DNA from: Fidelibacterota bacterium
GTDB lineage: Bacteria; Pseudomonadota; Alphaproteobacteria; Rhodospirillales; Rhodospirillaceae
Direction of reading: 5' to 3'
NCBI GenBank assembly: GCA_947476275.1
Contig: CANJPQ010000020.1
Span: 1 to 64,000, forward strand
Length of the DNA stretch: 64,000 bases
Part shown: one piece after another, positions 1-64,000 of the stretch
Numbering within the stretch: position 1 is the stretch's first letter
How the letters are laid out: each line of letters opens with the position of its first letter
Program-made: the position numbers and the translations under genes
Notes under the pieces: model-generated
What the model was told of the DNA's origin: nothing
The model's database searches: none
Seen by the model: only the letters and a program-made list of their open reading frames with translations

Positions 1-1
1 A

Positions 2-1087
2 AAGCGGTTGGATTTGCTCCCATTGCTCGTCATTGAGCCAGAACAAGTTGCTTCTAATCATCCTCACCCTCGCCATAGACTGAGGGACTCAGAGAATCAT
101 TATCCGATTCAACGCTCAATACTTTACTTTTATTGGGTTTTGACCCTAGCTGGGGAGGCGGTCCAATCATACGAAACCTACCGGAAGCTTGCGAACAAAG
201 AAGCGATCAACGCCGCTACCGCTATTGCATTTCGTGATCGCAAGAACTTTCCCGACAATGTTTGCACTTACGTCGTTGACGCCTTTCAAGCCAATCGTAT
301 TCGAGAGATAAGCCGAGCGCCGGGCGAGCTAGTGCGGGCTGATGGATCTAAGGCGTCGTTCACTATTCTTGAGGCAGGCACGGCACACGTACCATATTTT
401 GCCTCGCCAGACGGTGGTGATCTTTCTGACCATTTCTACGTGCCAGAGCAATTGTGGACTTGGGATGATCTCCACATCGTGCCGTATGGTGGACGTTCAT
501 ACGTCGTTCATGCGAACGAAGGTGAACTTCTGGCAGTAACTGAACCCAATATTGGAGTGACGTGCCAATTCAATTCTGATGTCACGCCGAGACTGATAAC
601 AAATCGTGCCCCTGCGATATGCAAAAAGCTAGTGGAAGACGAAGCTGCATCCTTCCCCGAATTGCCTGCACAAGCGGTCTCATCATCTGGAGAACGCCAA
701 GACCCGCGCTTGCGTAAAGACCTAATGAGTTATGTTGTTTCTACGTCCAGCTTCGAAGTGCGAGGAAAGCCTGTGACGGTCGCGCGATATGAAAATTCCA
801 GCGGCGCTGGTCCCGGTTGCGAATACTCAGGCATGCTTTTCGTGGCGGACGGAAAAGAAGAGGATTCTGGTCGCAACAAGGCATTAAAGAAAGCTCAGGG
901 CGAAGTGGCCGATTGTAGAACTTCTACGACGACGCTCGTGTCTGGGGATCGAGGAGTCTTATTTAAGCTTTCGGGAAGGATTGGCGGAAGGAGCGGTACG
1001 CACACTCGGCGTCTCATGCAAATCGAGGGCGATCAAATTGAGGAGCTGTGCCGCGTGGATGAATTCCGGTCCTACGCTCCTCGTTAA
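2..1087 (+). CDS. Hypothetical protein, 5' end probably outside the window
   Basis: The reading frame is open from the first bases of the window. It has no ATG near its start, only a TTG at 8 without a visible ribosome binding site, so the gene probably begins upstream. About 360 residues are visible and I recognise no family. The middle is rich in charged and polar residues, and several cysteines are scattered along it (for example near GPGCEYSG). Base composition is clearly more AT-rich than the genes after 2.1 kb, and codons such as AAT, TTT and CAA are common, which suggests acquired DNA. It lies 9 bp before the membrane protein gene at 1097, so the two may be cotranscribed. Confidence 0.55.
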   Translation, partial: KRLDLLPLLVIEPEQVASNHPHPRHRLRDSENHYPIQRSILYFYWVLTLAGEAVQSYETYRKLANKEAINAATAIAFRDRKNFPDNVCTYVVDAFQANRIREISRAPGELVRADGSKASFTILEAGTAHVPYFASPDGGDLSDHFYVPEQLWTWDDLHIVPYGGRSYVVHANEGELLAVTEPNIGVTCQFNSDVTPRLITNRAPAICKKLVEDEAASFPELPAQAVSSSGERQDPRLRKDLMSYVVSTSSFEVRGKPVTVARYENSSGAGPGCEYSGMLFVADGKEEDSGRNKALKKAQGEVADCRTSTTTLVSGDRGVLFKLSGRIGGRSGTHTRRLMQIEGDQIEELCRVDEFRSYAPR

Positions 1088-1096
1088 AGGCAGAAA

Positions 1097-1642
1097 ATGG
1101 GCTATTTCGATGGGCTGACAGATGGACTATTCAAGCGGGGCTCCGATAGCCGTGCGCTGTTTTATCCCTGGGGTGTCCTCGGCTCTGGTTACGTGATTCC
1201 CAACGATGAGGAACGTCAGAAACTACGCGATAAGATTAAGCGCCTCTACATCATCATCTTGCCGATGGCGGTGATTTTACCGCGAGTTATTGGTCTGGCA
1301 CTTGCTCTCGTTTTGTTCAGCATCTTCTGTGTTTGGTATCGGTTCTTTGCAAGATCAGTCACGAGGCATCTCGAAAAATCGACAGAGGTGCTAACCATAA
1401 AAGAAAGCATGTCAAACTCCGTGAGATCGCATGGCTGGCCAGTGCTGATTGTTCTGGAGGTGGGGTGTTTAGTCTTTGCAGTGTTCGGAATTTTCCGGCT
1501 TGTTTGGAGTCCGTCTTGGGCTGCGGGCGGGATAGTTGCCATCTTTGGTATTCTTGCTGTCGGACTCTGCATCATGCTTTTTGTGAAAGCGCGGCAGAGA
1601 CGAGACGCGGCCGCGGTAGTGGATGCAAGCCGCATTGAGTGA
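1097..1642 (+). CDS. Hypothetical inner membrane protein
   Basis: A 181-residue protein with no family I recognise. A charged N-terminal region of about 50 residues is followed by a strongly hydrophobic stretch (about 50-85, probably one long or two short membrane helices). A polar loop comes next, then two more hydrophobic segments (about 113-133 and 140-160) and a short basic C-terminus. It follows the upstream unknown gene by 9 bp, with AAAGGCAG just before the ATG, so it looks like the second gene of a two-gene unit. It shares the lower GC of its partner. Function cannot be stated. Confidence 0.6.
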   Translation: MGYFDGLTDGLFKRGSDSRALFYPWGVLGSGYVIPNDEERQKLRDKIKRLYIIILPMAVILPRVIGLALALVLFSIFCVWYRFFARSVTRHLEKSTEVLTIKESMSNSVRSHGWPVLIVLEVGCLVFAVFGIFRLVWSPSWAAGGIVAIFGILAVGLCIMLFVKARQRRDAAAVVDASRIE

Positions 1643-1771
1643 CATGGGCTTTGGGTAGCCGGAATGCTGCCTCTTGCGCTGCAATGAAAGTGGTTCGGCG
1701 TCGCTCAATCGCCGCGATGGGCTAGAACCTGATGATCTGAATCCAGGTGTTCAGAGATTCGTTAGGATTGG

Positions 1772-1799
1772 CGTGCCATCGGGGATTCGATCCGGCACG
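1772..1799. repeat. Inverted repeat in the boundary region
   Basis: CGTGCC (1772-1777) pairs with GGCACG (1794-1799) around a loop containing GGGGATTCGATCC. The loop superficially resembles a tRNA T-arm, but stems of the right length do not form. It lies where composition changes from the AT-richer pair of genes to GC-rich DNA, so a terminator or an old attachment site is possible; neither is proven. Confidence 0.3.
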
Positions 1800-1950
1800 T
1801 GAGCGTATTTCAATGAATTGTGAACCGCCCCGCCAACTGCACACACCGTGAGCTTTGACGGAATCCCATAACCGCCCCATCCTACCGCCGGGGGTTGGGT
1901 GAATGGATGAGTTTAAGCGATGCGGCGGCCGACCCTGGTTGCGGAAAATT

Positions 1951-2097
1951 CACCGCGTATTCACCGCGATAAAACGCGGTGGGGATCGCAGGCTTCCCGC
2001 GCGTATTTTGCGCGGTCGTTTTCGCAAACGTCTGTAATCCCTGCACATTCTCCGGTCCGCGGAATTTTCGCGCGTATTCCGCGCGTTAAAACGCGCG
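1951..2097. repeat. Cluster of short CG-rich palindromes
   Basis: This is the most structured part of the roughly 480-base gap between 1642 and 2127, which holds no convincing gene. Visible units are CACCGCG-ATAAAA-CGCGGTG (1962-1981, preceded by a direct copy of TTCACCGCG), CCGCGC-GTATTTT-GCGCGG (1997-2015), CGCGCG-TATTC-CGCGCG (2069-2085) and CGCGCGTT-AA-AACGCGCG (2080-2097). All share CG-rich arms of 6-8 bases and short A/T-rich loops; TATT recurs in two loops and AAAA in two others. It may be an operator array, a REP-like element or a nucleoid protein site. The nearest gene ends, at 1642 (+) and 2127 (-), are convergent. Confidence 0.5.
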
Positions 2098-2126
2098 AAC
2101 GACACCGCGTTCCGGGCTCTCCCGGC

Positions 2127-3026
2127 TCACATGATCTGCGGCAGATCCGTGTGCGGCTGCAGGCATTTCTTGATCGCTTCTTTGGGTTCCACGCCTTCGG
2201 GCCAGAACTTGGCGATGATGCGTTCGCCGGTCATGCCGTTGCTTTCGTCCGTGCACAGCCACACCGCCGGCGGCACGATCACGTCGCCCGGCAGCAGCGT
2301 GCTGCCCGGTTGCCCCGCACGCTTGCCGACTTCACCCGCCACCATGCCTTGCGTGATGAACGGCGTGTCCGATGCGCCGCCCGGCAGCAGGATGTTGACG
2401 TCGATGTTGTGCTCTTTCAGTTCACCGGCCCAGGTGCGGTGTGTCAGTTCCAACCCCACCTTGGAGGCGCCGTAAGGCGACATGCCCGGCGAGCACATGG
2501 TGTTCAGGCTGGTGGAGATGGCGAACATCTTGCCGCGCCCCTGCTTCAGGAACACCGGCACCATCGCCTTGCTCATGTTGAAGACGCCGATCAAGTTGGT
2601 CTCGACGATCGTGCGGAACGATTCCGCTGGAATCTCATAGAACTTGGGGCGCTTGCCCGGCGAATCCGTGGTGCCGCCCAAGGCGTATTCCATCGTACCG
2701 CGCCCGGCGTTGTTGATCAGCACGTCGACTTTGCCGAAGGCCTGCACGGTGGCATCGACCGTGGCCACGCAGTCTTCCCACTTTGTGACATCGGCGCGCA
2801 GGGTGATGCAGCGGCCGGGGCCGGCGATCGCTTCGGCTTGCGTCTTCACGTCCGCCAGTTCTTCCGGATGCCGACTGGCCGTCAGCGCGACCTTCGCGCC
2901 CGCTTTGAGCAGTTCCTCGGCAATCAACCAACCGAACCCGCGCCCGCCGCCGGTGATGATGACGACCCGGTCCTTCAGGGACGGATGATGAAGCGCCTTC
3001 AGCGTGGCGGCGGTCCAGGATCCCAT
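2127..3026 (-). CDS. SDR family NAD(P)-dependent oxidoreductase
   Basis: A 299-residue classical short-chain dehydrogenase/reductase. It has the cofactor-binding TGGGRGFG motif at 25-32, NNAG at 105-108, the active-site serine near 171-173 and the catalytic YGASK (Tyr185, Lys189). It is some 45 residues longer than a minimal SDR, with an extra N-terminal stretch and a C-terminal tail after the substrate loop. The substrate is unknown. It is transcribed leftwards, with the EamA transporter gene (ending at 3105) upstream on the same strand across a 78 bp gap, so cotranscription is possible. Confidence 0.85.
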   Translation of the reverse strand: MGSWTAATLKALHHPSLKDRVVIITGGGRGFGWLIAEELLKAGAKVALTASRHPEELADVKTQAEAIAGPGRCITLRADVTKWEDCVATVDATVQAFGKVDVLINNAGRGTMEYALGGTTDSPGKRPKFYEIPAESFRTIVETNLIGVFNMSKAMVPVFLKQGRGKMFAISTSLNTMCSPGMSPYGASKVGLELTHRTWAGELKEHNIDVNILLPGGASDTPFITQGMVAGEVGKRAGQPGSTLLPGDVIVPPAVWLCTDESNGMTGERIIAKFWPEGVEPKEAIKKCLQPHTDLPQIM

Positions 3027-3104
3027 GTCGGCACCTTTACGAGAAATTCGGGTGCGGGAGGCTTAGACCGCACGTTCCCGACCCGCAACCCGGTCCAGGC
3101 CGGG

Positions 3105-3998
3105 CTATCCACTGGCTGGGACAAGCATCAGCGGCACACCGCAGAGGATCAGGGCAAGGCCCGCGATCTTTGCCGCACCGTGAGCTTCGCGGAACAGCAC
3201 GACACCGATGGCCACGGTGACGCCGATCTCCGCCACCCGCTTCAGGGCTTCGACAAAAGCGACGAGGGTCAGCTGATAGGCGGCGAGCTGCAGCGCGAAG
3301 CTGGCACCCGCCGCAAGCCCCGCCCAAAGGATGACAGCGCGCGCACCGGCGGGCACACGGAACGAGCCGCCGCGGCTCGCCACGATCCAGATTCCGATGC
3401 TGCCCGACACCATCATCAGAAGAATCATGCCGTGAAGCGCGACGCCCGTCGCCGCCACGGCCATCTTGTCGAGGGGTCCGGTCATCGACCAGGCAACGGC
3501 CACGCCGATCATCGGCAGGGCGCCGGGCTCGGCGCGGAAATTGCGCCAGATCGCCGCGACGCTCGCCTGACCGGGCGGGAGATAGAGCAGCATCACGCCG
3601 ACCGCGGCCAAGGCGACGCCGAGGCCCTGGTGCAGGGCGGGCGATTCCCCCAGCAGCACCGCGCCCAACGCGATCGTGATCACGGGAATGAGCGACAGCA
3701 GCGGCACCACCATGGTGAGGGGGGACCGCCGCACGGAAACGATGAACAGGGCATTGCCCGCCAGGCTGAACGCGGCATCCGCCACCGCCGGCGTCCAATA
3801 GGCCGCGCCGGGCAGGCCGGTGGGCGGCACGAACAACAGTCCGAGCGCCAGCAGCGGGATTTGGACCGCGAGGAAATAGAACAGCACCGTTGCGGTCGGA
3901 ACCGTCGCCGGAACCACTTTCCGGAAATAGTCCGCGGCCGCCAGGGCAAGGCCGCAGGCGACGCTCAGGGCAAAGGCAGGGAGGCTAAGGGCGGACAT
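3105..3998 (-). CDS. EamA/DMT superfamily transporter
   Basis: A 297-residue, very hydrophobic protein with about ten predicted membrane helices arranged as two repeats of roughly 140 residues, the pattern of the EamA (drug/metabolite transporter) family in the inner membrane. The second half carries the typical end-of-repeat helices rich in Gly and Ala. The start MSALSLPAF fits a first membrane segment directly at the N-terminus. The substrate cannot be read from sequence. It is upstream of and on the same strand as the SDR at 2127. Confidence 0.85.
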   Translation of the reverse strand: MSALSLPAFALSVACGLALAAADYFRKVVPATVPTATVLFYFLAVQIPLLALGLLFVPPTGLPGAAYWTPAVADAAFSLAGNALFIVSVRRSPLTMVVPLLSLIPVITIALGAVLLGESPALHQGLGVALAAVGVMLLYLPPGQASVAAIWRNFRAEPGALPMIGVAVAWSMTGPLDKMAVAATGVALHGMILLMMVSGSIGIWIVASRGGSFRVPAGARAVILWAGLAAGASFALQLAAYQLTLVAFVEALKRVAEIGVTVAIGVVLFREAHGAAKIAGLALILCGVPLMLVPASG

Positions 3999-4123
3999 GC
4001 GGTTTCTGTGCCTCTGGCGTCACATGCGGCTGCGCTTGCGTCAAGGCGCCGCCGCGATGCCTTGACCGTACCGCCGCCTGTCCCCATCTTGAAGCCCGCG
4101 GCAAGCGCCGCAAGGCGCGGTAT

Positions 4124-5128
4124 ATGTCGGATTTTCTTCAGAATTTACGCACGCGCGCGGTCGGCCAATGGGACGCGTGGCAGCAGCGCCGCCGCAGCGG
4201 CGTCAGCACGCCCGTCGATGTAGCGCCCGCCCAGGTCGGGCGCGTCGTGCTCATCGTTGTGGCGCTGCTCGCCCTCTACTACCCGGTCGGCATGCTGCTC
4301 TATAACCGGATCGACGACGACACGGACTTCCAGCCGTCGGCGGACTATGCGGTGCAGGGCGGCAGCAAGGCCGTGGCGACCGCCGCCGCATTGATCGACC
4401 GGGAAGCCGATCATTGGCTGGCGAACAAGCCGATGCTCCATCCCGCCGCCGCCCTCGACAACGCGCCGAACTTTCAGCTCGGCGTGATCTACGCCGTGTC
4501 GCGCTTCGCCATGGAACTGGGCGACTACATCGGCCGCATGCGCGGGTCGAGCTCGATCAACGCCGATCTCGATCAGGCCGCCGGCCTGCTGAAGTACGAC
4601 GGCCGCACGTGGTATTGGGGCCAGGGCAACATCATCCCGACCGCGAAGGCGGAGAGTCAGTACCGCACCGCCGTGCAGGCGCTGCTGCGCTACAACAAGC
4701 AGGTCGCCGCCGGCAACGCGATGTTCGACCGCCGCGCCGACAACCTGATCGCCTTCCTCGACCGCGTCGCCGCGGACCTCGGCTCCGCCAGCGCCACGCT
4801 GGACGCGCGCGCCAAGCTCAGCACTGGCTACTTCGACACGATGTCCGACGACGACTTCTACGACGTGAAGGGCAAGCTCTACGGCTACTACCTGATCCTG
4901 CGCGACGTTGGCGCGGATTTCGAGGGCGTGATCCAGCAGAAGAATGCCACCGCCATGTGGCAGGGCATGTTGGAGTCTCTGCGCACGGGGGCCGAGATGG
5001 CCCCGCTGGTCGTGGCGAATGGCCGCCAGGACAGCATGTTGGTGCCGTCGCATTTGGCGGCGCTCGGGTTCCACCTGTTGCGCGCGCGCCAGCAGATCCG
5101 CGAGATCGGCGACGTTCTCCAGAAATAG
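4124..5128 (+). CDS. DUF2333 family membrane-anchored protein
   Basis: A 334-residue protein that I recognise as DUF2333, a family of unknown function in proteobacteria. After a 40-residue cytoplasmic N-terminus there is a single membrane helix (about 43-63), then a large periplasmic region with conserved aromatic and charged blocks ([27 protein letters not shown]). The ending is helical. It precedes msrB by 10 bp, so the two probably form one transcript. A link to envelope methionine repair is only suggested by this neighbour. Confidence 0.8.
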
Positions 5129-5138
5129 GGAGGTTTTG

Positions 5139-5534
5139 ATGCCGAAGATCGAAAAGTCCGACGCCGAGTGGCGTGAGCAGCTGAGCCCCGAGCAGTACAG
5201 AATCCTGCGCGAAAAAGGCACCGAGCGCGCCTGGAGCGGCGAACTCAACGCGGCCAAGGGCCCGGGCACCTTTGTCTGCGCCGGCTGCGGCACGGCGCTG
5301 TTCGACGCGGGCACCAAGTTCGATTCCGGCTCCGGCTGGCCGAGTTTCTTCGCGCCGTTCAGCGACGAGGCCATCGAAGAGCATCGCGACATGAGCCACG
5401 GCATGGTGCGGGTGGAAGTGACCTGCGCGAATTGCGGCGGCCACCTCGGCCACGTCTTCCCCGACGGCCCCCGCCCGACCGGCCTGCGCTACTGCATCAA
5501 CTCCCTGTCGCTTGAGAAGAAGAGCGAGACGTAA
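5139..5534 (+). CDS. msrB: Peptide-methionine (R)-S-oxide reductase MsrB
   Basis: This enzyme reduces the R epimer of methionine sulfoxide in proteins, using thioredoxin. The 131-residue protein has the zinc-site pairs CAGC and CANC, the SGSGWPSF block, GHVFPDGP, and RYCINSLSL, which carries the catalytic cysteine. The length is normal for a single-domain cytoplasmic MsrB. The ATG at 5139 is preceded by GGGAGG at the right distance; a longer reading frame upstream overlaps the DUF2333 gene in another frame and is not used. msrP and msrQ elsewhere in this window cover envelope methionine repair. Confidence 0.95.
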
Positions 5535-5537
5535 GGC

Positions 5538-7109
5538 TTAGCCCTCGACCAGCTTCTCCACGGTCTCCAATAGATCCGCTTCCGCGGCAGGTTTGTCCCA
5601 GCGGAGGCGGGAGACGCGCGGGAAGCGCAGCGCGATACCGGACTTATGGCGCGTCGATCGTTGCGCGGCGTCGAAGGCGACTTCCAGCACCAGGCCCGGC
5701 GAGACAGCGCGCACCGGGCCGAAGCGCTCGGTGGTGTTGTTGCGCACCCAGGTGTCGATCTGCTTCAGCTCCGCATCGGTGAAACCGAAGTACGCTTTGC
5801 CGATGGGCACAAGTTCATCGTCCCGCCAGACGCCGAAGGTGTAGTCCGAATAGAACGAGCTGCGTTTGCCATGGCCGCGCTGGGCGTACATCAACACCGC
5901 ATCGACGGTGAGCGGATCGCGCTTCCACTTGAACCACGGTCCCTTCGGGCGGCCGGCGATGTAGGGTGCATCGCGACGCTTGAGCATCAGGCCTTCCATG
6001 CCGGCGCCGCGCGAGGACGCGCGCAGCTCCTTCAACGCGTCCCAGGTGTCGAACGCAACGACGGGCGAGAGATCAAATGCATCCCGCGGCGTCGCCATGA
6101 AGGCATCCAGCCGCTGGCGCCGGTGTTCCCACGGGAGGCCGCGCAGGTCTTCGCCCTTCTCGAACAGGATGTCGTAGACGCGCACGAACGCCGGATATTG
6201 GTCGATCATCTTGCGGGTGACGGCCTTGCGGTTCAGCCGCTGCTGCAGATCGGCGAAGGGTGCGGGATTGAAGCCGTCGCCGCGCACCAGCAGTTCGCCG
6301 TCCAGCACCGCCTCGAACCGCGCCGCGGCGATCACGTCGGGGAAGGTGGCGGAGATATCGTCGCCGGAGCGCGCGAACACCCGCCCATCGCCGCCGGTCG
6401 AGCCCGCCACTTGCACGCGTATGCCATCCCACTTCCACTCGGCGATGAAGTCGCGCGGATCGAGGGCGGCGAACTCTTGCTCCTCGATGGCCTGCGAGAG
6501 CATGAACGGGCGGAACGCCGTCGCCCCGGTTGCGGGCGGCTTTGGTCCGCGCTTCTCCGCCCAGGCAAACATCTCGGTGTAGGGCGGTTCGTACCCATGC
6601 CAGAGTTCCTCGATGTCGGCGAGGTCGAGCGCGCCCCAGTCCGCGAGGGCCGTCTTGGCGAGCCGGGCGGAGACGCCGATGCGCAAGCCGCCGGTCAGCA
6701 GTTTCAGCAGCGCCCAACGGCCGGTCGCATCGAGATCGTCCAGCCACCCGGCGATCAGGCCGGGCACCGCTTGCTTCGAGGACGCGCGCAAGGTTTCCAC
6801 GATGTGCCCCAAGGTCGGCGGCGCGGTGTTCGCGCCGGCGCCGGGCCACATCAGCGCGATGGTTTCCGCGAGATCGCCGACGTAGTCATAGGAATAAGCG
6901 AACAACACCGGATCGGCGCGCGTCGTCATCAACTCGCGCAGGGCGGCGGGCTTGGCGTGGGGAATGTCGAGGGTGCCGGCCAAGGCGCCCAAGCCATAGC
7001 CGCGATCCGGGTCCGGCGTCGTCGCGAAGTAATCCGCGAGCAGGCGCAGCTTTCCCAGCCGCGACGGCTGATAGATCAGCTGATCGAGCAGGGCGGCGAA
7101 TGCCTTCAT
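5538..7109 (-). CDS. Ligase-associated DNA damage response ATP-dependent DNA ligase (LigC/LigB type)
   Basis: A 523-residue ATP-dependent DNA ligase that would seal nicks during repair. An N-terminal helical DNA-binding domain (about 1-200) is followed by the adenylation domain with the active-site lysine in EWKWDGI (Lys226), the ELLVRGDG and EGLMLKRRDAPY motifs, and the FKWKRDPLTVDAVLMYAQ block. A C-terminal OB-fold ends at LRFPRVSRLRWDKPAAEAD. It matches the family called cisplatin damage response ligase, found with an exonuclease, an Lhr helicase and PdeM. Its ATG overlaps the exonuclease stop (ATGA, 7106-7109), showing translational coupling. Confidence 0.92.
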   Translation of the reverse strand: MKAFAALLDQLIYQPSRLGKLRLLADYFATTPDPDRGYGLGALAGTLDIPHAKPAALRELMTTRADPVLFAYSYDYVGDLAETIALMWPGAGANTAPPTLGHIVETLRASSKQAVPGLIAGWLDDLDATGRWALLKLLTGGLRIGVSARLAKTALADWGALDLADIEELWHGYEPPYTEMFAWAEKRGPKPPATGATAFRPFMLSQAIEEQEFAALDPRDFIAEWKWDGIRVQVAGSTGGDGRVFARSGDDISATFPDVIAAARFEAVLDGELLVRGDGFNPAPFADLQQRLNRKAVTRKMIDQYPAFVRVYDILFEKGEDLRGLPWEHRRQRLDAFMATPRDAFDLSPVVAFDTWDALKELRASSRGAGMEGLMLKRRDAPYIAGRPKGPWFKWKRDPLTVDAVLMYAQRGHGKRSSFYSDYTFGVWRDDELVPIGKAYFGFTDAELKQIDTWVRNNTTERFGPVRAVSPGLVLEVAFDAAQRSTRHKSGIALRFPRVSRLRWDKPAAEADLLETVEKLVEG

Positions 7110-8146
7110 GAGGGCGGCGCCGTTCCCGTGAGGTCGTCGTCGTTCTCGTCGTCGTATCCGACAAGCGACAGCGCCTGCGCCGGGACACCCATGACGCCAA
7201 GAGCGTGGGCCAGGGCTTCTTCGCGTCCGTGCGTGATCCACACCGCGCCGGGCTTCACCTCGCGCACGGTCTGCAGCAATTCGTTCCAGTCGGCATGGTC
7301 GGAGATCACGAGGGGTAGTTCGACGCCGCGCTGCTTCGCGCGCTGGCGGATGCGCATCCATCCCGACGCCATGGCCGTCACAGGTTCGTGCATGCGCCGC
7401 GACCACCGGTCCGAGAGCGCGCCGGGCGGGCAGAGCACAATTTGGCCCGCGAGCGCTTTCAGCGGTTCTCCGGCCACGGGCCGCAACTCGCCCAGATCGA
7501 TGCCGTAATGCCGATACAGCGCACACATGCCGGCGAGCGCGCCGTGCAGATAGATCGGTGCGCTGTATCCGGCTTCGCGCAGCAGCACGATCACTCGTTG
7601 CGCCTTGCCCAAGGCGTAAGCGCCGACCAGGTGCGTGCGCTCGGGGAACACCCGCATTGAATGCAGCAGCCGTGCGATCTCGCCGCCGTCGTCGGGATGA
7701 CAGAACACCGGCAGCGCGAAGGTCGCCTCGGTGATAAACACGTCGCACGGAGTGACCTCGAACGGCGGGCAGGTGGGATCGCGGCGGCGCTTGTAGTCGC
7801 CGGACACCACCGCGCGCAGGCCATTGTACTCGAGCACGAGCTGGGCGCTGCCAAGCACGTGTCCCGCCGGAACGAAGGTGACGCGCATGTCGCCGACGGT
7901 GATCGGTTCGCCATAGCGCGCGGCCTGGGCGCCGCTTTGCGCGCCGAAGCGCTCCGCCATGATTGCCAGAGTCGGATCCGTCGCCAGGACGGACCCATGC
8001 CCGCCGCGGGCGTGGTCGCCGTGGCCGTGGGTAATCACCGCACGGTCCACTGGCGTAACGGGATCAATCCAGAAATTCCCCGGCGCGGCGCGCAACCCGG
8101 CAGGCGTGACCTTCAACCAACTTGCGACGACCGCGGATGGGTTCAC
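7106..8146 (-). CDS. Ligase-associated MBL-fold DNA exonuclease
   Basis: A metallo-beta-lactamase fold nuclease of the beta-CASP type, related to SNM1/Artemis and CPSF-like nucleases, that works with the adjacent ligase. The metal-binding motif THGHGDHARGG is clear, followed by PAGHVLGSAQL, VVSGDYKRRRDPTC and the later ISDHADWNEL and ITHGREEAL blocks. The start is uncertain: the reading frame is open to an ATG at 8215, but homologues begin only a few residues before VTPAGL, which fits the GTG at 8146 (346 residues). An AAAGAAAGGG stretch lies upstream of that GTG, at a rather long spacing. Confidence 0.88.
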   Translation of the reverse strand: MNPSAVVASWLKVTPAGLRAAPGNFWIDPVTPVDRAVITHGHGDHARGGHGSVLATDPTLAIMAERFGAQSGAQAARYGEPITVGDMRVTFVPAGHVLGSAQLVLEYNGLRAVVSGDYKRRRDPTCPPFEVTPCDVFITEATFALPVFCHPDDGGEIARLLHSMRVFPERTHLVGAYALGKAQRVIVLLREAGYSAPIYLHGALAGMCALYRHYGIDLGELRPVAGEPLKALAGQIVLCPPGALSDRWSRRMHEPVTAMASGWMRIRQRAKQRGVELPLVISDHADWNELLQTVREVKPGAVWITHGREEALAHALGVMGVPAQALSLVGYDDENDDDLTGTAPPS

Positions 8147-8215
8147 GGAAATGGCAATCCCTTTCTTTGACGACGTCGCAGAATTCTCATATGTGGCCAG
8201 AGACAGGCCGTGCAA

Positions 8216-8494
8216 CCCATGTTGTCGCTGTTACCCGCAACAGGTTGCTGCTCAAACCCGCAGAACTGCGCGGTTTGTAAGGGGCCGCGCGAAGTGCCGG
8301 GCATCGACAACCCGCGCTCGCCACCATGGCCTCACGGCAAGATTTTCGGCGAGTGTGTTCTCGCTGCACTAGTCGTAACGCATCGCTCGCGTATTCTGCG
8401 CCTCCTGCTGCGGCCCATTTCGCAGCACGGAGTCCTCGGGGGAGGGCGCTCTAGATCGATGTGCCGCCGCAAGGCGCCGCGATCCGGAGCCGGG
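8216..8494. other. Non-coding gap upstream of the exonuclease gene
   Basis: The stretch between the exonuclease gene and the SDR at 8569 is about 350-420 bases, depending on the exonuclease start. It holds no convincing gene: short open frames on both strands lack ribosome binding sites and family features. The part nearest 8146-8400 must contain the promoter for the minus-strand exonuclease-ligase unit, but I see no clear -35/-10 pair. The right-hand end is occupied by the terminator at 8499-8530. Confidence 0.4.
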
Positions 8495-8498
8495 CCAA

Positions 8499-8530
8499 AA
8501 AAGGGGCTGGGTATATACCCGGCCCCTTTT
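8499..8530 (-). terminator. Rho-independent terminator of the SDR gene at 8569
   Basis: GGGGC (8503-8507) pairs with GCCCC (8522-8526) around the perfect palindrome GGGTATATACCC (8509-8520), with A-runs on the left and T-runs on the right. Read on the minus strand, the hairpin ends in TTTTTT, as expected for a terminator about 40 bases after the stop codon at 8569. The symmetrical A/T flanks would also let it act on the plus strand. Confidence 0.8.
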
Positions 8531-8568
8531 CTTTTCGCCCACTCGCGCTGTTTGGAATTGATCTAAGT

Positions 8569-9339
8569 CTAGGCGCTGCTGCCGCCGTCGATCAGAAGGT
8601 CGGTGGCGGTTATGAAGTCGGAATCCTCCGACGCCAGGAACACGACGCCATCGGCGATGTCTTTCGGCGTGCCGATGCGGCCGGTCGGATAACGCTGCTT
8701 CAGCGTCGAAAAATAGTCCGCCTCAGTCTGACCCGGCTTGATGTTGCCGCGCAGCAGTTCGGTGTCGATGGCGCCGGGCAGCACGCAATTCACCCGGATG
8801 CGGTAACCGGCCTTCGCGCAGTGAATGGCCACGGACTTGGTGATCATTCGTACCGCGGCCTTCGTTGCGCTGTAGCAGACGTGCATAGGTTGGGCGCGGA
8901 AACCCATGACTGAGGCGATGTTGATGATCGTGCCCTGCGACTGATCGGCGGTCCGGCCCTTCATCGCAGCAACTGCCGCCTTGCAGCCCAGGAAGACGCC
9001 TTCGCCGTTCACAGTCATGGCGGTGCGCCAATCCGCGAGCGTGGCATCTTCGATCGAGCCTGGCTTCATCATGCCGGCGTTGTTGACCAGGATGTCGAGG
9101 CCGCCGAACTGGGACGTCACGGTTTCGATGGCGGCTTGCCACTCGGCCTCTTGGGTCACGTCGAGCTTCACGAATAGGCTACCCTTGCCCAACTCGCGGG
9201 CGAGCTTCACACCCTTTGTTTCGTTCAGGTCCGCGACCGCGACCCAGGCGCCTTCCTGGCTCAGGCGGCGGCAGATCGCTTCGCCGATCCCGCTCGCGCC
9301 GCCGGTTACCAGCGCTGTCTTCCCTTCGAGGCGGCCCAT
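8569..9339 (-). CDS. SDR family oxidoreductase
   Basis: A complete 256-residue classical SDR. TGGASGIG lies at about 12-19, NNAG near 87, and the catalytic serine is in NIASVMGF. YSATKAAVRM supplies the Tyr and Lys, and the C-terminal block ITATDLLIDGGSSA is typical of the beta-ketoacyl reductase/glucose dehydrogenase-like group. The substrate is unknown. It is a single-gene unit: a strong terminator follows, and the divergent glutaredoxin-DinB gene starts 66 bp from its ATG, so the two share a short promoter region. Confidence 0.9.
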   Translation of the reverse strand: MGRLEGKTALVTGGASGIGEAICRRLSQEGAWVAVADLNETKGVKLARELGKGSLFVKLDVTQEAEWQAAIETVTSQFGGLDILVNNAGMMKPGSIEDATLADWRTAMTVNGEGVFLGCKAAVAAMKGRTADQSQGTIINIASVMGFRAQPMHVCYSATKAAVRMITKSVAIHCAKAGYRIRVNCVLPGAIDTELLRGNIKPGQTEADYFSTLKQRYPTGRIGTPKDIADGVVFLASEDSDFITATDLLIDGGSSA

Positions 9340-9405
9340 GATCGCTCCTTGCTGCGTGTGTCAGGCACAATAGCCCGCCCGCCACGCCCGGTGTAAAGTC
9401 CGGCC

Positions 9406-10164
9406 ATGGATAAAATTACGGTGTATTGGCAGCCGGGCTGCTCGAGTTGCTTGCGTGCGAAGGAGTTTCTGACCGCGCAGGGGATCGATTTCGTGTCCGT
9501 GAACGTGCGCGCGCCGGATGCGGCAATGGAGCCTTTGCAGCGCCATGGCATCAAGACTGTGCCGATCGTGATGCGCGGCGACGCTTACGTCCATGGCCAG
9601 GACCTGGACGAACTGGCGCGCTTCGCCGGCGTCGATCCGAAGCGCGACAAGCTGCCGCCCGACGCGTTGGTCCGGCGGATTTGCAGTGTCCTTGCCGCCG
9701 CGGCCCGGTTCGTAGGGCAGATGCCCGACGCACGGCTGCGCACGCCGCTGCCGGGGCGCGACCGCTCGGCGCTCGATCTCGCGTACCATGTGGGCATGAT
9801 CCCGCTCGCGTTCCTGGAAGCAGTGCGGGGCGGGGAGATCACGTTCGCGCACTTCGAGCGCCGCGCGCCCGATGGCGCCGATGCGTCCTCGGTTGCGCGC
9901 GTCCTCGGCGACGTCGCGGCGGACCTGGCGCGCTGGTGGCCGCCCGCTGACACTCCCGCGAGCGTGAAGACCTACTATGGAACTCAACCGTTCCATGGCG
10001 TGCTGGAGCGCACGGCGTGGCATGCAGCCCAGCACACGCGCCAACTGCAACAGTTGCTCGTCGCCTTGGCGGTCAAGCCGAATGGCCCGCTGAAAGACGC
10101 CGACCTTGCCGGCTTGCCGCTGCCAGCGGAGGTCTATGACGACGAAGTGAAGCTGAGGGCCTAG
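9406..10164 (+). CDS. Glutaredoxin-DinB fusion protein
   Basis: A 252-residue protein with two recognisable parts. Residues 1-75 are a glutaredoxin-like domain with a dithiol PGCSSC active site and the cis-proline motif KTVPIV, followed by the usual HGQDLDELARF ending. Residues 85-235 look like the DinB/YfiT four-helix fold: a histidine in the LAYHVG helix and two in ERTAWHAAQHTRQL form the probable metal site. DinB-like proteins include bacillithiol- and mycothiol-dependent transferases, so joining one to a thiol-disulfide domain suggests a redox or thiol-conjugation role; this is inference. It diverges from the SDR at 8569 and ends 4 bp inside the 3' end of the SDR at 10161. Confidence 0.8.
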   Translation: MDKITVYWQPGCSSCLRAKEFLTAQGIDFVSVNVRAPDAAMEPLQRHGIKTVPIVMRGDAYVHGQDLDELARFAGVDPKRDKLPPDALVRRICSVLAAAARFVGQMPDARLRTPLPGRDRSALDLAYHVGMIPLAFLEAVRGGEITFAHFERRAPDGADASSVARVLGDVAADLARWWPPADTPASVKTYYGTQPFHGVLERTAWHAAQHTRQLQQLLVALAVKPNGPLKDADLAGLPLPAEVYDDEVKLRA

Positions 10165-10919
10165 CCCGCGTTCTTGCCGCCATCGACGGGAAAGTCCACG
10201 CCGGTGATCTGCGCTGCCGCATCGGAGGTCAGGAAGGCGATCACTTCCGCCACCTCTGAGGTTTCGCCGAAGCGGCCGAAAGGCACGGTCTTGCCGACAT
10301 TGGCCTTGGTGGTGTCCGGGTCAGGTTCGGCCATGCGCTGCCAGCCGTCGGACCAGATGAGTCCCGGCATAACGGCATTCACGCGGATCTTGTCGCGGGC
10401 GCCTTCGATGGCGGCGGATTTCGATAGGGCCATAGCGGCGGCCTTCGCCGCGCTGTAGGCGACGCCGATCGCGGCCGTGCGTTCGCCCATCAGGGCCGTC
10501 ACGTTGACGATCGCGCCTCCGCCCGCGGCCTTCAGATGCGGCCACGCATACTTCATGCCCAGGAAACAGGATTCGAGGTTGGCCCGCAGCATTGTCTGCA
10601 TGTCTTCGGGTGTAAGCGAGTCGAGCGGCTTGACGATGATCTTGCCGGCATTGTTCACCAGGATGTCGAGCCGCCCGAAGGCCGCGAGAGTGCCGGAAAC
10701 CGCCGCGATCCACTCATCCTCAAGGTTGGCGTCGTGGGCGATGAAGGCCGCGCGTCCGCCGGCGTCTTCGATCAGTTTCACCGTCTCGGCGCCAGCGTCG
10801 CGCTTTCGCCCGGTGGCGACCACGGCAATGCCGTTGCGCGCGAGCGCCAGGGCCGTCGCGCGACCGATACCCGCTGTCGCACCGGTGACCAGCGCCACTT
10901 TCTGAACTGCGTCGCTCAT
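10161..10919 (-). CDS. SDR family oxidoreductase (catalytically complete)
   Basis: A 252-residue classical SDR with TGATAGIG at about 14-21, NNAG, VNVTALMG carrying the region of the catalytic serine position, YSAAKAAAM with the Tyr/Lys pair, and the C-terminal QITGVDFPVDGGKNAG. Its ATG overlaps the stop of the upstream SDR-like gene by four bases (ATGA), so the two are translationally coupled. Its 3' end overlaps the convergent glutaredoxin-DinB gene by 4 bp. The partner gene is a degenerate SDR, which makes a hetero-oligomer a reasonable idea. Confidence 0.9.
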   Translation of the reverse strand: MSDAVQKVALVTGATAGIGRATALALARNGIAVVATGRKRDAGAETVKLIEDAGGRAAFIAHDANLEDEWIAAVSGTLAAFGRLDILVNNAGKIIVKPLDSLTPEDMQTMLRANLESCFLGMKYAWPHLKAAGGGAIVNVTALMGERTAAIGVAYSAAKAAAMALSKSAAIEGARDKIRVNAVMPGLIWSDGWQRMAEPDPDTTKANVGKTVPFGRFGETSEVAEVIAFLTSDAAAQITGVDFPVDGGKNAG

Positions 10920-11524
10920 TTCGCCAGGAACCCCCGGTCGACCGGCAAGGTGAAGCCGCTGACGTAGGACGATGCGTCGGAGGCAAGGAACGTCACGGCC
11001 TTCGCGATGTGTTCCGGCGTGGCTTGTGGTCCTGCGGCGACCCCGTTCACGCGTATCCGGTCGTTCGCTTCCGCGCAGGCAAGCGCCGCGCTCTTCGTCA
11101 TCATGCGGATACCGTTGGCTGAGGCGCTCATGGCCGCTTGGTCCGCAGCACCTACGGTGGCGTAGGCCGAAGCGACGTTGACCATCACGCCGCCGTTGCC
11201 GAAGGCACGCATTTTCAGCAGCGCGTAGCGGGTGGCGAGGAACGCGCCTTCCAGGTTCGGCCGCACCACGGCGCGGAAGTCGGCGAGGGACGTGGCGGCG
11301 ATGCTCTGCGGCGAGGGATAGGCGGCGACGGCAATCGTCACCAGGACATCGAGCCGATCTAATTCGCCGAGGAGTTGTTCCCAGGCGGTTGCGCTCGCGA
11401 CATCGAAATTCGCAGACACCGGCACCAGCGTCGCGCCGTCCTGGCGCAATTGCGCGGCGACCGCATCCGCGATGGGAGTCCCTGGATGGAGGACCAGGGC
11501 GACCTTATTTGCAAAACGAGCCAT
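10916..11524 (-). CDS. Degenerate SDR-like protein, probable pseudoenzyme
   Basis: A 202-residue protein with the overall SDR pattern (FANKVALV at the start, VMVNVASAYATVG in the middle, SYVSGFTLPVDRGFLAK at the end) but with the catalytic machinery lost. The TGxxxGIG cofactor loop is LHPGTPIAD, NNAG is replaced by TIAVA, and the YxxxK pair reads MSASAN just before GIRMMTKSAA. It is about 50 residues shorter than a normal SDR. The frame is intact with normal codon use, so it is not an obvious pseudogene. The ATG at 11524 is the natural start, with the divergent helicase gene about 55 bp away. It is coupled by ATGA overlap to the intact SDR at 10161. Confidence 0.75.
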   Translation of the reverse strand: MARFANKVALVLHPGTPIADAVAAQLRQDGATLVPVSANFDVASATAWEQLLGELDRLDVLVTIAVAAYPSPQSIAATSLADFRAVVRPNLEGAFLATRYALLKMRAFGNGGVMVNVASAYATVGAADQAAMSASANGIRMMTKSAALACAEANDRIRVNGVAAGPQATPEHIAKAVTFLASDASSYVSGFTLPVDRGFLAK

Positions 11525-11578
11525 GGCCGCGATTACACCCAAATCACCTGTTGCCCGCCAGCGGCAAATTGCGCCTTC

Positions 11579-13993
11579 ATGGATGCGATGAGCGACCTTC
11601 CGCGCATTTTCGAAGATTGGTTCGCGTCCCGGGGCTGGCGGCCGCATGCGCATCAGAAGAAGCTCCTGACCGCGGCGAAGAACGGCGAGTCGGTGCTGCT
11701 GATCGCGCCCACCGGCGGCGGCAAGACCTTGTCCGGCTTCCTGCCGACGCTCGTCGATCTGGCCGCCGCGCCGCAGACCGGACTGCACACGCTCTATGTC
11801 TCGCCGCTGAAGGCTCTGGCTGTGGACGTCCACCGCAACCTCGAGCAACCGATCGCGGAGATGGGGCTGGGGATCAGCACCGAGACGCGCACCGGGGATA
11901 CGCCGCCAGCGAAGAAGCAGCGCCAGCGCAAGCGCCCGCCCAACGTGTTGATGACGACCCCGGAGTCTCTTGCGCTGTTGCTCGCCACACCCGATGCGGC
12001 GCAGATGTTCGCAACATTGCGCCGCGTGATTATCGACGAGGTCCATGCGCTTGCCGGCACAAAGCGCGGCGATCTGCTGGCGCTCGGCCTGTCGCGGGTG
12101 CGTGCGCTCAACCGCGACATCCACTGCGTCGGCCTGTCGGCGACCGTCGCCCATCCGAACGCCTTGCGCGGCTATGTGCATCCGTCTGCGCGCATCATCC
12201 AAGTGCCCGGCGGCAAGAAGCCCAAGATCGGCATCGTCTCCGCGCACGGACGTATGCCCTGGTCCGGCCACATGGGCCTCTATGCCGTGCCGGAGGTCTA
12301 CGCGGAGATCCAGAACCACACCACGACGCTGATCTTCGTGAACACGCGCGCCACGGCGGAGATCGTGTTCCAGGCCTTGTGGCGCATCAATGAATTGAAT
12401 TTGCCCATCGCCCTCCATCACGGCTCGCTGGATCGGGAACAACGCCGCAAGGTGGAAGCAGCCATGGCGGCGGGGAAGCTGCGCGCCGTGGTCGCGACGT
12501 CGTCCCTCGATCTCGGTATAGACTGGGGCGCGGTCGATCTGGTGATCCAGATGGGTGCGCCCAAAGGCACCGCGCGATTGGTGCAGCGCATCGGCCGCTC
12601 CAATCACCGCTTCGACACACCGTCCGAGGCGTTGCTGGTGCCCGGCAACCGCTTTGAAGCGCTTGAGTGCACCGTCGCGCGGGCTGGCGTACTGGCCAAT
12701 GTGCTCGACGGCGATCCGCCGCGGCCTGGCACCTTGGATGTCCTTTGTCAGCACATCATGGGCATGGCCTGTGCCGGTCCGTTCACCGCGGACGACCTCT
12801 ACGCCGAAGTCATCAGCGCCGCGCCATATGGCGGTCTGGCGCGCCAGGATTTCGACGAGTCACTCGCCTTCGTGGAGAACGGCGGCTATTCGCTGCGCGC
12901 TTATGAGCGCTTCTCCAAGTTGGTGCGGGACAGCAGCGGTCGCTATCACGTCCGCAATCCACGCCTTGTGAGGCAATACCGCATGAACGCGGGTGTGATC
13001 GTCGAAGCGGATCACATCAAGGTCCGGCTCGGCGGGCGCATTCTTGGCCAGGTCGAGGAATACTTCATCCTCGGCCTCACCGCCGGCGACACCTTCATCT
13101 TCGGCGGGCGCCTGTTGGCGTTCGTCGGTATTCGAAACGGGGTCGCCATCGCGACCCCCGCGAAGGGCGGCGATCCGCAGGTGCCCGCTTACATGGGCGG
13201 ACGCCTGCCGCTGACCACAACGCTGGCCGACGCCGTGCAGCGCTATTTCCACACGCCCGAGCGGTGGCCGGAACTTGGGCCGGAGGTGCGTGAGTGGCTG
13301 GCCGCGCAAGCCGAGCACTCCTCCTTCCCGCAGCCGGGGCGGCTGTTGGTGGAGACGTTCCCGCGCGGTGCGCGCCACTTCATGGTGGTCTACGGCTTCG
13401 CGGGCCGGAACGCGCACCAAACGCTGGGCCTTCTGCTGACGCGGCGGATGCTGCGCTACAAGTACAAGCCGCTCGGCTTCGTTGCCGGCGACTATGCCGT
13501 CGCCGTCTGGTCGGGCGAGGACCCGACGGATGTGGAAGGCCTGTTGGAGCAGGACATCCTCGGCGATGAACTCGAAGAGTGGATCACCGAATCCAATATG
13601 ATGAAGCGGATGTTCCGCACCGTTGCCGTGATCTCCGGGCTGATCGAGCGCAAGGCGCCTGGAGCGGAGAAAACCGGGCGGCAAGTCACGTTCAGCTCCG
13701 ACATCATTTACGACGTCTTGCGCCGTCACGAGCCCAACCACATCCTCCTGCGCGCAACGCGGGCGGATGCCGCCAGTGGGTTGATCGACCTCAAGCGCCT
13801 TGCCGACATGCTGCAGGCGGCGCACGGCAAGATCGATCATCGCCGGCTTGATCGAGTCAGCCCCTTGGCGGTACCTGTCATGCTCAGCATCGGCAAAGAG
13901 TCGGTTGGTCCGGCAATGATCGACGAGCTTCTGGACGATGCCGGGGAAAGCCTCATTGCCGAGGCGATGCGCCGAACGGGCCGAGGCAAGTAG
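11579..13993 (+). CDS. Ligase-associated DEXH-box DNA helicase (Lhr type)
   Basis: An 804-residue superfamily 2 helicase of the Lhr family, the type found with the ATP-dependent ligase and MBL exonuclease. Walker A is APTGGGKT (43-50) and the DEVH box is IIDEVHALAGTKRGD, with GLSAT as motif III. Motifs IV-VI follow (FVNTRATAE, VVATSSLDLGIDWG, QRIGRSNHR). The C-terminal half is the Lhr core winged-helix region and a beta-rich domain (GRILGQVEEYFI, TFIFGGRLLAF). The start is either 11579 or the ATG at 11588; neither has a strong ribosome binding site. It leads a two-gene unit with pdeM (13 bp gap). Confidence 0.92.
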   Translation: MDAMSDLPRIFEDWFASRGWRPHAHQKKLLTAAKNGESVLLIAPTGGGKTLSGFLPTLVDLAAAPQTGLHTLYVSPLKALAVDVHRNLEQPIAEMGLGISTETRTGDTPPAKKQRQRKRPPNVLMTTPESLALLLATPDAAQMFATLRRVIIDEVHALAGTKRGDLLALGLSRVRALNRDIHCVGLSATVAHPNALRGYVHPSARIIQVPGGKKPKIGIVSAHGRMPWSGHMGLYAVPEVYAEIQNHTTTLIFVNTRATAEIVFQALWRINELNLPIALHHGSLDREQRRKVEAAMAAGKLRAVVATSSLDLGIDWGAVDLVIQMGAPKGTARLVQRIGRSNHRFDTPSEALLVPGNRFEALECTVARAGVLANVLDGDPPRPGTLDVLCQHIMGMACAGPFTADDLYAEVISAAPYGGLARQDFDESLAFVENGGYSLRAYERFSKLVRDSSGRYHVRNPRLVRQYRMNAGVIVEADHIKVRLGGRILGQVEEYFILGLTAGDTFIFGGRLLAFVGIRNGVAIATPAKGGDPQVPAYMGGRLPLTTTLADAVQRYFHTPERWPELGPEVREWLAAQAEHSSFPQPGRLLVETFPRGARHFMVVYGFAGRNAHQTLGLLLTRRMLRYKYKPLGFVAGDYAVAVWSGEDPTDVEGLLEQDILGDELEEWITESNMMKRMFRTVAVISGLIERKAPGAEKTGRQVTFSSDIIYDVLRRHEPNHILLRATRADAASGLIDLKRLADMLQAAHGKIDHRRLDRVSPLAVPVMLSIGKESVGPAMIDELLDDAGESLIAEAMRRTGRGK

Positions 13994-14006
13994 GACTTAA
14001 CGCGAC

Positions 14007-14696
14007 ATGATTGAACTCAATGGCGTCAGATTGACGCCCGATCTGTCCGGCGCGCTGTTCTGGGAAGATGCGTCCACTCTCGTTGTGGCCGATCTCCACT
14101 TCGAGAAGGCGTCGAGCTTCGCGGAGCGCGGGCAGCCGCTGCCACCGTACGATACCGCGACCACGCTTGCGGCGCTTTCCGAGGCGATGGATCGCATGGG
14201 TCCTCGGCGGGTGATCTGCCTTGGCGACAGTTTTCACGATCCCCGCGCCGGGGGCCGCCTCCAGCACGGGGATGCGCAGACCCTGCGTGCGCTCACCGGT
14301 CGCGCCGATTGGATCTGGGTCGCGGGCAATCACGACCCGGATCCGCCGGAGGATCTTGGTGGCGCAGTCGTGCATGACTTTTGCCTCGGCCCGCTCACGT
14401 TCCGTCATATCGCGCGACCCGACGCCACGCCGGGCGAAATCTCCGGTCACTTCCATCCGAAGGCTTCGGTGCCGACCCGGTGGCGCAGCGTGGTGCGTCC
14501 GTGTTTCGCGATAAATGCCACGCGCGTCATCTTGCCAGCCTTCGGTGCCTTCACCGGTGGCCTGAACGTGCGCGACCCGGCGATTGCGTCACTGTTGGTG
14601 CCGGAATTCGAGGTCGTCGTCCTGGGTCAAGGCAAACTGCACCGGTTCCCGCACAGCGCGCTGGACCTCGACATCGCGCCGTATAATTTCAAGTAG
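14007..14696 (+). CDS. pdeM: Ligase-associated DNA damage response endonuclease PdeM
   Basis: A 229-residue calcineurin-like metallophosphoesterase. The metal-binding motifs are VVADLHFEK, CLGDSFHD, VAGNHDP and SGHFHPK, in the expected order. In genomes that carry the ligase, exonuclease and Lhr genes this is the fourth member of the set and is thought to be an endonuclease or phosphodiesterase acting in the same repair process. It follows the helicase by 13 bp. It converges with the gene at 14699, leaving only 2 bp between stops. Confidence 0.9.
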   Translation: MIELNGVRLTPDLSGALFWEDASTLVVADLHFEKASSFAERGQPLPPYDTATTLAALSEAMDRMGPRRVICLGDSFHDPRAGGRLQHGDAQTLRALTGRADWIWVAGNHDPDPPEDLGGAVVHDFCLGPLTFRHIARPDATPGEISGHFHPKASVPTRWRSVVRPCFAINATRVILPAFGAFTGGLNVRDPAIASLLVPEFEVVVLGQGKLHRFPHSALDLDIAPYNFK

Positions 14697-14698
14697 GC

Positions 14699-15937
14699 TT
14701 AAGCCTTCACCGACCAGATGACTTTGTCGGCGTCGAGGCTGCCGTCGCAGATGGCGTCCGGCACGGGTGCGAGGCTCGGCAGCCGGCCCTGCGCACCAAG
14801 GTCGACGAGAACGGTGTAAAGCGCGATCTGGTCGATTCCCCACAACAGGCGGTCCATCGTCTTGAAGGCGACGACGTATCCCGCGGCGCGTTGAATGATG
14901 TCGCGACCGGCGGCGGTTGGCGCGACACCGAGCATGTGGGCGGAAACCTTATTGCGCGCTTCGATGCGGCCCGGCAGCAAGTAGGGCGCGAGGTCGGCCC
15001 CGTTCAACAACTCGAAAAGGAGCGCCGCATCGCCGTTGAACACGGTGTCCATATCCATCATCCAGAAGGCGCTCTCCGGATTCGCAGACATGGCTTGCCA
15101 AAGACGCAGCAAGCGCACGCTGTGATAGTATTCGCGCGCGGCACGCGACGTTTCCGCGCTACGCAAGCCGGTCCATTCGGTTGAGATGCCGATTCGGTGA
15201 CCGGCGTGGCCATTCACCATCGCCACCACGGTTGCCGCGTCGTCTTCGGACATATCCATGATGTGCAGCAGGAGGCTGACGTTCGGTGAAGTCCGGGCGC
15301 AGAACGACCTGAGGAATTGTTTGCCGTAGATCTGGAAGTATTTGAAATCGGCGGATACGAAAACGACTCGCGGTTCGCCGCGCAAGTCCCGAATCTGGCG
15401 CGTGGCGGGCAGCGCCGCGGCACCGGCCTCGGCCGCTTGCGGCAACCCCGCGTGAAAACCCCTGTCGAAAGCCGTGACTGCAGATACGTGATCGAGCGGT
15501 GTGTTGCGCAAGTAGGCAAGCACATGCTCGGCCTCTGCGAACTCGCCTTGGGCGATCAAGGCCTCCGCAATCAATGCGCCGGCGACGAGGGCGGTCGGTT
15601 CGACTTCGAAAAACGCCCGTGCCGCGCTTTCCATCGCGGCGAGCTCTGCGCGCGCATGGGCGAATTCGACGTCCTTCAAGCTCGCAGCAGTTGTCGTGGA
15701 GGCACCGCGCGCCTGCCGGCCGTTGTATTCGACCGCCACGGCGAGAAGCGCCAGCTCGTCCACGCGCGCTCCCAAGTCGATTGGCGGCGCGGCCAGGCGG
15801 GTCCGCAGCGTTGCGATGACCTCGGCGCAGAAATTGCGCAGGCCATTATAGCAGTAGGCGTGCAGATGCTTCGGATTGGCCGGGTCGCGCGCCAATGCGT
15901 CCCGCAGAACGGCGAAGTGCTCGGGCGAATCCATCAT
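14699..15937 (-). CDS. TPR-like protein with a GT-A glycosyltransferase-like domain
   Basis: A 412-residue protein. The first 180 or so residues are alpha-helical and resemble TPR/SEL1-type scaffolds. The C-terminal part has the signs of a GT-A fold: VVFVSADFKYFQIYGKQF at its start, then YYHSVRLLRLWQAM followed by WMMDMDTVF near residue 295, a DxD metal/nucleotide-sugar motif, and later WGIDQIALYTVLVD. This is like GT8-related proteins but I cannot assign a family. The start at 15937 (MMDSPEHF) lies 11 bases after the queF stop, so it belongs to the queF transcript; a longer frame upstream is a shadow of queF. Confidence 0.65.
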   Translation of the reverse strand: MMDSPEHFAVLRDALARDPANPKHLHAYCYNGLRNFCAEVIATLRTRLAAPPIDLGARVDELALLAVAVEYNGRQARGASTTTAASLKDVEFAHARAELAAMESAARAFFEVEPTALVAGALIAEALIAQGEFAEAEHVLAYLRNTPLDHVSAVTAFDRGFHAGLPQAAEAGAAALPATRQIRDLRGEPRVVFVSADFKYFQIYGKQFLRSFCARTSPNVSLLLHIMDMSEDDAATVVAMVNGHAGHRIGISTEWTGLRSAETSRAAREYYHSVRLLRLWQAMSANPESAFWMMDMDTVFNGDAALLFELLNGADLAPYLLPGRIEARNKVSAHMLGVAPTAAGRDIIQRAAGYVVAFKTMDRLLWGIDQIALYTVLVDLGAQGRLPSLAPVPDAICDGSLDADKVIWSVKA

Positions 15938-15948
15938 GTCCCGAACGG

Positions 15949-16407
15949 CTAGCCGCGGCCCCGGTAGGTTGCCACGCCCTGGTCGGGAATCCACAACCCC
16001 TCCGGCGCTTTGCCGGTCTGCCAGAATACGTCGATCGGAATGCCGCCGCGCGGATACCAGTAACCGCCGATGCGCAGCCACTTCGGTTCCGTCACTTCGA
16101 CGATGCGCTTACCGATCATCACGGTGCAGTCTTCATGGAATGCGCCATGATTGCGGAACGAGCCAAGGAAGAGCTTCAGCGACTTCGATTCGACGATCAC
16201 CGCTTCCGGCACGTAGTCGATCACCAGGTGCGCAAAATCCGGCTGACCGGTGACGGGGCAGATCGAGGTGAACTCCGGGGAGGTGAAGCGGATCAGGTAG
16301 TCGGTTTCCTGGTGCGGGTTCGGGACGGTCTCCAGAACGGCCACGTCCGGGGACGCGGGCAAGCCGGCCTTGCCGCCCAACTGCTTCAGGTCCTGAAATT
16401 CGGTCAT
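15949..16407 (-). CDS. queF: NADPH-dependent 7-cyano-7-deazaguanine reductase QueF
   Basis: This enzyme reduces preQ0 to preQ1 in queuosine synthesis. It is a 152-residue, single-domain (short) QueF. The nitrile-attacking cysteine is Cys50 in [13 protein letters not shown], with the catalytic Asp57. [22 protein letters not shown] is the substrate-binding signature, and the [16 protein letters not shown] ending is typical. GGAAGGAA precedes the ATG. It leads a two-gene minus-strand unit with the GT-like gene and diverges from the DUF1289 gene. No preQ1 riboswitch is evident upstream. Confidence 0.95.
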
Positions 16408-16502
16408 CTGGCGGGTTCCTTCCGTAACGTCTTGTCCTAGCGCAAAACAGGCCTGCGTGCAGTCGTCTTGCGCAAGGGTCCGGGGCCGGTTACCTGTGCC
16501 TG

Positions 16503-16724
16503 ATGGAAGCCATTCCGGACGATTACATCGCCTCTCCGTGTGTGAGTGTCTGCACGGTCGACCCGGTCACCAAGCAGTGCGTCGGCTGTCTGCGGACCCT
16601 CAAGGAAATCGGTGCCTGGCGGACCATGTCCCCGCAAGAAAAGCGAGCCGTTATCGCGGCTTGCGACGAACGGGCCAACACCCAGGTCCGCCTCGGCAAA
16701 GACGGGAAGCCGCTCAAAGTCTGA
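16503..16724 (+). CDS. DUF1289 domain protein
   Basis: A 73-residue cysteine-rich protein of the DUF1289 family. [11 protein letters not shown] at about 11-21 and [15 protein letters not shown] at about 25-39 hold the four conserved cysteines (CxxxC and CxxC), which probably bind a metal; the family's role is unknown. The basic C-terminus [11 protein letters not shown] is exposed. It diverges from queF across about 95 bp and is followed after 71 bp by another small gene on the same strand. Confidence 0.85.
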
Positions 16725-16795
16725 AGCCCGGGAACATCCCCGCCGAAGTTGCGTTCTTCCTCATTGCTAGCGTCAGCGATTCAGGAGGGCGGATT

Positions 16796-17059
16796 ATGGC
16801 GGATATGGCAATCCCCGGTCGGACACCGGGTCCCAACGCGGCCAGCCTGGCGCCGGCCTTTGGGGCTCCGGCCAAGCAGGACGCCCGTCATCGCGACCTC
16901 GAAGGCGTCGTGGCGCGGGCGTTGAGTGCGGCGCGCGCCTCGGGGCGGGACTACGTGACGCAGAACGACGCTGCCGCGCGGGCTGTGATGGCGGTGCGTC
17001 CCGATCTCACGTTCACCGAGGCGAACCACGCGGTCGATTGGGTTCGCGATCACGCGTAA
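16796..17059 (+). CDS. Small hypothetical protein
   Basis: An 87-residue protein of unknown function. The N-terminus is Ala/Pro/Gly-rich and probably disordered. From about residue 35 the sequence looks like a compact helical domain (LEGVVARALSAAR, NDAAARAVMAV, FTEANHAVDWVRDHA). The start is chosen at 16796 because AGGAGGG lies six bases upstream; the open frame extends further but without support. It converges with the methyltransferase gene ending at 17067, leaving 7 bp. Confidence 0.65.
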   Translation: MADMAIPGRTPGPNAASLAPAFGAPAKQDARHRDLEGVVARALSAARASGRDYVTQNDAAARAVMAVRPDLTFTEANHAVDWVRDHA

Positions 17060-17066
17060 GGCGCGA

Positions 17067-17867
17067 TCACTTTCTTTTCGCGAGTAGAAAGATGCGGTGC
17101 ATGTCGAACAGGACATGCCCGTCGGCTTGGCGCGGATACGCGGCCGCGGCGGCCGCGTTGTAGTCGGCAATGAATGCGGCCTGCTCCGATTCGTTCAACG
17201 CAGACAGGATCGGCACCAGACCGGTGCTCCTGATCCACGCTGTCACGGGATGCTCGCCGCTGAGCACATGACGATATTCGGTCTGCCAGATATCCACCGG
17301 TTCAGCGAGGGGGCTGAGCAGATCGTAATAGAACGCCGCCGGATGGGGGTCCATGTGGAGCGCGACGCCGGCAAGGCGCTCCTTCCATCGCGGCGACGCC
17401 TTCACGTCGACGATGCAGCGGGTGTATCCGGAGCGCGCGGTGTCCGGCATCTGGACGGCCAGCACGCCGCCCGGCGCGACCTGGCGCATGAGGTGCGGGA
17501 TCAGCGTGTCATGGTCTCCGAGCCAATGCAGCGCGGCATTCGTGAAGACCATCGCCGCCGGCGCGTCGGCCTTCCACTGTGCAATGTCGCCGGCGCGCCA
17601 TTCGATGCCGCTTTCGCCGTAGGTCTTGCGCGCCTCGGCCAGCATGTCGGGCGATGAATCGACGGCGATGATGCGCCGGTCCGGCCATTTCTGCTGAAGC
17701 AGGCGCGTGAGATTGCCCGGGCCGCAGCCGAGATCGTAGATCGCGCCAGGCACATCGAGCGCGAGGCGCGACATCAGATCCTCCGCCGGCCGCGCGCGAT
17801 AGGCGGCGTAGCGCAGATATTGCTGCGGGTCCCAAGTGCCGATGGTGCCGGCAGGTTTTGTGGTCAT
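17067..17867 (-). CDS. tam: Trans-aconitate 2-methyltransferase-like SAM methyltransferase
   Basis: A 266-residue class I methyltransferase resembling Tam, which methylates trans-aconitate to relieve aconitase inhibition. TWDPQQYLRYAAYRARPAEDLMSRL at the N-terminus is typical of Tam. The SAM motif is YDLGCGPGNLTRLL, followed by IAVDSSPDML and the FTNAALHWLGDH segment. The start at 17867 (MTTKPAG) overlaps the stop of the upstream methyltransferase gene by ATGA, so the two are coupled; starts at 17882 or 17936 are less likely. The substrate assignment rests on family resemblance. Confidence 0.85.
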   Translation of the reverse strand: MTTKPAGTIGTWDPQQYLRYAAYRARPAEDLMSRLALDVPGAIYDLGCGPGNLTRLLQQKWPDRRIIAVDSSPDMLAEARKTYGESGIEWRAGDIAQWKADAPAAMVFTNAALHWLGDHDTLIPHLMRQVAPGGVLAVQMPDTARSGYTRCIVDVKASPRWKERLAGVALHMDPHPAAFYYDLLSPLAEPVDIWQTEYRHVLSGEHPVTAWIRSTGLVPILSALNESEQAAFIADYNAAAAAAYPRQADGHVLFDMHRIFLLAKRK

Positions 17868-19492
17868 ACCGGTCGACACCATACCTGGATCATTTGGGCG
17901 AAAACCTGCGGGTTTTCCTGCTCGAACGCATCCCACAGGTCAAGATCGGCCTGGGCGGACGGGTCCGGATGGCGCGCGCGGAAGGCCGCGCCGCCCAGGG
18001 CGGTCGGCGCTTCGACGGCAATCGCCTTCAGACCGCAGGCGTGCAGCAGCCGCTTCATCGCCGCGGGCGTGATGCGGCTTTCGTGCAGGTTGAAGATGAG
18101 ATCGTGCAGGCCGTCGCGGGTGAAGAAGTCGGGCGTCGCCGTCACCTGATGGGCGGGATGCGTAGGCGGCAACGCCATGATCTCCGCCCGGGCGCTGCGC
18201 AACCCTTCCGCCGTATCCGGGAAGGCGCGTACCTGGACGAATGCTTGCGCTGCCGCTTCCGCCGCGCGTCCGCGCTCGCTGTAGAGACTGACGAGCATCG
18301 CGCCATCGTCGCGCAGGAGGCCGCGCAAACTGCGCAGGCCCGCCGCGGGGTCGCTCATGTGATGCAGCACGCCGCTACACTCGATGAAGTGAAAGCGCTG
18401 TGACCAGCCCGCCAAGGCGAGGATATCGGCGATGGCGAAGGTGATGTTGGCCGCACCGAACTTCGCCGCCATGTGCTGCGCGTAGGCTAAGCTCGTGCGG
18501 CTGAGATCGATGGCGGTGATGTTTGCGGTCGGCAAGGTCCGCGCCAGGGCGAGGGCGGGGCGGCCGGTCCCACAGCCGGCGATGAGCACGTCCACCGCAC
18601 CGTCGAGTCTGGCGAAAGCCGCGCCCGGTGCCGCGCGCTCCAGGAATGCCCGCAACGACATCGGTGCGGCGGCATCGATCCAGCGCCAGCGGGGATAGGG
18701 ATAGGTTTCGTACTGGGCCTGCATCCCGGCCGACAGTCCCGGCGCGAGCGACGTCAACTGCGGCAAAGCCTGCACGCGGGCGCGCACGTCTGCCTCTTCT
18801 TGCCAAAGTGCCAGCAGTTCCGGCGCAAGCCGTTGGGCGGCGGTGGCCTCGATTTCCTGCAGCGGGCGATAGGCCGCGCGCACGAGGAGGGCGTCGTCGT
18901 CCTGACGCCCGGCGAGACGCGCAATGCACGCACGTTCTGCCGCAGCCTCGGCCCAGACATAGCGGCCGATGACGCACTGCGCCGCCAGCCCGACGCTAAA
19001 CGCGCGAAACCGCCCGCGGAGCGCAGATGGCCGATTATCTGCGACGGCACGACACAGATGTGTTCGCAGCCGCGCGAACACCGCTTCCAGTCGCGCGCTG
19101 ATGTTCACCGCACGCGTGAGCACGGCCCGAAGGAGCTGATTTTCCAGCAGCCAGCCGGCGTCCGGTAAACGCGCCTCAAGGTCGCCGTCCGTCAGGGTTT
19201 CCAACGCGGCCAAGCGCGGATCGGCTTCCAGCAGGTTGCGCACGACCAGGGCGAGCGGTTGGAGGTCGAGATCGTTCGCAGCGATCGCTCGCTCGAGCCC
19301 CGCGACTACCGGCGCCGGCAAGACGCGATAGCCGCTCATGAGGTTGAGGATGTCGAAGGCCGCGCGGCGATAGGCCGGGTCGTCCGGGACCAGGCCGAAC
19401 GCCGTCAGGAACCCGGCAGCTGCGCCGCGCATGTCGCCGGCGTTGTAGGCGCCGACACCGGCCCGATAGCGTTGCGCAGCTTCGTCGGCCAT
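17864..19492 (-). CDS. Large SAM-dependent methyltransferase with helical N-terminal region
   Basis: A 542-residue protein. The first 250 residues are alpha-helical, start with a TPR-like unit (AAQRYRAGVGAYNAGDMRGAAAGF) and may bind a partner. The methyltransferase domain begins near 295 with VDVLIAGCGTGRPALALA, then ITAIDLSRTSLAYAQ, FHFIECSGVLHHMSDP and MLVSLYSERGRAA. A 100-residue tail follows, with a distinctive HDLIFNLHESRITPAAMKRLL block. Known relatives are usually annotated only as class I methyltransferases. It is preceded by a membrane protein gene with a 1 bp gap and followed by tam with a 4 bp overlap, so the three form one operon. Confidence 0.8.
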   Translation of the reverse strand: MADEAAQRYRAGVGAYNAGDMRGAAAGFLTAFGLVPDDPAYRRAAFDILNLMSGYRVLPAPVVAGLERAIAANDLDLQPLALVVRNLLEADPRLAALETLTDGDLEARLPDAGWLLENQLLRAVLTRAVNISARLEAVFARLRTHLCRAVADNRPSALRGRFRAFSVGLAAQCVIGRYVWAEAAAERACIARLAGRQDDDALLVRAAYRPLQEIEATAAQRLAPELLALWQEEADVRARVQALPQLTSLAPGLSAGMQAQYETYPYPRWRWIDAAAPMSLRAFLERAAPGAAFARLDGAVDVLIAGCGTGRPALALARTLPTANITAIDLSRTSLAYAQHMAAKFGAANITFAIADILALAGWSQRFHFIECSGVLHHMSDPAAGLRSLRGLLRDDGAMLVSLYSERGRAAEAAAQAFVQVRAFPDTAEGLRSARAEIMALPPTHPAHQVTATPDFFTRDGLHDLIFNLHESRITPAAMKRLLHACGLKAIAVEAPTALGGAAFRARHPDPSAQADLDLWDAFEQENPQVFAQMIQVWCRPV

Positions 19493-19493
19493 C

Positions 19494-20168
19494 TCAGAAC
19501 GGCTTGGTCAGGCCAAGGAAGGCGATCAGCGCTACGCCGAACCACAGCAGCAGTGCCGCGCGGCGCGACCGCACGAGAGACTGCTCGATAATGGTGTTGC
19601 CGCGATCCGCCGCATCGCCGCCTTCGCGGACCATGCCGAAGCCGACAATCCACTGTTTGATTTCGCCGCGCAGGTAGACGCCCAGCAGCATCGTGCACGC
19701 GAACAGAAACACCTTCGCCGCCAGCCAATGTGTCGTGAGCGGCCCTCCGGTGGCGAAGGAATACAGGCCGAGTGCGCCCATCGCCGCCATGACCACGTAT
19801 CGCAAATAGATGTCCGCCGTCCGCAAGCGCGCGGCGGCCGGATGGCGCTCGTTCTTGAACATCCACCAGTTCACAGCGAGCCACGCCAGACACACGACCC
19901 ACAACGCCCCGGTAACCTCGGCGCCGATCTCCGCCACACCTAATGTGCGCGCCATCTGAAAGCCGACCGGCAGGAACAGGATCAGCGCCGTGCGCGGTCC
20001 CATATCGCAGACCATCAGCAAGTGCATGAAGCGGAAGCGCTCTTCGAGGCTCAGCTTCCGGTCGGCCACGTATCCCGCCGCCACGAACACGCCGAGGTCG
20101 CCGCCCAGCCAGTAGGCGAACAACAGCACGTGGATGAAAACCAGGATGAGATATGGATCGATTTGCAT
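19494..20168 (-). CDS. Integral membrane protein with histidines in helices
   Basis: A 224-residue inner membrane protein with about six hydrophobic segments. Histidines lie in or beside several of them (LVFIHVLLFAYWLGGDLGVF, FMHLLMVCDMGP, THWLAAKVFLF), a pattern reminiscent of CopD-like or b-type haem membrane proteins. I cannot name the family. The start at 20168 has AAGGGGGGCTCC just upstream. The open frame extends to 21371 but overlaps the opposite-strand TPR methyltransferase gene and is a shadow there. It is the first gene of the three-gene minus-strand operon with the two methyltransferases, 45 bp from the divergent TPR methyltransferase. Confidence 0.7.
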   Translation of the reverse strand: MQIDPYLILVFIHVLLFAYWLGGDLGVFVAAGYVADRKLSLEERFRFMHLLMVCDMGPRTALILFLPVGFQMARTLGVAEIGAEVTGALWVVCLAWLAVNWWMFKNERHPAAARLRTADIYLRYVVMAAMGALGLYSFATGGPLTTHWLAAKVFLFACTMLLGVYLRGEIKQWIVGFGMVREGGDAADRGNTIIEQSLVRSRRAALLLWFGVALIAFLGLTKPF

Positions 20169-20213
20169 GGAGCCCCCCTTGTGCGCAAGCAAAGCGCCGG
20201 ACCATCTTAGACG

Positions 20214-21422
20214 ATGACTGTGCCGACCGAATCTGAAATCGCCCAACGGCTCGCCGATGCGCAGGCCTTGCGTACGAAGGGCGACGGGGCAAGCGCACGG
20301 GCGATCTGTGAGCGCCTGACCGTCGCCGCGCCGGATCATCCTGGCGGTTGGATGGCGCTTGGCATTCTGTCGGTGGAGGCGCGGGACTGGAAGGCCGCCA
20401 TACCCGCGCTCGGCAATGCTATTGCCCGCGCGCCGAATAATGCGGATTTCTATTTTTATCTCGGGGTGGCGCATTTCAATGACGGCAACTTGGCGGCCGC
20501 GGAAATCGCGTTCTCCAAGGCGGTGGTCCTGCGGCCCGGCCACACCGAGGCGCTGCATAATCTCGGCGGCGTACGTGTCGCCGATGGGCGACCCAAGGAG
20601 GCGCGCGTGGCGTTTCAGGCGGTCATCGCCCGTGACCCGTCTTTCGCCGCTTCGTGGGTGGGTCTCGCCGATGTCTGCCGTGCCGAGGGCGATACCGCCG
20701 GGGTGATCGCTGCCCTGACGGAGGCCCTGAAGCGCGATCCGCACAATCCCCACGCGCGGCATTTGCTGGCGGCAGCGCGCGGCGAATCGCCGGCGCCAGA
20801 TTGGCGCTACGTGACCGAAGTGTTCGATGGTTATGCCGCCCGCTTCGAGGCGCACCTGACCGGTCCACTTCAATATGTAGGACACCAGGAACTCGTCGCG
20901 CTGCTGCAGGAGTCGATTCCTGGTGCGGCCGCGTTCCGCCGCTGGCTCGATCTCGGGTGCGGCACCGGGCTTGTCGCGACCGCGCTGTTGCCAGGCCGCG
21001 AGATTGCCGAGCGTGTCGGTGTGGATCTTGCTGTCGGCATGGTCGCGGCCGCCAAGGCGCGCGGGCTCTACACCGAAGTCGTGAATGCGGAAGCCAACGC
21101 CTTTCTTGGTGCTGCATCGGACGTGTTCGACCTGATCACGGCAGCGGACACGTTTGGCTACATGGGCGATCTGGCGCCCGTATTGGCAGCCTGTGCGCGG
21201 CGCCTCTCCGGCGGTGGCGCGCTCGCCTTCATGATCAAGCCGAAGACGGGCGAAGGCTTTGCGCTCGATATGCAGGGTTACTACGTCCACGCCGAGAGCC
21301 ATGTGCTGTCTGCCGCGGCGTGCGCGGGGCTTGCGGTATCGGCGCGCCGCGAAGCGCCGTTCCGCCGGCATGATGGGCGCGCGCAGACTGCGCTCTATAT
21401 GGTCCTGGTTCGCGAGCCCTAA
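20214..21422 (+). CDS. TPR-containing SAM methyltransferase
   Basis: A 402-residue protein with about five tetratricopeptide repeats in residues 1-190 (units such as WMALGILSVEARDWKAAIPAL and YFYLGVAHFNDGNLAAAE). A class I methyltransferase domain follows, with WLDLGCGTGLVATAL near 245, VGVDLAVGMVAAAKARG, and LITAADTFGYMGDLAPVLA. The TPR-methyltransferase arrangement is common in alphaproteobacteria and is often linked to surface or small-molecule modification, but the substrate is not known. It is divergent from the membrane protein/methyltransferase operon and converges with the GGDEF gene (6 bp between stops). Confidence 0.85.
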   Translation: MTVPTESEIAQRLADAQALRTKGDGASARAICERLTVAAPDHPGGWMALGILSVEARDWKAAIPALGNAIARAPNNADFYFYLGVAHFNDGNLAAAEIAFSKAVVLRPGHTEALHNLGGVRVADGRPKEARVAFQAVIARDPSFAASWVGLADVCRAEGDTAGVIAALTEALKRDPHNPHARHLLAAARGESPAPDWRYVTEVFDGYAARFEAHLTGPLQYVGHQELVALLQESIPGAAAFRRWLDLGCGTGLVATALLPGREIAERVGVDLAVGMVAAAKARGLYTEVVNAEANAFLGAASDVFDLITAADTFGYMGDLAPVLAACARRLSGGGALAFMIKPKTGEGFALDMQGYYVHAESHVLSAAACAGLAVSARREAPFRRHDGRAQTALYMVLVREP

Positions 21423-21428
21423 GGCGTC

Positions 21429-22379
21429 TTATTGCAGGCGTGCGACGGCCACTTCGGAGTGGCCGCGCATCCGGCTGGCTTGCTTCGCATTGAGCATGGC
21501 TTGGTTAGCCTGTTGCATCAGCCGATCGGCAGTCTGGCTGTTGACGCTTTTCGGTACGGTCAACGTCGCCACGCCGCCGGCAACGGTCAGCATGTGCTCG
21601 CCGTCGCGGGTTTCAACGTTGCAGGTCATCTTGTCGGCGAATGCCTTGGCCGACACGACCGCATCGCCGGGCAAGACAAGCTTGGTCATCAGCACCGCAA
21701 ACTCGTCGCCGTTGATGCGTGCAAGATGGTCACCGGGTTTGCGCGCGGCTCGCATGTTCTTCGCGGCGGCGCGAAGCACGTCGTCGCCGACACCGGTGCC
21801 GAAAGACTCGTTGATGAACTTCATTCCATTCACGTTGAACAGCGTGACGCCGACCACGCCGCCGCGGCTGGCGTTCTCCGACAGCGCGGCCGTCAGCCGC
21901 TCATAGAACGCTTTGCGGTTGGGCAGTCCGGTCAGGCCATCGACCAACGCTTCGTGGGTGAGGCGGCTCGCGCGCTGATGCTGAGCCAGCGCATAGCGGA
22001 TCGCGCGCTCCAAGCCTTCGACGGTGAGATCGCCCTTCACCAAGAAGCCGTATGCGCCGCGCTCGAGTGCGCCGTCATCGACAGTGCGGTCGTCCATCGC
22101 GGTCAGCATGATGAACGGCACATCGTGATCGTAGCGCCGCGCTTCCTCCATCAGATCGAAGCCCGTGCTGGGCCGCAGGAAGTAGTCGGCAAGACAAATA
22201 TGCACGTCTTCGCGCGCGAGCACTTGCAGCGCCGATGGAATGGTGTCGACGTGATGGATGTTGCGCGGGTGCAACCCAACCGTTTGGAGGAACTTCTTCA
22301 CCAACGCAGCGTCGAGTGCGCTGTCCTCGAACAGGAGGACGCGCAAGGACTGGGGCAGGTAGGATGTCAGGGCATTCAT
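21429..22379 (-). CDS. Response regulator with degenerate GGDEF domain
   Basis: A 316-residue two-domain protein. Residues 9-130 are a receiver domain (LRVLLFEDS, CLADYFLRPSTG with the phosphoacceptor Asp, IMLTAMDD, LVKGD). Residues 150-305 are a GGDEF domain, but the signature reads NGDEF (222-226), the metal-site segment is LFNVNGMKF where active enzymes have a D-L-D type sequence, and the inhibitory-site position is KPGD instead of RxxD. The fold appears intact (SFGTGVGDDVLR is normal), so it probably acts as a phosphorylation-dependent c-di-GMP or GTP sensor, or a binding partner, more than as a cyclase. Confidence 0.82.
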   Translation of the reverse strand: MNALTSYLPQSLRVLLFEDSALDAALVKKFLQTVGLHPRNIHHVDTIPSALQVLAREDVHICLADYFLRPSTGFDLMEEARRYDHDVPFIMLTAMDDRTVDDGALERGAYGFLVKGDLTVEGLERAIRYALAQHQRASRLTHEALVDGLTGLPNRKAFYERLTAALSENASRGGVVGVTLFNVNGMKFINESFGTGVGDDVLRAAAKNMRAARKPGDHLARINGDEFAVLMTKLVLPGDAVVSAKAFADKMTCNVETRDGEHMLTVAGGVATLTVPKSVNSQTADRLMQQANQAMLNAKQASRMRGHSEVAVARLQ

Positions 22380-22510
22380 CGACGTCTCAACGCCTCGGAA
22401 CCGCAGCGGTTTTTCACTCTATCCGCCATGCGTTGAGAGATTGTGAATCACCCCTCAAGAGTTATCCCCAGGCCCGACTCGCCCAAAGGCCGCTCGCATT
22501 CCGAGCGGGG

Positions 22511-22540
22511 TTCAAAAAATGTGGGTGCTCAGCACTCACA
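22511..22540 (-). terminator. Palindrome with minus-strand T-run, possible orphan terminator
   Basis: TGTGGGTGCT (22520-22529) and AGCACTCACA (22531-22540) form a 10 bp near-perfect inverted repeat with one G-T position around a single C. On the minus strand it is followed directly by TTTTTT. No minus-strand protein gene lies to its right, so it either ends an unseen small RNA or is a protein-binding palindrome that happens to have A's beside it. Confidence 0.4.
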
Positions 22541-22829
22541 TTCTGAGAGTCGGCAGGGTCGCTTGCCTGTTCCGCGGTGTTTCGGCCCGCCACTTTTAAC
22601 ACGCGAAAAAACGTCACGAGGGAGCAGTGATCTTTGTCCTTACGTGCGCTGATACACACGCCCCCATCGCCGGAATCGCGCCAATTTCCAGAGCAATTCC
22701 GACAAGGCGCGGGCGCGCTACATTGCACTTGTTGTGCGCTGCGCTTGCCTGTTTTCGACATCGCTGGAATAACTTGTGCGCATGCCTTCGTGCGACCTCG
22801 TCATACCATATTGCAGTGCACGATTGCCC

Positions 22830-22858
22830 TTGACACGGAACGGCTCAATCCATTGGGA
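22830..22858 (+). promoter_or_regulatory. Possible housekeeping promoter for the tonB cluster
   Basis: A perfect TTGACA (22830-22835) is followed 17 bases later by TTGGGA/GGGATA, a weak -10. It lies about 190 bases upstream of the tonB ATG in the correct orientation. The -10 match is poor, so this is only a candidate. Confidence 0.25.
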
Positions 22859-23048
22859 TAGGTATGTCCATTGGACGCCAAATCCAGGGGAATGACAGGG
22901 GGGGCCGGGTCCGTTGTTTACACACGGTCTCGGGGTAGCTGCGACTATTGCCACGCAGCGGACGCCCTGTTAGACCCCTCGACCAAGCGCTCCGTTGCGG
23001 CTAAAAGTCACGGCCTTTTTCCGCCCACATTTTTGCTGAAGTAGAACA

Positions 23049-23672
23049 ATGGCTCTCGCAAAAAAATCTCCCGCCCGACAGTTGTTTGGCTTCGGTCTCG
23101 TCGTGCTGCTTCACGTTGGGCTGATCTGGGCCGTAAAGAGCGGTCTTGCGAATTCACTCGTCGAATTGGTCAGCGGTCCGATGGAGACCAAGCTGATCGA
23201 AGAAAAGGTCGCTGAGAAAGAAGCCCCGCCGCCGCCGAAGGTCGACATGAAGCCGCTGCCGCCGCCGGTCGTCATTCCGGTGGACATTGACGTCGCCGCG
23301 GCACCCGTTGACCAGTCGACTTCGATCAATACTGCCGCCCGCGCGACGAGCAATGCGCCGCCGCCGGCTGCTGTGAACACCAACGTCGTCCCGCCGCGCT
23401 CGAATCCGCGCCGCCCGGTGACACAGCCCGAATATCCGCCCACCTCCAAGCGCCTCGGTGAGGCCGGCACGGTCATCATGCTGCTGACCGTGAACGAGGA
23501 AGGCAAAGTCACTGAAGCTAAGATCGACACCAGCAGCGGTTTCGAGCGTTTGGACGAAGCGGCGCTGAAGGAAGCGCTGCGCACCTGGCGTCTACTGCCG
23601 GGCACTCAAGGCGGCAAGCCCGTCACGATGCAGTACAAATTCAAGGTCGTGTTCAAGATCGAGAACAACTAG
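23049..23672 (+). CDS. tonB: TonB family energy transducer
   Basis: A 207-residue TonB-like protein that would carry proton-motive energy from ExbB/ExbD to outer membrane receptors. A short basic N-terminus is followed by one membrane anchor (about 13-30) containing the usual histidine (LLHVGLIW). A proline-rich periplasmic linker (APPPPKVDMKPLPPPVV) follows, then a C-terminal TonB domain (RPVTQPEYPPTSKRLGEAGTV, VNEEGKVTEAKI, GFERLDEAALKEALRTWRLLPG). Length and order are normal. It is the first gene of the tonB-exbB-exbD-exbD cluster, 129 bp before exbB. Confidence 0.92.
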   Translation: MALAKKSPARQLFGFGLVVLLHVGLIWAVKSGLANSLVELVSGPMETKLIEEKVAEKEAPPPPKVDMKPLPPPVVIPVDIDVAAAPVDQSTSINTAARATSNAPPPAAVNTNVVPPRSNPRRPVTQPEYPPTSKRLGEAGTVIMLLTVNEEGKVTEAKIDTSSGFERLDEAALKEALRTWRLLPGTQGGKPVTMQYKFKVVFKIENN

Positions 23673-23801
23673 TTCCGACCTTTGACACGGCGGCTCCGCA
23701 CTGCGTGCGTGCGGAATCTATTGGAAACAAGACGACGGCCGGCGGGCTCGACTGCGCGACGACCGAAATCAGGGGATGCAAAGCGTATTATGAGGATCAA
23801 C

Positions 23802-24704
23802 ATGAATAGCCTTGAAAAGTCGCATAACGGCCTGACGGCCTGGCTCGCTGCCATGTCCGTTGCCGCCACCCTGGCCGTCGGCGGCGTGTCCGTCGCTCAG
23901 GCCCAGCAAGCCGAGCCGGCTGCTGCTCCCGCGGCGGCTCCGGCTGACGCTGCGCCCGCCGCTGCGGTCGCGACCGATGCCGCTGCTCCGGCAGCTGCTG
24001 CGCCTGCCGCCGGATTGGCCGCAGACGCCAAGGTCGAAGCAGAGAACATCTACGGCCCAGAGCGTCTTTGGGAAGAAGGCGACATCGTCTCTCACGGCAC
24101 GACGATCGTTCTCGTGATCATGTCGATGGGCACCTGGTTCATTCTGTTCACCCGCCTCTGGGATCAGACGAAGCTGATGGCGCAGGCCAAGACCGTGAAG
24201 CAGAAGTTCTGGACTGCGGGCAGCCTCAAGGAAGGCATGAACAAGCTCGAGAAGAACAGCGCTTACCGCTCGCTGGTGGAAGACGGCCTCAAGGCCTCCG
24301 AACACCACGACGGCAAGATGACCGACCGTATCGATCTGAACGAGTGGGTGACCATGTCCCTGCAGCGTTCTTACGACGGCATCAGCTCTGAAATGCAGCA
24401 GGGCCTGGCGTTCCTCGCCTCGGTCGGCTCGACAGCTCCGTTCGTCGGTCTGCTCGGCACGGTGTGGGGCATCATCAAGGCGCTGATCACGATCGCCGCC
24501 GCCGGTCAGGCTTCGATCGACAAGGTCGCCGGCCCCGTCGGTGAAGCGCTCATCATGACTGCGTTCGGTCTGTTCGTCGCTATCCCGGCCGTGCTCGCCT
24601 ACAACTGGCTGGTCCGTCGTAACAAGGTTGCGCTCGAAGACGTCCGCAACTTCAGCGCCGACGTTCACGCCGTGCTGGTGAGCGGTACCCGCGTTCCGAC
24701 GTAA
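23802..24704 (+). CDS. exbB: MotA/TolQ/ExbB proton channel protein with signal peptide and Ala/Pro-rich N-terminus
   Basis: A 300-residue ExbB homologue, the channel subunit of the Ton energising complex. Residues 1-30 look like a cleavable signal peptide ending AQAQ, and 31-70 are an Ala/Pro low-complexity linker. Three membrane helices follow (about 88-108, 200-222, 235-260), with the family signature around ASVGSTAPFVGLLGTVWGIIKAL. The start at 23802 is chosen because GAGG sits six bases upstream; an ATG at 23790 is possible. It is longer than E. coli ExbB, as in ExbB types that have a periplasmic N-terminal extension. Confidence 0.9.
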   Translation: MNSLEKSHNGLTAWLAAMSVAATLAVGGVSVAQAQQAEPAAAPAAAPADAAPAAAVATDAAAPAAAAPAAGLAADAKVEAENIYGPERLWEEGDIVSHGTTIVLVIMSMGTWFILFTRLWDQTKLMAQAKTVKQKFWTAGSLKEGMNKLEKNSAYRSLVEDGLKASEHHDGKMTDRIDLNEWVTMSLQRSYDGISSEMQQGLAFLASVGSTAPFVGLLGTVWGIIKALITIAAAGQASIDKVAGPVGEALIMTAFGLFVAIPAVLAYNWLVRRNKVALEDVRNFSADVHAVLVSGTRVPT

Positions 24705-24741
24705 TCCGGCAACTCCCGGTGACATTTAGGAGGTTGCCACT

Positions 24742-25173
24742 ATGTCTATGAACGTGGGCTCGTCCGACGGGGAAGACGAAGTCAACTCGACCATCAACAC
24801 GACGCCGCTCGTCGACATCATGTTGGTGCTGCTGATCATCTTCTTGATCACCATTCCGGTGGTGATCAAGACGGCACCGGTCGAGCTGCCTGTCATCTCC
24901 AACCAAGCGACCAAGACCAAGCCCGAGAACATCGTTCTCGCGGTTGATCAGGATGGCAACGTCTACTGGAACAACGTCCAACTCGCCGACCCGTTGGATT
25001 TGTTCGAGAAGATCAAGCCCTTCGCGATCATGGTCCCGCAGCCCGAAGTCCATATCCGCGGCGATCGCAATGCCCGGTATGAATTCATCGGCAAGGTCAT
25101 CGTGACGGTTCAGCGTGCCGGCATTCAGAAGGTCGGTTTCATCACCAATCCCGAATTGCCGGGATTGAAGTGA
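24742..25173 (+). CDS. exbD: ExbD/TolR family protein (first copy)
   Basis: A 143-residue ExbD. A short N-terminus ends with INTTPLVDIMLVLLIIFLIT, which holds the single membrane helix and the conserved proton-carrying aspartate. A periplasmic domain with VDQDGNVYWN and VHIRGDRNARYEFIGKVIVTVQRAGI follows. It sits 37 bp after exbB with GGAGG before the ATG, and 35 bp before a second exbD. It partners ExbB and TonB. Sequence between the two copies differs outside the membrane segment, so they are not a recent duplication. Confidence 0.92.
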   Translation: MSMNVGSSDGEDEVNSTINTTPLVDIMLVLLIIFLITIPVVIKTAPVELPVISNQATKTKPENIVLAVDQDGNVYWNNVQLADPLDLFEKIKPFAIMVPQPEVHIRGDRNARYEFIGKVIVTVQRAGIQKVGFITNPELPGLK

Positions 25174-25208
25174 GACCGGTCGTTCGCGCTAACTCGGAGA
25201 CTTAAGTT

Positions 25209-25634
25209 ATGTCTATGGCAGTCGGTAGCGCCAGTGAGTCCGGGGACGTTGTCCCGGATATGAACACCACGCCGTTGATCGACGTGATGCTCGTGCTCCT
25301 GGTCATGATCATCATGTCGATCCCGATCCAAACGCACGCGGTCAAACTCGATATGCCGCGTCCGAACAACAACCCGCAGAACAACCAGCCGCGGGAAGTT
25401 GTGGACCTGGAAATCGACTTCGATGGCACCGTTTTGTGGAATGGCAACGTCGTGACCGGCGAGCGTCAGCTCGCCAGCTACTTCGAAAACGTATCGGCGC
25501 AGCCGGATCAGCCGGAGATCCATCTCCGCCCGAACCGTCTGGTTAAATACAATGCCGTCGCGCGCGTTCTCGCGATCGCGCAGCGGCTGGGTGTGAAGCG
25601 GCTTGGGTTCGTGGGTAACGAGCAGTTCCTATAA
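25209..25634 (+). CDS. exbD: ExbD/TolR family protein (second copy)
   Basis: A 141-residue ExbD paralogue. MNTTPLIDVMLVLLVMIIMS contains the membrane helix with the essential aspartate. The periplasmic part (KLDMPRPNNNPQNNQPREVVDLEID, VLAIAQRLGVKRLGFVG) diverges strongly from the first copy, with an Asn/Gln-rich linker not found there. Two ExbD subunits of different sequence could form a heterodimeric stator or serve different TonB proteins. Shared membrane segments and 35 bp spacing place it in the same operon. Confidence 0.9.
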   Translation: MSMAVGSASESGDVVPDMNTTPLIDVMLVLLVMIIMSIPIQTHAVKLDMPRPNNNPQNNQPREVVDLEIDFDGTVLWNGNVVTGERQLASYFENVSAQPDQPEIHLRPNRLVKYNAVARVLAIAQRLGVKRLGFVGNEQFL

Positions 25635-25678
25635 GCAACGGACGCCACGTTTCTGACACGACCATCGTCTAAAATTGG

Positions 25679-25712
25679 AACGCCACCAGAAGCAACCGCC
25701 TCGGGTGGCGTT
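25679..25712 (+). promoter_or_regulatory. Hairpin in the leader of the repeat-protein gene
   Basis: AACGCCACC (25679-25687) pairs exactly with GGTGGCGTT (25704-25712) around a 16-base loop. There is no T-run after it on the plus strand. It sits between exbD and the next gene, so it could stabilise the upstream message, act as a weak terminator, or control the downstream gene. Confidence 0.45.
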
Positions 25713-25737
25713 CCGCGTTAGTTCAAGAGGGAATGCA

Positions 25738-27042
25738 ATGAAGACGACGACTTCTCTGTCTGTTGCTGCCGTGGCGGTGGCTTTGACCATCGGCGGCGTG
25801 ATTTCCCCGACGCATATGGGCGTGGCTCCGGCGCAGGCCGCCGACGCCAAGAAGCAGATCAGCAATAAATTCGGGAAGCAGTTCCAGGAAGCGAAAGCCC
25901 TGATCGACCAGAAGAATTACAAGGCAGCTTTGCCGAAGCTCGACGAACTCAAGGCGCTCCCCGGTAAGTCCGCATACGAAAGCTTCGTGGTCGCAGAACT
26001 GCAGACTGCAGCCTACGTTGGCACCGCCGACTACGCCAACGCCGCCAAGGCGATGGAGGCCGCGATTGAGACCGGCGAGGCGCCCGCGGCATCTAAACAG
26101 GCCCGGGCGAAGAACATCGCCAACACCTACTTCGCTGCCAAAAACGTGGCCAAGTTCAATGAAGCCAGCGCCAAGTACCAGAAGGATTTCGGCCCGGACG
26201 TCGATCTCCAACTTCTCGCCGCGCAGGGCCTCTACCAGGAGCGCAAGTTCAAGGAAGCGGCGGAAGCCGCTCGCACCGTCATCAAGACCGCTGAATCCAA
26301 AGGTCAGCCTGCGCGGGAAGACTGGCTGAAGCTGGTCTACAGCGCAGAACACGAGGCGGGGAACGCCGCGGGTGAGAAGGTTGCGGTCGAGACACTGGTC
26401 GCGCGCTACCCGAAGCCGGAATACTGGAACGCGCTGCTGATCAATGCTCAGAAGACGATCAGGGGTCCCAAGGTCCAACTCGACATCTACCGCATTATGC
26501 TGGCCGCTGGCGTGATGCAGAAGACCGAGGAATACATGGACATGGCTCAGCTTTCGATCCAGGCCGGCGTGCCGGCCGAGGCAGAGAAGGTGATTCAGAA
26601 GGGCCAGGCAGCGAAGCTGCTGATGGAAGGGCCGCAGAAGGATCGCCACCTGCGCCTGCAGACGATGGCTGTCTCTCAGACCAAGGAAAAAGACACCGGC
26701 CTCGCGCAGCAGGAAGCCGACGCCAAGGCTGCGGCAACCGGCGATGCCGATGTGCAAGTGGGTGAAGTGTTCTGGTCGAAAGGCCAGACCGACAAGGCTG
26801 TCGAAGCGATCCAGCGCGGTCTGAAAAAGGGCGTGAAGGATAAGGACGACGGTTACTTGCGTCTCGGCGTCGTGTATCTGACCAGCGGCAAGCGCGGCGA
26901 AGCTGCAAACGCATTCAAGGCCATCACGCCGAATTCTGCGCCAGCCCAGATCGCACGCCTGTGGACACTCTTGGGGTCGAACGCCGTTGCTGCAGCGGCT
27001 CCGTCCTCTGCTGCACCCGCGAAGGCGTCAGCGAAAAAGTAG
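25738..27042 (+). CDS. Exported TPR-like repeat protein (first paralogue)
   Basis: A 434-residue protein with a signal peptide (about 1-36, ending AQAADA), so it is likely periplasmic. The mature part is helical and TPR-like: NKFGKQFQEAKALIDQKNYKAALPKLDELKAL, NAAKAMEAAIETG, QGLYQERKFKEAAEAA and, near the end, KAVEAIQRGLKKGVKDKDDGYLRLGVVYL. It ends in an Ala/Ser/Lys-rich tail. It is paralogous to the gene at 27231, sharing the same blocks in order. The start at 25738 has AGAGGGA upstream. Position directly behind tonB-exbB-exbD-exbD suggests a role in the same transport process; this is inference. Confidence 0.82.
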   Translation: MKTTTSLSVAAVAVALTIGGVISPTHMGVAPAQAADAKKQISNKFGKQFQEAKALIDQKNYKAALPKLDELKALPGKSAYESFVVAELQTAAYVGTADYANAAKAMEAAIETGEAPAASKQARAKNIANTYFAAKNVAKFNEASAKYQKDFGPDVDLQLLAAQGLYQERKFKEAAEAARTVIKTAESKGQPAREDWLKLVYSAEHEAGNAAGEKVAVETLVARYPKPEYWNALLINAQKTIRGPKVQLDIYRIMLAAGVMQKTEEYMDMAQLSIQAGVPAEAEKVIQKGQAAKLLMEGPQKDRHLRLQTMAVSQTKEKDTGLAQQEADAKAAATGDADVQVGEVFWSKGQTDKAVEAIQRGLKKGVKDKDDGYLRLGVVYLTSGKRGEAANAFKAITPNSAPAQIARLWTLLGSNAVAAAAPSSAAPAKASAKK

Positions 27043-27102
27043 CCTCGATTGTTCAGATGCCGCCGTCAGCGTGGCATCACGACGCCGTGAATGCGAACTG
27101 AA

Positions 27103-27130
27103 CCGGCCGCTGGGGTTGCCCGGCGGCCGG
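27103..27130 (+). promoter_or_regulatory. Hairpin between the two repeat-protein genes
   Basis: CCGGCCGC (27103-27110) pairs perfectly with GCGGCCGG (27123-27130) around 12 bases. No T-run follows. It lies in the 188 bp gap between the paralogous genes and could set different message levels for them or be part of a Rho-dependent stop. Confidence 0.4.
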
Positions 27131-27230
27131 CACAGACTCGCCGCGGATTTGCCACCGTCGCCTGCCACCTTTAGGTTATCGGCCGATTTCCGCCGCGACC
27201 AAGACTGAAGTGACCCCCCGGGAGGACTAC

Positions 27231-28493
27231 ATGAAAACCAAGCTCTCTTTCTCCACCGCCACGCTGGCAATCGGTCTCAGCCTGGGGCTCGTCTCCAGCA
27301 CTGCGCTGCTCGCGCCCAAGCCGGCGATTGCCGCCGACAAGGGCAAAGACGAAAAAGATAAGAAGGCCGTGCTGACGCCGAAATTCGGTAAGCCGCTGCA
27401 GGAAGCAGACGCACTGATGAAGGCGAAGGACTTCAACGGCGCGCTCGCGAAGCTCCAAGAAATCGACAAGATGACGGGGAAGAACCCTTACGAGACTTAC
27501 CTCGTGGACGAATTGCTTGGTCTCACCTACGTGAACCTGCAGAACTATTCGGACGCGGCGAAGCGCTTCGAGGCCACCGTCGGCGCAGGCTTCCTTGATG
27601 CGGCGCAGGCCTCCGGCCGCATCAAGGCCATCGCGCAAATCTACTATCAGTCCAAGGACTACCCGAAGTCGATCGAGTGGGTGAACAAGTACACCGCCCA
27701 GGATCCGGATCCCGAAGTGCAGGTTCTGGCCGGCAACGCTTATTACATCCAGAAAGACTTCAAGAACGCCGCGATGGAACTGCGCAAGACCATGAAGATG
27801 GCGGAGGCGAAGGGCGTCGCGCCGAAGAAGGAATGGCTCGAGTTGGTGATGAGCGCCGACTACGAAGCGAAAGACACCCCGGCGGTCCAGAAGGACCTGG
27901 AGATGATCGTCGCGAACTATCCGGAGCCGAAGTACTGGACCGACCTACTCAACCTCGTCGAGAAGACGCTGAAGGATAAGAGCCAGCGCACCAGCCTCGA
28001 CATCTATCGCCTGATGTTCGCCACCGGCGCGATGAGCGCCGAAGGCGAGTTCACCGAGATGGCCAACATCGCGATGCAGCAAGCGCTGCCGGGCGAAGCC
28101 AAGCGTGTGCTGACCCAGGCCGAGAGCAAAGGCCTGTTGTCGGGCGCCAACAAAGCGCTGATGACAAAGGCCAATGCCGCCGCGGCTGAGGACTTGAAGG
28201 GCCTGCCGGCGACGGAAGCTCAGGCGCGCGCCCAGAAGACCGGCGACGCCGACGTGAAGTTCGGTGAGGCCTATGCCAGCCATGGTCAATACGACAAGGC
28301 GGTCGAAGCCATCCAGCGCGGCATCGGCAAGGGCGTGAAGGACAAGGACGACGCCCAGTTCCGTCTCGGTCTCGCTTATCTCGGCGCGGGCAAGACGGCT
28401 GAAGCCAAGGCTGCGTTCGCTGCGATCTCGCCGGGCACGAATGCGGCGACCTTCGCCCACCTGTGGAGTATCCAGTCGGGCAACAAGGCCTAA
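27231..28493 (+). CDS. Exported TPR-like repeat protein (second paralogue)
   Basis: A 420-residue paralogue of the preceding gene. The signal peptide (about 1-34) ends PAIAADK, after which a Lys/Asp-rich stretch leads to TPKFGKPLQEADALMKAKDFNGALAKLQEIDKM. It shares the pattern KTGDADVKFGEAYASHGQYDKAVEAIQRGIGKGVKDKDD near the end, showing it arose by duplication. It lacks the Ala-rich tail of its sister. GGGAGGA lies seven bases before the ATG. A strong terminator follows, so it ends the TonB transcription unit. I know of no experimentally assigned function. Confidence 0.82.
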   Translation: MKTKLSFSTATLAIGLSLGLVSSTALLAPKPAIAADKGKDEKDKKAVLTPKFGKPLQEADALMKAKDFNGALAKLQEIDKMTGKNPYETYLVDELLGLTYVNLQNYSDAAKRFEATVGAGFLDAAQASGRIKAIAQIYYQSKDYPKSIEWVNKYTAQDPDPEVQVLAGNAYYIQKDFKNAAMELRKTMKMAEAKGVAPKKEWLELVMSADYEAKDTPAVQKDLEMIVANYPEPKYWTDLLNLVEKTLKDKSQRTSLDIYRLMFATGAMSAEGEFTEMANIAMQQALPGEAKRVLTQAESKGLLSGANKALMTKANAAAAEDLKGLPATEAQARAQKTGDADVKFGEAYASHGQYDKAVEAIQRGIGKGVKDKDDAQFRLGLAYLGAGKTAEAKAAFAAISPGTNAATFAHLWSIQSGNKA

Positions 28494-28520
28494 TCTGACG
28501 GCATTCACGTTAGACAAAAG

Positions 28521-28549
28521 CGCCGGGGCAGCAATGTCCCGGCGTTTTC
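28521..28549 (+). terminator. Rho-independent terminator ending the TonB cluster
   Basis: CGCCGGGGCA (28521-28530) pairs with TGTCCCGGCG (28535-28544, one G-T pair) around a GCAA tetraloop, followed by TTTT and preceded by AAAA. It starts 28 bases after the stop codon of the second repeat-protein gene. Confidence 0.88.
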
Positions 28550-28564
28550 ATTTGGGGCGCTGAG

Positions 28565-29053
28565 TCAGGTCTTGTGATCTGGCGAACGATAGTCCGCCCA
28601 ATACTGAATCTTTCCGTTGCGTACGAGGAACACGCCGGTCACGGCGAAGTGGTTATCGGGCTTGCCGCTGTCCGGCGGCCGGATGAAGTGATCGATGCGG
28701 TCGTTCATGACAATGTCGCCAAGCGCGGCGCTGCGAAAGATTTCCCAGTCGATCTTCTGCATGCCCGACATGAAAGGTCCCATGCGCTCGCGCAACTGCG
28801 CCGCGCCGTTGACCACCATGCCGCCTTCGCTGACGTGATATTCCAGAGTCTCGGCCACGAACGGGATCAACTTCTCCACGTCGCGCCCGCTCCACGCCTG
28901 ACAGAACGCGCTCACGAGTTTGATATTCGCGGCCTCACGGGCCGTGGCGGCATTGTCGGGTGTCGCTGCAGCTGCCGCGAACGGCAGCATGCCGCCCAGC
29001 GCCAAGCCGGCACCGATTACCTGACGTCGCCCGGGGACGTTGCCTAACAGCAT
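28565..29053 (-). CDS. Exported SnoaL/limonene-epoxide-hydrolase-like protein
   Basis: A 162-residue protein of the NTF2-like fold. The N-terminus GRRQVIGAGLALGGMLPFAAAAA looks like a Tat signal. The mature domain begins NIKLVSAFCQAWSGRDVEKLIPFVAETLEYHVSEGG and ends GVFLVRNGKIQYWADY, the pattern of SnoaL-type cyclases and limonene epoxide hydrolases. The substrate is unknown and it may be only a binding protein. The start at 29053 follows GGAGGTGAGG; a longer frame upstream is not supported. It diverges from msrP by about 100 bp. Confidence 0.75.
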   Translation of the reverse strand: MLLGNVPGRRQVIGAGLALGGMLPFAAAAATPDNAATAREAANIKLVSAFCQAWSGRDVEKLIPFVAETLEYHVSEGGMVVNGAAQLRERMGPFMSGMQKIDWEIFRSAALGDIVMNDRIDHFIRPPDSGKPDNHFAVTGVFLVRNGKIQYWADYRSPDHKT

Positions 29054-29153
29054 CCTCACCTCCGTTGATTGATCGGAACATGCTAGGCTTTCGTACCTTT
29101 GAAACAAGGACGACTGCGGGCCAATGCCCGGCAGTCGGATGGGAGAAAGGCTA

Positions 29154-30125
29154 ATGCTGATCCGCATCGCCAAAGCGTCCGATCCGGCCAGTTCGGAGAT
29201 CACGCCACGGTCGGTTTATCTCGATCGCCGCACCTTCATGGCCGGCACCGCCGGCTTTGCGACGTTGACCCTCGGCGGCTGCAAGCCGAAGGCGGCGACG
29301 TCCAGCGGACCGGGTACGAACGCGAAATTGGCGGACGTAAAAGAGGGCTATCGCAAGCTTGGCTCGGCTGACACGCTGACGACCTACGATGCGGTTACCA
29401 GCTACAATAACTTCTACGAGTTCGGCACCGACAAGGAGGACCCGGCGAAGGAGGCGCACCGCCTGAAGCCGCGGCCCTGGACGGTGAAAGTCGACGGCTT
29501 GTGCAACAAGCCCGGCACGATCGACTTCGACGACCTCATCAAACCCCACGCGCTCGAGGAGCGCATCTTCCGCCTGCGCTGTGTCGAGGGCTGGTCGATG
29601 GTGATCCCCTGGGTCGGATTCTCTCTTGGCGACTTGCTGAAGGGTTTCGAGCCTCAGGGCAGCGCAAAGTTCGTGCAGTTCGAAACGCTGGTGCGTCCGG
29701 CGGAGATGATCGGTCAGAAGGACGCGTTCAGCCTGAAGTGGCCGTACGTCGAAGGGTTGCGGATGGACGAGGCGATGAACCCGCTCGCCACCGTCGCGGT
29801 CGGTCTCTACGGCGAGGTCCTGCCCAACCAGAACGGCGCGCCAATCCGCGTCGTGCTGCCGTGGAAGTATGGATTCAAGTCGGCGAAGTCGATCGTGCGC
29901 ATCTCATTCGTTGAGAAGCAGCCGGAGAACACCTGGAAGGTGATGCAGAGCAGAGAATACGGGTTCTATTCAAACGTGAACCCGAGCGTGGACCATCCAC
30001 GCTGGAGCCAGAAAACAGAACGTCGCATCGGCGATTTCCGCCGACGCGACACTCTGATGTTCAACGGCTATGAGGAGGAGGTTGCCTCGCTCTATGCCGG
30101 TATGGATCTCAAGAAGAATTTCTAG
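29154..30125 (+). CDS. msrP: Protein-methionine-sulfoxide reductase catalytic subunit MsrP
   Basis: A 323-residue periplasmic molybdopterin enzyme that repairs oxidised methionines in envelope proteins. The Tat signal contains [12 protein letters not shown], the cysteine ligand to molybdenum is in [14 protein letters not shown], and [25 protein letters not shown] and the [11 protein letters not shown] ending are typical. The start [17 protein letters not shown] at 29154 matches the family; an ATG 30 bases upstream is not needed. Its haem partner MsrQ is encoded about 3.6 kb downstream on the same strand, with three minus-strand genes between them. Confidence 0.95.
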
Positions 30126-30128
30126 CCG

Positions 30129-31112
30129 CTAGACTCCGAACACGGACCCATCCGGCTTCTGTTTGCCGGCCGCCTTGCGCTGCTCGATGACCTTCTTTGA
30201 GTAGGTCCAGGTGTTCTCGTTCTCGCGCTGCTCTTTCCACTCCTTCGGCGCTTCCAGATATTGCGGATAGTGCTTCTCGGTGTAGGCCAGGATCTTGGCT
30301 GGGATCTGCGACTTGCCCTGTTTGAATTTGAACGACTGGGAATGATAGATCATCACGCCCGGCAGATCGCCCATCTCCATGAACGGCAGCCACATGCCGA
30401 CCCGCGCCCAGGCGGTGTGGTTCTCAGCCGAAGTCACTTTCGGATCGCTAAGTTCTTTCAGGCTGCCGGAGATCGCCCACATCTCACCTGACTGATACAG
30501 GTCCTGCTGGGACTGCAGCGGATATTCCGCGCGGGTGAGCGGGTTCTTTTCCGTCGAGCGCAACACGTCCAACTGGAAGACGACACGATCGCCGACCACT
30601 TCGTGCGGGAACGGCGGATCGAGCAATCCACCCTTCAACTTGTAGAGACGGTTCACGGGATCGTTGACGATATGGAGGACCTCGACCCGCTTGTTGGTGA
30701 TCGGGTTCGTCCAGGTATCCAGAATCTCGCCGGTCTTCGGGTCGCAGTAGTACAAGACTTCTTTGTGCAGGAAGCGATAGGTGCCCTCGCCCATGGACTG
30801 GATACGGCTCGCGCCGATGCCGTAGGTCTTGAACACCTTAGGATTGCCCTTGCCGGCAACCCACGCCCACGCCTCGCCACCGAATCCGCTGATGACGTCC
30901 TTCTCCGCAAGATCGCCCTGCAACTTCAGGAGTGCTTTGAGGTTCGTTTCCGGATCCGTCAGGTCGTACTTGCCTTTCGCCGGCGCCGCAGCGGCGGCGC
31001 TCCGCGCGCCCAGGGCCGCGGCAGCGGCAACGCCTGTGCCAAGGGCGGTCCGCCGGCTCAGGCGATCCGTGCTCGGCAGCATAAAGTCCGACATCAGCGG
31101 TGGTCTTGTCAT
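30129..31112 (-). CDS. DUF1838 family exported protein
   Basis: A 327-residue protein that I recognise as DUF1838. A Tat-type signal (LSRRTALGTGVAAAAALGARSAAAA) indicates export in folded form. The mature part has conserved blocks KTYGIGASRIQSMGEGTYRFLHKEVLYYCDP, EILDTWTNPITNKRVEVLHIVNDPV and NHTAWARVGMWLPFMEMGDLPGVMIYHSQSFKFK. The function is unknown. The start at 31112 follows GGGGAG. The stop lies only 3 bp from the end of msrP on the other strand. Two MFS transporter genes lie upstream on the same strand. Confidence 0.82.
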   Translation of the reverse strand: MTRPPLMSDFMLPSTDRLSRRTALGTGVAAAAALGARSAAAAAPAKGKYDLTDPETNLKALLKLQGDLAEKDVISGFGGEAWAWVAGKGNPKVFKTYGIGASRIQSMGEGTYRFLHKEVLYYCDPKTGEILDTWTNPITNKRVEVLHIVNDPVNRLYKLKGGLLDPPFPHEVVGDRVVFQLDVLRSTEKNPLTRAEYPLQSQQDLYQSGEMWAISGSLKELSDPKVTSAENHTAWARVGMWLPFMEMGDLPGVMIYHSQSFKFKQGKSQIPAKILAYTEKHYPQYLEAPKEWKEQRENENTWTYSKKVIEQRKAAGKQKPDGSVFGV

Positions 31113-31204
31113 GGAAAGGCTCCCCAAGAAATGCGCTCGGAGTCTTCCACAGGCCCCTCCGCGCGGGGAGGGGGGTGGGCGGCGGAACCGCCGGTCGCGT
31201 CCGC

Positions 31205-32356
31205 CTAGCGGCGGGCTGGCCCCGGTACGCTCGCTGAGCCGATGAAGCAGAGCATGGCCAGGGCGACGGAGGCGCCGCCGACCCAGCCCAGGGCATCGAT
31301 GCCGATGTGGGTGACCACGAGGCCGCCCACAGCGCCGCCGACGGCGGTGCCGATATAGAGGGCCGAGGCGTTCACCGCCAAAACGATCCCCAGCGCTTCC
31401 GGGGCCAAGGTGACGAGCCGTGACTGCTGGGGCGCGTTGTAAGCGAAACCCGCTGCACTCCAAAGTGTCAGGGCGGCGACGACGCCGATCAGCGAGCCGG
31501 AGGCCGCCGACATGCCGGCGATCGAAAGACCCAGCACGATGAGAACCACGAACAGCGTGCGCACCACCCCAAAGCGATCCGCGCACCAGCCGCCGATCAA
31601 GCCGCCCGGGATGCTGGCGGCGCCGTAGGCCCACAGCAGCGCGGAGATTCCGGTCGCACCCAGTTGCAGGGATGTTGCCGCCCACGGGCCGATGTAGGTG
31701 TAGGGAATGAACTGTCCGGCGAACTGGAACAGCGTCACCCCCAACGCCAAAGCCACGCGCGCGTCGTGCAACAACGCCGCCCAGGACTTGAGACTTACGC
31801 GCTGTCCCTCGAGGGCGCGTGGGATACGGCCGGCGAGGCCGAACGCGACGATGATGGCGAGCACGCCGATGACGGCGAACGTCGCGCGCCAGCCGAGCGA
31901 ATAGGCAATCAACGTGCCGACGGGGATGCCGATCACCTGCGCCAACGCCAAGCCGAAGAACACAATCCCCAGGGCCTTACCGCGAGCATCCGGCGCGCTG
32001 GTCATCACGGCGACGGTGGAGGCACAGGGCGTGAACACGGCCGCGCCGCATGCGGCCAGCACGCGCGCGGCGAACAACAGCCAGACATTCGTCGCCGCTG
32101 CCGACAGCAGGGTGCCGACGGCAAAGACGGCGAGTCCGCTCAGCAGCAGTTCGCGACGGCGAATGTGGCTGGTGAGGGAGACCAGCAACGGCGAACCGAT
32201 GGCATAGCTCACCGCATAGACCGTCATAAGTTGGCCCGCGGTCGCTACGGAGATGTTGAGATCGCTCGCCAGCGGCCCCAACAGGCCCGGCACGACGAAT
32301 GCGCCTGTACCGATGGTGAAGTTGCCGACAGCCAGCGCCCTTAGCGTCGCCCGCAT
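31205..32356 (-). CDS. MFS transporter, AraJ/efflux-permease type
   Basis: A 383-residue major facilitator with twelve predicted helices and the DHA1-type motif between helices 2 and 3 in weakened form (TSHIRRRELLLSG). ARVLAACGAAVFTPCASTVAVM and GKALGIVFFGLALAQVIGIPVGT resemble sugar-efflux and drug-efflux permeases. The substrate is unknown. Its ATG directly follows the stop of the MFS gene at 32357 with no spacing, so both are made from one message. Confidence 0.85.
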   Translation of the reverse strand: MRATLRALAVGNFTIGTGAFVVPGLLGPLASDLNISVATAGQLMTVYAVSYAIGSPLLVSLTSHIRRRELLLSGLAVFAVGTLLSAAATNVWLLFAARVLAACGAAVFTPCASTVAVMTSAPDARGKALGIVFFGLALAQVIGIPVGTLIAYSLGWRATFAVIGVLAIIVAFGLAGRIPRALEGQRVSLKSWAALLHDARVALALGVTLFQFAGQFIPYTYIGPWAATSLQLGATGISALLWAYGAASIPGGLIGGWCADRFGVVRTLFVVLIVLGLSIAGMSAASGSLIGVVAALTLWSAAGFAYNAPQQSRLVTLAPEALGIVLAVNASALYIGTAVGGAVGGLVVTHIGIDALGWVGGASVALAMLCFIGSASVPGPARR

Positions 32357-33685
32357 CTAGGTCGCCCTGGCGGGTTCCCCCAAAGCGGCGGCGCCCGGCG
32401 CCCACTTGCGCACCAAGATCGCCGCGAGCATCACGAACCCATTCAGCACCCCCACCATAACGAACGGTGCTTTCGGGCTGAAGGCATCGAACAGGTAGCC
32501 GCCCACGCCCGAAACGAAAGCGATCCCGAGGGCGCCGGCGATGTTGAAACCGCCGATGATCGTGCCGCGCTCGTTCACGGGCGCTTCCTGTCCCAACAGC
32601 GACATGGAGCCGAAGAACGCGCTGATCTGTCCAATGCCCAACAGCGCAATCAGCGGCTTGTCCGCCGAGGCCAGCGGATCGGTGACGAACCCCATGCCGA
32701 GGAACCCGGCGCTGGCGATCGCCAGGCACGCGGCAAGCATCGTGACACGGTTGAACCGGTCGAGCAGGAACATGATAACGAGAGTCCACAGCAACGCCGC
32801 GCTGGTTGCCGTCACGAAAATGAGCGTGCCGGCGCGGCTGGCGGTGGGCAGGTCCAGGCCGTTTTCCAGGCCTGCGTTCTTGCCCCAGAGAACAAGGAAC
32901 GAGCCGAGGATCACCAGATCGCCGCGTGCGACAAAGGCCGCAGCGAATGCAAGGGCGATGCGCGGATTGCGCATGTGACGCAGGGCCGTCTTGCCGATCT
33001 TGATGAGGTTGTGTTCTTCCGACGCGCCCGCAGGTGTGCCGCCCTTCAGTCCGAAGAAGATCACCACCGCCGACAGGAAGCAGAGCGATGCGACGAACCA
33101 GTGGGTGTAGGTCCCGGCGACCACATCGTCGTAACCCATCGCCTGCAGGCGTCGTGGCAATCCGCCGAGCATGAAATTCAGCAGCGCAACGCCGAGACCG
33201 TTGAAGAAGCCACTGATGGCGACCGCCCAGCCGCGGGTTCGTTCCTGTGGATAGTCGGTGACGACGGTCCCGAGCGCGCCGGTGCACACGGCGGTGCCGG
33301 TTGCGTAGATTATGCGCGCCAACACCAACATCGATACCGAGGTGACGAGCGGGTGGAGCGCATATCCGATCCCCATGAGGGCGAATCCCGCCGCGAACAG
33401 GTTCTTGCGACCATAGCGATCCGCCAGCATGCCGACAGGGCCGAACAGCGCGATGGATACGATCTCGGTCCACAGCACCAACTGACCCGTGACAACACCC
33501 TGGTTCTCCGCGGGGATATGCAGCATCGCGGTCATCACGTAGGGCGTGCCGCTGCCGACGTACGTCAACAGGCCGATGGTGAAGAAAGCCGCATAAAGCA
33601 AGGTGGCGAAATTCCACGCGCTCACGCCACGCACCAGCCAGATCGGCCCAAAGCGCGCGCAACTCTTATCTATCGCAGCGGTCAT
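32357..33685 (-). CDS. MFS transporter
   Basis: A 442-residue major facilitator with twelve predicted helices. The loop between helices 2 and 3 reads GPVGMLADRYGRKNLFAAGFALMG, a full MFS signature, and a cytoplasmic loop with basic residues divides the two halves. The start at 33685 (MTAAIDKS) follows AGGGGGACC; the frame extends 30 bases further. It heads a minus-strand unit with the second MFS gene and the DUF1838 gene. Two unrelated MFS proteins encoded back to back are unusual; they share little sequence. Confidence 0.85.
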   Translation of the reverse strand: MTAAIDKSCARFGPIWLVRGVSAWNFATLLYAAFFTIGLLTYVGSGTPYVMTAMLHIPAENQGVVTGQLVLWTEIVSIALFGPVGMLADRYGRKNLFAAGFALMGIGYALHPLVTSVSMLVLARIIYATGTAVCTGALGTVVTDYPQERTRGWAVAISGFFNGLGVALLNFMLGGLPRRLQAMGYDDVVAGTYTHWFVASLCFLSAVVIFFGLKGGTPAGASEEHNLIKIGKTALRHMRNPRIALAFAAAFVARGDLVILGSFLVLWGKNAGLENGLDLPTASRAGTLIFVTATSAALLWTLVIMFLLDRFNRVTMLAACLAIASAGFLGMGFVTDPLASADKPLIALLGIGQISAFFGSMSLLGQEAPVNERGTIIGGFNIAGALGIAFVSGVGGYLFDAFSPKAPFVMVGVLNGFVMLAAILVRKWAPGAAALGEPARAT

Positions 33686-33759
33686 AAGGTCCCCCTGGCC
33701 CCGGTGATTCGTCACTATAAGATGAGCGAGAGTCCGCCGTCATCCTGTGAAGTCCGATC

Positions 33760-34365
33760 ATGACCGAAGTCGCGCACACGCCGCCAAAGCTCACGTTTCA
33801 GCGAGCGCTGAAACCGGTGGTGTTCGTCTTATGCTTGGGCCCGATCCTGTGGCTGGGCTATCGCGGGATTGTCGGACATCTGGGGGCCAATCCGATCGAG
33901 ACGGTGATCCGCTATCTCGGCGATTGGGCGCTGCGGTTCCTGCTGATCGCGCTTGCGGTAACGCCGGTCCGCATTCTGTCAGGCTACACGCCAATCGGGC
34001 GCTTGCGTCGGATGCTCGGCTTATTTGCCTTCACCTACGTCGTGTTGCACATGTTGGCCTACATCGGCCTTGATCGCTTGTTTGACTGGAACGAGCTGTG
34101 GAAGGACGTCGTCAAGCGCGTCTACATCACCGTCGGCATGGCGGCTTTCGCGATGCTGCTGCCGCTCGCGATCACGTCAACCGATGCGATGGTGCGGCGC
34201 ATGGGCGGTCGCGCATGGCGGCGTCTGCACACGCTTGCTTATCCCGCAGGCATTGCCGCGGTAATCCACTACGCTTTGATGATTAAAGCGGGCTTTCTAC
34301 AGCCTATAATTTACGCGGCTATTCTAGGCCTGCTGCTGGCAGCCCGAGTCTTCAAGAAAGCTTAA
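33760..34365 (+). CDS. msrQ: Protein-methionine-sulfoxide reductase haem-binding subunit MsrQ
   Basis: A 201-residue inner membrane b-type haem protein that passes quinone electrons to MsrP. Six membrane helices are visible. Candidate haem histidines are in FTYVVLHMLAYIGLD, RRLHTLAYPAG and AAVIHYALMIK, and the VTPVRILSGYTPIGRLRRMLGLFAF block is diagnostic. It is on the same strand as msrP but separated from it by the DUF1838 gene and two MFS genes on the other strand, so it needs its own promoter in the 75 bp divergent gap with the MFS gene. Confidence 0.93.
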   Translation: MTEVAHTPPKLTFQRALKPVVFVLCLGPILWLGYRGIVGHLGANPIETVIRYLGDWALRFLLIALAVTPVRILSGYTPIGRLRRMLGLFAFTYVVLHMLAYIGLDRLFDWNELWKDVVKRVYITVGMAAFAMLLPLAITSTDAMVRRMGGRAWRRLHTLAYPAGIAAVIHYALMIKAGFLQPIIYAAILGLLLAARVFKKA

Positions 34366-34504
34366 AAGCAGCGCCTTGAACCACGTCTCGAACGGCAAGG
34401 GACCGCGACCGCGGCACATGCTGACTTTGCTGTGAGCTGTGAAACTCGCCCATACCTGGACGTGTGGATGCGTCACCCATATCCGGTCGCACCGTCCATG
34501 CGGC

Positions 34505-34690
34505 TTAGCCCTGCAGGGACGCGCCGGCATGACCTCGGGCTTTCAGGTGATCAACCACCCGCAGCCACTGGGCGCCCGCGGTCCAGGAGGCCCCTTTGAG
34601 ATGCTCCCGCGCCGTGCGCTGGGCCATGTCCAGAGCGGACTCGCCGTGCCGTTGGCGCAGTTCCTCAGCGACGTGAAGGGTATCGAACAT
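34505..34690 (-). CDS. Small conserved-looking protein
   Basis: A 61-residue protein. LHVAEELRQRHGESALDMAQRTAREHL followed by AGAQWLRVVDHLKARG matches the pattern of small alphaproteobacterial proteins in which two or three helices carry an A-x-x-L-x-x-x-x-G start and a W-x-R-V-x-x-A-like end (DUF6961-like). AGGAGG lies upstream of the ATG at a workable distance, supporting a real gene. The flanking 34366-34504 and 34691-34882 segments hold nothing else that I can support. Confidence 0.5.
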   Translation of the reverse strand: MFDTLHVAEELRQRHGESALDMAQRTAREHLKGASWTAGAQWLRVVDHLKARGHAGASLQG

Positions 34691-34882
34691 GGCTGAGTTG
34701 CCTCCTGACGGTGGGTCGAAAAATCCAACGCCGGAGTTTCTCTATTGTTCCGGGCCACGCCCTGCGTGCCGCGCCTAGGTTTTTGCAAAGTCACCCGATA
34801 AGATAGGCTTCGTAAGAGCCAAATCCTTCTGGATTCTAGCTATTTTGCCCCTTCGCGGGCGTTGAAGGCGCTGTAGACGCCC

Positions 34883-37054
34883 ATGCTTAAGTCGTCATCA
34901 CGCACGCGGACCGGTTCCAAGCGCCCCAAGGCCTCTGGGGCCAATGCCGCGGGCCGAACGGCCGCGCGCAAGGCCACTGCTAAGGCTGCGATCACACCGG
35001 TGACAGACCTCGTCGAAGCCCTGGTCGTGGAATGCCGGGGCGGGCTGATCACCGCGATGAACCCCGCGGGGCGCGCGCTGCTTGGGTACGCGGGGAAAGC
35101 GCCGCTCGGCACCCCGTTCGTGTCTCTCATCGCCGACGCCGCCGCAGCCCGCAAACTGTCCGGCTCGCTGCTGGCGCTAACGGTTGGCCGTCAGCCCAAG
35201 GCCATGACGCTGCTCGGGCGAAGCGGCAAGGCCGTCGCCGTGACCTTGCGCGCGTCGCGCCTGGACCGGGGCGCCGACGGGCGCCTCCTGGTCGTCGCGT
35301 CCCCGGCCGCCGCAAGCCCAGCCGGGACCGAGGGCAAGGAGATCGGCCAAGCCCATGCGGTCATCCAGGCGATTGGGGCGGCGATCCTGGGTGTGGATAG
35401 CCGAGGTCTGGTGCGCCTCGCGAACCGGGCCGCCGACCAATTATTCGGCATCCGCGCGGGCGCGATGCTCGGCCACCCGATCCGCGATTTCCTCCCGGCC
35501 TGGGCAGGCAGCGGCGTCAACGGCGATAGCGCCCTGAGTGTGCCGCCGGAGATTCTCGGCCTGGCCCGCGACATCACGGCGGTGCGTCCCGACGGCGGCC
35601 ATTTCCCCGCCGACATTACGGTCACGCGCGCCGATCAAAGCCCCAACGGCGGTGGGCTCTATGCGGTCATCGTGCGTGACGCGAGCGCGCGTAAGGCGTC
35701 CGAAGATGCAAACCGCTCCTACGCCGATCGTCTCGCGCAAGAGGTCGAAGCGCGCACGGCGGAACTACGCACGCTCTCCAAGCATCAGCAGCGCATCCTC
35801 GAGGCCGCCTCGGACGGCATTGTCGGCGTCGGTCTCGACGGCACGATCCAGTCCGCCAATCGGGCCGCGGCCGATTTGCTCAACCGCGACATCCGCGCTC
35901 TGACCGGCATTAGCTTGGACCGCGCCTTCGTATTCGGGACCGGCACCACCGTCGGCACCACGGGCCGGCCATCGCAGATCCGTGCGCAGCTCTGGAACGG
36001 GCCGTTCCATGTCGCGCTGCACGCGCGACTGGCGCGCACCGATGGTGAGTCCTTCGACGCCGAATACACCATCGCGCCGATCACCGAAGGCCGCGAGACC
36101 AAGGGCTACGTCGTCACTTTTCGCGACATCTCCGAGCGCAAGCGCGCTGAGACCGAGATGCTACTTTCTGCCGCCGTGCTTGAACATTCCACTGAAGGCG
36201 TGTTGATCGCCGACAGCCGCGGTCGCATCACCAAGACCAATCCCGCGTTCCGGCGCATCACCGGCTACGAGCCCCAGGAACTGGTCGGCAAGTCGATAAT
36301 GGACGTGCTGTTCGCCGAGGCCAAAGCCTCGCCTGGCGTGCTCAATCCGTTGCGGACCATGACCCAGACGGAGTGGGAGCAGTGGTGCAAGAATAAGTCC
36401 GGCAAGCGCTATGCCGCGCGCATCAACATGTCCGTCGTGCGCGATCCCGAAGGTCAGGTGCAGCAATATGCTGCGATCGTCTCCGACATTACCCAGCGCA
36501 AGTTGGACGAGGAGAAGATCCTCTACCAAGCCAACTACGATCAACTTACCGGGCTCGCCAACCGCACCCTATTCATGGATCGCCTCACGCGTCTGGTGGT
36601 GGAGAGCAAGCGTACCAAGACCAACGTCGGGCTGATGTTCATCGACCTCGATGGCTTCAAGGCGATCAATGATACCCTCGGCCACGACGCTGGCGATCTC
36701 CTGCTGAAGGGGTGTGCACGTCGTCTGGAGAAGTCGGTACGCGAATCCGACACGGTGGCGCGCCTCGGCGGCGACGAGTTCACGGTCATCATGCCCGCCC
36801 TCGACAGCCTCGATGCCGCCACGGTGGTCGCCGGCCGTATCATCCGGTCCCTGAGTGAGCCCTTCGACCTGGATGGGCGTGCGGGCCATGTCTCGGCGTC
36901 CATCGGCATCTCGGTCCTCCCGCAACAGGCCGCCGATGCCCCCGGGCTGCTTCACAATGCCGATGTGGCCATGTATCACGCCAAGCGCAGCGGCAAGGCC
37001 ATGTATAAGATTTACACCGCCGACCTCGAAGCGCCGCCCCCCAAAGGCTCTTGA
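34883..37054 (+). CDS. Multi-PAS diguanylate cyclase
   Basis: A 723-residue sensor that makes c-di-GMP. After a basic, Ala-rich N-terminus there are about four PAS domains (roughly 40-150, 155-275, 300-430 and 435-560), with a coiled coil near 275-305 (RLAQEVEARTAELRTLSKHQQRIL). The C-terminal GGDEF domain (about 560-715) is complete: IDLDGFKAINDTLGHDAGDLL, GGDEF near 629 and an RESD inhibitory site five residues before it. No EAL domain and no membrane segment is seen, so it senses cytoplasmic signals. It contrasts with the degenerate GGDEF protein at 21429. Confidence 0.9.
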   Translation: MLKSSSRTRTGSKRPKASGANAAGRTAARKATAKAAITPVTDLVEALVVECRGGLITAMNPAGRALLGYAGKAPLGTPFVSLIADAAAARKLSGSLLALTVGRQPKAMTLLGRSGKAVAVTLRASRLDRGADGRLLVVASPAAASPAGTEGKEIGQAHAVIQAIGAAILGVDSRGLVRLANRAADQLFGIRAGAMLGHPIRDFLPAWAGSGVNGDSALSVPPEILGLARDITAVRPDGGHFPADITVTRADQSPNGGGLYAVIVRDASARKASEDANRSYADRLAQEVEARTAELRTLSKHQQRILEAASDGIVGVGLDGTIQSANRAAADLLNRDIRALTGISLDRAFVFGTGTTVGTTGRPSQIRAQLWNGPFHVALHARLARTDGESFDAEYTIAPITEGRETKGYVVTFRDISERKRAETEMLLSAAVLEHSTEGVLIADSRGRITKTNPAFRRITGYEPQELVGKSIMDVLFAEAKASPGVLNPLRTMTQTEWEQWCKNKSGKRYAARINMSVVRDPEGQVQQYAAIVSDITQRKLDEEKILYQANYDQLTGLANRTLFMDRLTRLVVESKRTKTNVGLMFIDLDGFKAINDTLGHDAGDLLLKGCARRLEKSVRESDTVARLGGDEFTVIMPALDSLDAATVVAGRIIRSLSEPFDLDGRAGHVSASIGISVLPQQAADAPGLLHNADVAMYHAKRSGKAMYKIYTADLEAPPPKGS

Positions 37055-37162
37055 AATCACACACGAAATCCGCCCGGATTCGGTACTTGCAATCGGCACT
37101 TTGCTCCGCCACAAGCATCGCACCGGGGGCGGCCGCCGCTCGGTTTTTCTGAGCCCGGACCG

Positions 37163-39145
37163 ATGAAAGACTCCACCCTGACCGCTTCACACGCTGACCT
37201 CGCCAATGCCATCCGGTTCCTCTCCGTCGATGCTGTGGAAAAGGCCAATTCGGGCCATCCCGGTATGCCGATGGGCATGGCCGACGTCGCCACCGTGCTG
37301 TTCACGCAGGTTCTGAAATACGACGCGTCGCAGCCCCGTTGGCCCGACCGGGATCGCTTCGTCCTGTCCGCCGGTCACGGCTCGATGCTGCTCTACAGTC
37401 TCATGTACCTGACCGGGTACGCGGATGTGGATCTGGAGCAGATCAAGAACTTCCGCCAGTTCGGCAGCCGCACGGCGGGACATCCGGAATTCGGGCATGT
37501 CTCCGCCGCCGAGACCACCACGGGCCCACTCGGCCAGGGGCTCGGCAACGCGGTCGGCCTTGCGCTGGCGGAGCGTCTGCTCGCCGCGCGCTACGGCAAG
37601 GATGCGGTCGATCACCACACCTACGTCATCGCCGGCGACGGCTGCTTGATGGAAGGCATCAGCCACGAAGCGATCTCGCTCGCCGGACATCTTAAGCTCA
37701 ACAAGCTGATCGTGCTGTGGGACGACAACCGCATCAGCATCGACGGCCCGACCGATCTCACCGTGTCCGACGATCAACGCAAGCGCTTCGAGGCGAGCGG
37801 CTGGGCGACGGATGCCGTCGACGGTCATGACCAGACGGCCATCGCCGCCGCCATCGCCAAGGCTCAGAAGAGCGACAAGCCGGTGATGATCGCTTGCCGC
37901 ACCACCATCGGTTATGGCGCGCCGAAACTTGCCGGCACGTCCAAGACTCATGGCTCTCCTCTGGGTGCGGAAGAAATTGCCGGCGCGCGCGCGAAACTCG
38001 GCTGGAACCATGCGCCGTTCGAGGTGCCGGACGATGTGCTGACAACCTGGCGCCAAGCCGGTGCCCGCGGTGGTGCCGAACGCAAGGCCTGGGAAGGTCG
38101 TGTCGCGAAGCTGCCGAACAAGGCGGAATTCGATCGCGTGCAATCCGGCAAGTTGCCGGCCGGCTGGCACGATGCGGTGGCTGCGCTGAAAAGGAAGACG
38201 TCGGCGGAAATGCCGAAGGTCGCCACGCGCGTGTCCTCGCAAACCGTGCTCGAAACGCTAACGTCGCAGATCCCGGAAATGATCGGCGGCTCCGCCGATC
38301 TCACCGGATCCAACAACACCAAGACCGCGGCGCTCAAGCCGATCACCGCCGCCGATTTTTCCGGCCGCTACGTCTACTACGGCGTGCGTGAGCACGGCAT
38401 GGCGGCGGCGATGAATGGCCTCGCCCTGCACGGCGGTATCATCCCGTACGGCGGCACCTTTTTGGTGTTCACCGACTATTGCCGCCCGTCGATCCGTTTG
38501 TCGGCGCTCATGGGCCTGCGCGTGATCTACGTGATGACGCACGATTCCATCGGCCTGGGCGAAGACGGCCCGACACATCAGCCGGTCGAGCATCTCGCCG
38601 CGTTGCGCGCGATCCCCAATCTCCTGGTGATGCGCCCTTGCGACACCGTCGAGACCGCGGAATGCTGGGCGCTTGCGCTGGAGAATGACAAGCGTCCGTC
38701 GATCCTCGCGCTCACGCGCCAAAATCTGCCGACGCTGCGCACGCAGCACACAGACGAAAACCTCTGTGCCAAGGGCGCCTATGTGCTCGAAGAAGCCGCC
38801 GGCAAACGCCAGGCAACGCTGATCGCCAGCGGCAGCGAAGTCATGCTGGCTGTAGAAGCGCGCAAGAAGCTGGCGGAAGCCGGCATCCAGGCGGCGGTGG
38901 TGTCGATGCCATCGTGGGAACTGTTCGATGCGCAGCCGGAAGGCTATCGCAATCACGTCTTGGGCGACGGCGTGCGCGTGGCTTGCGAAGCGGCGGGCAT
39001 GTTCGGTTGGGAACGCTATGTCGGCGACAAGGGTGCGACCGTGGGTATGCCCGGGTTCGGCGCCTCGGCCCCGGCGCCGGCCTTGTACAAACACTTCGGC
39101 ATCACCGCGGACGCCATTGTCGCCGCAGTGAAGGCCCGCCTGTAG
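37163..39145 (+). CDS. tkt: Transketolase
   Basis: A 660-residue thiamine-diphosphate enzyme that moves two-carbon units in the pentose phosphate pathway. [13 protein letters not shown] near the start, the diphosphate-binding [13 protein letters not shown] with [10 protein letters not shown], and the second-domain [18 protein letters not shown] are all present. The C-terminal domain ends with [22 protein letters not shown] and [16 protein letters not shown]. Length is normal. The rpe gene follows after 13 bp on the same strand, so both pentose phosphate steps are co-expressed. Confidence 0.97.
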
Positions 39146-39158
39146 GAGCGCGCAGCGA

Positions 39159-39806
39159 ATGGCCGTCAAGATCGCCCCAAGCATCCTGTCGGCTGACTTC
39201 GCCCGCCTTGGCGAGGAAGTGCGCGCGATCGATGCCGCGGGCGCGGATTACATCCACGTCGATGTGATGGATGGCCACTTCGTGCCCAATCTCACCATCG
39301 GCCCGATGGTCGTGAAGGCCCTGCGCGCGCACACGAAGAAGGTGCTCGACGTACACCTCATGATCGCGCCGGTGGATCCCTACATCCAAGCCTTCGCCGA
39401 TGCGGGCTCTGACATCATCACCGTTCATGCCGAAGCGACGCCCCATCTCGACCGGTCCTTGCAGGTGATCAGGGGGCTCGGCAAGAAAGCCGGCGTATCG
39501 CTCAATCCGGGGACACCCGAAAACGTCGTCGCTTACGTGCTCGACAAGATCGATCTCGTGCTGGTGATGAGCGTCAATCCCGGCTTCGGCGGGCAATCGT
39601 TCATCCCGAGTCAGCTCGACAAGATTGCGCGTTTGAAGGCGATGATCGGCAAGCGGCCGATCGAGCTTGAGGTCGACGGGGGAATCACGCCTGAGACCGC
39701 CGCCAAGTGTGTGACCGCCGGGGCCGACGTCCTGGTTGCCGGCACCGCCGTTTTCGGCACGATGGACTACGCCGGCAATATTGCGAAGCTGCGCATAAGC
39801 CACTGA
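39159..39806 (+). CDS. rpe: Ribulose-phosphate 3-epimerase
   Basis: A 215-residue TIM-barrel enzyme interconverting ribulose-5-phosphate and xylulose-5-phosphate. The N-terminal [18 protein letters not shown], the metal-binding [18 protein letters not shown], and the [16 protein letters not shown] and [11 protein letters not shown] blocks are complete. It is the second gene of the tkt-rpe unit. A weak hairpin (CCCGCT at 39825, AGCGGG at 39841) lies after the stop, without a T-run. Confidence 0.97.
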
Positions 39807-39858
39807 ATTTGCTTGCAAAAATATCCCGCTTGCAAAGCCGAGCGGGCTGCAACAAAAG

Positions 39859-39876
39859 CTTCACAGTTCCGTCACA
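39859..39876 (+). promoter_or_regulatory. Candidate Pho box upstream of pstS
   Basis: CTTCACA (39859-39865) and CGTCACA (39870-39876) are two similar 7-base half-sites with start-to-start spacing of 11 bases, the arrangement of PhoB sites (CTGTCAT-N4-CTGTCAT). It lies about 70-90 bases before the pstS ATG. Just upstream, GCTTGCAAA occurs twice (39811 and 39828) in direct orientation. phoB itself is encoded at the end of this cluster. Confidence 0.6.
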
Positions 39877-39946
39877 AAAGGTAAGGCGTCTCTGGCTACG
39901 AATGGCCCTGTAAACGCGCCCGACAAGGGCTCAAGGGAGACCATCC

Positions 39947-40930
39947 ATGCATCGTTCCACCTTTTTGAAATTCGCCGGCGCCGCCCTGGCGACCACGCTG
40001 TTCGCCAGCACCGCTGCCGTCGCCATCGATGTCGATGCCGCGATCCCGAGCTACCAAAAGGCCTCGGGTGTGTCGGGCAGCATCAAGTCGATCGGCTCCG
40101 ATACCCTGAATAACCTGATGACGCTTTGGGCCGAAGGCTTCAGCAAGGAATATCCGAACGTCAACATCGAGATCGAAGGCAAGGGGTCGGGCACCGCCCC
40201 GCCGGCGCTGATCGCGGGCACCTCTCAGTTCGGCCCCATGTCCCGTCCGATGAAGGCCGGCGAGATGGACGACTTCGAGCGCAAGTACGGCTACAAGCCG
40301 ACCCCGATGCGCACCGCCGTCGACGCCCTGGCCGTGTTCGTCCACAAGGACAGCCCGGTGAAGTGCCTGTCGCTCGCGCAGCTCGACGCCATCTTCTCCA
40401 AGACCCGCAAGCGCGGCGCAAAGGCCGATGCGAAGACCTGGGGTGATGTCGGCGTGACCGGCGAAATGGCCGCGATGCCGATCTCCATGTACGGTCGTAA
40501 CTCCGCCTCCGGCACCTACGGCTACTTCAAGGAAGTCGCCATGGAAGACGGCGACTACAAGGACAGCGTCAAGGAACAGCCCGGTTCGTCCGCGGTCGTG
40601 CAGAGCATCGCATCCGACAAGGGCGCGATCGGTTACTCGGGCGTCGGTTACAAGACCGCCGACGTGAAGACCGTGCCGATCTCGGCGAAGGAAGGCGGCA
40701 CTTGCTACGATGCCACCTCCGACAACGCCTACGCCGGTAACTATCCCATCACTCGCTTCCTCTACGTTTACCTGAACAAGAACCCGAAGCAGGCGCTCGA
40801 TCCGGTCCGCGCGGAGTTCATCAAGTTCGTGCTGTCGAAGCAGGGCCAGCAGGGCGTGATCAAGGACGGCTTCTTCCCGGTGCCGGCCAAGGTTGCGCTG
40901 GACGACCGCAAGGCGTTCGGCCTGAATTAA
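39947..40930 (+). CDS. pstS: Phosphate ABC transporter substrate-binding protein PstS
   Basis: A 327-residue periplasmic phosphate-binding protein. The signal peptide ends near AAVAID. The phosphate-binding blocks are GSDTLNNLM, GKGSGTAPPALIAGTSQFGPMSRPM and YGRNSASGTYGYFKE, and ADVKTVPIS and the NKNPKQALDPVRAEFIKF ending fit. GGGAG lies before the ATG. It leads pstS-pstC-pstA-pstB-phoB and is preceded by a candidate Pho box, so it should be induced by phosphate limitation. Confidence 0.95.
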   Translation: MHRSTFLKFAGAALATTLFASTAAVAIDVDAAIPSYQKASGVSGSIKSIGSDTLNNLMTLWAEGFSKEYPNVNIEIEGKGSGTAPPALIAGTSQFGPMSRPMKAGEMDDFERKYGYKPTPMRTAVDALAVFVHKDSPVKCLSLAQLDAIFSKTRKRGAKADAKTWGDVGVTGEMAAMPISMYGRNSASGTYGYFKEVAMEDGDYKDSVKEQPGSSAVVQSIASDKGAIGYSGVGYKTADVKTVPISAKEGGTCYDATSDNAYAGNYPITRFLYVYLNKNPKQALDPVRAEFIKFVLSKQGQQGVIKDGFFPVPAKVALDDRKAFGLN

Positions 40931-40953
40931 TCGGCTTGGCCGACTGATTGGGG

Positions 40954-40985
40954 ATGGCGTCGGCGTAACTCTGCGTCGGCGCCAT
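40954..40985 (+). promoter_or_regulatory. Stem-loop between pstS and pstC
   Basis: ATGGCGTCGGCG (40954-40965) and CGTCGGCGCCAT (40974-40985) form a 12 bp stem with G-T pairs around TAACTCTG. No T-run follows. A smaller stem (TCGGC-TTG-GCCGA, 40931-40943) comes just before. Such structures after pstS commonly keep binding-protein message more abundant than permease message; that role is inferred here. Confidence 0.5.
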
Positions 40986-41024
40986 TCACGTTACTAACGA
41001 GCGTAGTTTTGAGCGGGGCGGGCC

Positions 41025-43649
41025 GTGGCAGAAACGACCAATGAAACGGGGCAGAGCTTTCTGCCGCAACAGCGTCGCAAAAAGACGACTCCGCGCTCCG
41101 TGATCATCGCCGACAAGGTCGCCGACTGGACCATCCGGATTGGCGGCATTGGCGTGATCGTCGCTGTGTTCGGCATCATGGTGTTCCTCGCGCAGACCGT
41201 CGTACCTCTGTTCATGGGCGGCGAAGTGCAGGGCAGCCATACTCTGGCCCGCGAAGAATCCCATCCTGCGCTGATGGATGTGATCGACGAGTATAAGACC
41301 GTCTCGGTCTCCGTGGCGGAAGACGGCGCGATCAGCGCCTTTCATATCGCGACCGGCACGTCACTTACGGTGCCGCCGCTCGATTTCGGCGGCCGCAAGG
41401 TCATGGGCTTCAATCACACGCTGAACGGCCGCGACATGGCGTTCGGCTTCGACGACGGTACCTTGCGCCTCGCCAAGCTGAATATGGGGGCGGTGCTGCT
41501 CGAAGGCGATCTTCCCGCGGGTCTCACCAAACTTGAAAATGGCGACATGACCGACGGCAGTGCCGTCTACAGCCAGGCGGCCGCGGGCCAGATCCGCAAG
41601 ATCACGGTCAGTGCCGTGCTTGAGGCGCCGCAGCAGATCGCAACGCAAGGCACCGCACTCGTCGCGGTCGACTATCGCCTCGGCGGGACGGTCGAACGGC
41701 CCGAAAAATCGTTCGTGACCATCGATGCCAATGGCATCGGCCGCCTGTCGCGGTCCGAAGCCAAGAGCAACATGATGACCGGCGAAGTCACCGAAACGCT
41801 TACGTCCTCGGAACTCCCCGGTCTGCCCCAGGGCGTCAAGGTTGCGCGGGTGCTGATGAACACCTCCGCGGACGCTGTGATGGTGGCCGACAGCGAAGGC
41901 ACAATCTATCGCTACGCCACGCGCAATTTCGATGCGCCGCAATTGGCCGAAACCGTGAAGTTGTTGCCCAGCGGTGTGTCTCTCACCACCATGGGCTTCT
42001 TGATCGGCGAACAGTCGATCGTTCTCGGCGGTTCCGACGGCTCGCTCGATGTCTACTATCGGCTTCCGCGCCGCGAGGGCGACAAGGAAACCGCCGACGG
42101 CCAGATCCTGGTCCGCGGCAAGGTGCTTGAGCGTCACAAGAAGGCCGTCGTGAACATGGATGCCAGTCAGCGCGGCAAGCTGTTCGTGACCGCGGACGAG
42201 GGCGGCGAAGTGTGGGTGCGCCATTCGACCAGCGAACAGGTCCTGCTGCGTCTCAAGCCGAAGGATTACGACGGTGCCTACAAGGCCGTGGCGCTGGCGC
42301 CGCGCGAGAACGGCGTGTTGGCGATCGCCACCAGCGGACGCGTGTTCGAATGGGACATCTCGGTGCCGCATCCGGAGACCACGCTGAAGACGATCTTCGG
42401 TAAGGTTTGGTATGAGGGCTATAGCGAGCCCACGTATACGTGGCAGTCGTCGTCCGGAACGGATGCCTTCGAGCCCAAGCTGTCTCTGGTCCCACTCATC
42501 TTCGGGACCTTGAAGGCCACGATTTATTCACTGCTGTTCGCAGTGCCGATTGCGCTGAGCGCGGCAGTATACACCTCCGAGTTCGTGCACCCGAAGGTCC
42601 GCGCTGTCGTGAAGCCGGTGATGGAGATGATGGCGTCGCTGCCGTCGGTCGTGTTGGGTTTCATCGTCGCGCTCATCCTTGCGCCTATTGTCGAGACATG
42701 GATCGGCGCGGTCATATTGGCGACGTTCCTTGTGCCGATGTCGTGGCTGCTTGGCGCACACCTGTGGCAGTTGCTGCCCAATCCCATCGCGCTGCGTTAC
42801 GGCGGGTTGCCGAGATTCGGGCTGATGTTCGCGGTCCTCTTCATTGCCGTGAACCTGGCCGTGACCCTCGGCCCCGGTTTCGAGCGCATCTTCTTCGCAG
42901 GCGACTTCAAGCAATGGGTGAACGGCTCCATCGGTGACAGCCACCGCTTCACCACGCTGCTGGTGCTGCCGATCGCGGTGGGTCTGATGTATTTCGGAAT
43001 GGAACGGTTCCTGCCGCCGCGCTTCAAGACGTGGGCGCGCAATCCCAATCGCACGGTCGCCGGCCTTGCTGAAATGGCGCGCTGGGTGTTGACCCTGACT
43101 GTCGGCTGGGGCGTATCGGCGGTGGTTGCATCCGTTCTGATCGCGGTAGGCCTCGATCCGCGCGGCGGGTTTCTCGATACCTACGTGCAGCGCAATACTT
43201 TGATCGTCGGCTTCGCGATGGGCTTTGCGGTGATCCCGATCATCTACACCATCGCCGAGGACGCGCTGAACTCTGTGCCCGAGCATCTGCGCGGGGCGAG
43301 TTTGGGGTGTGGCGCGACCCAGTGGCAGACCGCCGTTCTCGTTATTCTGCCGACCGCCATGAGCGGCGTTTTCGCCGGCATTATGGTGGGAATGGGACGC
43401 GCCGTGGGCGAGACCATGATCGTGGTGATGGCCGCCGGCAACACGCCGGTGCTGGATTGGAATCTGTTCAACGGTTTGCGCGCGTTGTCGGCGAATATCG
43501 CGGTGGAAATGCCGGAGGCGGTCCAGGGCGGTACGCTGTACCGCATGCTCTTCCTGGCGGCGCTCACGCTGTTTGCCATCACCTTCGTCGTCAATACGCT
43601 CGCGGAAATGATCCGCCAGCGGTTCCGTAAGCGCGCAGCCCAGCTGTGA
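41025..43649 (+). CDS. pstC: Phosphate ABC transporter permease PstC with a large N-terminal extension
   Basis: An 874-residue protein, almost three times the size of E. coli PstC. One membrane helix (about 38-62) is followed by some 400 residues of repeating beta-rich sequence (AISAFHIATGTSL, MAFGFDDGTLRLAKL, EGTIYRYATRN, LFVTADEGGEVWVRHS) that looks like a WD40-type propeller outside the membrane. The canonical permease domain starts near 495 (PLIFGTLKATIYSLLFAVPIALSAAVY) and includes the EAA-like loop EHLRGASLGCGATQWQT. The start is a GTG at 41025 after GGGGCGGG. Similar long PstC forms occur in other proteobacteria. The stop overlaps the pstA start (GTGA). Confidence 0.92.
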   Translation: MAETTNETGQSFLPQQRRKKTTPRSVIIADKVADWTIRIGGIGVIVAVFGIMVFLAQTVVPLFMGGEVQGSHTLAREESHPALMDVIDEYKTVSVSVAEDGAISAFHIATGTSLTVPPLDFGGRKVMGFNHTLNGRDMAFGFDDGTLRLAKLNMGAVLLEGDLPAGLTKLENGDMTDGSAVYSQAAAGQIRKITVSAVLEAPQQIATQGTALVAVDYRLGGTVERPEKSFVTIDANGIGRLSRSEAKSNMMTGEVTETLTSSELPGLPQGVKVARVLMNTSADAVMVADSEGTIYRYATRNFDAPQLAETVKLLPSGVSLTTMGFLIGEQSIVLGGSDGSLDVYYRLPRREGDKETADGQILVRGKVLERHKKAVVNMDASQRGKLFVTADEGGEVWVRHSTSEQVLLRLKPKDYDGAYKAVALAPRENGVLAIATSGRVFEWDISVPHPETTLKTIFGKVWYEGYSEPTYTWQSSSGTDAFEPKLSLVPLIFGTLKATIYSLLFAVPIALSAAVYTSEFVHPKVRAVVKPVMEMMASLPSVVLGFIVALILAPIVETWIGAVILATFLVPMSWLLGAHLWQLLPNPIALRYGGLPRFGLMFAVLFIAVNLAVTLGPGFERIFFAGDFKQWVNGSIGDSHRFTTLLVLPIAVGLMYFGMERFLPPRFKTWARNPNRTVAGLAEMARWVLTLTVGWGVSAVVASVLIAVGLDPRGGFLDTYVQRNTLIVGFAMGFAVIPIIYTIAEDALNSVPEHLRGASLGCGATQWQTAVLVILPTAMSGVFAGIMVGMGRAVGETMIVVMAAGNTPVLDWNLFNGLRALSANIAVEMPEAVQGGTLYRMLFLAALTLFAITFVVNTLAEMIRQRFRKRAAQL

Positions 43650-45397
43650 AGGACGAGCAAAACATGGAGATCGCTGCCGCCGTTGCGTCGGGTGCCGTCG
43701 CGCAGAATGCGCGCACATATCATCGCGTGACGGATTTGCGCGCGCGTGGCGAGCCGTTCACCTGGGTGCTCGGCGGCGCCCTGTGTCTCGGCATCGTCAT
43801 GATCGTCGGTTTCCTTTTGCTGGTTTTGTGGAACGGATTTCTGACATTCGTGCCGCGTCCGGTCGCCGTGGTCACGACCACCGCCGGCAAGGTGTCGGCC
43901 GGCGAAGTGGCGCGCACCGATACGTTCCGGCCTGCGCCCGACGCGCTCGCGAAGCTTGCGCCGGACGCGCAGGAAAAGATCAAGAAGGCCGAAGGCTTTG
44001 CCGGCCGAACCTTGTATCGCATCGGCAACTTCGATCTTTATAGCGAAGACTTCCGCTGGATCGATGACAATGAGATCAAGTCGACCGAGTACCCGAAGAA
44101 CATCGTCTACGTCGAGCGCCAGGAATGGGGCCCCTTTATCGGTACGGTGAAAGCCATCACCCTGGATGGAAAGCCAGCCGAAGGAACGGACTTCTCGGCG
44201 CCCGCGGTCGCCTCCGCCTACAGCGAGGCACTGGCGCGCGGCAAGCGCGTCCGCGAGATCGAGCGCGATGAGATCGGTAACGTCAATCATGAGGTCGAGC
44301 GTGCACGCCTCGCGGTCCGTAAGGCGGAATTGAAGAGCGGCCGCGATAGCCAGGCCTACAAGGACGCGGCCGCGCATTTCGAGCAGCTCAGTGTCGACTC
44401 GCGCGGGGAGTATGAGCGCCTCACCGCGGAGGTGCAGCGCCTGCGCAGCATCAACGACAAGTTCACGGTGACGTTCGCGGAGATCGGCGGACGCGAAAAG
44501 ACTGTGCCGATGGTCAACATCGTGCGGGCCTACATGCCCAACGATCTGTCCTTCGCGCAAAAAGTCGGCGTGTACTTCTCGCGCTGGGGCGAGTTCCTGA
44601 TTTCCGAGCCGCGCGAAGCCAATACCGAAGGCGGCGTGTTTCCCGCAATCTTCGGCACCCTGGCGATGACGCTCCTGATGGTGATCGCGGTCGCTCCGTT
44701 TGGCGTGATGACGGCGCTTTACTTGCGTGAATACGCAAAACAAGGCCGGCTGGTGGCGTTCGTGCGCATCTCGGTGAACAATCTCGCCGGCGTGCCGTCC
44801 ATCGTTTACGGCGTGTTCGGCCTGGGCTTCTTCGCTTACGTCATCGGCGGGTCGATCGACCAGCTATTCTATCCCGAGCGCCTGCCCAATCCCACATTCG
44901 GGACCGGCGGACTGCTTTGGGCCTCACTCACCCTGGCCCTGTTGACGGTGCCGGTGGTGATCGTCGCAACCGAGGAAGCCCTGGCCGCGGTCCCGCGGTC
45001 CATGCGAGAGGGTTCGCTCGCGTGCGGCGCCTCCAAATGGCAGACGATCCGCAACATCGTCATGCCGCGCGCGCTCCCCGGCGTAATGACCGGCATCATC
45101 CTCGCGATGGCGCGCGGCGCCGGCGAGGTGGCCCCGCTCATGCTGGTCGGCGTTGTGAAACTCGCGCCGGAACTGCCGATCGACGGCCACTTCCCGTACG
45201 TGCATCTGGAGCGCAGCTTCATGCATCTGGGATTCCACATCTTCGATGTCGGCTTCCAGTCGCGCAATTCCGAGGCCGGCAAACCCATGGTGTTCGTCAC
45301 CACCGTCCTCCTGATCACTCTGGTCGCGGTCATGAATGCCGCGGCGATCATCATCCGTAATCGTCTCAAGCGCCGCTTCGTCGGCAGCCAGTTCTAG
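43646..45397 (+). CDS. pstA: Phosphate ABC transporter permease PstA with an inserted periplasmic region
   Basis: A 583-residue permease. After a first membrane helix (about 43-67) there is a periplasmic stretch of more than 200 residues, part of it predicted coiled coil (about 190-275: [30 protein letters not shown]). The standard PstA core follows from about 330, with helices and the EAA-type loop [30 protein letters not shown]. The start is GTG at 43646, overlapping the pstC stop, or ATG at 43664. Both permeases carrying large extracytoplasmic parts suggests they contact each other or PstS in the periplasm. Confidence 0.92.
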
Positions 45398-45407
45398 GAA
45401 TCGCATT

Positions 45408-46262
45408 ATGGCTCTCGCTACGGCAACCGCATCCGCCTCGACCGCCCAGCCTGTCCCCCAGTCGCTTCACTTCGACGATACGGTCGTGCATGTGAAGCGC
45501 GGCACCCAGGGCGTGGTGCTCGACATCAAAAATCTGGATCTCTTTTACGGCGCATCCCAGGCCCTCTACGGGGTCAATCTGACCGTGGAGCAGGGAATGG
45601 TGACGGCGCTGATCGGCCCGTCCGGCTGCGGCAAGTCGACGCTGCTCCGCTGCATCAACCGCATGAACGACCTGGTCGACAACATTAAGATCACCGGCTC
45701 GCTCTCACTCCATGGCGAGAACATCTATGCCCGCGGCGCCGACGTGATCGCGCTGCGCAAGCGCATGGGCATGGTGTTCCAGAAGCCGAACCCGTTTCCG
45801 ATGTCGATCTTCGAGAACGTGGTCTATCCGCTCCGCATCGACGGCGTGCGTGACAAGAACATCCTGCAGGAAACCTGCGAGCGCGCGCTGAAAGGCTCCG
45901 CGCTTTGGAACGAAGTGAAGGATCGCCTCGACCAGAATGCCCTGGGCATGTCCGGCGGTCAGCAACAGCGCTTGTGCATCGCCCGCGCGATCGCCGCGGA
46001 TCCGGAAGTGCTGCTGATGGACGAGCCTTGCTCGGCGCTCGATCCGATCGCGACCGCCAAGGTGGAAGAGCTGATCCACCAACTGTCGGGCACCTATACC
46101 ATTGTAATCGTTACCCACAACATGCAGCAGGCCGCGCGCGTGTCCGACAACACGGCCTTCATGTACCTTGGTCGCCTGATCGAGTACGGCGACACCGAGG
46201 TGATCTTCCAGAACCCGCTCGCCCAGCGGACGCAGGACTACGTCACTGGGCGCTTTGGCTGA
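45408..46262 (+). CDS. pstB: Phosphate ABC transporter ATP-binding protein PstB
   Basis: A 284-residue ATPase that powers phosphate import. Walker A is [10 protein letters not shown], the signature is [16 protein letters not shown] and Walker B is [12 protein letters not shown]. The H-loop is in [11 protein letters not shown], and [10 protein letters not shown]-like text ([16 protein letters not shown]) is typical of PstB. About 35 extra residues precede the usual start ([17 protein letters not shown]). The start at 45408 lies 10 bp after pstA. phoB follows after 22 bp. Confidence 0.96.
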
Positions 46263-46284
46263 AACATCGGAAGGAACAAGACTG

Positions 46285-46986
46285 ATGAAGCCAGTTGTCC
46301 TGGTCGTCGAGGACGAAACCTCGCTGATGACCATGCTCCGCTACAATCTCGAGAAGGAAGGCTATCGCGTCACCGAAGCCGGCGACGGCGAGGAAGCCAT
46401 CACGGTCGCGGCCGAGACACCGCCCGACGCGGTCATCCTCGATTGGATGCTGCCGCGCATGTCCGGTGTGGAGGTCTGCCGCCAGCTGCGCCGCCGCCCC
46501 GAGACCCGCAATGTGCCGATCATCATGCTCACCGCCCGCAGCGAGGAGGCCGACAAAGTGCGCGGCCTCAACGTCGGCGCTGACGACTACATGACCAAGC
46601 CGTTCTCGATGGTCGAACTGCTTGCCCGCGTGCGCGCGCTGTTGCGCCGGGCCAAGCCGTCTCAGGCCAAAGGCCAGCTCAGTTTCTCCGATATCGTCAT
46701 GGATCTGGACGCGCACCGCGTCAGCCGCGGCGGCAAGTATGTCCACCTCGGTCCTACCGAGTTCCGCCTGCTTCAGTATCTGATGGAACGTCCAGGCACG
46801 GTCTTCAGTCGTGAAGAGCTGCTGAACGGTGTTTGGGGGCCGGACATCTACGTCGAGCCGCGGACGGTCGACGTGCACATCCGGCGCCTGCGCAAGGCGC
46901 TGAATGAGACAGAGAGCATGGACGTGATCCGCACCGTGCGGGCCGCCGGCTACGCTCTCGACGCCACCAACGACCAGGCGGCGTAG
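46285..46986 (+). CDS. phoB: Phosphate regulon response regulator PhoB
   Basis: A 233-residue OmpR-type response regulator. The receiver domain has VVEDE at its start, phosphoacceptor Asp53 in VILDWMLP, IMLTAR and DDYMTKPF. The winged-helix DNA-binding domain covers about 135-228 (LGPTEFRLLQYLMERPGTVFSREEL, VDVHIRRLRKAL). The pattern GPDIYVEPRTVDVHIRRLRKAL is characteristic of PhoB. The start at 46285 follows AAGGAAC; an in-frame ATG 30 bases upstream overlaps pstB. It directly follows pstB, where phoU usually lies; neither phoU nor the kinase gene phoR is in this window. Confidence 0.93.
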   Translation: MKPVVLVVEDETSLMTMLRYNLEKEGYRVTEAGDGEEAITVAAETPPDAVILDWMLPRMSGVEVCRQLRRRPETRNVPIIMLTARSEEADKVRGLNVGADDYMTKPFSMVELLARVRALLRRAKPSQAKGQLSFSDIVMDLDAHRVSRGGKYVHLGPTEFRLLQYLMERPGTVFSREELLNGVWGPDIYVEPRTVDVHIRRLRKALNETESMDVIRTVRAAGYALDATNDQAA

Positions 46987-46995
46987 CGCCTCAAG

Positions 46996-47922
46996 CTACT
47001 TGCACTCGAACTGCGCGAGCGGCGCAGGGCGAGTCTTGAGCAGTTCGTCGCGCAGTTGCGGCCAAGCGTTGCTGCCCTTCGCCTGCGTGTCGAAGAATGC
47101 CAAGGTCATGCGCTGGATCTCGGATAGCGCCGCCGCGTTCGGCGGTTGGCCTTCTTCCGTGCGGTTCGTCCCGAGGATGCCGCCGAGATAGTGCTTCATC
47201 CCGGCCATCACCGCCATGCACTGGCCGTTCGGCCCCTTCATGTAGTAGTCCGCGTGCACCTGCCAGGTGTCGGAAAAGCCCGGCGTGATGTCCTGGTCGC
47301 CGACGATCATCAGCATCGGCTTGATCTTGTCGGGCCAGGCAACGTTGCGGAAACCTTTGGCGTAGCCCGGCGGCGCGAGGGCGGCGGCGGCCAGAACGCG
47401 CTTGTCGGTCAAGTCGGTGTTCTCGTCCGGCATCGTCCCGTTCACCAGGGTTGCCGTGGTGTGCCCGCCGAACGAGTGCCCTGCAGCGATGATCTTCTTG
47501 GAATCGAAACGGCCTTTGAGGATCGGCGAGGCGCGCTCGATCTCGTCCAGGCTGTCGATCACCTTGTGCATGTCGAGGAGACGCGAACGCCAGGCAAACT
47601 TTTGCCGGTCGTCGCCGCGCGGAATTCCCAACGACGTCGAGTCGTCGAAGGTCGGCGCGATCACCGCGTAGCCGTGGGCGGCCCAGTACTCCGTTAACGG
47701 CAGGTAGTCGTCCTTCGAATACTGCGCGCCGTGTGAGAACAGGATGACGGGAACGCGGCCGCCGGCGGCGGGGACGATCACGCGCAGGATGACATCCTTC
47801 TTCTGCGCGGCGTCCTTCAGCACGATGGGATTGACCGTGATGATCTGGCCCTCGGTTGCAGCATCGGCCGGCGCGGCCAAGCTAAGCGCCAACGCGCAAA
47901 TACCGATCCAACCCTTACGCAT
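46996..47922 (-). CDS. Exported alpha/beta hydrolase (dienelactone hydrolase/chlorophyllase-like)
   Basis: A 308-residue secreted hydrolase. A signal peptide (1-21, ending PADA) precedes VPVILFSHGAQYSKDDYLPLTEYWAAHGYAVIAP, the oxyanion region. The nucleophile serine is in AAGHSFGGHT, LMIVGDQDITPG probably holds the acid, and MKHYLGGILG may hold the catalytic histidine. It resembles a group annotated as chlorophyllase or dienelactone hydrolase-like; the substrate is unknown. It is convergent with phoB (9 bp between ends) and faces the symporter gene across about 140 bp. Confidence 0.82.
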   Translation of the reverse strand: MRKGWIGICALALSLAAPADAATEGQIITVNPIVLKDAAQKKDVILRVIVPAAGGRVPVILFSHGAQYSKDDYLPLTEYWAAHGYAVIAPTFDDSTSLGIPRGDDRQKFAWRSRLLDMHKVIDSLDEIERASPILKGRFDSKKIIAAGHSFGGHTTATLVNGTMPDENTDLTDKRVLAAAALAPPGYAKGFRNVAWPDKIKPMLMIVGDQDITPGFSDTWQVHADYYMKGPNGQCMAVMAGMKHYLGGILGTNRTEEGQPPNAAALSEIQRMTLAFFDTQAKGSNAWPQLRDELLKTRPAPLAQFECK

Positions 47923-48062
47923 GCTGCGATCTCCTTAAGTCGAGCCGCCATCCTGCCATGGCGCCGGTGGCGGTTCCCGCGGCGCGGGGCAGGTGTCCGG
48001 CCCGTGGGCTTCCCTTGCGCAGACCCAAGTGTCATGGTCGCTCGGGGAAGGGAGCCGGCCGT

Positions 48063-49316
48063 ATGCGCGTGACCAAGTGGATCGTTTGGGCCTTGTTGGC
48101 CGGCGTGCTGGTCGGCGTGCTGTGCGAACGCTTGCTCACGCCGGAAGAGGCCAAGCAGGTCGCGGCGGTGCTGGGTGTAGTCACCGAAGTCTTCCTGCGC
48201 CTTATCCGGATGATCATCGCGCCCCTGGTGCTCACGACCCTCGTCGTCGGCATCGCCAATACGGGCTCTTCGGGCGCGATTGGCCGCATCGGTCTGCGGG
48301 CGATGGCGTGGTTCGTCGCCGCGTCGCTCGTCTCGCTGCTGTTGGGTCTGGTGATTGTGAACATTCTTCAGCCCGGTGTGGGACTGGACCTGCAGTTGCC
48401 GGTTGGCGAGTCCTCGACCGTGCGCGCCGCGAGCCTGACGCTGCGCGAGTTCGTTACGCACCTGGTGCCGAAATCCATCTTTGAGGCCATGGCGCAGAAC
48501 GAGATTCTGCAGATCGTCGTATTCTCATGCTTTGTCGGTGTCGCTGCGGCGTCGCTTGGCGAGCGCGCGCGGCCCGCGATTGCGCTGGCGGATGCCGGCG
48601 CTCACATCATGCTGAAGGTCACCGGCTATGTGATGACCACGGCGCCTGCGGCTGTGTTTGCGGCGGTGGCCGCGACGGTGGCGGTGCAGGGGCCTGGTGT
48701 CCTCATCACTTACGGACGCTTCATGGGCGGGTTCTACCTTGCGCTGGCGGTGTTGTGGCTGGTGCTGGTGGCGGCGGGCTACATGATCATCGGCCCGCGC
48801 GTCGTCGATCTTATGCGCAGAATTCGCGGCCCCGCGGTGTTGGCGTTCTCCACCGCCAGTTCGGAAGCGGCCTATCCGCGCACCCTGGAACAGCTTGAGC
48901 GCTTCGGCGCCTCGAACCGGATTGCCAGTTTTGTGCTGCCGCTGGGGTATTCGTTCAATCTCGACGGCTCGATGATGTACTGCACCTTCGCCACGATGTT
49001 CATCGCCCAGGCCTACGGCATCGAGTTGAGCGCAGGCCAGCAGATCGTCATGCTGTTGATCCTGATGGTCACCAGCAAGGGCATGGCTGGCGTGCCGCGA
49101 GCGTCCTTGGTGGTGATCGCCGCGACCTTGGCGACGTTCCAGATTCCGGAAGCGGGCCTGCTCCTGATTGTCGGCGTCGATCAGTTCCTCGACATGGGAC
49201 GCAGTGCCACCAATGTGGTCGGCAATTCCGTCGCCACCGCCGTAGTCGCGAAATGGGAAGGCGAGCTTGGCCCGCCGCAATCAGCGGATGCCGCGATTAC
49301 TCCGACGCGTAGCTGA
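48063..49316 (+). CDS. Dicarboxylate/amino acid:cation symporter (DAACS family)
   Basis: A 417-residue inner membrane transporter of the DctA/GltP family. It retains the family signatures: FLRLIRMIIAPLVLTTLVVGIA, FSTASSEAAYPRTLEQLERFG (serine-rich re-entrant loop), SFNLDGSMMYCTFATMFIAQA and the second re-entrant loop GMAGVPRASLVVIAAT, with DQFLDMGRSATNVVGNSVAT for substrate and cation. The start at 48063 (MRVTKW) places the first helix correctly. Substrate may be C4-dicarboxylate, glutamate or aspartate. Its 3' end overlaps the convergent apt gene by 20 bp. Confidence 0.9.
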   Translation: MRVTKWIVWALLAGVLVGVLCERLLTPEEAKQVAAVLGVVTEVFLRLIRMIIAPLVLTTLVVGIANTGSSGAIGRIGLRAMAWFVAASLVSLLLGLVIVNILQPGVGLDLQLPVGESSTVRAASLTLREFVTHLVPKSIFEAMAQNEILQIVVFSCFVGVAAASLGERARPAIALADAGAHIMLKVTGYVMTTAPAAVFAAVAATVAVQGPGVLITYGRFMGGFYLALAVLWLVLVAAGYMIIGPRVVDLMRRIRGPAVLAFSTASSEAAYPRTLEQLERFGASNRIASFVLPLGYSFNLDGSMMYCTFATMFIAQAYGIELSAGQQIVMLLILMVTSKGMAGVPRASLVVIAATLATFQIPEAGLLLIVGVDQFLDMGRSATNVVGNSVATAVVAKWEGELGPPQSADAAITPTRS

Positions 49317-49815
49317 GCAGCGCCTCAAACGGCATGTCGAGCCTTGCCCGGGCGCCGATGAATGCCAGTTCGATCAGACAGGCCGAACCCACGACATCGG
49401 CGCCGGATTCGCGCAACAGTTTCGCCGCGGCGCCGATGGTGCCGCCGGTCGCGAGCAGATCGTCAATGATCACCACGCGCTTCCCCGGCGGCACGGCGTC
49501 GTGCTGGATCTCGATCACGTCGGTGCCGTACTCAAGGCCGTAGGAATGCTGCTTGACCTTGCCAGGCAGTTTTCCGCTCTTGCGAATCATCACCACGCCA
49601 CACGCCAGCGGGATCGCCATAGGCGCCGCGACCAAGAAGCCACGGGCATCGATGGCGGCCAAAAAGTCGGGCTTCCACGGCTCTACCAGGGCCGCCATGC
49701 GCTCAATGGTCGTGCGCCAAGCCACCGGATGGCCGATGAGGGTTGAAATATCGAAAAAGTTGATCCCAGTTTTGGGAAAGTCAGGGATCTGCCGAATATG
49801 TTCTTTCAGGTCCAT
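49297..49815 (-). CDS. apt: Adenine phosphoribosyltransferase
   Basis: A 172-residue purine salvage enzyme that makes AMP from adenine and PRPP. DLKEHIRQIPDFPKTGINFFDIS at the start, AIDARGFLVAAPMA, RKSGKLPGK and the PRPP loop VVIIDDLLATGGT are all present. The start at 49815 (MDLKEH) fits the family; an upstream extension to 49863 is not supported. Its 3' end overlaps the symporter gene by 20 bp on the opposite strand. Confidence 0.95.
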   Translation of the reverse strand: MDLKEHIRQIPDFPKTGINFFDISTLIGHPVAWRTTIERMAALVEPWKPDFLAAIDARGFLVAAPMAIPLACGVVMIRKSGKLPGKVKQHSYGLEYGTDVIEIQHDAVPPGKRVVIIDDLLATGGTIGAAAKLLRESGADVVGSACLIELAFIGARARLDMPFEALLSYASE

Positions 49816-49874
49816 CGCCGCCCCGCTCAATAAAGTCACAGCCGCGGTCCCTTGGTCTGGCACGCCCCGGCCTC

Positions 49875-49980
49875 TAATTACGCGTTACATCAATGGGTTA
49901 TAGCTTAGCCAGCACCCGCGGGGCTATCCCCCTTTTTTCCAGCGAAAGTCCTACCCATACTGCGCGTAATACGTGTTACG
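49875..49980. promoter_or_regulatory. Pair of similar palindromic motifs upstream of apt and the DUF2336 gene
   Basis: The gap between the divergent apt and DUF2336 genes (49816-50165) has no gene. TAATTACGCGTTAC (49875-49888) and GTAATACGTGTTACG (49966-49980) share TAAT-ACG-GTTAC and are each near-palindromic; in the second, CGTAA and TTACG are exact inverted arms around six bases. They may be operator sites for one or both genes. A GGGG-CTAT-CCCC hairpin with six T's (49920-49938) lies between them; its purpose is unclear. Confidence 0.35.
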
Positions 49981-50165
49981 ATATTTCGTTAATGGATGAG
50001 AACATTCGCCGGTCCACACGTGTTCCGCTTTGGGGCCAGTGCGTCAGTCTCGCGCTGGTTGGTGTTTACCCGAAACAGAATGCAGCTTCGTGAGAAGTGG
50101 ATTCATCCGGCTGACCTAGTAACTGAATGCGGGACAGTGATCCGCGCATCGGAGGAATCGACGTC

Positions 50166-51299
50166 TTGTCAGGGTTGACTATGGACGATGTGAACTTGCT
50201 TGCGCATAACCCGTCGGCCACCGCGCGTGTGGGGACGGCGACCAAGCTTGCGCAGCAGTTCAACGCGGCGGATTTCGGTCCCGCAGAGGTCAAGCTCGCC
50301 CAGGAAATCTTCCGGGTCATGGCGCGCGATGCCGAAGTGCGCGTGCGCGAAGCCCTGTCCATCAATCTCAAATCCAATCCGCACATTCCCCGCGACGTGG
50401 CGCAAGTGCTCGCGCGCGATGTGGATGCCGTTTCTGTGCCGATGCTGGCCTTCTCCGACGTTCTGACCGCCGACGACCTGGTGCAGATCGTGAGCGTGCA
50501 AGGCTCTCTCGCGAAAATGGAAGCCATCGCCGGCCGCCGCGAAGTGGAAGCTCCGGTGTCCGCCGCCCTGGTCGAACACGGCACCGAACATGTCGTCGCC
50601 AAGCTGGTCGGCAACCCCGGCGCCGCGATTTCCGAATCCTCCCTCCATCGCGTGGTGGATCGCTTCGGCGACAGCGCGATCGTACAGGATCCGCTCGTGC
50701 ATCGTGCGGTTCTGCCGGTGACGGTGACCGAGCGTCTGGTGACCTACGTCGCCGATCACCTGCGTACCTATCTGCTCTCCAAGCATGAGATCTCCGCTGA
50801 AGTAGCGATGGACCTTGTGCTGCAGAGCCGCGAACGGGCGACTGTCGGTATCGCCATGGGCGTCGGAGATGCCGGTCTCGCTTCACTGGTGCATCAGCTG
50901 CGCAGCAACGGCCGTCTCACGCCATCGCTGGTGTTGCGCGCGATCTGCATGGGCAACGTGCGCTTCTTCGAGCATGCGCTTGCGGCGATGTCCGGCGTGC
51001 CGGTCGGCAATGCGCGCACCCTCGTTCATGAGACATCAGGCGCAGGTCTCAAAGCGCTCTGGACGAAAGGCGGATTGCCGGAACGGATGCTCCCGGCCAT
51101 CCGCGTCGCAGTTGACGTCATCGAACAGACCGAGCTCGACTTCGGCGGCAACAGCGCTGAACGCTATGCCCGCCGTATCCTGGAGCGCGTGCTGACGCAG
51201 TACGAAAACTTCGGCATGGAGTTCGAGGGCGACGACCTCGAATACCTGCTGGGCCGGGTCGCGCAATTGCCGCCGACCTACAGCATGGCGGTCCACTAG
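50166..51299 (+). CDS. DUF2336 domain protein
   Basis: A 377-residue, all-helical protein of the DUF2336 family, seen in alphaproteobacteria, function unknown. HEAT-like helical pairs run through the first 200 residues (AQEIFRVMARDAEVRVREALSINLKSNPHIPRDVAQVLARD), and the C-terminal half has RFFEHALAAMSGVPVGNARTLVHE. I chose the TTG at 50166 because GGAGGA lies ten bases upstream; the ATG at 50127 has no such site and would add 13 residues, and an ATG at 50181 is also possible. It ends 19 bp from the convergent gene at 51319. Confidence 0.82.
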   Translation: MSGLTMDDVNLLAHNPSATARVGTATKLAQQFNAADFGPAEVKLAQEIFRVMARDAEVRVREALSINLKSNPHIPRDVAQVLARDVDAVSVPMLAFSDVLTADDLVQIVSVQGSLAKMEAIAGRREVEAPVSAALVEHGTEHVVAKLVGNPGAAISESSLHRVVDRFGDSAIVQDPLVHRAVLPVTVTERLVTYVADHLRTYLLSKHEISAEVAMDLVLQSRERATVGIAMGVGDAGLASLVHQLRSNGRLTPSLVLRAICMGNVRFFEHALAAMSGVPVGNARTLVHETSGAGLKALWTKGGLPERMLPAIRVAVDVIEQTELDFGGNSAERYARRILERVLTQYENFGMEFEGDDLEYLLGRVAQLPPTYSMAVH

Positions 51300-51318
51300 C
51301 CCGCGCTCGCTTTCGCAG

Positions 51319-51753
51319 TTATTTCTTTGTTGGTGCTGCCGGCGGCGCAGGCGCCACGGCTTTTGGCGCGGGCTTCGGAGGCGGCGCGACGTAGGGCGGG
51401 CCCTCGGGTTTCGCCGTCTTCTCCAGCTTGGCGACGTCGCACTGACGGCGCTCGATCACCAGCGCGCTGTAACGCTTGCCTTGCGTATCCGTGAGCGTGA
51501 TGAATTTCGGGTCCTTCCCCGGAAACAGATCCATGCAGGGTTCGACGATCTCAACCCGGTACCACTGCTCATTGCCGTCTTTCAGGAAGACGAGGCGTGG
51601 GCCGCCCGGACGCCAGCTCGCAATCCGCTCGATGTCTGCGATCTGAAAGTCGCCGGGCTTCGGGAGGACTTTCGTCGGGATCGTCGGCGCCGATTGCGCA
51701 AGTGCTGGTGCGGATAGCAAAAGCGTGCCGAGCAGGGCGGATGTGCGAATCAT
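51319..51753 (-). CDS. Hypothetical exported protein
   Basis: A 144-residue protein with a signal peptide (MIRTSALLGTLLLSAPALAQ). The mature part has PGDFQIADIERIASWRPGGPRLVFLKDGNEQWYRVEIVEPCMDLFPG and two cysteines about 41 residues apart, and it ends in a Pro/Ala-rich tail. It resembles small proteins of the DUF6491 type, but I am not sure of that. The start at 51753 is chosen over one 24 bases upstream because it begins the signal peptide. It lies 13 bp downstream of gloA on the same strand. Confidence 0.65.
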   Translation of the reverse strand: MIRTSALLGTLLLSAPALAQSAPTIPTKVLPKPGDFQIADIERIASWRPGGPRLVFLKDGNEQWYRVEIVEPCMDLFPGKDPKFITLTDTQGKRYSALVIERRQCDVAKLEKTAKPEGPPYVAPPPKPAPKAVAPAPPAAPTKK

Positions 51754-51766
51754 TTTGCGTTCCAAT

Positions 51767-52186
51767 CTACCAGACACCGGTATTGGCCATCGAGACCCAG
51801 GGTTCCTGCGGTGGTTGTGCGCCGCCTTTCTGAAGCAGCTCGATCGAAATATTATCTGGCGACCGGATGAACGCCATGCGGCCGTCCCGCGGCGGACGGT
51901 TGATGGTGACCCCTTTGGCCATCAGGGAATTGCACAGCGCGTAAATGTCGTCCACTTCATAGGCGAGGTGGCCAAAGTTGCGCCCACCGGTGTAAACCTC
52001 CGGGTCCCAGTTGTACGTAAGTTCGACCGCGGCCTCTTCGTCGCCGGGTGCCGTCAGAAAAATCAGGGTGAAGCGGCCTTTCTCGCTCTCGGTGCGCCGC
52101 AACTCCTTCAAGCCGAGCTTGTTGCAGTAGAAGTCGAGCGACTGATCTAGGTTTGTGACCCGGACCATTGTGTGAAGGTACTTCAT
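51767..52186 (-). CDS. gloA: Lactoylglutathione lyase (glyoxalase I)
   Basis: A 139-residue VOC-fold metalloenzyme that detoxifies methylglyoxal with glutathione. The metal-binding positions are His5 in KYLHTMVRV, Glu in AAVELTYNW, His in NFGHLAYEV and Glu in NISIELLQKG; the YCNKLGLKELRR block is typical of GloA. It is slightly shorter at the centre than the eukaryotic zinc enzymes, fitting the Ni-type bacterial form. It diverges from the esterase gene at 52259 and precedes the small exported protein. Confidence 0.92.
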   Translation of the reverse strand: MKYLHTMVRVTNLDQSLDFYCNKLGLKELRRTESEKGRFTLIFLTAPGDEEAAVELTYNWDPEVYTGGRNFGHLAYEVDDIYALCNSLMAKGVTINRPPRDGRMAFIRSPDNISIELLQKGGAQPPQEPWVSMANTGVW

Positions 52187-52258
52187 GACGACGACTCCAA
52201 CCCGCAGGGCGGCCCTACATTACGTCGCTTTGCGCTCTGTGCAAGGTAGTCGCCGCTG

Positions 52259-53140
52259 ATGAGGGTTGGTCGATTCCTGAGGGTCGCGATGGTCGGTCTG
52301 GCACTAGGGCTGGGCGGTTGTGCCAATACCGCGATCACCGTGCTAAACGCGGTGATCCCCAACGACGGATACACGCTCACGGCAGATATTCCGTACGGGG
52401 CCGATCCGCGACAGCATCTCGACGTGTACACTCCGAAGCAGGGCGCGGGGCCGCGGCCGGTGGTCCTGTTCTTCTACGGCGGCAGCTGGAAATCCGGCGC
52501 GAAAAAGCAGTATCGCTTCCTGGGCGAGGCGCTGACGAGCAAAGGATACGTCGCGGTCATCGCCGACTACCGGGTTTATCCAGCCGTGAAATTCCCTGCG
52601 TTCGAGGAGGACGCGGCACGCGCGCTTAAGTGGACGCAAGGCCATGCCACCGAGCATGGCGGCGACCCAGCCAAACTTTTCGTGATGGGACATTCTGCCG
52701 GCGCGAACATCGCCGCACTGGCGGTGCTCGATTCGACGTATGCAAAAGCCGCCGGAGCGACTGGCCGCGTGCGGGGTTTCATCGGCCTCGCCGGTCCTTA
52801 CGCCTTCCGGCCCGAGCAGACCAAAAGCGTCCGCGACGTGTTCCTGGGCACCGGCGACCTTGAACGCGCGCGCCCAATCACCTTTGTAGCCGCGCAGCAT
52901 CCGCCGCCGCCCATGTTTCTTGCCCACGGCCGCGACGACACCACGGTCTACCCACTTAACACCGAACAGATGACGGCCGCAGCGCGCGCAGCCGGCGGCA
53001 CGGTCCGCGACGTTTTCTACGACAAGATCGGCCACGTCGGCCTTATGGCTGCCTTCGCCAAGCCGTTCCGCGGTCGCGCGCCAGTACTGAACGATGTCTC
53101 GGCATTCATCGAGACCACCGTCAAGGCACCTGCGCCATGA
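52259..53140 (+). CDS. Lipoprotein alpha/beta hydrolase (carboxylesterase-like)
   Basis: A 293-residue hydrolase with a lipoprotein signal: hydrophobic GLALGLGGC ends in a lipobox cysteine (about residue 21). The mature part has QHLDVYTPKQGAGPRPVVLFFYGGSWKSG (oxyanion loop), the nucleophile in VMGHSAGANIAALA, AHGRDDTTVYP (acid) and YDKIGHVGLM (histidine), placing it near BD-FAE/kynurenine formamidase-like esterases. It would sit in the envelope. Its stop codon overlaps the SelO gene start by four bases (ATGA), so the two are coupled. Confidence 0.85.
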   Translation: MRVGRFLRVAMVGLALGLGGCANTAITVLNAVIPNDGYTLTADIPYGADPRQHLDVYTPKQGAGPRPVVLFFYGGSWKSGAKKQYRFLGEALTSKGYVAVIADYRVYPAVKFPAFEEDAARALKWTQGHATEHGGDPAKLFVMGHSAGANIAALAVLDSTYAKAAGATGRVRGFIGLAGPYAFRPEQTKSVRDVFLGTGDLERARPITFVAAQHPPPPMFLAHGRDDTTVYPLNTEQMTAAARAAGGTVRDVFYDKIGHVGLMAAFAKPFRGRAPVLNDVSAFIETTVKAPAP

Positions 53141-54507
53141 CCCGCGCCGCAACGATTCATCTCGGGCTCGGGCCCGGTTATTTCGACGCGGTCGAAGCCG
53201 CGAAATTCCCGAAGCACGTATTGCGCTATCGCAACGATCGCGGGGCGCGCGCCGTCGGCCTGGCAGATCTGAACGATGACGCCTGGATTCAGCACTTCGG
53301 TGCATTCACGCCACTGCCCGAAAATCTCCCGCAACCGCTGGCCCTGCGCTATCACGGCCATCAGTTCCGCAGCTACAACCCGGATATTGGCGACGGTCGC
53401 GGGTTCCTGTTCGCCCAGTTGCGCGCCGAAGACGGCCGCGTCCTTGATCTCGGAACCAAGGGTAGCGGCCTCACCCCATACTCCAGACGCGGCGACGGAC
53501 GTTTGACCCTCAAGGGCGGCGTGCGGGAACTGCTCGCCACCACCATGCTCGAGGCTTTTGGCGTCAACACGTCCAAGACCTTCAGCCTGATCGAGACCGG
53601 CGAAGACCTGATCCGCAGCGATGAGCCGTCGCCGACACGCTCCAGCGTGCTGGTGCGCCTAAGTCATTCCAATATTCGCATCGGCACCTTCCAGCGCCTC
53701 GCCTACGAACAGGACGGCGAAAGAATTCAGAAGCTGGTGGATCACGTGCTCGCGCACTATTTCGGCGGTATCGCCGGCGGTGCGCCGGCGATGCTGCAAG
53801 AGACCGTGCGCCGCGTTGCCCGCACCGGCGCGCAGTGGATGGCCGCCGGTTTCGTCCACGGCGTTCTCAACACCGACAATATCAACATCACCGGCGAGAG
53901 CTTCGACTACGGGCCCTATCGCTTCCTGCCGACGTACGACCCCAACTTCACCGCCGCCTACTTCGATCAATCCGGCCTGTACGCCTACGGCCGTCAGCCG
54001 GGGACGCTGATCTGGAACCTGCAGCGCCTGGCGGAATGCCTCACGCTTGTGGCGGAGAAGGAATCCCTCGTCGAAGCGCTGCAGACTTTCCCGCAAATCT
54101 TCGAGACGGAAATGGCAGCGGCGGTGCTGGCGCGACTCAATCTTGCGCCGCGCGATGCAGAGAGTGACCTCGCACTCACCGGCGCCGTGTTCGAGTTCCT
54201 GCACGCCACGCAAATGCCGTTCGAGCAATTCGTTTTCGATTGCCAGGGTGGAAAGTCGCGCGCGGGGACAGATGTGTATCAGAGCGAGGCTTTTGCAGTC
54301 GTGCGCGACGCCTTCGCCCCCTACACACCCGCGGCCCCACAACGGCTCGCGCACCCGTACTTCGCGCAGGCGACGCCGGAGACGTTGCTGATCGACGAAA
54401 TCGAATCGCTGTGGGCGGCGATTGCGGAGCGGGACGACTGGGCGCCGCTCTACGCGAAAGTGAAAGCGATCGAACGGGCCGGGCAAGCCTACGGCAACAT
54501 GCCCTAG
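53137..54507 (+). CDS. selO: Protein adenylyltransferase SelO (YdiU family)
   Basis: A 456-residue pseudokinase-fold enzyme that transfers AMP to proteins, with roles in redox control. RYHGHQFRSYNPDIGDGRGFLFAQL, LDLGTKGSGLTPYSRRGDGRLTLKGGVRELLATTMLEAFGV and GFVHGVLNTDNINITGESFDYGPYRFLPTYDPNF are the family's nucleotide and metal-binding blocks. It is somewhat shorter than E. coli SelO (about 480) and lacks a C-terminal selenocysteine or clear redox CxxC. It is coupled to the upstream lipoprotein esterase and converges with the J-domain gene, 2 bp apart. Confidence 0.92.
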   Translation: MTRAATIHLGLGPGYFDAVEAAKFPKHVLRYRNDRGARAVGLADLNDDAWIQHFGAFTPLPENLPQPLALRYHGHQFRSYNPDIGDGRGFLFAQLRAEDGRVLDLGTKGSGLTPYSRRGDGRLTLKGGVRELLATTMLEAFGVNTSKTFSLIETGEDLIRSDEPSPTRSSVLVRLSHSNIRIGTFQRLAYEQDGERIQKLVDHVLAHYFGGIAGGAPAMLQETVRRVARTGAQWMAAGFVHGVLNTDNINITGESFDYGPYRFLPTYDPNFTAAYFDQSGLYAYGRQPGTLIWNLQRLAECLTLVAEKESLVEALQTFPQIFETEMAAAVLARLNLAPRDAESDLALTGAVFEFLHATQMPFEQFVFDCQGGKSRAGTDVYQSEAFAVVRDAFAPYTPAAPQRLAHPYFAQATPETLLIDEIESLWAAIAERDDWAPLYAKVKAIERAGQAYGNMP

Positions 54508-54509
54508 CT

Positions 54510-55460
54510 TTAGACGATGTCCTTGCGCGGGTTGTAGAGATTCTTCGGGCCCCAGGTCTCAACGAACTTCTCGAGCTCTGCATTGCCGCCCGGCGGCAGC
54601 ATCACTTTGAGCGTCACGTATTCGTCGCCCGTTGTTCCGCCTTTGCCTACGATGCCCTTGCCCTTAAGGCGCAAGGTCGTGCCAGAGGTCGCGCCCTTGG
54701 GCACGGTCACGGTGACGGGGCCGTGGATGGTCGGGACTTCCACCTTTGCACCCAGCACCGCTTCCTGCAGCGACACCGGCAACTCGATGCGGATGTTGTG
54801 GCCGTCGCGCTTGTAGAGCGCGTGCTCGCTCACCTTGATTTCGATCAGCGCGTCACCCGCCTGGGTCGGGCCCGGTTCGCCCTGGCCCTTGAGGCGGATG
54901 CTCTGGCCGCTCTCGATTCCCGCGGGGATTTTGACATCGAGGGATTTTCCGCTCGGCAGGGTCAAACGGCGGGTGCCGCCGCGCACGGCATCGAGGAAGT
55001 CCACCTCGAGCTGGAAGCGCATGTCCTCGCCCTGCATCGGCCCATGCCGGAAGCCCGCGCCCCCGGGGCCACCCGGACCAGGCCCCCGGCCGCCGCGAAA
55101 AATTCCGCCGAACAGATCGCTGATGTCCTCGAACGCAAAGCCGCCTTGCTGTTGCCCTGCGCCTGGACCGCCGGCACCGGGACCGCCGCCTGGGCCGCGC
55201 CGAAAGCCGCCAGCGAAGGGATTCTGGCGCGTTTCTGCGCCCGTCCCATCGATCTCGCCCCGGTCGAAGCGAGCACGCTTCGCCGTGTCGCCTACGATGT
55301 CGTAAGCGGCGTTCAGATCCTTGAAACGCTCCTCCGCCTTCTTGTCCCCCGGGTTCAAGTCGGGGTGCAGCTTCTTAGCCTGCTTCCGGAAGGCCTTCTG
55401 AATGTCCGCGTCGGAGGCATCGCGGGTGACGCCAAGAACGCTGTAGGGGTCTTTCGCCAT
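54510..55460 (-). CDS. J-domain co-chaperone, CbpA type
   Basis: A 316-residue DnaJ-like protein. The J-domain (4-68) contains YSVLGVTRDASDADIQKAFRKQAKKLHPDLNP with the essential HPD. A Gly/Phe/Pro-rich linker (about 75-140: RRGPGGGPGAGGPGAGQQQGGFAF) follows, then the two C-terminal substrate-binding beta domains (GTRRLTLPSGKSLDVKIPAG, RIELPVSLQEAVLGAKVEVPTIHGPV). There are no CxxCxGxG zinc repeats, so it is CbpA-like and not DnaJ. It works with Hsp70. It has its own region, separated from the gene at 55619 by a terminator. Confidence 0.92.
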   Translation of the reverse strand: MAKDPYSVLGVTRDASDADIQKAFRKQAKKLHPDLNPGDKKAEERFKDLNAAYDIVGDTAKRARFDRGEIDGTGAETRQNPFAGGFRRGPGGGPGAGGPGAGQQQGGFAFEDISDLFGGIFRGGRGPGPGGPGGAGFRHGPMQGEDMRFQLEVDFLDAVRGGTRRLTLPSGKSLDVKIPAGIESGQSIRLKGQGEPGPTQAGDALIEIKVSEHALYKRDGHNIRIELPVSLQEAVLGAKVEVPTIHGPVTVTVPKGATSGTTLRLKGKGIVGKGGTTGDEYVTLKVMLPPGGNAELEKFVETWGPKNLYNPRKDIV

Positions 55461-55563
55461 ACGGTCTCGATCTGAATAGAACTTCAGCCCTTAGGTGCGG
55501 TGGATACCGTCATTTGTAAAGGGCCCAGTCCGCGAGTGCGAGCGGACTGATTTACCCGGGACA

Positions 55564-55593
55564 GCAAAAAGCGGCGACCTTGCGGCCGCCGCC
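55564..55593 (-). terminator. Rho-independent terminator after the 210-residue protein gene
   Basis: On the minus strand GCGGCGGCC pairs with GGTCGCCGC around a GCAA tetraloop and is followed by TTTTT. It lies about 30 bases after the stop at 55619, and separates that gene from the J-domain gene. The stem and loop are nearly the same type as the TonB cluster terminator. Confidence 0.88.
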
Positions 55594-55618
55594 CTTGATC
55601 CGTCGCCGGCGCAAGCGG

Positions 55619-56251
55619 TCAGCTAACAAGTTCGCAGGTGATCATACCGTCTTCGCCGAGGGTTTCGGTAATATTGATCTCAACCCCCAGCTGCTTGGCG
55701 AAGCCCTTCAGGCGGGGCTTGAGCCATAGGTCATGCACGTCCTGCTCGGTAATGTCGAATTGGCCGATGCGGGTACCCATTTCCAGCACCAACTTGAACG
55801 GGCTTTTCCACACGCGCTTGCCGGGCTCGGAGTGATAGGTGGCGACCATCTGATAGAAGCAGGAGGTGCGCTCGAACATGGCGATCATCGCCAGTTCCTT
55901 ATTGCCGGTCTGCTCAATGGCCTTGCGCACGCGGCTCAGCATCGGCGACATGCGCTGATCGTCGTCGGCGACCATCTCGTTCAGCAGCCCGTGGTTCTTG
56001 CAGAACTGGATCTGGCTGAGATGCGCTTTCACCAGCGCATCGTTGAACTCGTGTACGTAGGGCATGGTGTCGGCGAAAGTCTTGAGCAGCACGCCCACCG
56101 CTTCGCCGAATTCCTTCTCGCGGCCTTCGATGCCCGACTTCATGGCGACGGTGGGATTGGGCCGGCCGTTGCCGCCCACGGCCACACCCGGCGGTGGCCC
56201 GCCCTGGGCCTTGCCTGGTGCCTCGAATACGGGCTGTTGCGGCTTGGTCAT
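55619..56251 (-). CDS. Hypothetical protein
   Basis: A 210-residue protein with no family I recognise. About 40 N-terminal residues are Pro/Gly/Ala-rich and probably disordered. A helical region follows (GREKEFGEAVGVLLKTFADTMPYVHEFNDALVKAHLSQIQFC), then ERTSCFYQMVATYHSEPGKRVWKSPFKLVLEMGTRIGQFDITEQDVHDLWLKPRLKGFAKQLGVEINITETLG. It has no signal peptide or membrane helix. The region with DLWLKPRLKGFAKQLG looks well folded. It is a single-gene unit with its own terminator; only a 92 bp gap separates it from the methyltransferase gene ending at 56344 on the same strand. Confidence 0.7.
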   Translation of the reverse strand: MTKPQQPVFEAPGKAQGGPPPGVAVGGNGRPNPTVAMKSGIEGREKEFGEAVGVLLKTFADTMPYVHEFNDALVKAHLSQIQFCKNHGLLNEMVADDDQRMSPMLSRVRKAIEQTGNKELAMIAMFERTSCFYQMVATYHSEPGKRVWKSPFKLVLEMGTRIGQFDITEQDVHDLWLKPRLKGFAKQLGVEINITETLGEDGMITCELVS

Positions 56252-56343
56252 GGCGTCCTCCGTCGCGACAAGACGCCAGCATAAGCGGGAGGTTCAATGG
56301 CGCAAAAGGGCCGGGAAATGCCGTCGCCGCCCTGAGGATAGGC

Positions 56344-56907
56344 CTATTTCACGCCTTCGATATTGAGGCTCATATGCCTGCCTTTTTCCTTGGCCAGGTG
56401 CGGGATATAGGCTTGGGAGAAGTCGTCGACGGTAGAGTGTTCGGTCGTACGCCAATCCCAGCGGCGCACTTCGCGGCACCCCAGCGACTTCAGTTCCTTC
56501 GTCAAGAACGGCTCGTCGAAGATCATCTTGTGGAAATCATATGCGTCGCGCTGGCCGCCGCTGATCAGGCCCATAAGACCGGAGAGCCCGTCCACCAGGC
56601 CTTGTTCATAATAGAGCGCGGCGCAGGCAGCGAAGTCCGGCACCGAGATGCGCAGCACGCCACCGGGTTTGAGAACCCGCAGCCATTCGGTCAGCACGTC
56701 GCGGTATTCCTTGCGGCCGAAATGCTCGAGCACGTGGCAGGCGTAGATCAGGTCGACGGACTCGTTCTCTGCAAACGTCAAAGCGCGCACATCGGCGATG
56801 TGATCGATGTGCGGTGCGGGCAGGATGTCGACGTGCAGAAAACCGGGGATGAAGCGTTTGCCGCAACCGATATGAAGCCGGACCGGCTCGCCAGAATCGA
56901 AAGCCAT
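56344..56907 (-). CDS. Small SAM-dependent methyltransferase
   Basis: A 187-residue class I methyltransferase of the DUF4942/Methyltransf_11-like group. The SAM motif is RLHIGCGKRFIPGFLHVDI, the acidic loop is DLIYACHVLEHFGRKEYRDVLTEWLRVLKPGGVLRISVPD, and the C-terminal block holds DFHKMIFDEPFL. Proteins of this kind often lie in glycan or surface biosynthesis clusters. Here it has no such neighbours, although remnants of glycogen genes lie just upstream on the same strand. Confidence 0.85.
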   Translation of the reverse strand: MAFDSGEPVRLHIGCGKRFIPGFLHVDILPAPHIDHIADVRALTFAENESVDLIYACHVLEHFGRKEYRDVLTEWLRVLKPGGVLRISVPDFAACAALYYEQGLVDGLSGLMGLISGGQRDAYDFHKMIFDEPFLTKELKSLGCREVRRWDWRTTEHSTVDDFSQAYIPHLAKEKGRHMSLNIEGVK

Positions 56908-57035
56908 TTGGTTTACCGCCCACGTGGAGTGGCACCATCCTTAAAGTGCACGCCCGGCGGACTCAACCCCTGTTTGGGCGTGTCTTGTGTGGGTGACAGC
57001 TTCGTAAGTCGTTGTACCTGCACGCTATCCTGCTG

Positions 57036-57209
57036 CTATGTCGGTGCGTGGGCCACGGATTGCGCTGCGGAGCCGGCCGGAAGCGCGTCCGCGTCCATCG
57101 GTATGCGGACACGCCAATTTGGATACTCCTGCCACGTGCCCGGCACGTTCACCTGATCGATCTGCCCGGCAAGTTCTTCGATCTGCACCATCAGCAGACG
57201 CGAGGGCGC
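57036..57209 (-). pseudogene. malQ: Remnant of malQ (4-alpha-glucanotransferase), C-terminal end only
   Basis: Read on the minus strand, the frame gives PSRLLMVQIEELAGQIDQVN and continues VPGTWQEYPNWRVRIPMDA to a TAG at 57036-57038. This is the conserved C-terminus of 4-alpha-glucanotransferase (amylomaltase), where LEDL-type and VPGT-EYPNWRRKLP are signature motifs. Only about 55 codons remain; the upstream part of malQ is gone. It directly follows and overlaps in another frame the end of the glgP remnant. Both on one strand in the order expected for a glgP-malQ operon. It should not make a functional enzyme. Confidence 0.8.
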
Positions 57210-57690
57210 ACCGCCTCGTCATAGTTGCCCTCATTGAAAGTGCGTAGATCGAAGTCTTGCGAAGCACGCGCCGCCCACAGGCGCAGATAGAGCACCGTTT
57301 CCGTCTCGTATCCTGTCATCGGCAGGTCGTAGGCCAGCGCCGTCACGGTATCGCTGTCGATCCATTCGACCCGTTCGGCGCTGTTTGGCTCTTTCAAGCG
57401 GCGCAGGCGGCCGTTGAAACGCACGGGATATTTCAGGCTCGCCTGCATGAACTGCCACGGATCGCCGAAGCGCAGCCAACTCTCGGGATGTTCGACCCGC
57501 TGTCCGCGCTCGACCGATTGCGTGAACATGCCGAACTTGCAGCGGACTCCGGGTCCCGGCCGACGGACGCTGATCAGGCTCTGCAGAATGCCGCAGCGGA
57601 CAGTTTCCGGGTCGTGCAGGTCCGGGGGGCAATCTCAAAGCTACCGCGCAGCGATGCGTCATCCACGGTGCACGGGCGTCCCAGGCAGGC
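57191..57690 (-). pseudogene. glgP: Decayed remnant of glgP (glycogen phosphorylase)
   Basis: An in-frame piece from 57529 to 57191 reads FGMFTQSVERGQRVEHPESW, then LRFGDPWQF, YPVRFNGR, LAYDLPMTGYETETVLYLRL and FNEGNYDEAV, which matches glycogen/maltodextrin phosphorylase about a quarter of the way into the enzyme (GMF-Q, HPE/DNWLRFG-PWEF, YPVRFGG, YDTPIPGY, TLRLWSAR). Upstream to about 57690 more phosphorylase-like text is split among frames by indels and a stop (for example SAAAFCRA then a stop, then SASVG). The piece stops where malQ sequence begins, so the C-terminal two-thirds are deleted. Confidence 0.8.
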
Positions 57691-57762
57691 GGGTGAGGAA
57701 CCCATAACGCCGTTCACACGGAAAACGAGAAATTTTGTTGCCGAATGCACGCCCTAAAGAAA

Positions 57763-57792
57763 AAGGGCGCTGCCTGGAGGAGCAGCGCCCTT
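57763..57792 (-). terminator. Rho-independent terminator of the porin gene
   Basis: AAGGGCGCTGC (57763-57773) and GCAGCGCCCTT (57782-57792) make a perfect 11 bp stem around eight bases. On the minus strand the stem is followed by TTTTTCTTT. It starts 24 bases after the stop at 57817. Confidence 0.9.
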
Positions 57793-57816
57793 CGTCTCGT
57801 CGCGCAAGGGAGGTCT

Positions 57817-58551
57817 CTAGAATGCGCGCGAGATTTTCACGACCACCCGGCTGTCGCAGACGTTTTTGCAGCCCTTCACGTCCGTGTCGTACCAGCGCAC
57901 GTCGGTGGTGAACCATTTGAAGGCGTAGGTGATGCCGACGCTGTAGTCGGTGTAGTCGAGCGCCGTGCCCTTGACGTCGGTCCGACCGATCGTTCCGTCA
58001 ATGGTCAGGCCTTCGACCAGCGAGGCCAGTGGCACCAGAACCTTGCCCATGTAGTACACGCCATTCCCGTTACCGCCGAAATAGTCGGGGGTGTAGTAGA
58101 CGCCGGCGGAGGTCTGCGCGACGCCGAAGTCGTATCCGACGACGACGTGGCCTTCCCACCAATTGTACTTCAGAGCTTTGGCGGTGCCGGGATAGAGGTA
58201 ACCGAGTACACCTACGTCATAGGTGAACTTGTCGATCGCGCCCTTGTAACCGCCGTAAACGTCCCATTCCAAGCTGCCTTCACCCGGCGCACCGAACTTC
58301 ATGTTCGAACCCCAGGTGCCGAGGTAGAAGCCCACGCCTGAGTCCCAATCCAGGCCGCCCTGTACCGCGGCCTTTTCCAACGTTTGGGTATAGCCCCGGA
58401 ACACATAGTCATTGGTGAGAGCGACGTTGCCGGTAAACGTGCCGGGCAACATGCTTTCTTCCTTCTTGGCTTCCTCCGCGGCGGCCGCGGGAAGCGCCAG
58501 CGCCCCCAGCAGTAGCCCCGCCATCAAAGTACTTACGCGCGTCAGCATCAT
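57817..58551 (-). CDS. TorF family putative porin
   Basis: A 244-residue outer membrane protein. The signal peptide ends near PAAAAEEAKKEE. The mature part begins TFTGNVALTNDYVFRGYTQT, the hallmark of the TIGR02001/Gcw_chp family, then alternating beta-strand segments (SLEWDVYGGYKG, YDVGVLGYLYPG, VVVGYDFGVAQTSAGVYYTPDYFGG) end in a C-terminal phenylalanine (VKISRAF) used for outer membrane insertion. It follows glnK after about 100 bp and could be cotranscribed with amtB and glnK, pointing to a nitrogen-related channel; that is inference. Confidence 0.85.
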   Translation of the reverse strand: MMLTRVSTLMAGLLLGALALPAAAAEEAKKEESMLPGTFTGNVALTNDYVFRGYTQTLEKAAVQGGLDWDSGVGFYLGTWGSNMKFGAPGEGSLEWDVYGGYKGAIDKFTYDVGVLGYLYPGTAKALKYNWWEGHVVVGYDFGVAQTSAGVYYTPDYFGGNGNGVYYMGKVLVPLASLVEGLTIDGTIGRTDVKGTALDYTDYSVGITYAFKWFTTDVRWYDTDVKGCKNVCDSRVVVKISRAF

Positions 58552-58653
58552 GTTCTCCTAATGTTGGACAAAGCGAGACAACCGACCTACCGGTCATTCG
58601 AAGATCGCCGCGGTCGCCCCCGCCAGAGCCGCCGGGAATCTCCGTTCGCCGTC

Positions 58654-59010
<357 letters not shown>

Positions 59011-59124
59011 TCATTCGACCCAATTTCATTGGTGACGCGGGACGGAAGGTACACTTCAAGCGCTGGCGGCTTTAAATCCCGCGAAAACGAGTATTGACGC
59101 TACGGGCAGGGTGGGTGGTGACCC

Positions 59125-60549
59125 TCAGGTCACCACCTCGCCATGCAGGTTCACATCCAGACCTTCGCGCTCTTCATCGGTGGTCACGCGCAGGCCCACG
59201 ATGACATCCACGACCTTCAGCAGAATGAAGGTGGCGATGGCGCAGTACACTACCGTGACGCCGATGCCGTAGAGCTGGGTGACAATCTGTTCGCCGTGGC
59301 CTTCGAGCAAGCCGCTCTTGGTCGGCGCACCGCCGATGGCAGCCTTGGCGAACACGCCGGTCAGCACCGCACCGATGATGCCGCCGACGCCGTGCACGCC
59401 GAACGCGTCCAGGCTGTCGTCGTAACCAAGTGCGTGCTTGAGCGACGTCGCACCGAGATAGCAGCCAATGCCGGCGATGACGCCGATGATCAGCGCGCCG
59501 GTGGGATCGACGAAGCCGGAGGCCGGGGTGATGGCGACCAGCCCGGCAACGGCGCCGGAGATGATACCAAGCACGCTCGGCTTGCCCTTGATCATCCATT
59601 CGATCAGCATCCAGCCCAGGCCCGCGGCTGCGGTCGCGATCTGGGTGACGGCCATGGCCATGCCGGCGTTGGTGCTGGCGGCAACGGCGGAGCCGGCGTT
59701 GAAGCCGAACCAGCCGACCCACAGCAGCGAAGCGCCGATCACGCTGAGCACCAGGTTATGCGGCGGCATCGGATCCTTGCCGTAGCCGATACGCTTACCG
59801 AGCACGAGCGCGCAAACTAGGCCGGCGACGCCGGCGTTGATGTGCACCACGGTGCCGCCGGCGTAGTCGAGCACGCCCGCGCCGCCCAGGAAGCCGCCCG
59901 GTCCCCACACCCAGTGGGCGATCGGGGAGTACACCAGCAAGCTCCAACCGGTCATGAACAGCATCATCGCCGAGAACTTCATACGGTCGGCGAACGCGCC
60001 GCAAATCAGGGCCGGTGTGATGATGGCGAAGGTCATCTGGAAGCACATGAACACCGACTCAGGAATGGTCGGCGCCAGCGCATTTGTGGCATCGAGCGCC
60101 ATACCGTTCAGCAGCACGCGCGAGAAGCCGCCGATGTAGGCGTTGCCTTCCGTGAAGGCGAGGCTGTAGCCCACCACCATCCACAGCACCGTGACCAGAC
60201 ATGTGATCGCGAAGCTCTGCATGACCGTGGCGAGCACGTTCATCTTGCGCACCATGCCGCCGTAGAACAGGGCAAGGCCGGGAATCGTCATCAGCAGGAC
60301 AAGCGCGGTGGAGGTGAGCATCCACGCGGTGTCGCCGCTATTGAGGGCTGGCGCGGGTGCAGCCGCGGCATCAGCCGGCGCTGCAGCCTCGGCCGCCGGT
60401 GCCGCCGGCGCGGCTTCGGCCGGCGCAGCAGCCGCTGCAGGCGCAGCGGCCGGCTCGGCTTGCTGGGCATGGACGGGCGGCAAACTACCCAGACACAACA
60501 GCCCAGCCACTACGGCGAGCTGCAGGAAGCGGAAACGCGGAACGTTCAT
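59125..60549 (-). CDS. amtB: Ammonium transporter AmtB with Ala/Pro-rich N-terminus
   Basis: A 474-residue ammonium channel. Residues 1-29 are a signal peptide (ending VHAQQ), followed by about 45 residues of Ala/Pro/Glu, then the eleven-helix Amt core starting LNSGDTAWMLTSTALVLLMTIPGLALFYGG. The twin pore histidines are in LDYAGGTVVHINAGVAGLV and VHGVGGIIGAVLTGVFA. The MIRTSF-like end is replaced by EEREGLDVNLHGEVVT, a GlnK-type binding tail. The start at 60549 follows GGGGGAGAG. A sigma-54 promoter and an NtrC-like site lie upstream. Confidence 0.94.
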   Translation of the reverse strand: MNVPRFRFLQLAVVAGLLCLGSLPPVHAQQAEPAAAPAAAAAPAEAAPAAPAAEAAAPADAAAAPAPALNSGDTAWMLTSTALVLLMTIPGLALFYGGMVRKMNVLATVMQSFAITCLVTVLWMVVGYSLAFTEGNAYIGGFSRVLLNGMALDATNALAPTIPESVFMCFQMTFAIITPALICGAFADRMKFSAMMLFMTGWSLLVYSPIAHWVWGPGGFLGGAGVLDYAGGTVVHINAGVAGLVCALVLGKRIGYGKDPMPPHNLVLSVIGASLLWVGWFGFNAGSAVAASTNAGMAMAVTQIATAAAGLGWMLIEWMIKGKPSVLGIISGAVAGLVAITPASGFVDPTGALIIGVIAGIGCYLGATSLKHALGYDDSLDAFGVHGVGGIIGAVLTGVFAKAAIGGAPTKSGLLEGHGEQIVTQLYGIGVTVVYCAIATFILLKVVDVIVGLRVTTDEEREGLDVNLHGEVVT

Positions 60550-60590
60550 AGCTCTCCCCCAAAGACACGGTTCAAAGTCTCGCCCCTGTC

Positions 60591-60607
60591 TTGCAAGGGT
60601 CGTGCCG
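60591..60607 (-). promoter_or_regulatory. Sigma-54 promoter for amtB
   Basis: On the minus strand CGGCACGACCCTTGCA matches the -24/-12 consensus TGGCACG-N4-TTGCA, with GG and GC at the required 10-base spacing. It lies about 42 bases before the amtB ATG, giving a leader of roughly 30 bases. This implies nitrogen control through RpoN. Confidence 0.8.
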
Positions 60608-60743
60608 ATTTGGGTGCAGTGCAGCGAAGTCCAGCTAACCAATTATGGTAAAATCGAAAAATGCCAATTTTGGAGATAGGGCTGGCCACCACGGGCCAAT
60701 TCGATGATTGGTTTGTGACCAAAAAATATGCAAACGATCGCCA

Positions 60744-60760
60744 TGCACTAAATATGTGCA
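60744..60760. promoter_or_regulatory. NtrC-like enhancer site upstream of amtB
   Basis: TGCACTAAATATGTGCA is a 17 bp palindrome with TGCAC and GTGCA arms around seven bases, the layout of NtrC (TGCACC-N5-GGTGCA) sites. It is about 170 bases upstream of the predicted transcription start, a usual enhancer distance for sigma-54. The remaining part of the 60550-60965 gap shows an A/T-rich stretch near 60640-60740 and no gene. Confidence 0.6.
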
Positions 60761-60925
60761 CGGAATCGCATTAAATCTATGAATTCAATCAGTTAGAGGG
60801 AGGCAAGCTGTGAGAATCTGGCCGACGCTTAAGGAGCGCCGCTGGCTCGGCCGGAAAAACTGCTGCGATCTGGTGGGTTGCCGAAGCGTGCCGCACAGGG
60901 GTGGCTTGCTTATGTATTGAGCAGG

Positions 60926-60950
60926 CCCTCCCGGCGGCGTGCCGGGAGGG
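60926..60950 (-). terminator. Hairpin after the exported methyltransferase gene
   Basis: CCCTCCCGGC (60926-60935) pairs perfectly with GCCGGGAGGG (60941-60950) around five bases. It lies 16 bases beyond the stop at 60966. No T-run follows on the minus strand, so it is either a weak terminator or protects the transcript end. Confidence 0.5.
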
Positions 60951-60965
60951 GTGCCAAACGCGCCC

Positions 60966-61724
60966 TTACTTCTTGGGCTTTGTGAACTTGTAGATGAACT
61001 GATCGGTCTTGCCGCGGATGCCGGTCTCGACCACCCGCACGGTGTGGTCGTCTTCAGCATGCTTCAGCACATCGCTCTCGCCGGCGAAGACAAAGCCCGC
61101 CGCGACCGCTTCCGCCTTCACGACGGCAGGGTCGATGCGGTGCAAGGTTTCCGTCACGTTCGCACCGGCGGCAGCGACGTGATCGAGCACGATGTAAGTG
61201 CCGCCCGGCTTGAGCGAGGCGAAGATCGCCTTGTTCATGGCGACGGTGTCGACCGGACCGAAACTCGCGTTCTTGAAATCGTGATAGTTCTGCGATGTCC
61301 AAACGACGTCAACTGCCTCCGGCGTCTTCACGGCATTCAGCATCTGAATGATCACTTTGACATTGCCGTAACCCTTTTCGGCGGCAATCGCATTCACGCC
61401 ATCGGCGGCCTTCGGACGCGCGGCGATGACGTTCTCAGGCACCAGCGCGTAGACCGTGCCCTTCGGACCGACGGCCTTAGAGAAGATGCGCGTGAAGTAG
61501 CCGCCGCCCGGCGCCAGGTCCAAAACCTTCTGACCGGCTTTGATGCCGGCGAAAGCAACGGATTCGCCGGGCTTACGGTCGGCATCGCGTTTCGTGTCCG
61601 CTTCCGGGCGGCCCGCATCGGAGACCGCGGCGGCGATTGCCTTCGGCACTTTGTCCGCGGCCTGCGCCGATACGCCGCCGATACACAGAATCAGTCCGGC
61701 GATCAGAAGACTAGTACGCTTCAT
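60966..61724 (-). CDS. Exported class I methyltransferase-like protein
   Basis: A 252-residue protein with a clear signal peptide (1-24, ending SAQAAD) and a Rossmann-like methyltransferase domain (KVLDLAPGGGYFTRIFSKAVG as the SAM motif region, then YALVPENVIA, and GPVDTVAMNKAIFASLKPGGTYIVLDHVA). A match to the group annotated as predicted methyltransferase COG4798 is likely. The odd feature is export, because SAM is not known to be available in the periplasm; it may be a non-SAM binding protein. The start at 61724 follows GGGAGCTTG. The gene is 1 bp downstream of the dienelactone hydrolase gene. Confidence 0.75.
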   Translation of the reverse strand: MKRTSLLIAGLILCIGGVSAQAADKVPKAIAAAVSDAGRPEADTKRDADRKPGESVAFAGIKAGQKVLDLAPGGGYFTRIFSKAVGPKGTVYALVPENVIAARPKAADGVNAIAAEKGYGNVKVIIQMLNAVKTPEAVDVVWTSQNYHDFKNASFGPVDTVAMNKAIFASLKPGGTYIVLDHVAAAGANVTETLHRIDPAVVKAEAVAAGFVFAGESDVLKHAEDDHTVRVVETGIRGKTDQFIYKFTKPKK

Positions 61725-61725
61725 T

Positions 61726-62601
61726 TCAAGCTCCCTTTTTGAGGTAATGGTCGAAGAAGGCCACCGTGCGTGCCCAAGCCAATTTTGCAGCTTCGGCGTT
61801 GTAGCGCGCATCGCTGGTGTCGTTGTGGAATCCGTGGCCCGTGCCCGGATACATGTTGATGCTGTACGAGATTTGATTGGCGTCGAGGGCCGCGCGGAAA
61901 TCCGGAATGCCGGCGTTGATGTTTTTATCGTCGCCAGCGTAATTCATCATGATTGGAATCTTGATCTTCGGCACTTCCTCAACCGCGATGCGTCCATAAA
62001 AGCCGACCGCGGCGGTTAAGCCCGGCGTCTCCGCCGCACAGCGCAGTGACATGCTACCGCCATAGCAGAATCCCACCGTGCCGACCTTGCCGGTGCTTTC
62101 CGGGTGGCTGAGCGCGTAGGGCACTGTTGCCATGACGTCGGCCGCGATCCGTTTGGCATCGGTCTTCGCGAACGCGTCGCGGCCCGCATCTTCCGGCGAT
62201 TGCGGCGTGCCGCCGATGCTCGACAGACCATCCGGCGCAACGGCGAGATAGCCAGCAAGGGCGGCGCGTCGCGCGACGTCTTCGATATGCGGATTCAAGC
62301 CGCGGTTTTCGTGAATCACGACGATGGCGGGCAGCTTGCCCTTACCTTTTGGACGCGCGACGTAGGCGTGCACCTCGTTGCCATCCGCACTTTTAAAGGC
62401 CACCCGCTGGGTCTGCAGCCGCTTGTCCTTTTCCTCAACCTGACCGGCCCGCGCGTAGTTGCACTCGATCAGCGGCAGCACCGCCGCTGCGGCGGCTGGG
62501 GTGCCGACAATCTTTACCAAGCGCGCCATGAAGTCCCGGCGCGGCAAAGCTGAGTGGATGAATTCGTTGTAGAGATCGATGACGCGCGGATCGACTTGCA
62601 T
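61726..62601 (-). CDS. Exported dienelactone hydrolase family protein
   Basis: A 291-residue hydrolase. The N-terminus MQVDPRVIDLYNEFIHSALPRRDFMARL followed by a hydrophobic stretch looks like a Tat signal with a long n-region. The nucleophile is a cysteine in VGFCYGGSMSL, as in true dienelactone hydrolases; the acid is in NYAGDDKNINAG and the histidine in YPGTGHGFHNDT. Other family blocks are VIHENRGLNPHIEDVARR and FKSADGNEVHAYVARP. The start at 62601 is chosen by alignment of this N-terminus. It is the first gene of a two-gene minus-strand unit with the methyltransferase-like protein. Confidence 0.85.
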   Translation of the reverse strand: MQVDPRVIDLYNEFIHSALPRRDFMARLVKIVGTPAAAAAVLPLIECNYARAGQVEEKDKRLQTQRVAFKSADGNEVHAYVARPKGKGKLPAIVVIHENRGLNPHIEDVARRAALAGYLAVAPDGLSSIGGTPQSPEDAGRDAFAKTDAKRIAADVMATVPYALSHPESTGKVGTVGFCYGGSMSLRCAAETPGLTAAVGFYGRIAVEEVPKIKIPIMMNYAGDDKNINAGIPDFRAALDANQISYSINMYPGTGHGFHNDTSDARYNAEAAKLAWARTVAFFDHYLKKGA

Positions 62602-62996
62602 CGTGGGCTCCCGACGGGCGAGGCCGGATCGTAGTCTGCCGCCGCAACGTACAATAGGAAAATGCGCGCCGCGCCCGCTGGCTGCGCGCGATTTCGCTGC
62701 ACTGCACACGCTGCGGACGCTAGTCGAAGCGCGCGCTAAGTCTACGGTGCGTTTGCCACTTTCCTGCCATGAAGCGGTGCAGATAGGTCACAGCTTCGCA
62801 ATTGCAATGCAGCTACCGGGACTGCGCTGGCAATCCGTCATTGGTCCTACTTCCGGATCACGGAGTCTGGGGCAGGACCCGGTGAAAATGCCGGCGTGTG
62901 ATCCGTCGCAAACGAAGCCGAACGCCCGCGCGGCACCGCAAGCCGCCGCCGAAGCGCTGGTGTCACAAAAGATCCGCCTGGATCCAAGGAACACTC
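62602..62996. other. Divergent promoter region, no gene seen
   Basis: Nearly 400 bases lie between the dienelactone hydrolase gene (minus) and the barrel-like gene (plus). Open frames of up to about 60 codons exist but none has a ribosome binding site or protein-like composition. It should contain promoters for both sides; I could not identify them confidently. Confidence 0.4.
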
Positions 62997-63341
62997 ATGC
63001 TTAAGTCATTCATCGGCAATATTCCTGTCGTTCTCGCAGACGGCATCGCAGCGATCACGTTGATGTCCGCTGCAGCGAGTGCGCAAGACACGGCCGGCAA
63101 ATATCTCAGCCTCGGCGCAGGATTGAACTGGTCGAGAGACCGGCAACTGAACGCGATCTTCCCCGCAGGTCCCACAGGTGCTGCCGCGACCACGCCGGTC
63201 GGCACCAGCGGTCGCACCGATTTCAACACTGGCTGCAACGTCGTCGGTGCGTTCGGTCACAAGTGGAACTGCAGCATGCGCGGCGAGCTGGAGTTCGGCT
63301 TCCGCCGCAACGTGCTGGCGGGCGTCCGCTTCTCCCTCTAA
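62997..63341 (+). CDS. Small outer membrane barrel-like protein, probably truncated
   Basis: A 114-residue protein. A signal peptide (1-29, ending AASAQD) precedes YLSLGAGLNWSRDRQL, a first beta-strand, and NVVGAFGHKWNCSMRGELEFGFRRN, typical of strands 2-3 of an OmpA-type barrel. It then jumps directly to LAGVRFSL, which looks like the last strand with its terminal hydrophobic residue. Normal eight-strand barrels need about 170-200 residues, so the centre appears deleted. AAGGA lies six bases before the ATG. It may be a non-functional relic or a small membrane-associated protein. Confidence 0.55.
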   Translation: MLKSFIGNIPVVLADGIAAITLMSAAASAQDTAGKYLSLGAGLNWSRDRQLNAIFPAGPTGAAATTPVGTSGRTDFNTGCNVVGAFGHKWNCSMRGELEFGFRRNVLAGVRFSL

Positions 63342-63379
63342 CGGCTGGCGCGCCGCCATCGCCCTCGGTTAATTTGGGG

Positions 63380-64000
63380 CATGCGCACTCTTTTTTTCGT
63401 GGCGACCACGATCCTATTGCTCGCAGGTTGCGCCGCGGTTCCGCCCATTGCGGATCATGCGCAGGCCCGCGCACTTTCGAACGGGGCGCTCGCCCTGATG
63501 AACCAGGGCGACGATGCCGGCGCGATCACGCTGCTCAATCGCGTCATCGCCTATAACGGCGGCGAGGTCGAGGACTTCACCCGCCGCGCGACGGCCCATG
63601 CCAGTCTGACGCGCCATCTCGACGCCCTGCGCGATCTGGATAAGGCGATCGCGATGGATCCGACGCGCTGGCGATCGTTTCTCCTGCGCGCCGTCACCAA
63701 CCAGAAGCTCGGCCGCTTCGATGCGGCGATCGCGGACCTGACGGCCGCGCTTCGTCTTCAACCGAACGACGTCGAACTGGTGCGCCGCCGCGCCTATTTG
63801 CAATTGGTCACTGAACGCTTCGATGCCGCCGCTGCCGACTACCAGCGGCTGGCGGAGATGCTGCCGCGCGCCTCTACGGGTCCGTTCGGCCGTGCTGTCG
63901 CGCTGTACCTATCCGGCGATTGGCCTGCCGCGACCCAAGCCTTCGCGCGTCAGGTGAAGGACGCGCCGGCCGACGGGATCGTCACCCTGTGGATGGTGAA
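63380..64000 (+). CDS. TPR lipoprotein, cut by the window end
   Basis: The frame is open from the ATG at 63380 to the last base, so the gene continues beyond the window; 206 complete codons are visible. The start MRTLFFVATTILLLAGCAAV is a lipoprotein signal with the lipid-modified cysteine in LLAGC. From residue 30 on there are TPR units (ALMNQGDDAGAITLLNRVIA, HLDALRDLDKAIAMDPTRW, FLLRAVTNQKLGRFDAAIADLTAALRLQP, RFDAAAADYQRLAEML). GGGG lies just upstream of the ATG. It is probably an envelope scaffold or assembly protein of the NlpI type; its exact role is unknown. Confidence 0.8.

What the first reader, a model, noticed from the sequence alone, without database searches (positions are those of the whole stretch)
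22830..28549. TonB-ExbB-ExbD-ExbD operon followed by paired exported repeat proteins
One TonB, one ExbB with a long N-terminal extension and two divergent ExbD proteins are followed by two tandem paralogous, secreted, TPR-like proteins of about 430 residues, ending in a strong terminator. No receptor or substrate gene lies in the cluster. The repeat proteins share the pattern KAVEAIQRG-KGVKDKDD and have no role I know of; they could link the Ton stator or TonB to the envelope, or organise receptors. This is my best candidate for an under-described system in the window.
Basis: partly seen in the sequence, partly recalled or inferred. Interest (0 to 1): 0.65.

Follow-up and report, generated by a model that had tools for sequence, protein, structure and literature searches.

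The report
Ton motor with helical-repeat partner proteins
A bacterial outer-membrane uptake motor is encoded together with two secreted helical-repeat proteins; relatives of these often travel with such motors in other bacteria and match a little-studied part that Vibrio needs for iron uptake, so they probably act as a motor subunit.

Summary
In detail: TonB, ExbB with an exported N-terminal extension, two ExbDs and two secreted TPR paralogues (41% identical), closed by a strong terminator. The repeat proteins are not role-less. They are full-length relatives of TtpD (profile comparison 100%, E 3e-48; two unrelated TPR proteins match only locally), reported essential for TonB2-dependent siderophore uptake in Vibrio vulnificus. 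They form a separate clade, in an operon without TtpB/TtpC. In class- and phylum-wide draws, 59 of 80 relatives sit beside Ton genes, 17 of them directly after ExbD. The tandem pair was seen only in the three genomes of this genus. By domain search the genome has one other ExbD/TolR gene (in tol-pal), 5 TonB domains and 51 receptor plug domains, so this looks like its only Ton motor, which explains the missing receptor gene. Most likely the TPR proteins are periplasmic accessory subunits of the motor. Two more features: in the sampled loci the GNE[Q/A] tail of the second ExbD occurred only in genomes that also encode this TPR clade, and a covarying RNA hairpin precedes the TPR gene in 16 aligned relatives. 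Docking on the ExbD2 tail is a hypothesis. New variant of a known kind.

The parts
23049..23672 (+). TonB energy transducer, 207 aa
   Evidence: PF03544 E 2.6e-20; one of 5 TonB_C places in the genome
23790..24704 (+). ExbB, 304 aa, signal-peptide-like start and Ala/Pro-rich exported extension of about 50 residues before the conserved domain
   Evidence: PF01618 E 6.4e-33 on residues 161-284; the same layout is described as long ExbB in PMC9008036 (passages)
24742..25173 (+). ExbD1, 143 aa
   Evidence: PF02472 E 2.4e-26
25209..25634 (+). ExbD2, 141 aa, C-terminus GFVGNEQFL
   Evidence: PF02472 E 3.3e-21; tail survey
25676..25715 (+). RNA hairpin about 20 nt upstream of the TPR1 start codon
   Evidence: 11-bp main stem; 6 of 13 pairs with a change on both sides over 16 aligned family sequences; region z -2.59 for the window copy
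25738..27042 (+). TPR1, 434 aa, secreted (signal peptide ending AQA-AD by eye), TtpD-related
   Evidence: mostly helical AlphaFold model, mean pLDDT 74.3
27103..27130 (+). second hairpin (12 bp) between TPR1 and TPR2
   Evidence: fold of 27043-27192, region z -2.72; conservation not tested
27231..28493 (+). TPR2, 420 aa, secreted paralogue of TPR1, TtpD-related
   Evidence: mostly helical AlphaFold model, mean pLDDT 82.4
28517..28548 (+). intrinsic terminator of the operon
   Evidence: 14-bp stem with a tetraloop, region z -5.35

Best explanation
This is the housekeeping Ton motor of a probable alphaproteobacterium, with its own periplasmic accessory subunit. TonB, ExbB and the two ExbDs form the proton-driven motor. 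The two TPR proteins are exported, fold as TPR superhelices in the periplasm, and work like TtpD of the Vibrio TonB2 system: they bind the periplasmic face of the motor (ExbD and/or the TonB linker) and are needed for, or tune, force delivery to TonB-dependent receptors. Shown here: homology to TtpD, conserved linkage to Ton genes, only one non-tol ExbD locus by domain search, tandem duplication in this genus. Inferred: periplasmic location, physical binding, effect on uptake. The favoured but unproven docking site is the C-terminal GNEQ tail of ExbD2.
For: Profile-profile alignment with 12 TPR proteins of Ttp-type operons covers 381 columns, probability 100%, E 2.9e-48. Control: one such TPR protein alone still aligns over 367 columns (99.8%, E 9.9e-29), whereas an unrelated TPR protein of the window and the CpoB-like protein align over 72 and 75 columns (4.9% and 51%). 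Linkage: of 80 relatives in the class and phylum draws, 17 follow ExbD directly in a Ton operon, 37 end a complete or partial Ttp-type operon, 5 are linked otherwise, 1 is at a contig edge, 20 are unlinked. In the family, 24 of 41 places follow ExbD and 12 are Ttp type. Of the 20 unlinked, 7 are second copies in genomes with a linked copy. All 20 genomes of the phylum draw with this TPR clade (own genome excluded) also match the ExbD2 profile, against 102 of the other 278 (genomes are related, so the p-value is nominal). TtpD2 is required for TonB2-dependent uptake in V. vulnificus (PMC6957404, abstract and passages). 3 ExbD/TolR places, one of them in a tol-pal operon, and 51 plug domains. 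ExbD2 tail GNE[QA]: 31 of 41 unique ExbD2 directly before a TPR gene, 0 of 54 ExbD1, 0 of 66 ExbD of Ttp loci.
Against: The operon lacks TtpB and TtpC, and the TPR clade is separate from the TtpD clade, so function may have diverged; TtpD3 does not replace TtpD2 in Vibrio (PMC6957404). 20 of 80 relatives are unlinked. Ton motors without the TPR protein are common in the loci fetched, including a two-ExbD one in G017, so it is not generally required. In Xanthomonas exbD2 is not needed for iron uptake (PMC3551730 passages), which weakens a general motor role for the second ExbD. 10 of 41 TPR-linked ExbD2 lack the tail. No interaction was predicted.
Confidence: 0.66

Rival explanations
1. The TPR proteins are general envelope scaffolds, like CpoB of Tol-Pal, that link the Ton motor to peptidoglycan synthesis or receptor placement; they sit in the operon for co-expression, not as motor subunits.
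For: A CpoB-like TPR protein follows the Pal-like gene of the related tol-pal operon at G000:C18. Unlinked relatives exist, 20 of 80.
Against: The genome has that CpoB-like gene besides the two here, and it matches their profile only locally. The TtpD homologue is reported as strictly required for uptake itself (PMC6957404).
Confidence: 0.18
2. They act on the receptor or substrate side, as periplasmic binding or hand-over proteins for cargo released from receptors.
For: Signal peptide, no cysteine, encoded with a Ton motor; TPR1 calculated pI 9.31 and 11% Lys, TPR2 7.80 and 11%.
Against: One motor and 51 plug domains, so no single cargo is expected; no receptor in the cluster; TtpD2 is needed for several different siderophores (PMC6957404).
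Confidence: 0.08
3. The linkage is inherited operon structure with no functional tie to Ton.
For: Relatedness of genomes makes neighbourhood counts non-independent; 20 of 80 relatives are unlinked.
Against: Two different operon architectures, plus a third with the TPR gene first, keep the TPR gene beside Ton genes.
Confidence: 0.05

Closest known systems
TtpD2 / TonB2 system of Vibrio vulnificus (TtpB2-TtpC2-ExbB2-ExbD2-TonB2-TtpD2), PMC6957404
   Same: Last gene of a Ton operon; TPR protein of about 425 aa; full-length profile match to TPR proteins of the same operon type. The Vibrio protein itself was not compared
   Different: No TtpB (DUF3450) or TtpC here; TonB first instead of next to the TPR gene; separate clade; two TPR copies in this genus
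tonB-exbB-exbD1-exbD2 operons of Xanthomonas campestris (PMC3551730) and Sphingobium SYK-6 (PMC8599685)
   Same: Same order of motor genes with two tandem ExbD
   Different: The terms TPR and (for Sphingobium) tetratricopeptide do not occur in the two main texts. Their own genomes were not examined
CpoB/YbgF of Tol-Pal
   Same: TPR protein closing a related motor operon (seen at G000:C18; name by position and recall)
   Different: TPR2 only weakly hits the YbgF model, 45.7 bits against a cut-off of 90.1, and TPR1 not at all; local match only
Long ExbB of Serratia marcescens, PMC9008036
   Same: Signal peptide plus Ala/Pro-rich exported extension on ExbB
   Different: That one works with HasB; whether this one binds any TonB paralogue is unknown

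Membership tests
Ton motor (TonB-ExbB-ExbD) | TonB_C, MotA_ExbB and ExbD domains in one operon | tested here: met
   all over the curated cut-offs
Ton motor (TonB-ExbB-ExbD) | Aspartate in the ExbD transmembrane helix | tested here: met
   Both ExbDs read NTTPL[V/I]D[I/V]MLVLL; its role is from the literature (PMC8599685 passages); that it is the same residue is by eye
TtpD (Ttp-type TonB2/TonB3 system) | Full-length homology to TtpD-type TPR proteins | tested here: met
   hhalign 100%, E 2.9e-48, 381 columns, against TPR proteins of DUF3450-TtpC-type operons; controls
TtpD (Ttp-type TonB2/TonB3 system) | Operon with ttpB (DUF3450) and ttpC, TonB next to the TPR gene | tested here: not met
TtpD (Ttp-type TonB2/TonB3 system) | Falls in the TtpD clade | tested here: not met
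   FastTree, midpoint root: 50 Ttp-type and 5 other linked proteins on one side, 70 of the window's kind on the other, supports 0.917 and 0.994
TtpD (Ttp-type TonB2/TonB3 system) | Required for TonB-dependent uptake | not testable with these tools
   needs a deletion strain
CpoB/YbgF | Encoded in tol-pal with TolB and Pal | tested here: not met
   TolB_N and OmpA-family genes lie at G000:C18, followed by another TPR protein
CpoB/YbgF | Score over the NCBIfam cut-off for YbgF | tested here: not met
   TPR2 45.7 bits, cut-off 90.1; TPR1 no match at E up to 1

The most novel reading that the evidence does not exclude
A TtpD-related TPR protein is a widespread, unrecognised subunit of Ton motors in Alpha-, Beta- and Gammaproteobacteria. 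It docks by a peptide clamp on the GNEQ[F/Y] C-terminal tail of a specialised second ExbD, so that in two-ExbD motors one ExbD recruits the TPR protein, with its dose set by a conserved RNA hairpin before the TPR gene.
Probability: 0.2. Interest if true: 0.75.

Novelty: new variant of a known kind. Interest (0 to 1): 0.5.

Why it matters
How the Ton motor passes force to receptors is still debated, mostly from E. coli, which lacks this protein family as far as I know (recalled, not searched). If a TPR protein is a standard part of many Ton motors, including what looks like the single motor beside 51 receptor plug domains in one genome, the minimal E. coli model is incomplete. It also gives the unexplained second ExbD a candidate role, and gives a place to look for how TtpD works.

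Tried and rejected
A genome-contig scan with one protein found only two partial matches in unrelated bacteria; it should have used an alignment. A hand-made motif pattern for the family failed to describe it, 13 of 130 members, and was dropped in favour of profiles. PDB searches by sequence and fold find generic TPR proteins: designed TPRs, LapB, BamD, MamA and eukaryotic ones; the fold says nothing specific about function. The structure models had only two sequences in the alignment. Rfam gives one chance-level match in 22300-28900 (E 0.76), not at the hairpins. The first alignment of the spacer was badly registered and was replaced.

Limits of the counts: the genome search first look misses divergent TPR genes. 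Local profiles found TPR genes in L164 and L177 although G562 and G619 were not among the matches, and G562 was negative, so genome counts are lower bounds and 'without TPR' holds only at that sensitivity. Neighbour calls use profiles I built from these loci. The tree left out proteins under 250 aa and identical ones. ExbD2 tail: most loci were fetched because they carry the TPR gene, so the sampling is biased. Besides the 31 of 41, 5 of 28 unique ExbDs classed as last gene without a TPR gene have GNE[QA]; they are L125 (contig ends there), L163 (second motor of a genome with a TPR operon) and L165-L167 (picked because the TPR gene lies elsewhere in the genome). The 20 further loci have none. 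Near variants exist in two genomes without a full-length TPR hit: GNDK and GNER in G497, GQEQ in G574. 10 of 41 TPR-linked ExbD2 lack the tail, so it is not a strict rule, and shared descent could explain the pattern. Hairpin: the 16 sequences were chosen because they have it. Four family operons (L021, L127, L128, L131) lack it, L133 has a different one, and L137 and L142 were left out as near duplicates.

The gene at the TolA position had no Pfam match at E up to 0.001.
Full report
What is there. Window 23049-28493 encodes, on the + strand, TonB, ExbB, ExbD1, ExbD2 and two secreted TPR proteins, TPR1 and TPR2. ExbB carries a signal-peptide-like start and an Ala/Pro-rich stretch before its conserved domain; such long ExbBs are described in Serratia and many Alphaproteobacteria (PMC9008036, passages), so this feature is known. 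Both ExbDs keep the transmembrane aspartate (by eye). TPR1 and TPR2 are 41% identical over 424 columns, have signal peptides ending in A-x-A by eye and no cysteine, so they are probably soluble periplasmic proteins, not lipoproteins (inference). The operon ends in a strong terminator at 28517-28548 (region z -5.35).

Where it lives. The window lies in a 4.48 Mb draft genome of 77 contigs, G000. It is in the same class as genome G260, whose contig of 1,003,851 bases and TPR hit position match the Niveispirillum cyanobacteriorum plasmid NZ_CP025613.1, an alphaproteobacterial record, so I infer an alphaproteobacterium. The genome has three ExbD/TolR places: the two here and one in a tol-pal operon with TolQ-, TolR-, TolB- and Pal-type domains and a CpoB-like TPR protein; the gene at the TolA position has no Pfam match. 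It has 51 plug domains and 5 TonB C-terminal domains. By domain count this is therefore the only Ton motor found, available to all receptors and possibly to several TonBs. That explains why no receptor gene need lie in the cluster. ExbB was not searched genome-wide.

What the TPR proteins are. A tblastn of TPR2 against plasmids found 17 records, all under 60% identity, among them Caballeronia, Niveispirillum, Sphingomonas and 12 Pseudoalteromonas. In the one Pseudoalteromonas record opened, the match is the last gene of an operon DUF3450, MotA/TolQ/ExbB, MotA/TolQ/ExbB, ExbD, TonB, TPR. That is the Ttp-type TonB system. In Vibrio vulnificus the last gene, ttpD2, encodes a 425-residue TPR protein that is absolutely required, like TtpB2, for uptake through TonB2 (PMC6957404, abstract and passages). 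A 12-sequence profile of the window's kind aligned with a 12-sequence profile of TPR proteins from Ttp-type operons over 381 columns at probability 100% and E 2.9e-48. Repeats can raise such scores, so I ran controls against the same profile: one Ttp-type protein alone aligned over 367 columns (99.8%, E 9.9e-29), but an unrelated TPR protein from the window only over 72 columns (4.9%, E 0.0081) and the CpoB-like protein only over 75 (51%, E 0.00015). The match to the Ttp type is thus specific and collinear. The Vibrio protein itself was not compared. In the own genome the first look with TPR1 gave 12 candidates and only the two window genes matched.

Linkage. I searched one genome per species with the profile. 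Family: 37 of 73 genomes at E up to 1e-8. Class draw: 33 of 289 at E up to 1e-10. Phylum draw: 47 of 299; the tallies include the own genome and the draws overlap. All 80 distinct places outside the own genome from the class and phylum draws were fetched and their neighbours called with local profiles. 17 follow ExbD in a Ton operon: 13 read TonB-ExbB-ExbD-ExbD-TPR, 3 the same with an extra TonB, and 1 starts at a contig end with ExbB-ExbD-ExbD-TPR-TonB. 35 end a complete and 2 a partial Ttp-type operon. 5 are linked otherwise (3 with the TPR gene first, 2 beside TonB only). 1 is at a contig edge. 20 are unlinked: 7 are second copies in genomes that also have a linked one, 12 more are in family f37, and 1 is in G580. 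In the window's family, of 41 places 24 follow ExbD (21 in the full order), 12 are Ttp type, 3 are at contig edges and 2 are unlinked fragments. A tree of 125 proteins splits into a clade of Ttp-type and other linked TPRs (55) and a clade of the window's kind (70), midpoint-rooted, supports 0.917 and 0.994. The window proteins are thus sisters of TtpD, not TtpD itself.

The pair. A tandem pair occurs in G000, G001 and G002, the three held genomes of this genus; the other operons of this type examined show one. TPR1 orthologues group together (0.998) and so do TPR2 orthologues (0.921), so the duplication predates the split of these three species.

The ExbD2 tail. The second ExbD ends in GNEQFL. 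Of 41 unique ExbD2 directly before a TPR gene, 31 have GNE[QA] in the last 16 residues, against 0 of 54 ExbD1 and 0 of 66 ExbD of Ttp loci. Five more occur where the TPR gene lies elsewhere in the genome or beyond a contig end. The other loci, fetched mostly from genomes without a full-length TPR hit, had none, with near variants in G497 and G574. The sampling is biased towards TPR-bearing loci. In the phylum draw all 20 genomes with this TPR clade also match the ExbD2 profile, against 102 of the other 278 (relatedness makes the p-value of 6e-9 nominal, and this profile also matches other ExbDs). TPR domains of chaperone partners bind C-terminal peptides (recalled), so a clamp on this tail is an attractive guess. 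Shared ancestry of ExbD2 and TPR would give the same pattern.

The RNA hairpin. Between exbD2 and TPR1, at 25676-25715, lies a hairpin about 20 nt before the start codon. In 16 family members it aligns with 96.6% of cells paired and 6 of 13 pairs changed on both sides, while slid versions pair 48 to 64%. In several relatives it is followed by a run of T, as in a terminator or attenuator; the window copy is not. It may set the ratio of TPR protein to motor. This is inference. The 16 were chosen for having the hairpin, and four family operons lack it.

How it probably works. The motor harvests the proton gradient; TonB carries force to receptors; the TPR proteins bind the motor in the periplasm and are needed for or tune that step. 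Only the sequence facts are shown. PMC10771500 (passages) reports that the periplasmic ExbD domain switches between states, binds TonB or its relative HasB and touches peptidoglycan in E. coli and Serratia; a TPR partner could stabilise one such state (inference).

What is known and what is new. Known: TtpD in Vibrio; [quoted passage not shown] Known: tonB-exbB-exbD1-exbD2 operons, whose second ExbD is called puzzling in Xanthomonas, where it is not needed for iron uptake (PMC3551730, passages), and which could not be disrupted in Sphingobium (PMC8599685, passages). A 2025 survey of force transducers notes an uncharacterised TPR gene beside another motor type (PMC12204202, passages). I found no paper that describes a TPR gene in the TonB-ExbB-ExbD-ExbD operon, in searches, of open-licence PubMed Central papers only; of their listings I opened only the papers named here. 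So the kind is known and the variant appears new.

Noticed in passing
window 25676-25715: Covarying hairpin between exbD2 and TPR1, followed by a T-run in several relatives but not in the window; no Rfam match there.
   Followed up: partly
G000 C14, C24, C22, C3: Four TonB C-terminal domains outside this operon although there is no other ExbD place besides the tol-pal one; one (C3:78637) lies about 1 kb from a plug domain.
   Followed up: no
L032, L037, L038 (TPR then TonB); L102, L110, L111, L164, L177 (TPR before TonB-ExbB-ExbD-ExbD): Other arrangements: a TonB after the TPR gene, or the TPR gene first in the operon.
   Followed up: no
L050, L055, L058, L066, L098, L107: Ttp-type operons (L050 cut by the contig end) with two ExbD and two TonB genes before the TPR gene.
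   Followed up: no
L047, L049, L065, L076-L079, L088, L091, L094, L095, L097 (family f37): The TPR gene stands alone in 12 places of one family; in three such genomes checked, a TonB-ExbB-ExbD-ExbD operon with the GNEQ tail lies elsewhere (L165-L167).
   Followed up: partly
window 20214-21422: TPR protein with a methyltransferase domain; only a weak local match to the TPR1/TPR2 profile.
   Followed up: no
window 27103-27130: Strong 12-bp hairpin without a T-run between TPR1 and TPR2.
   Followed up: no
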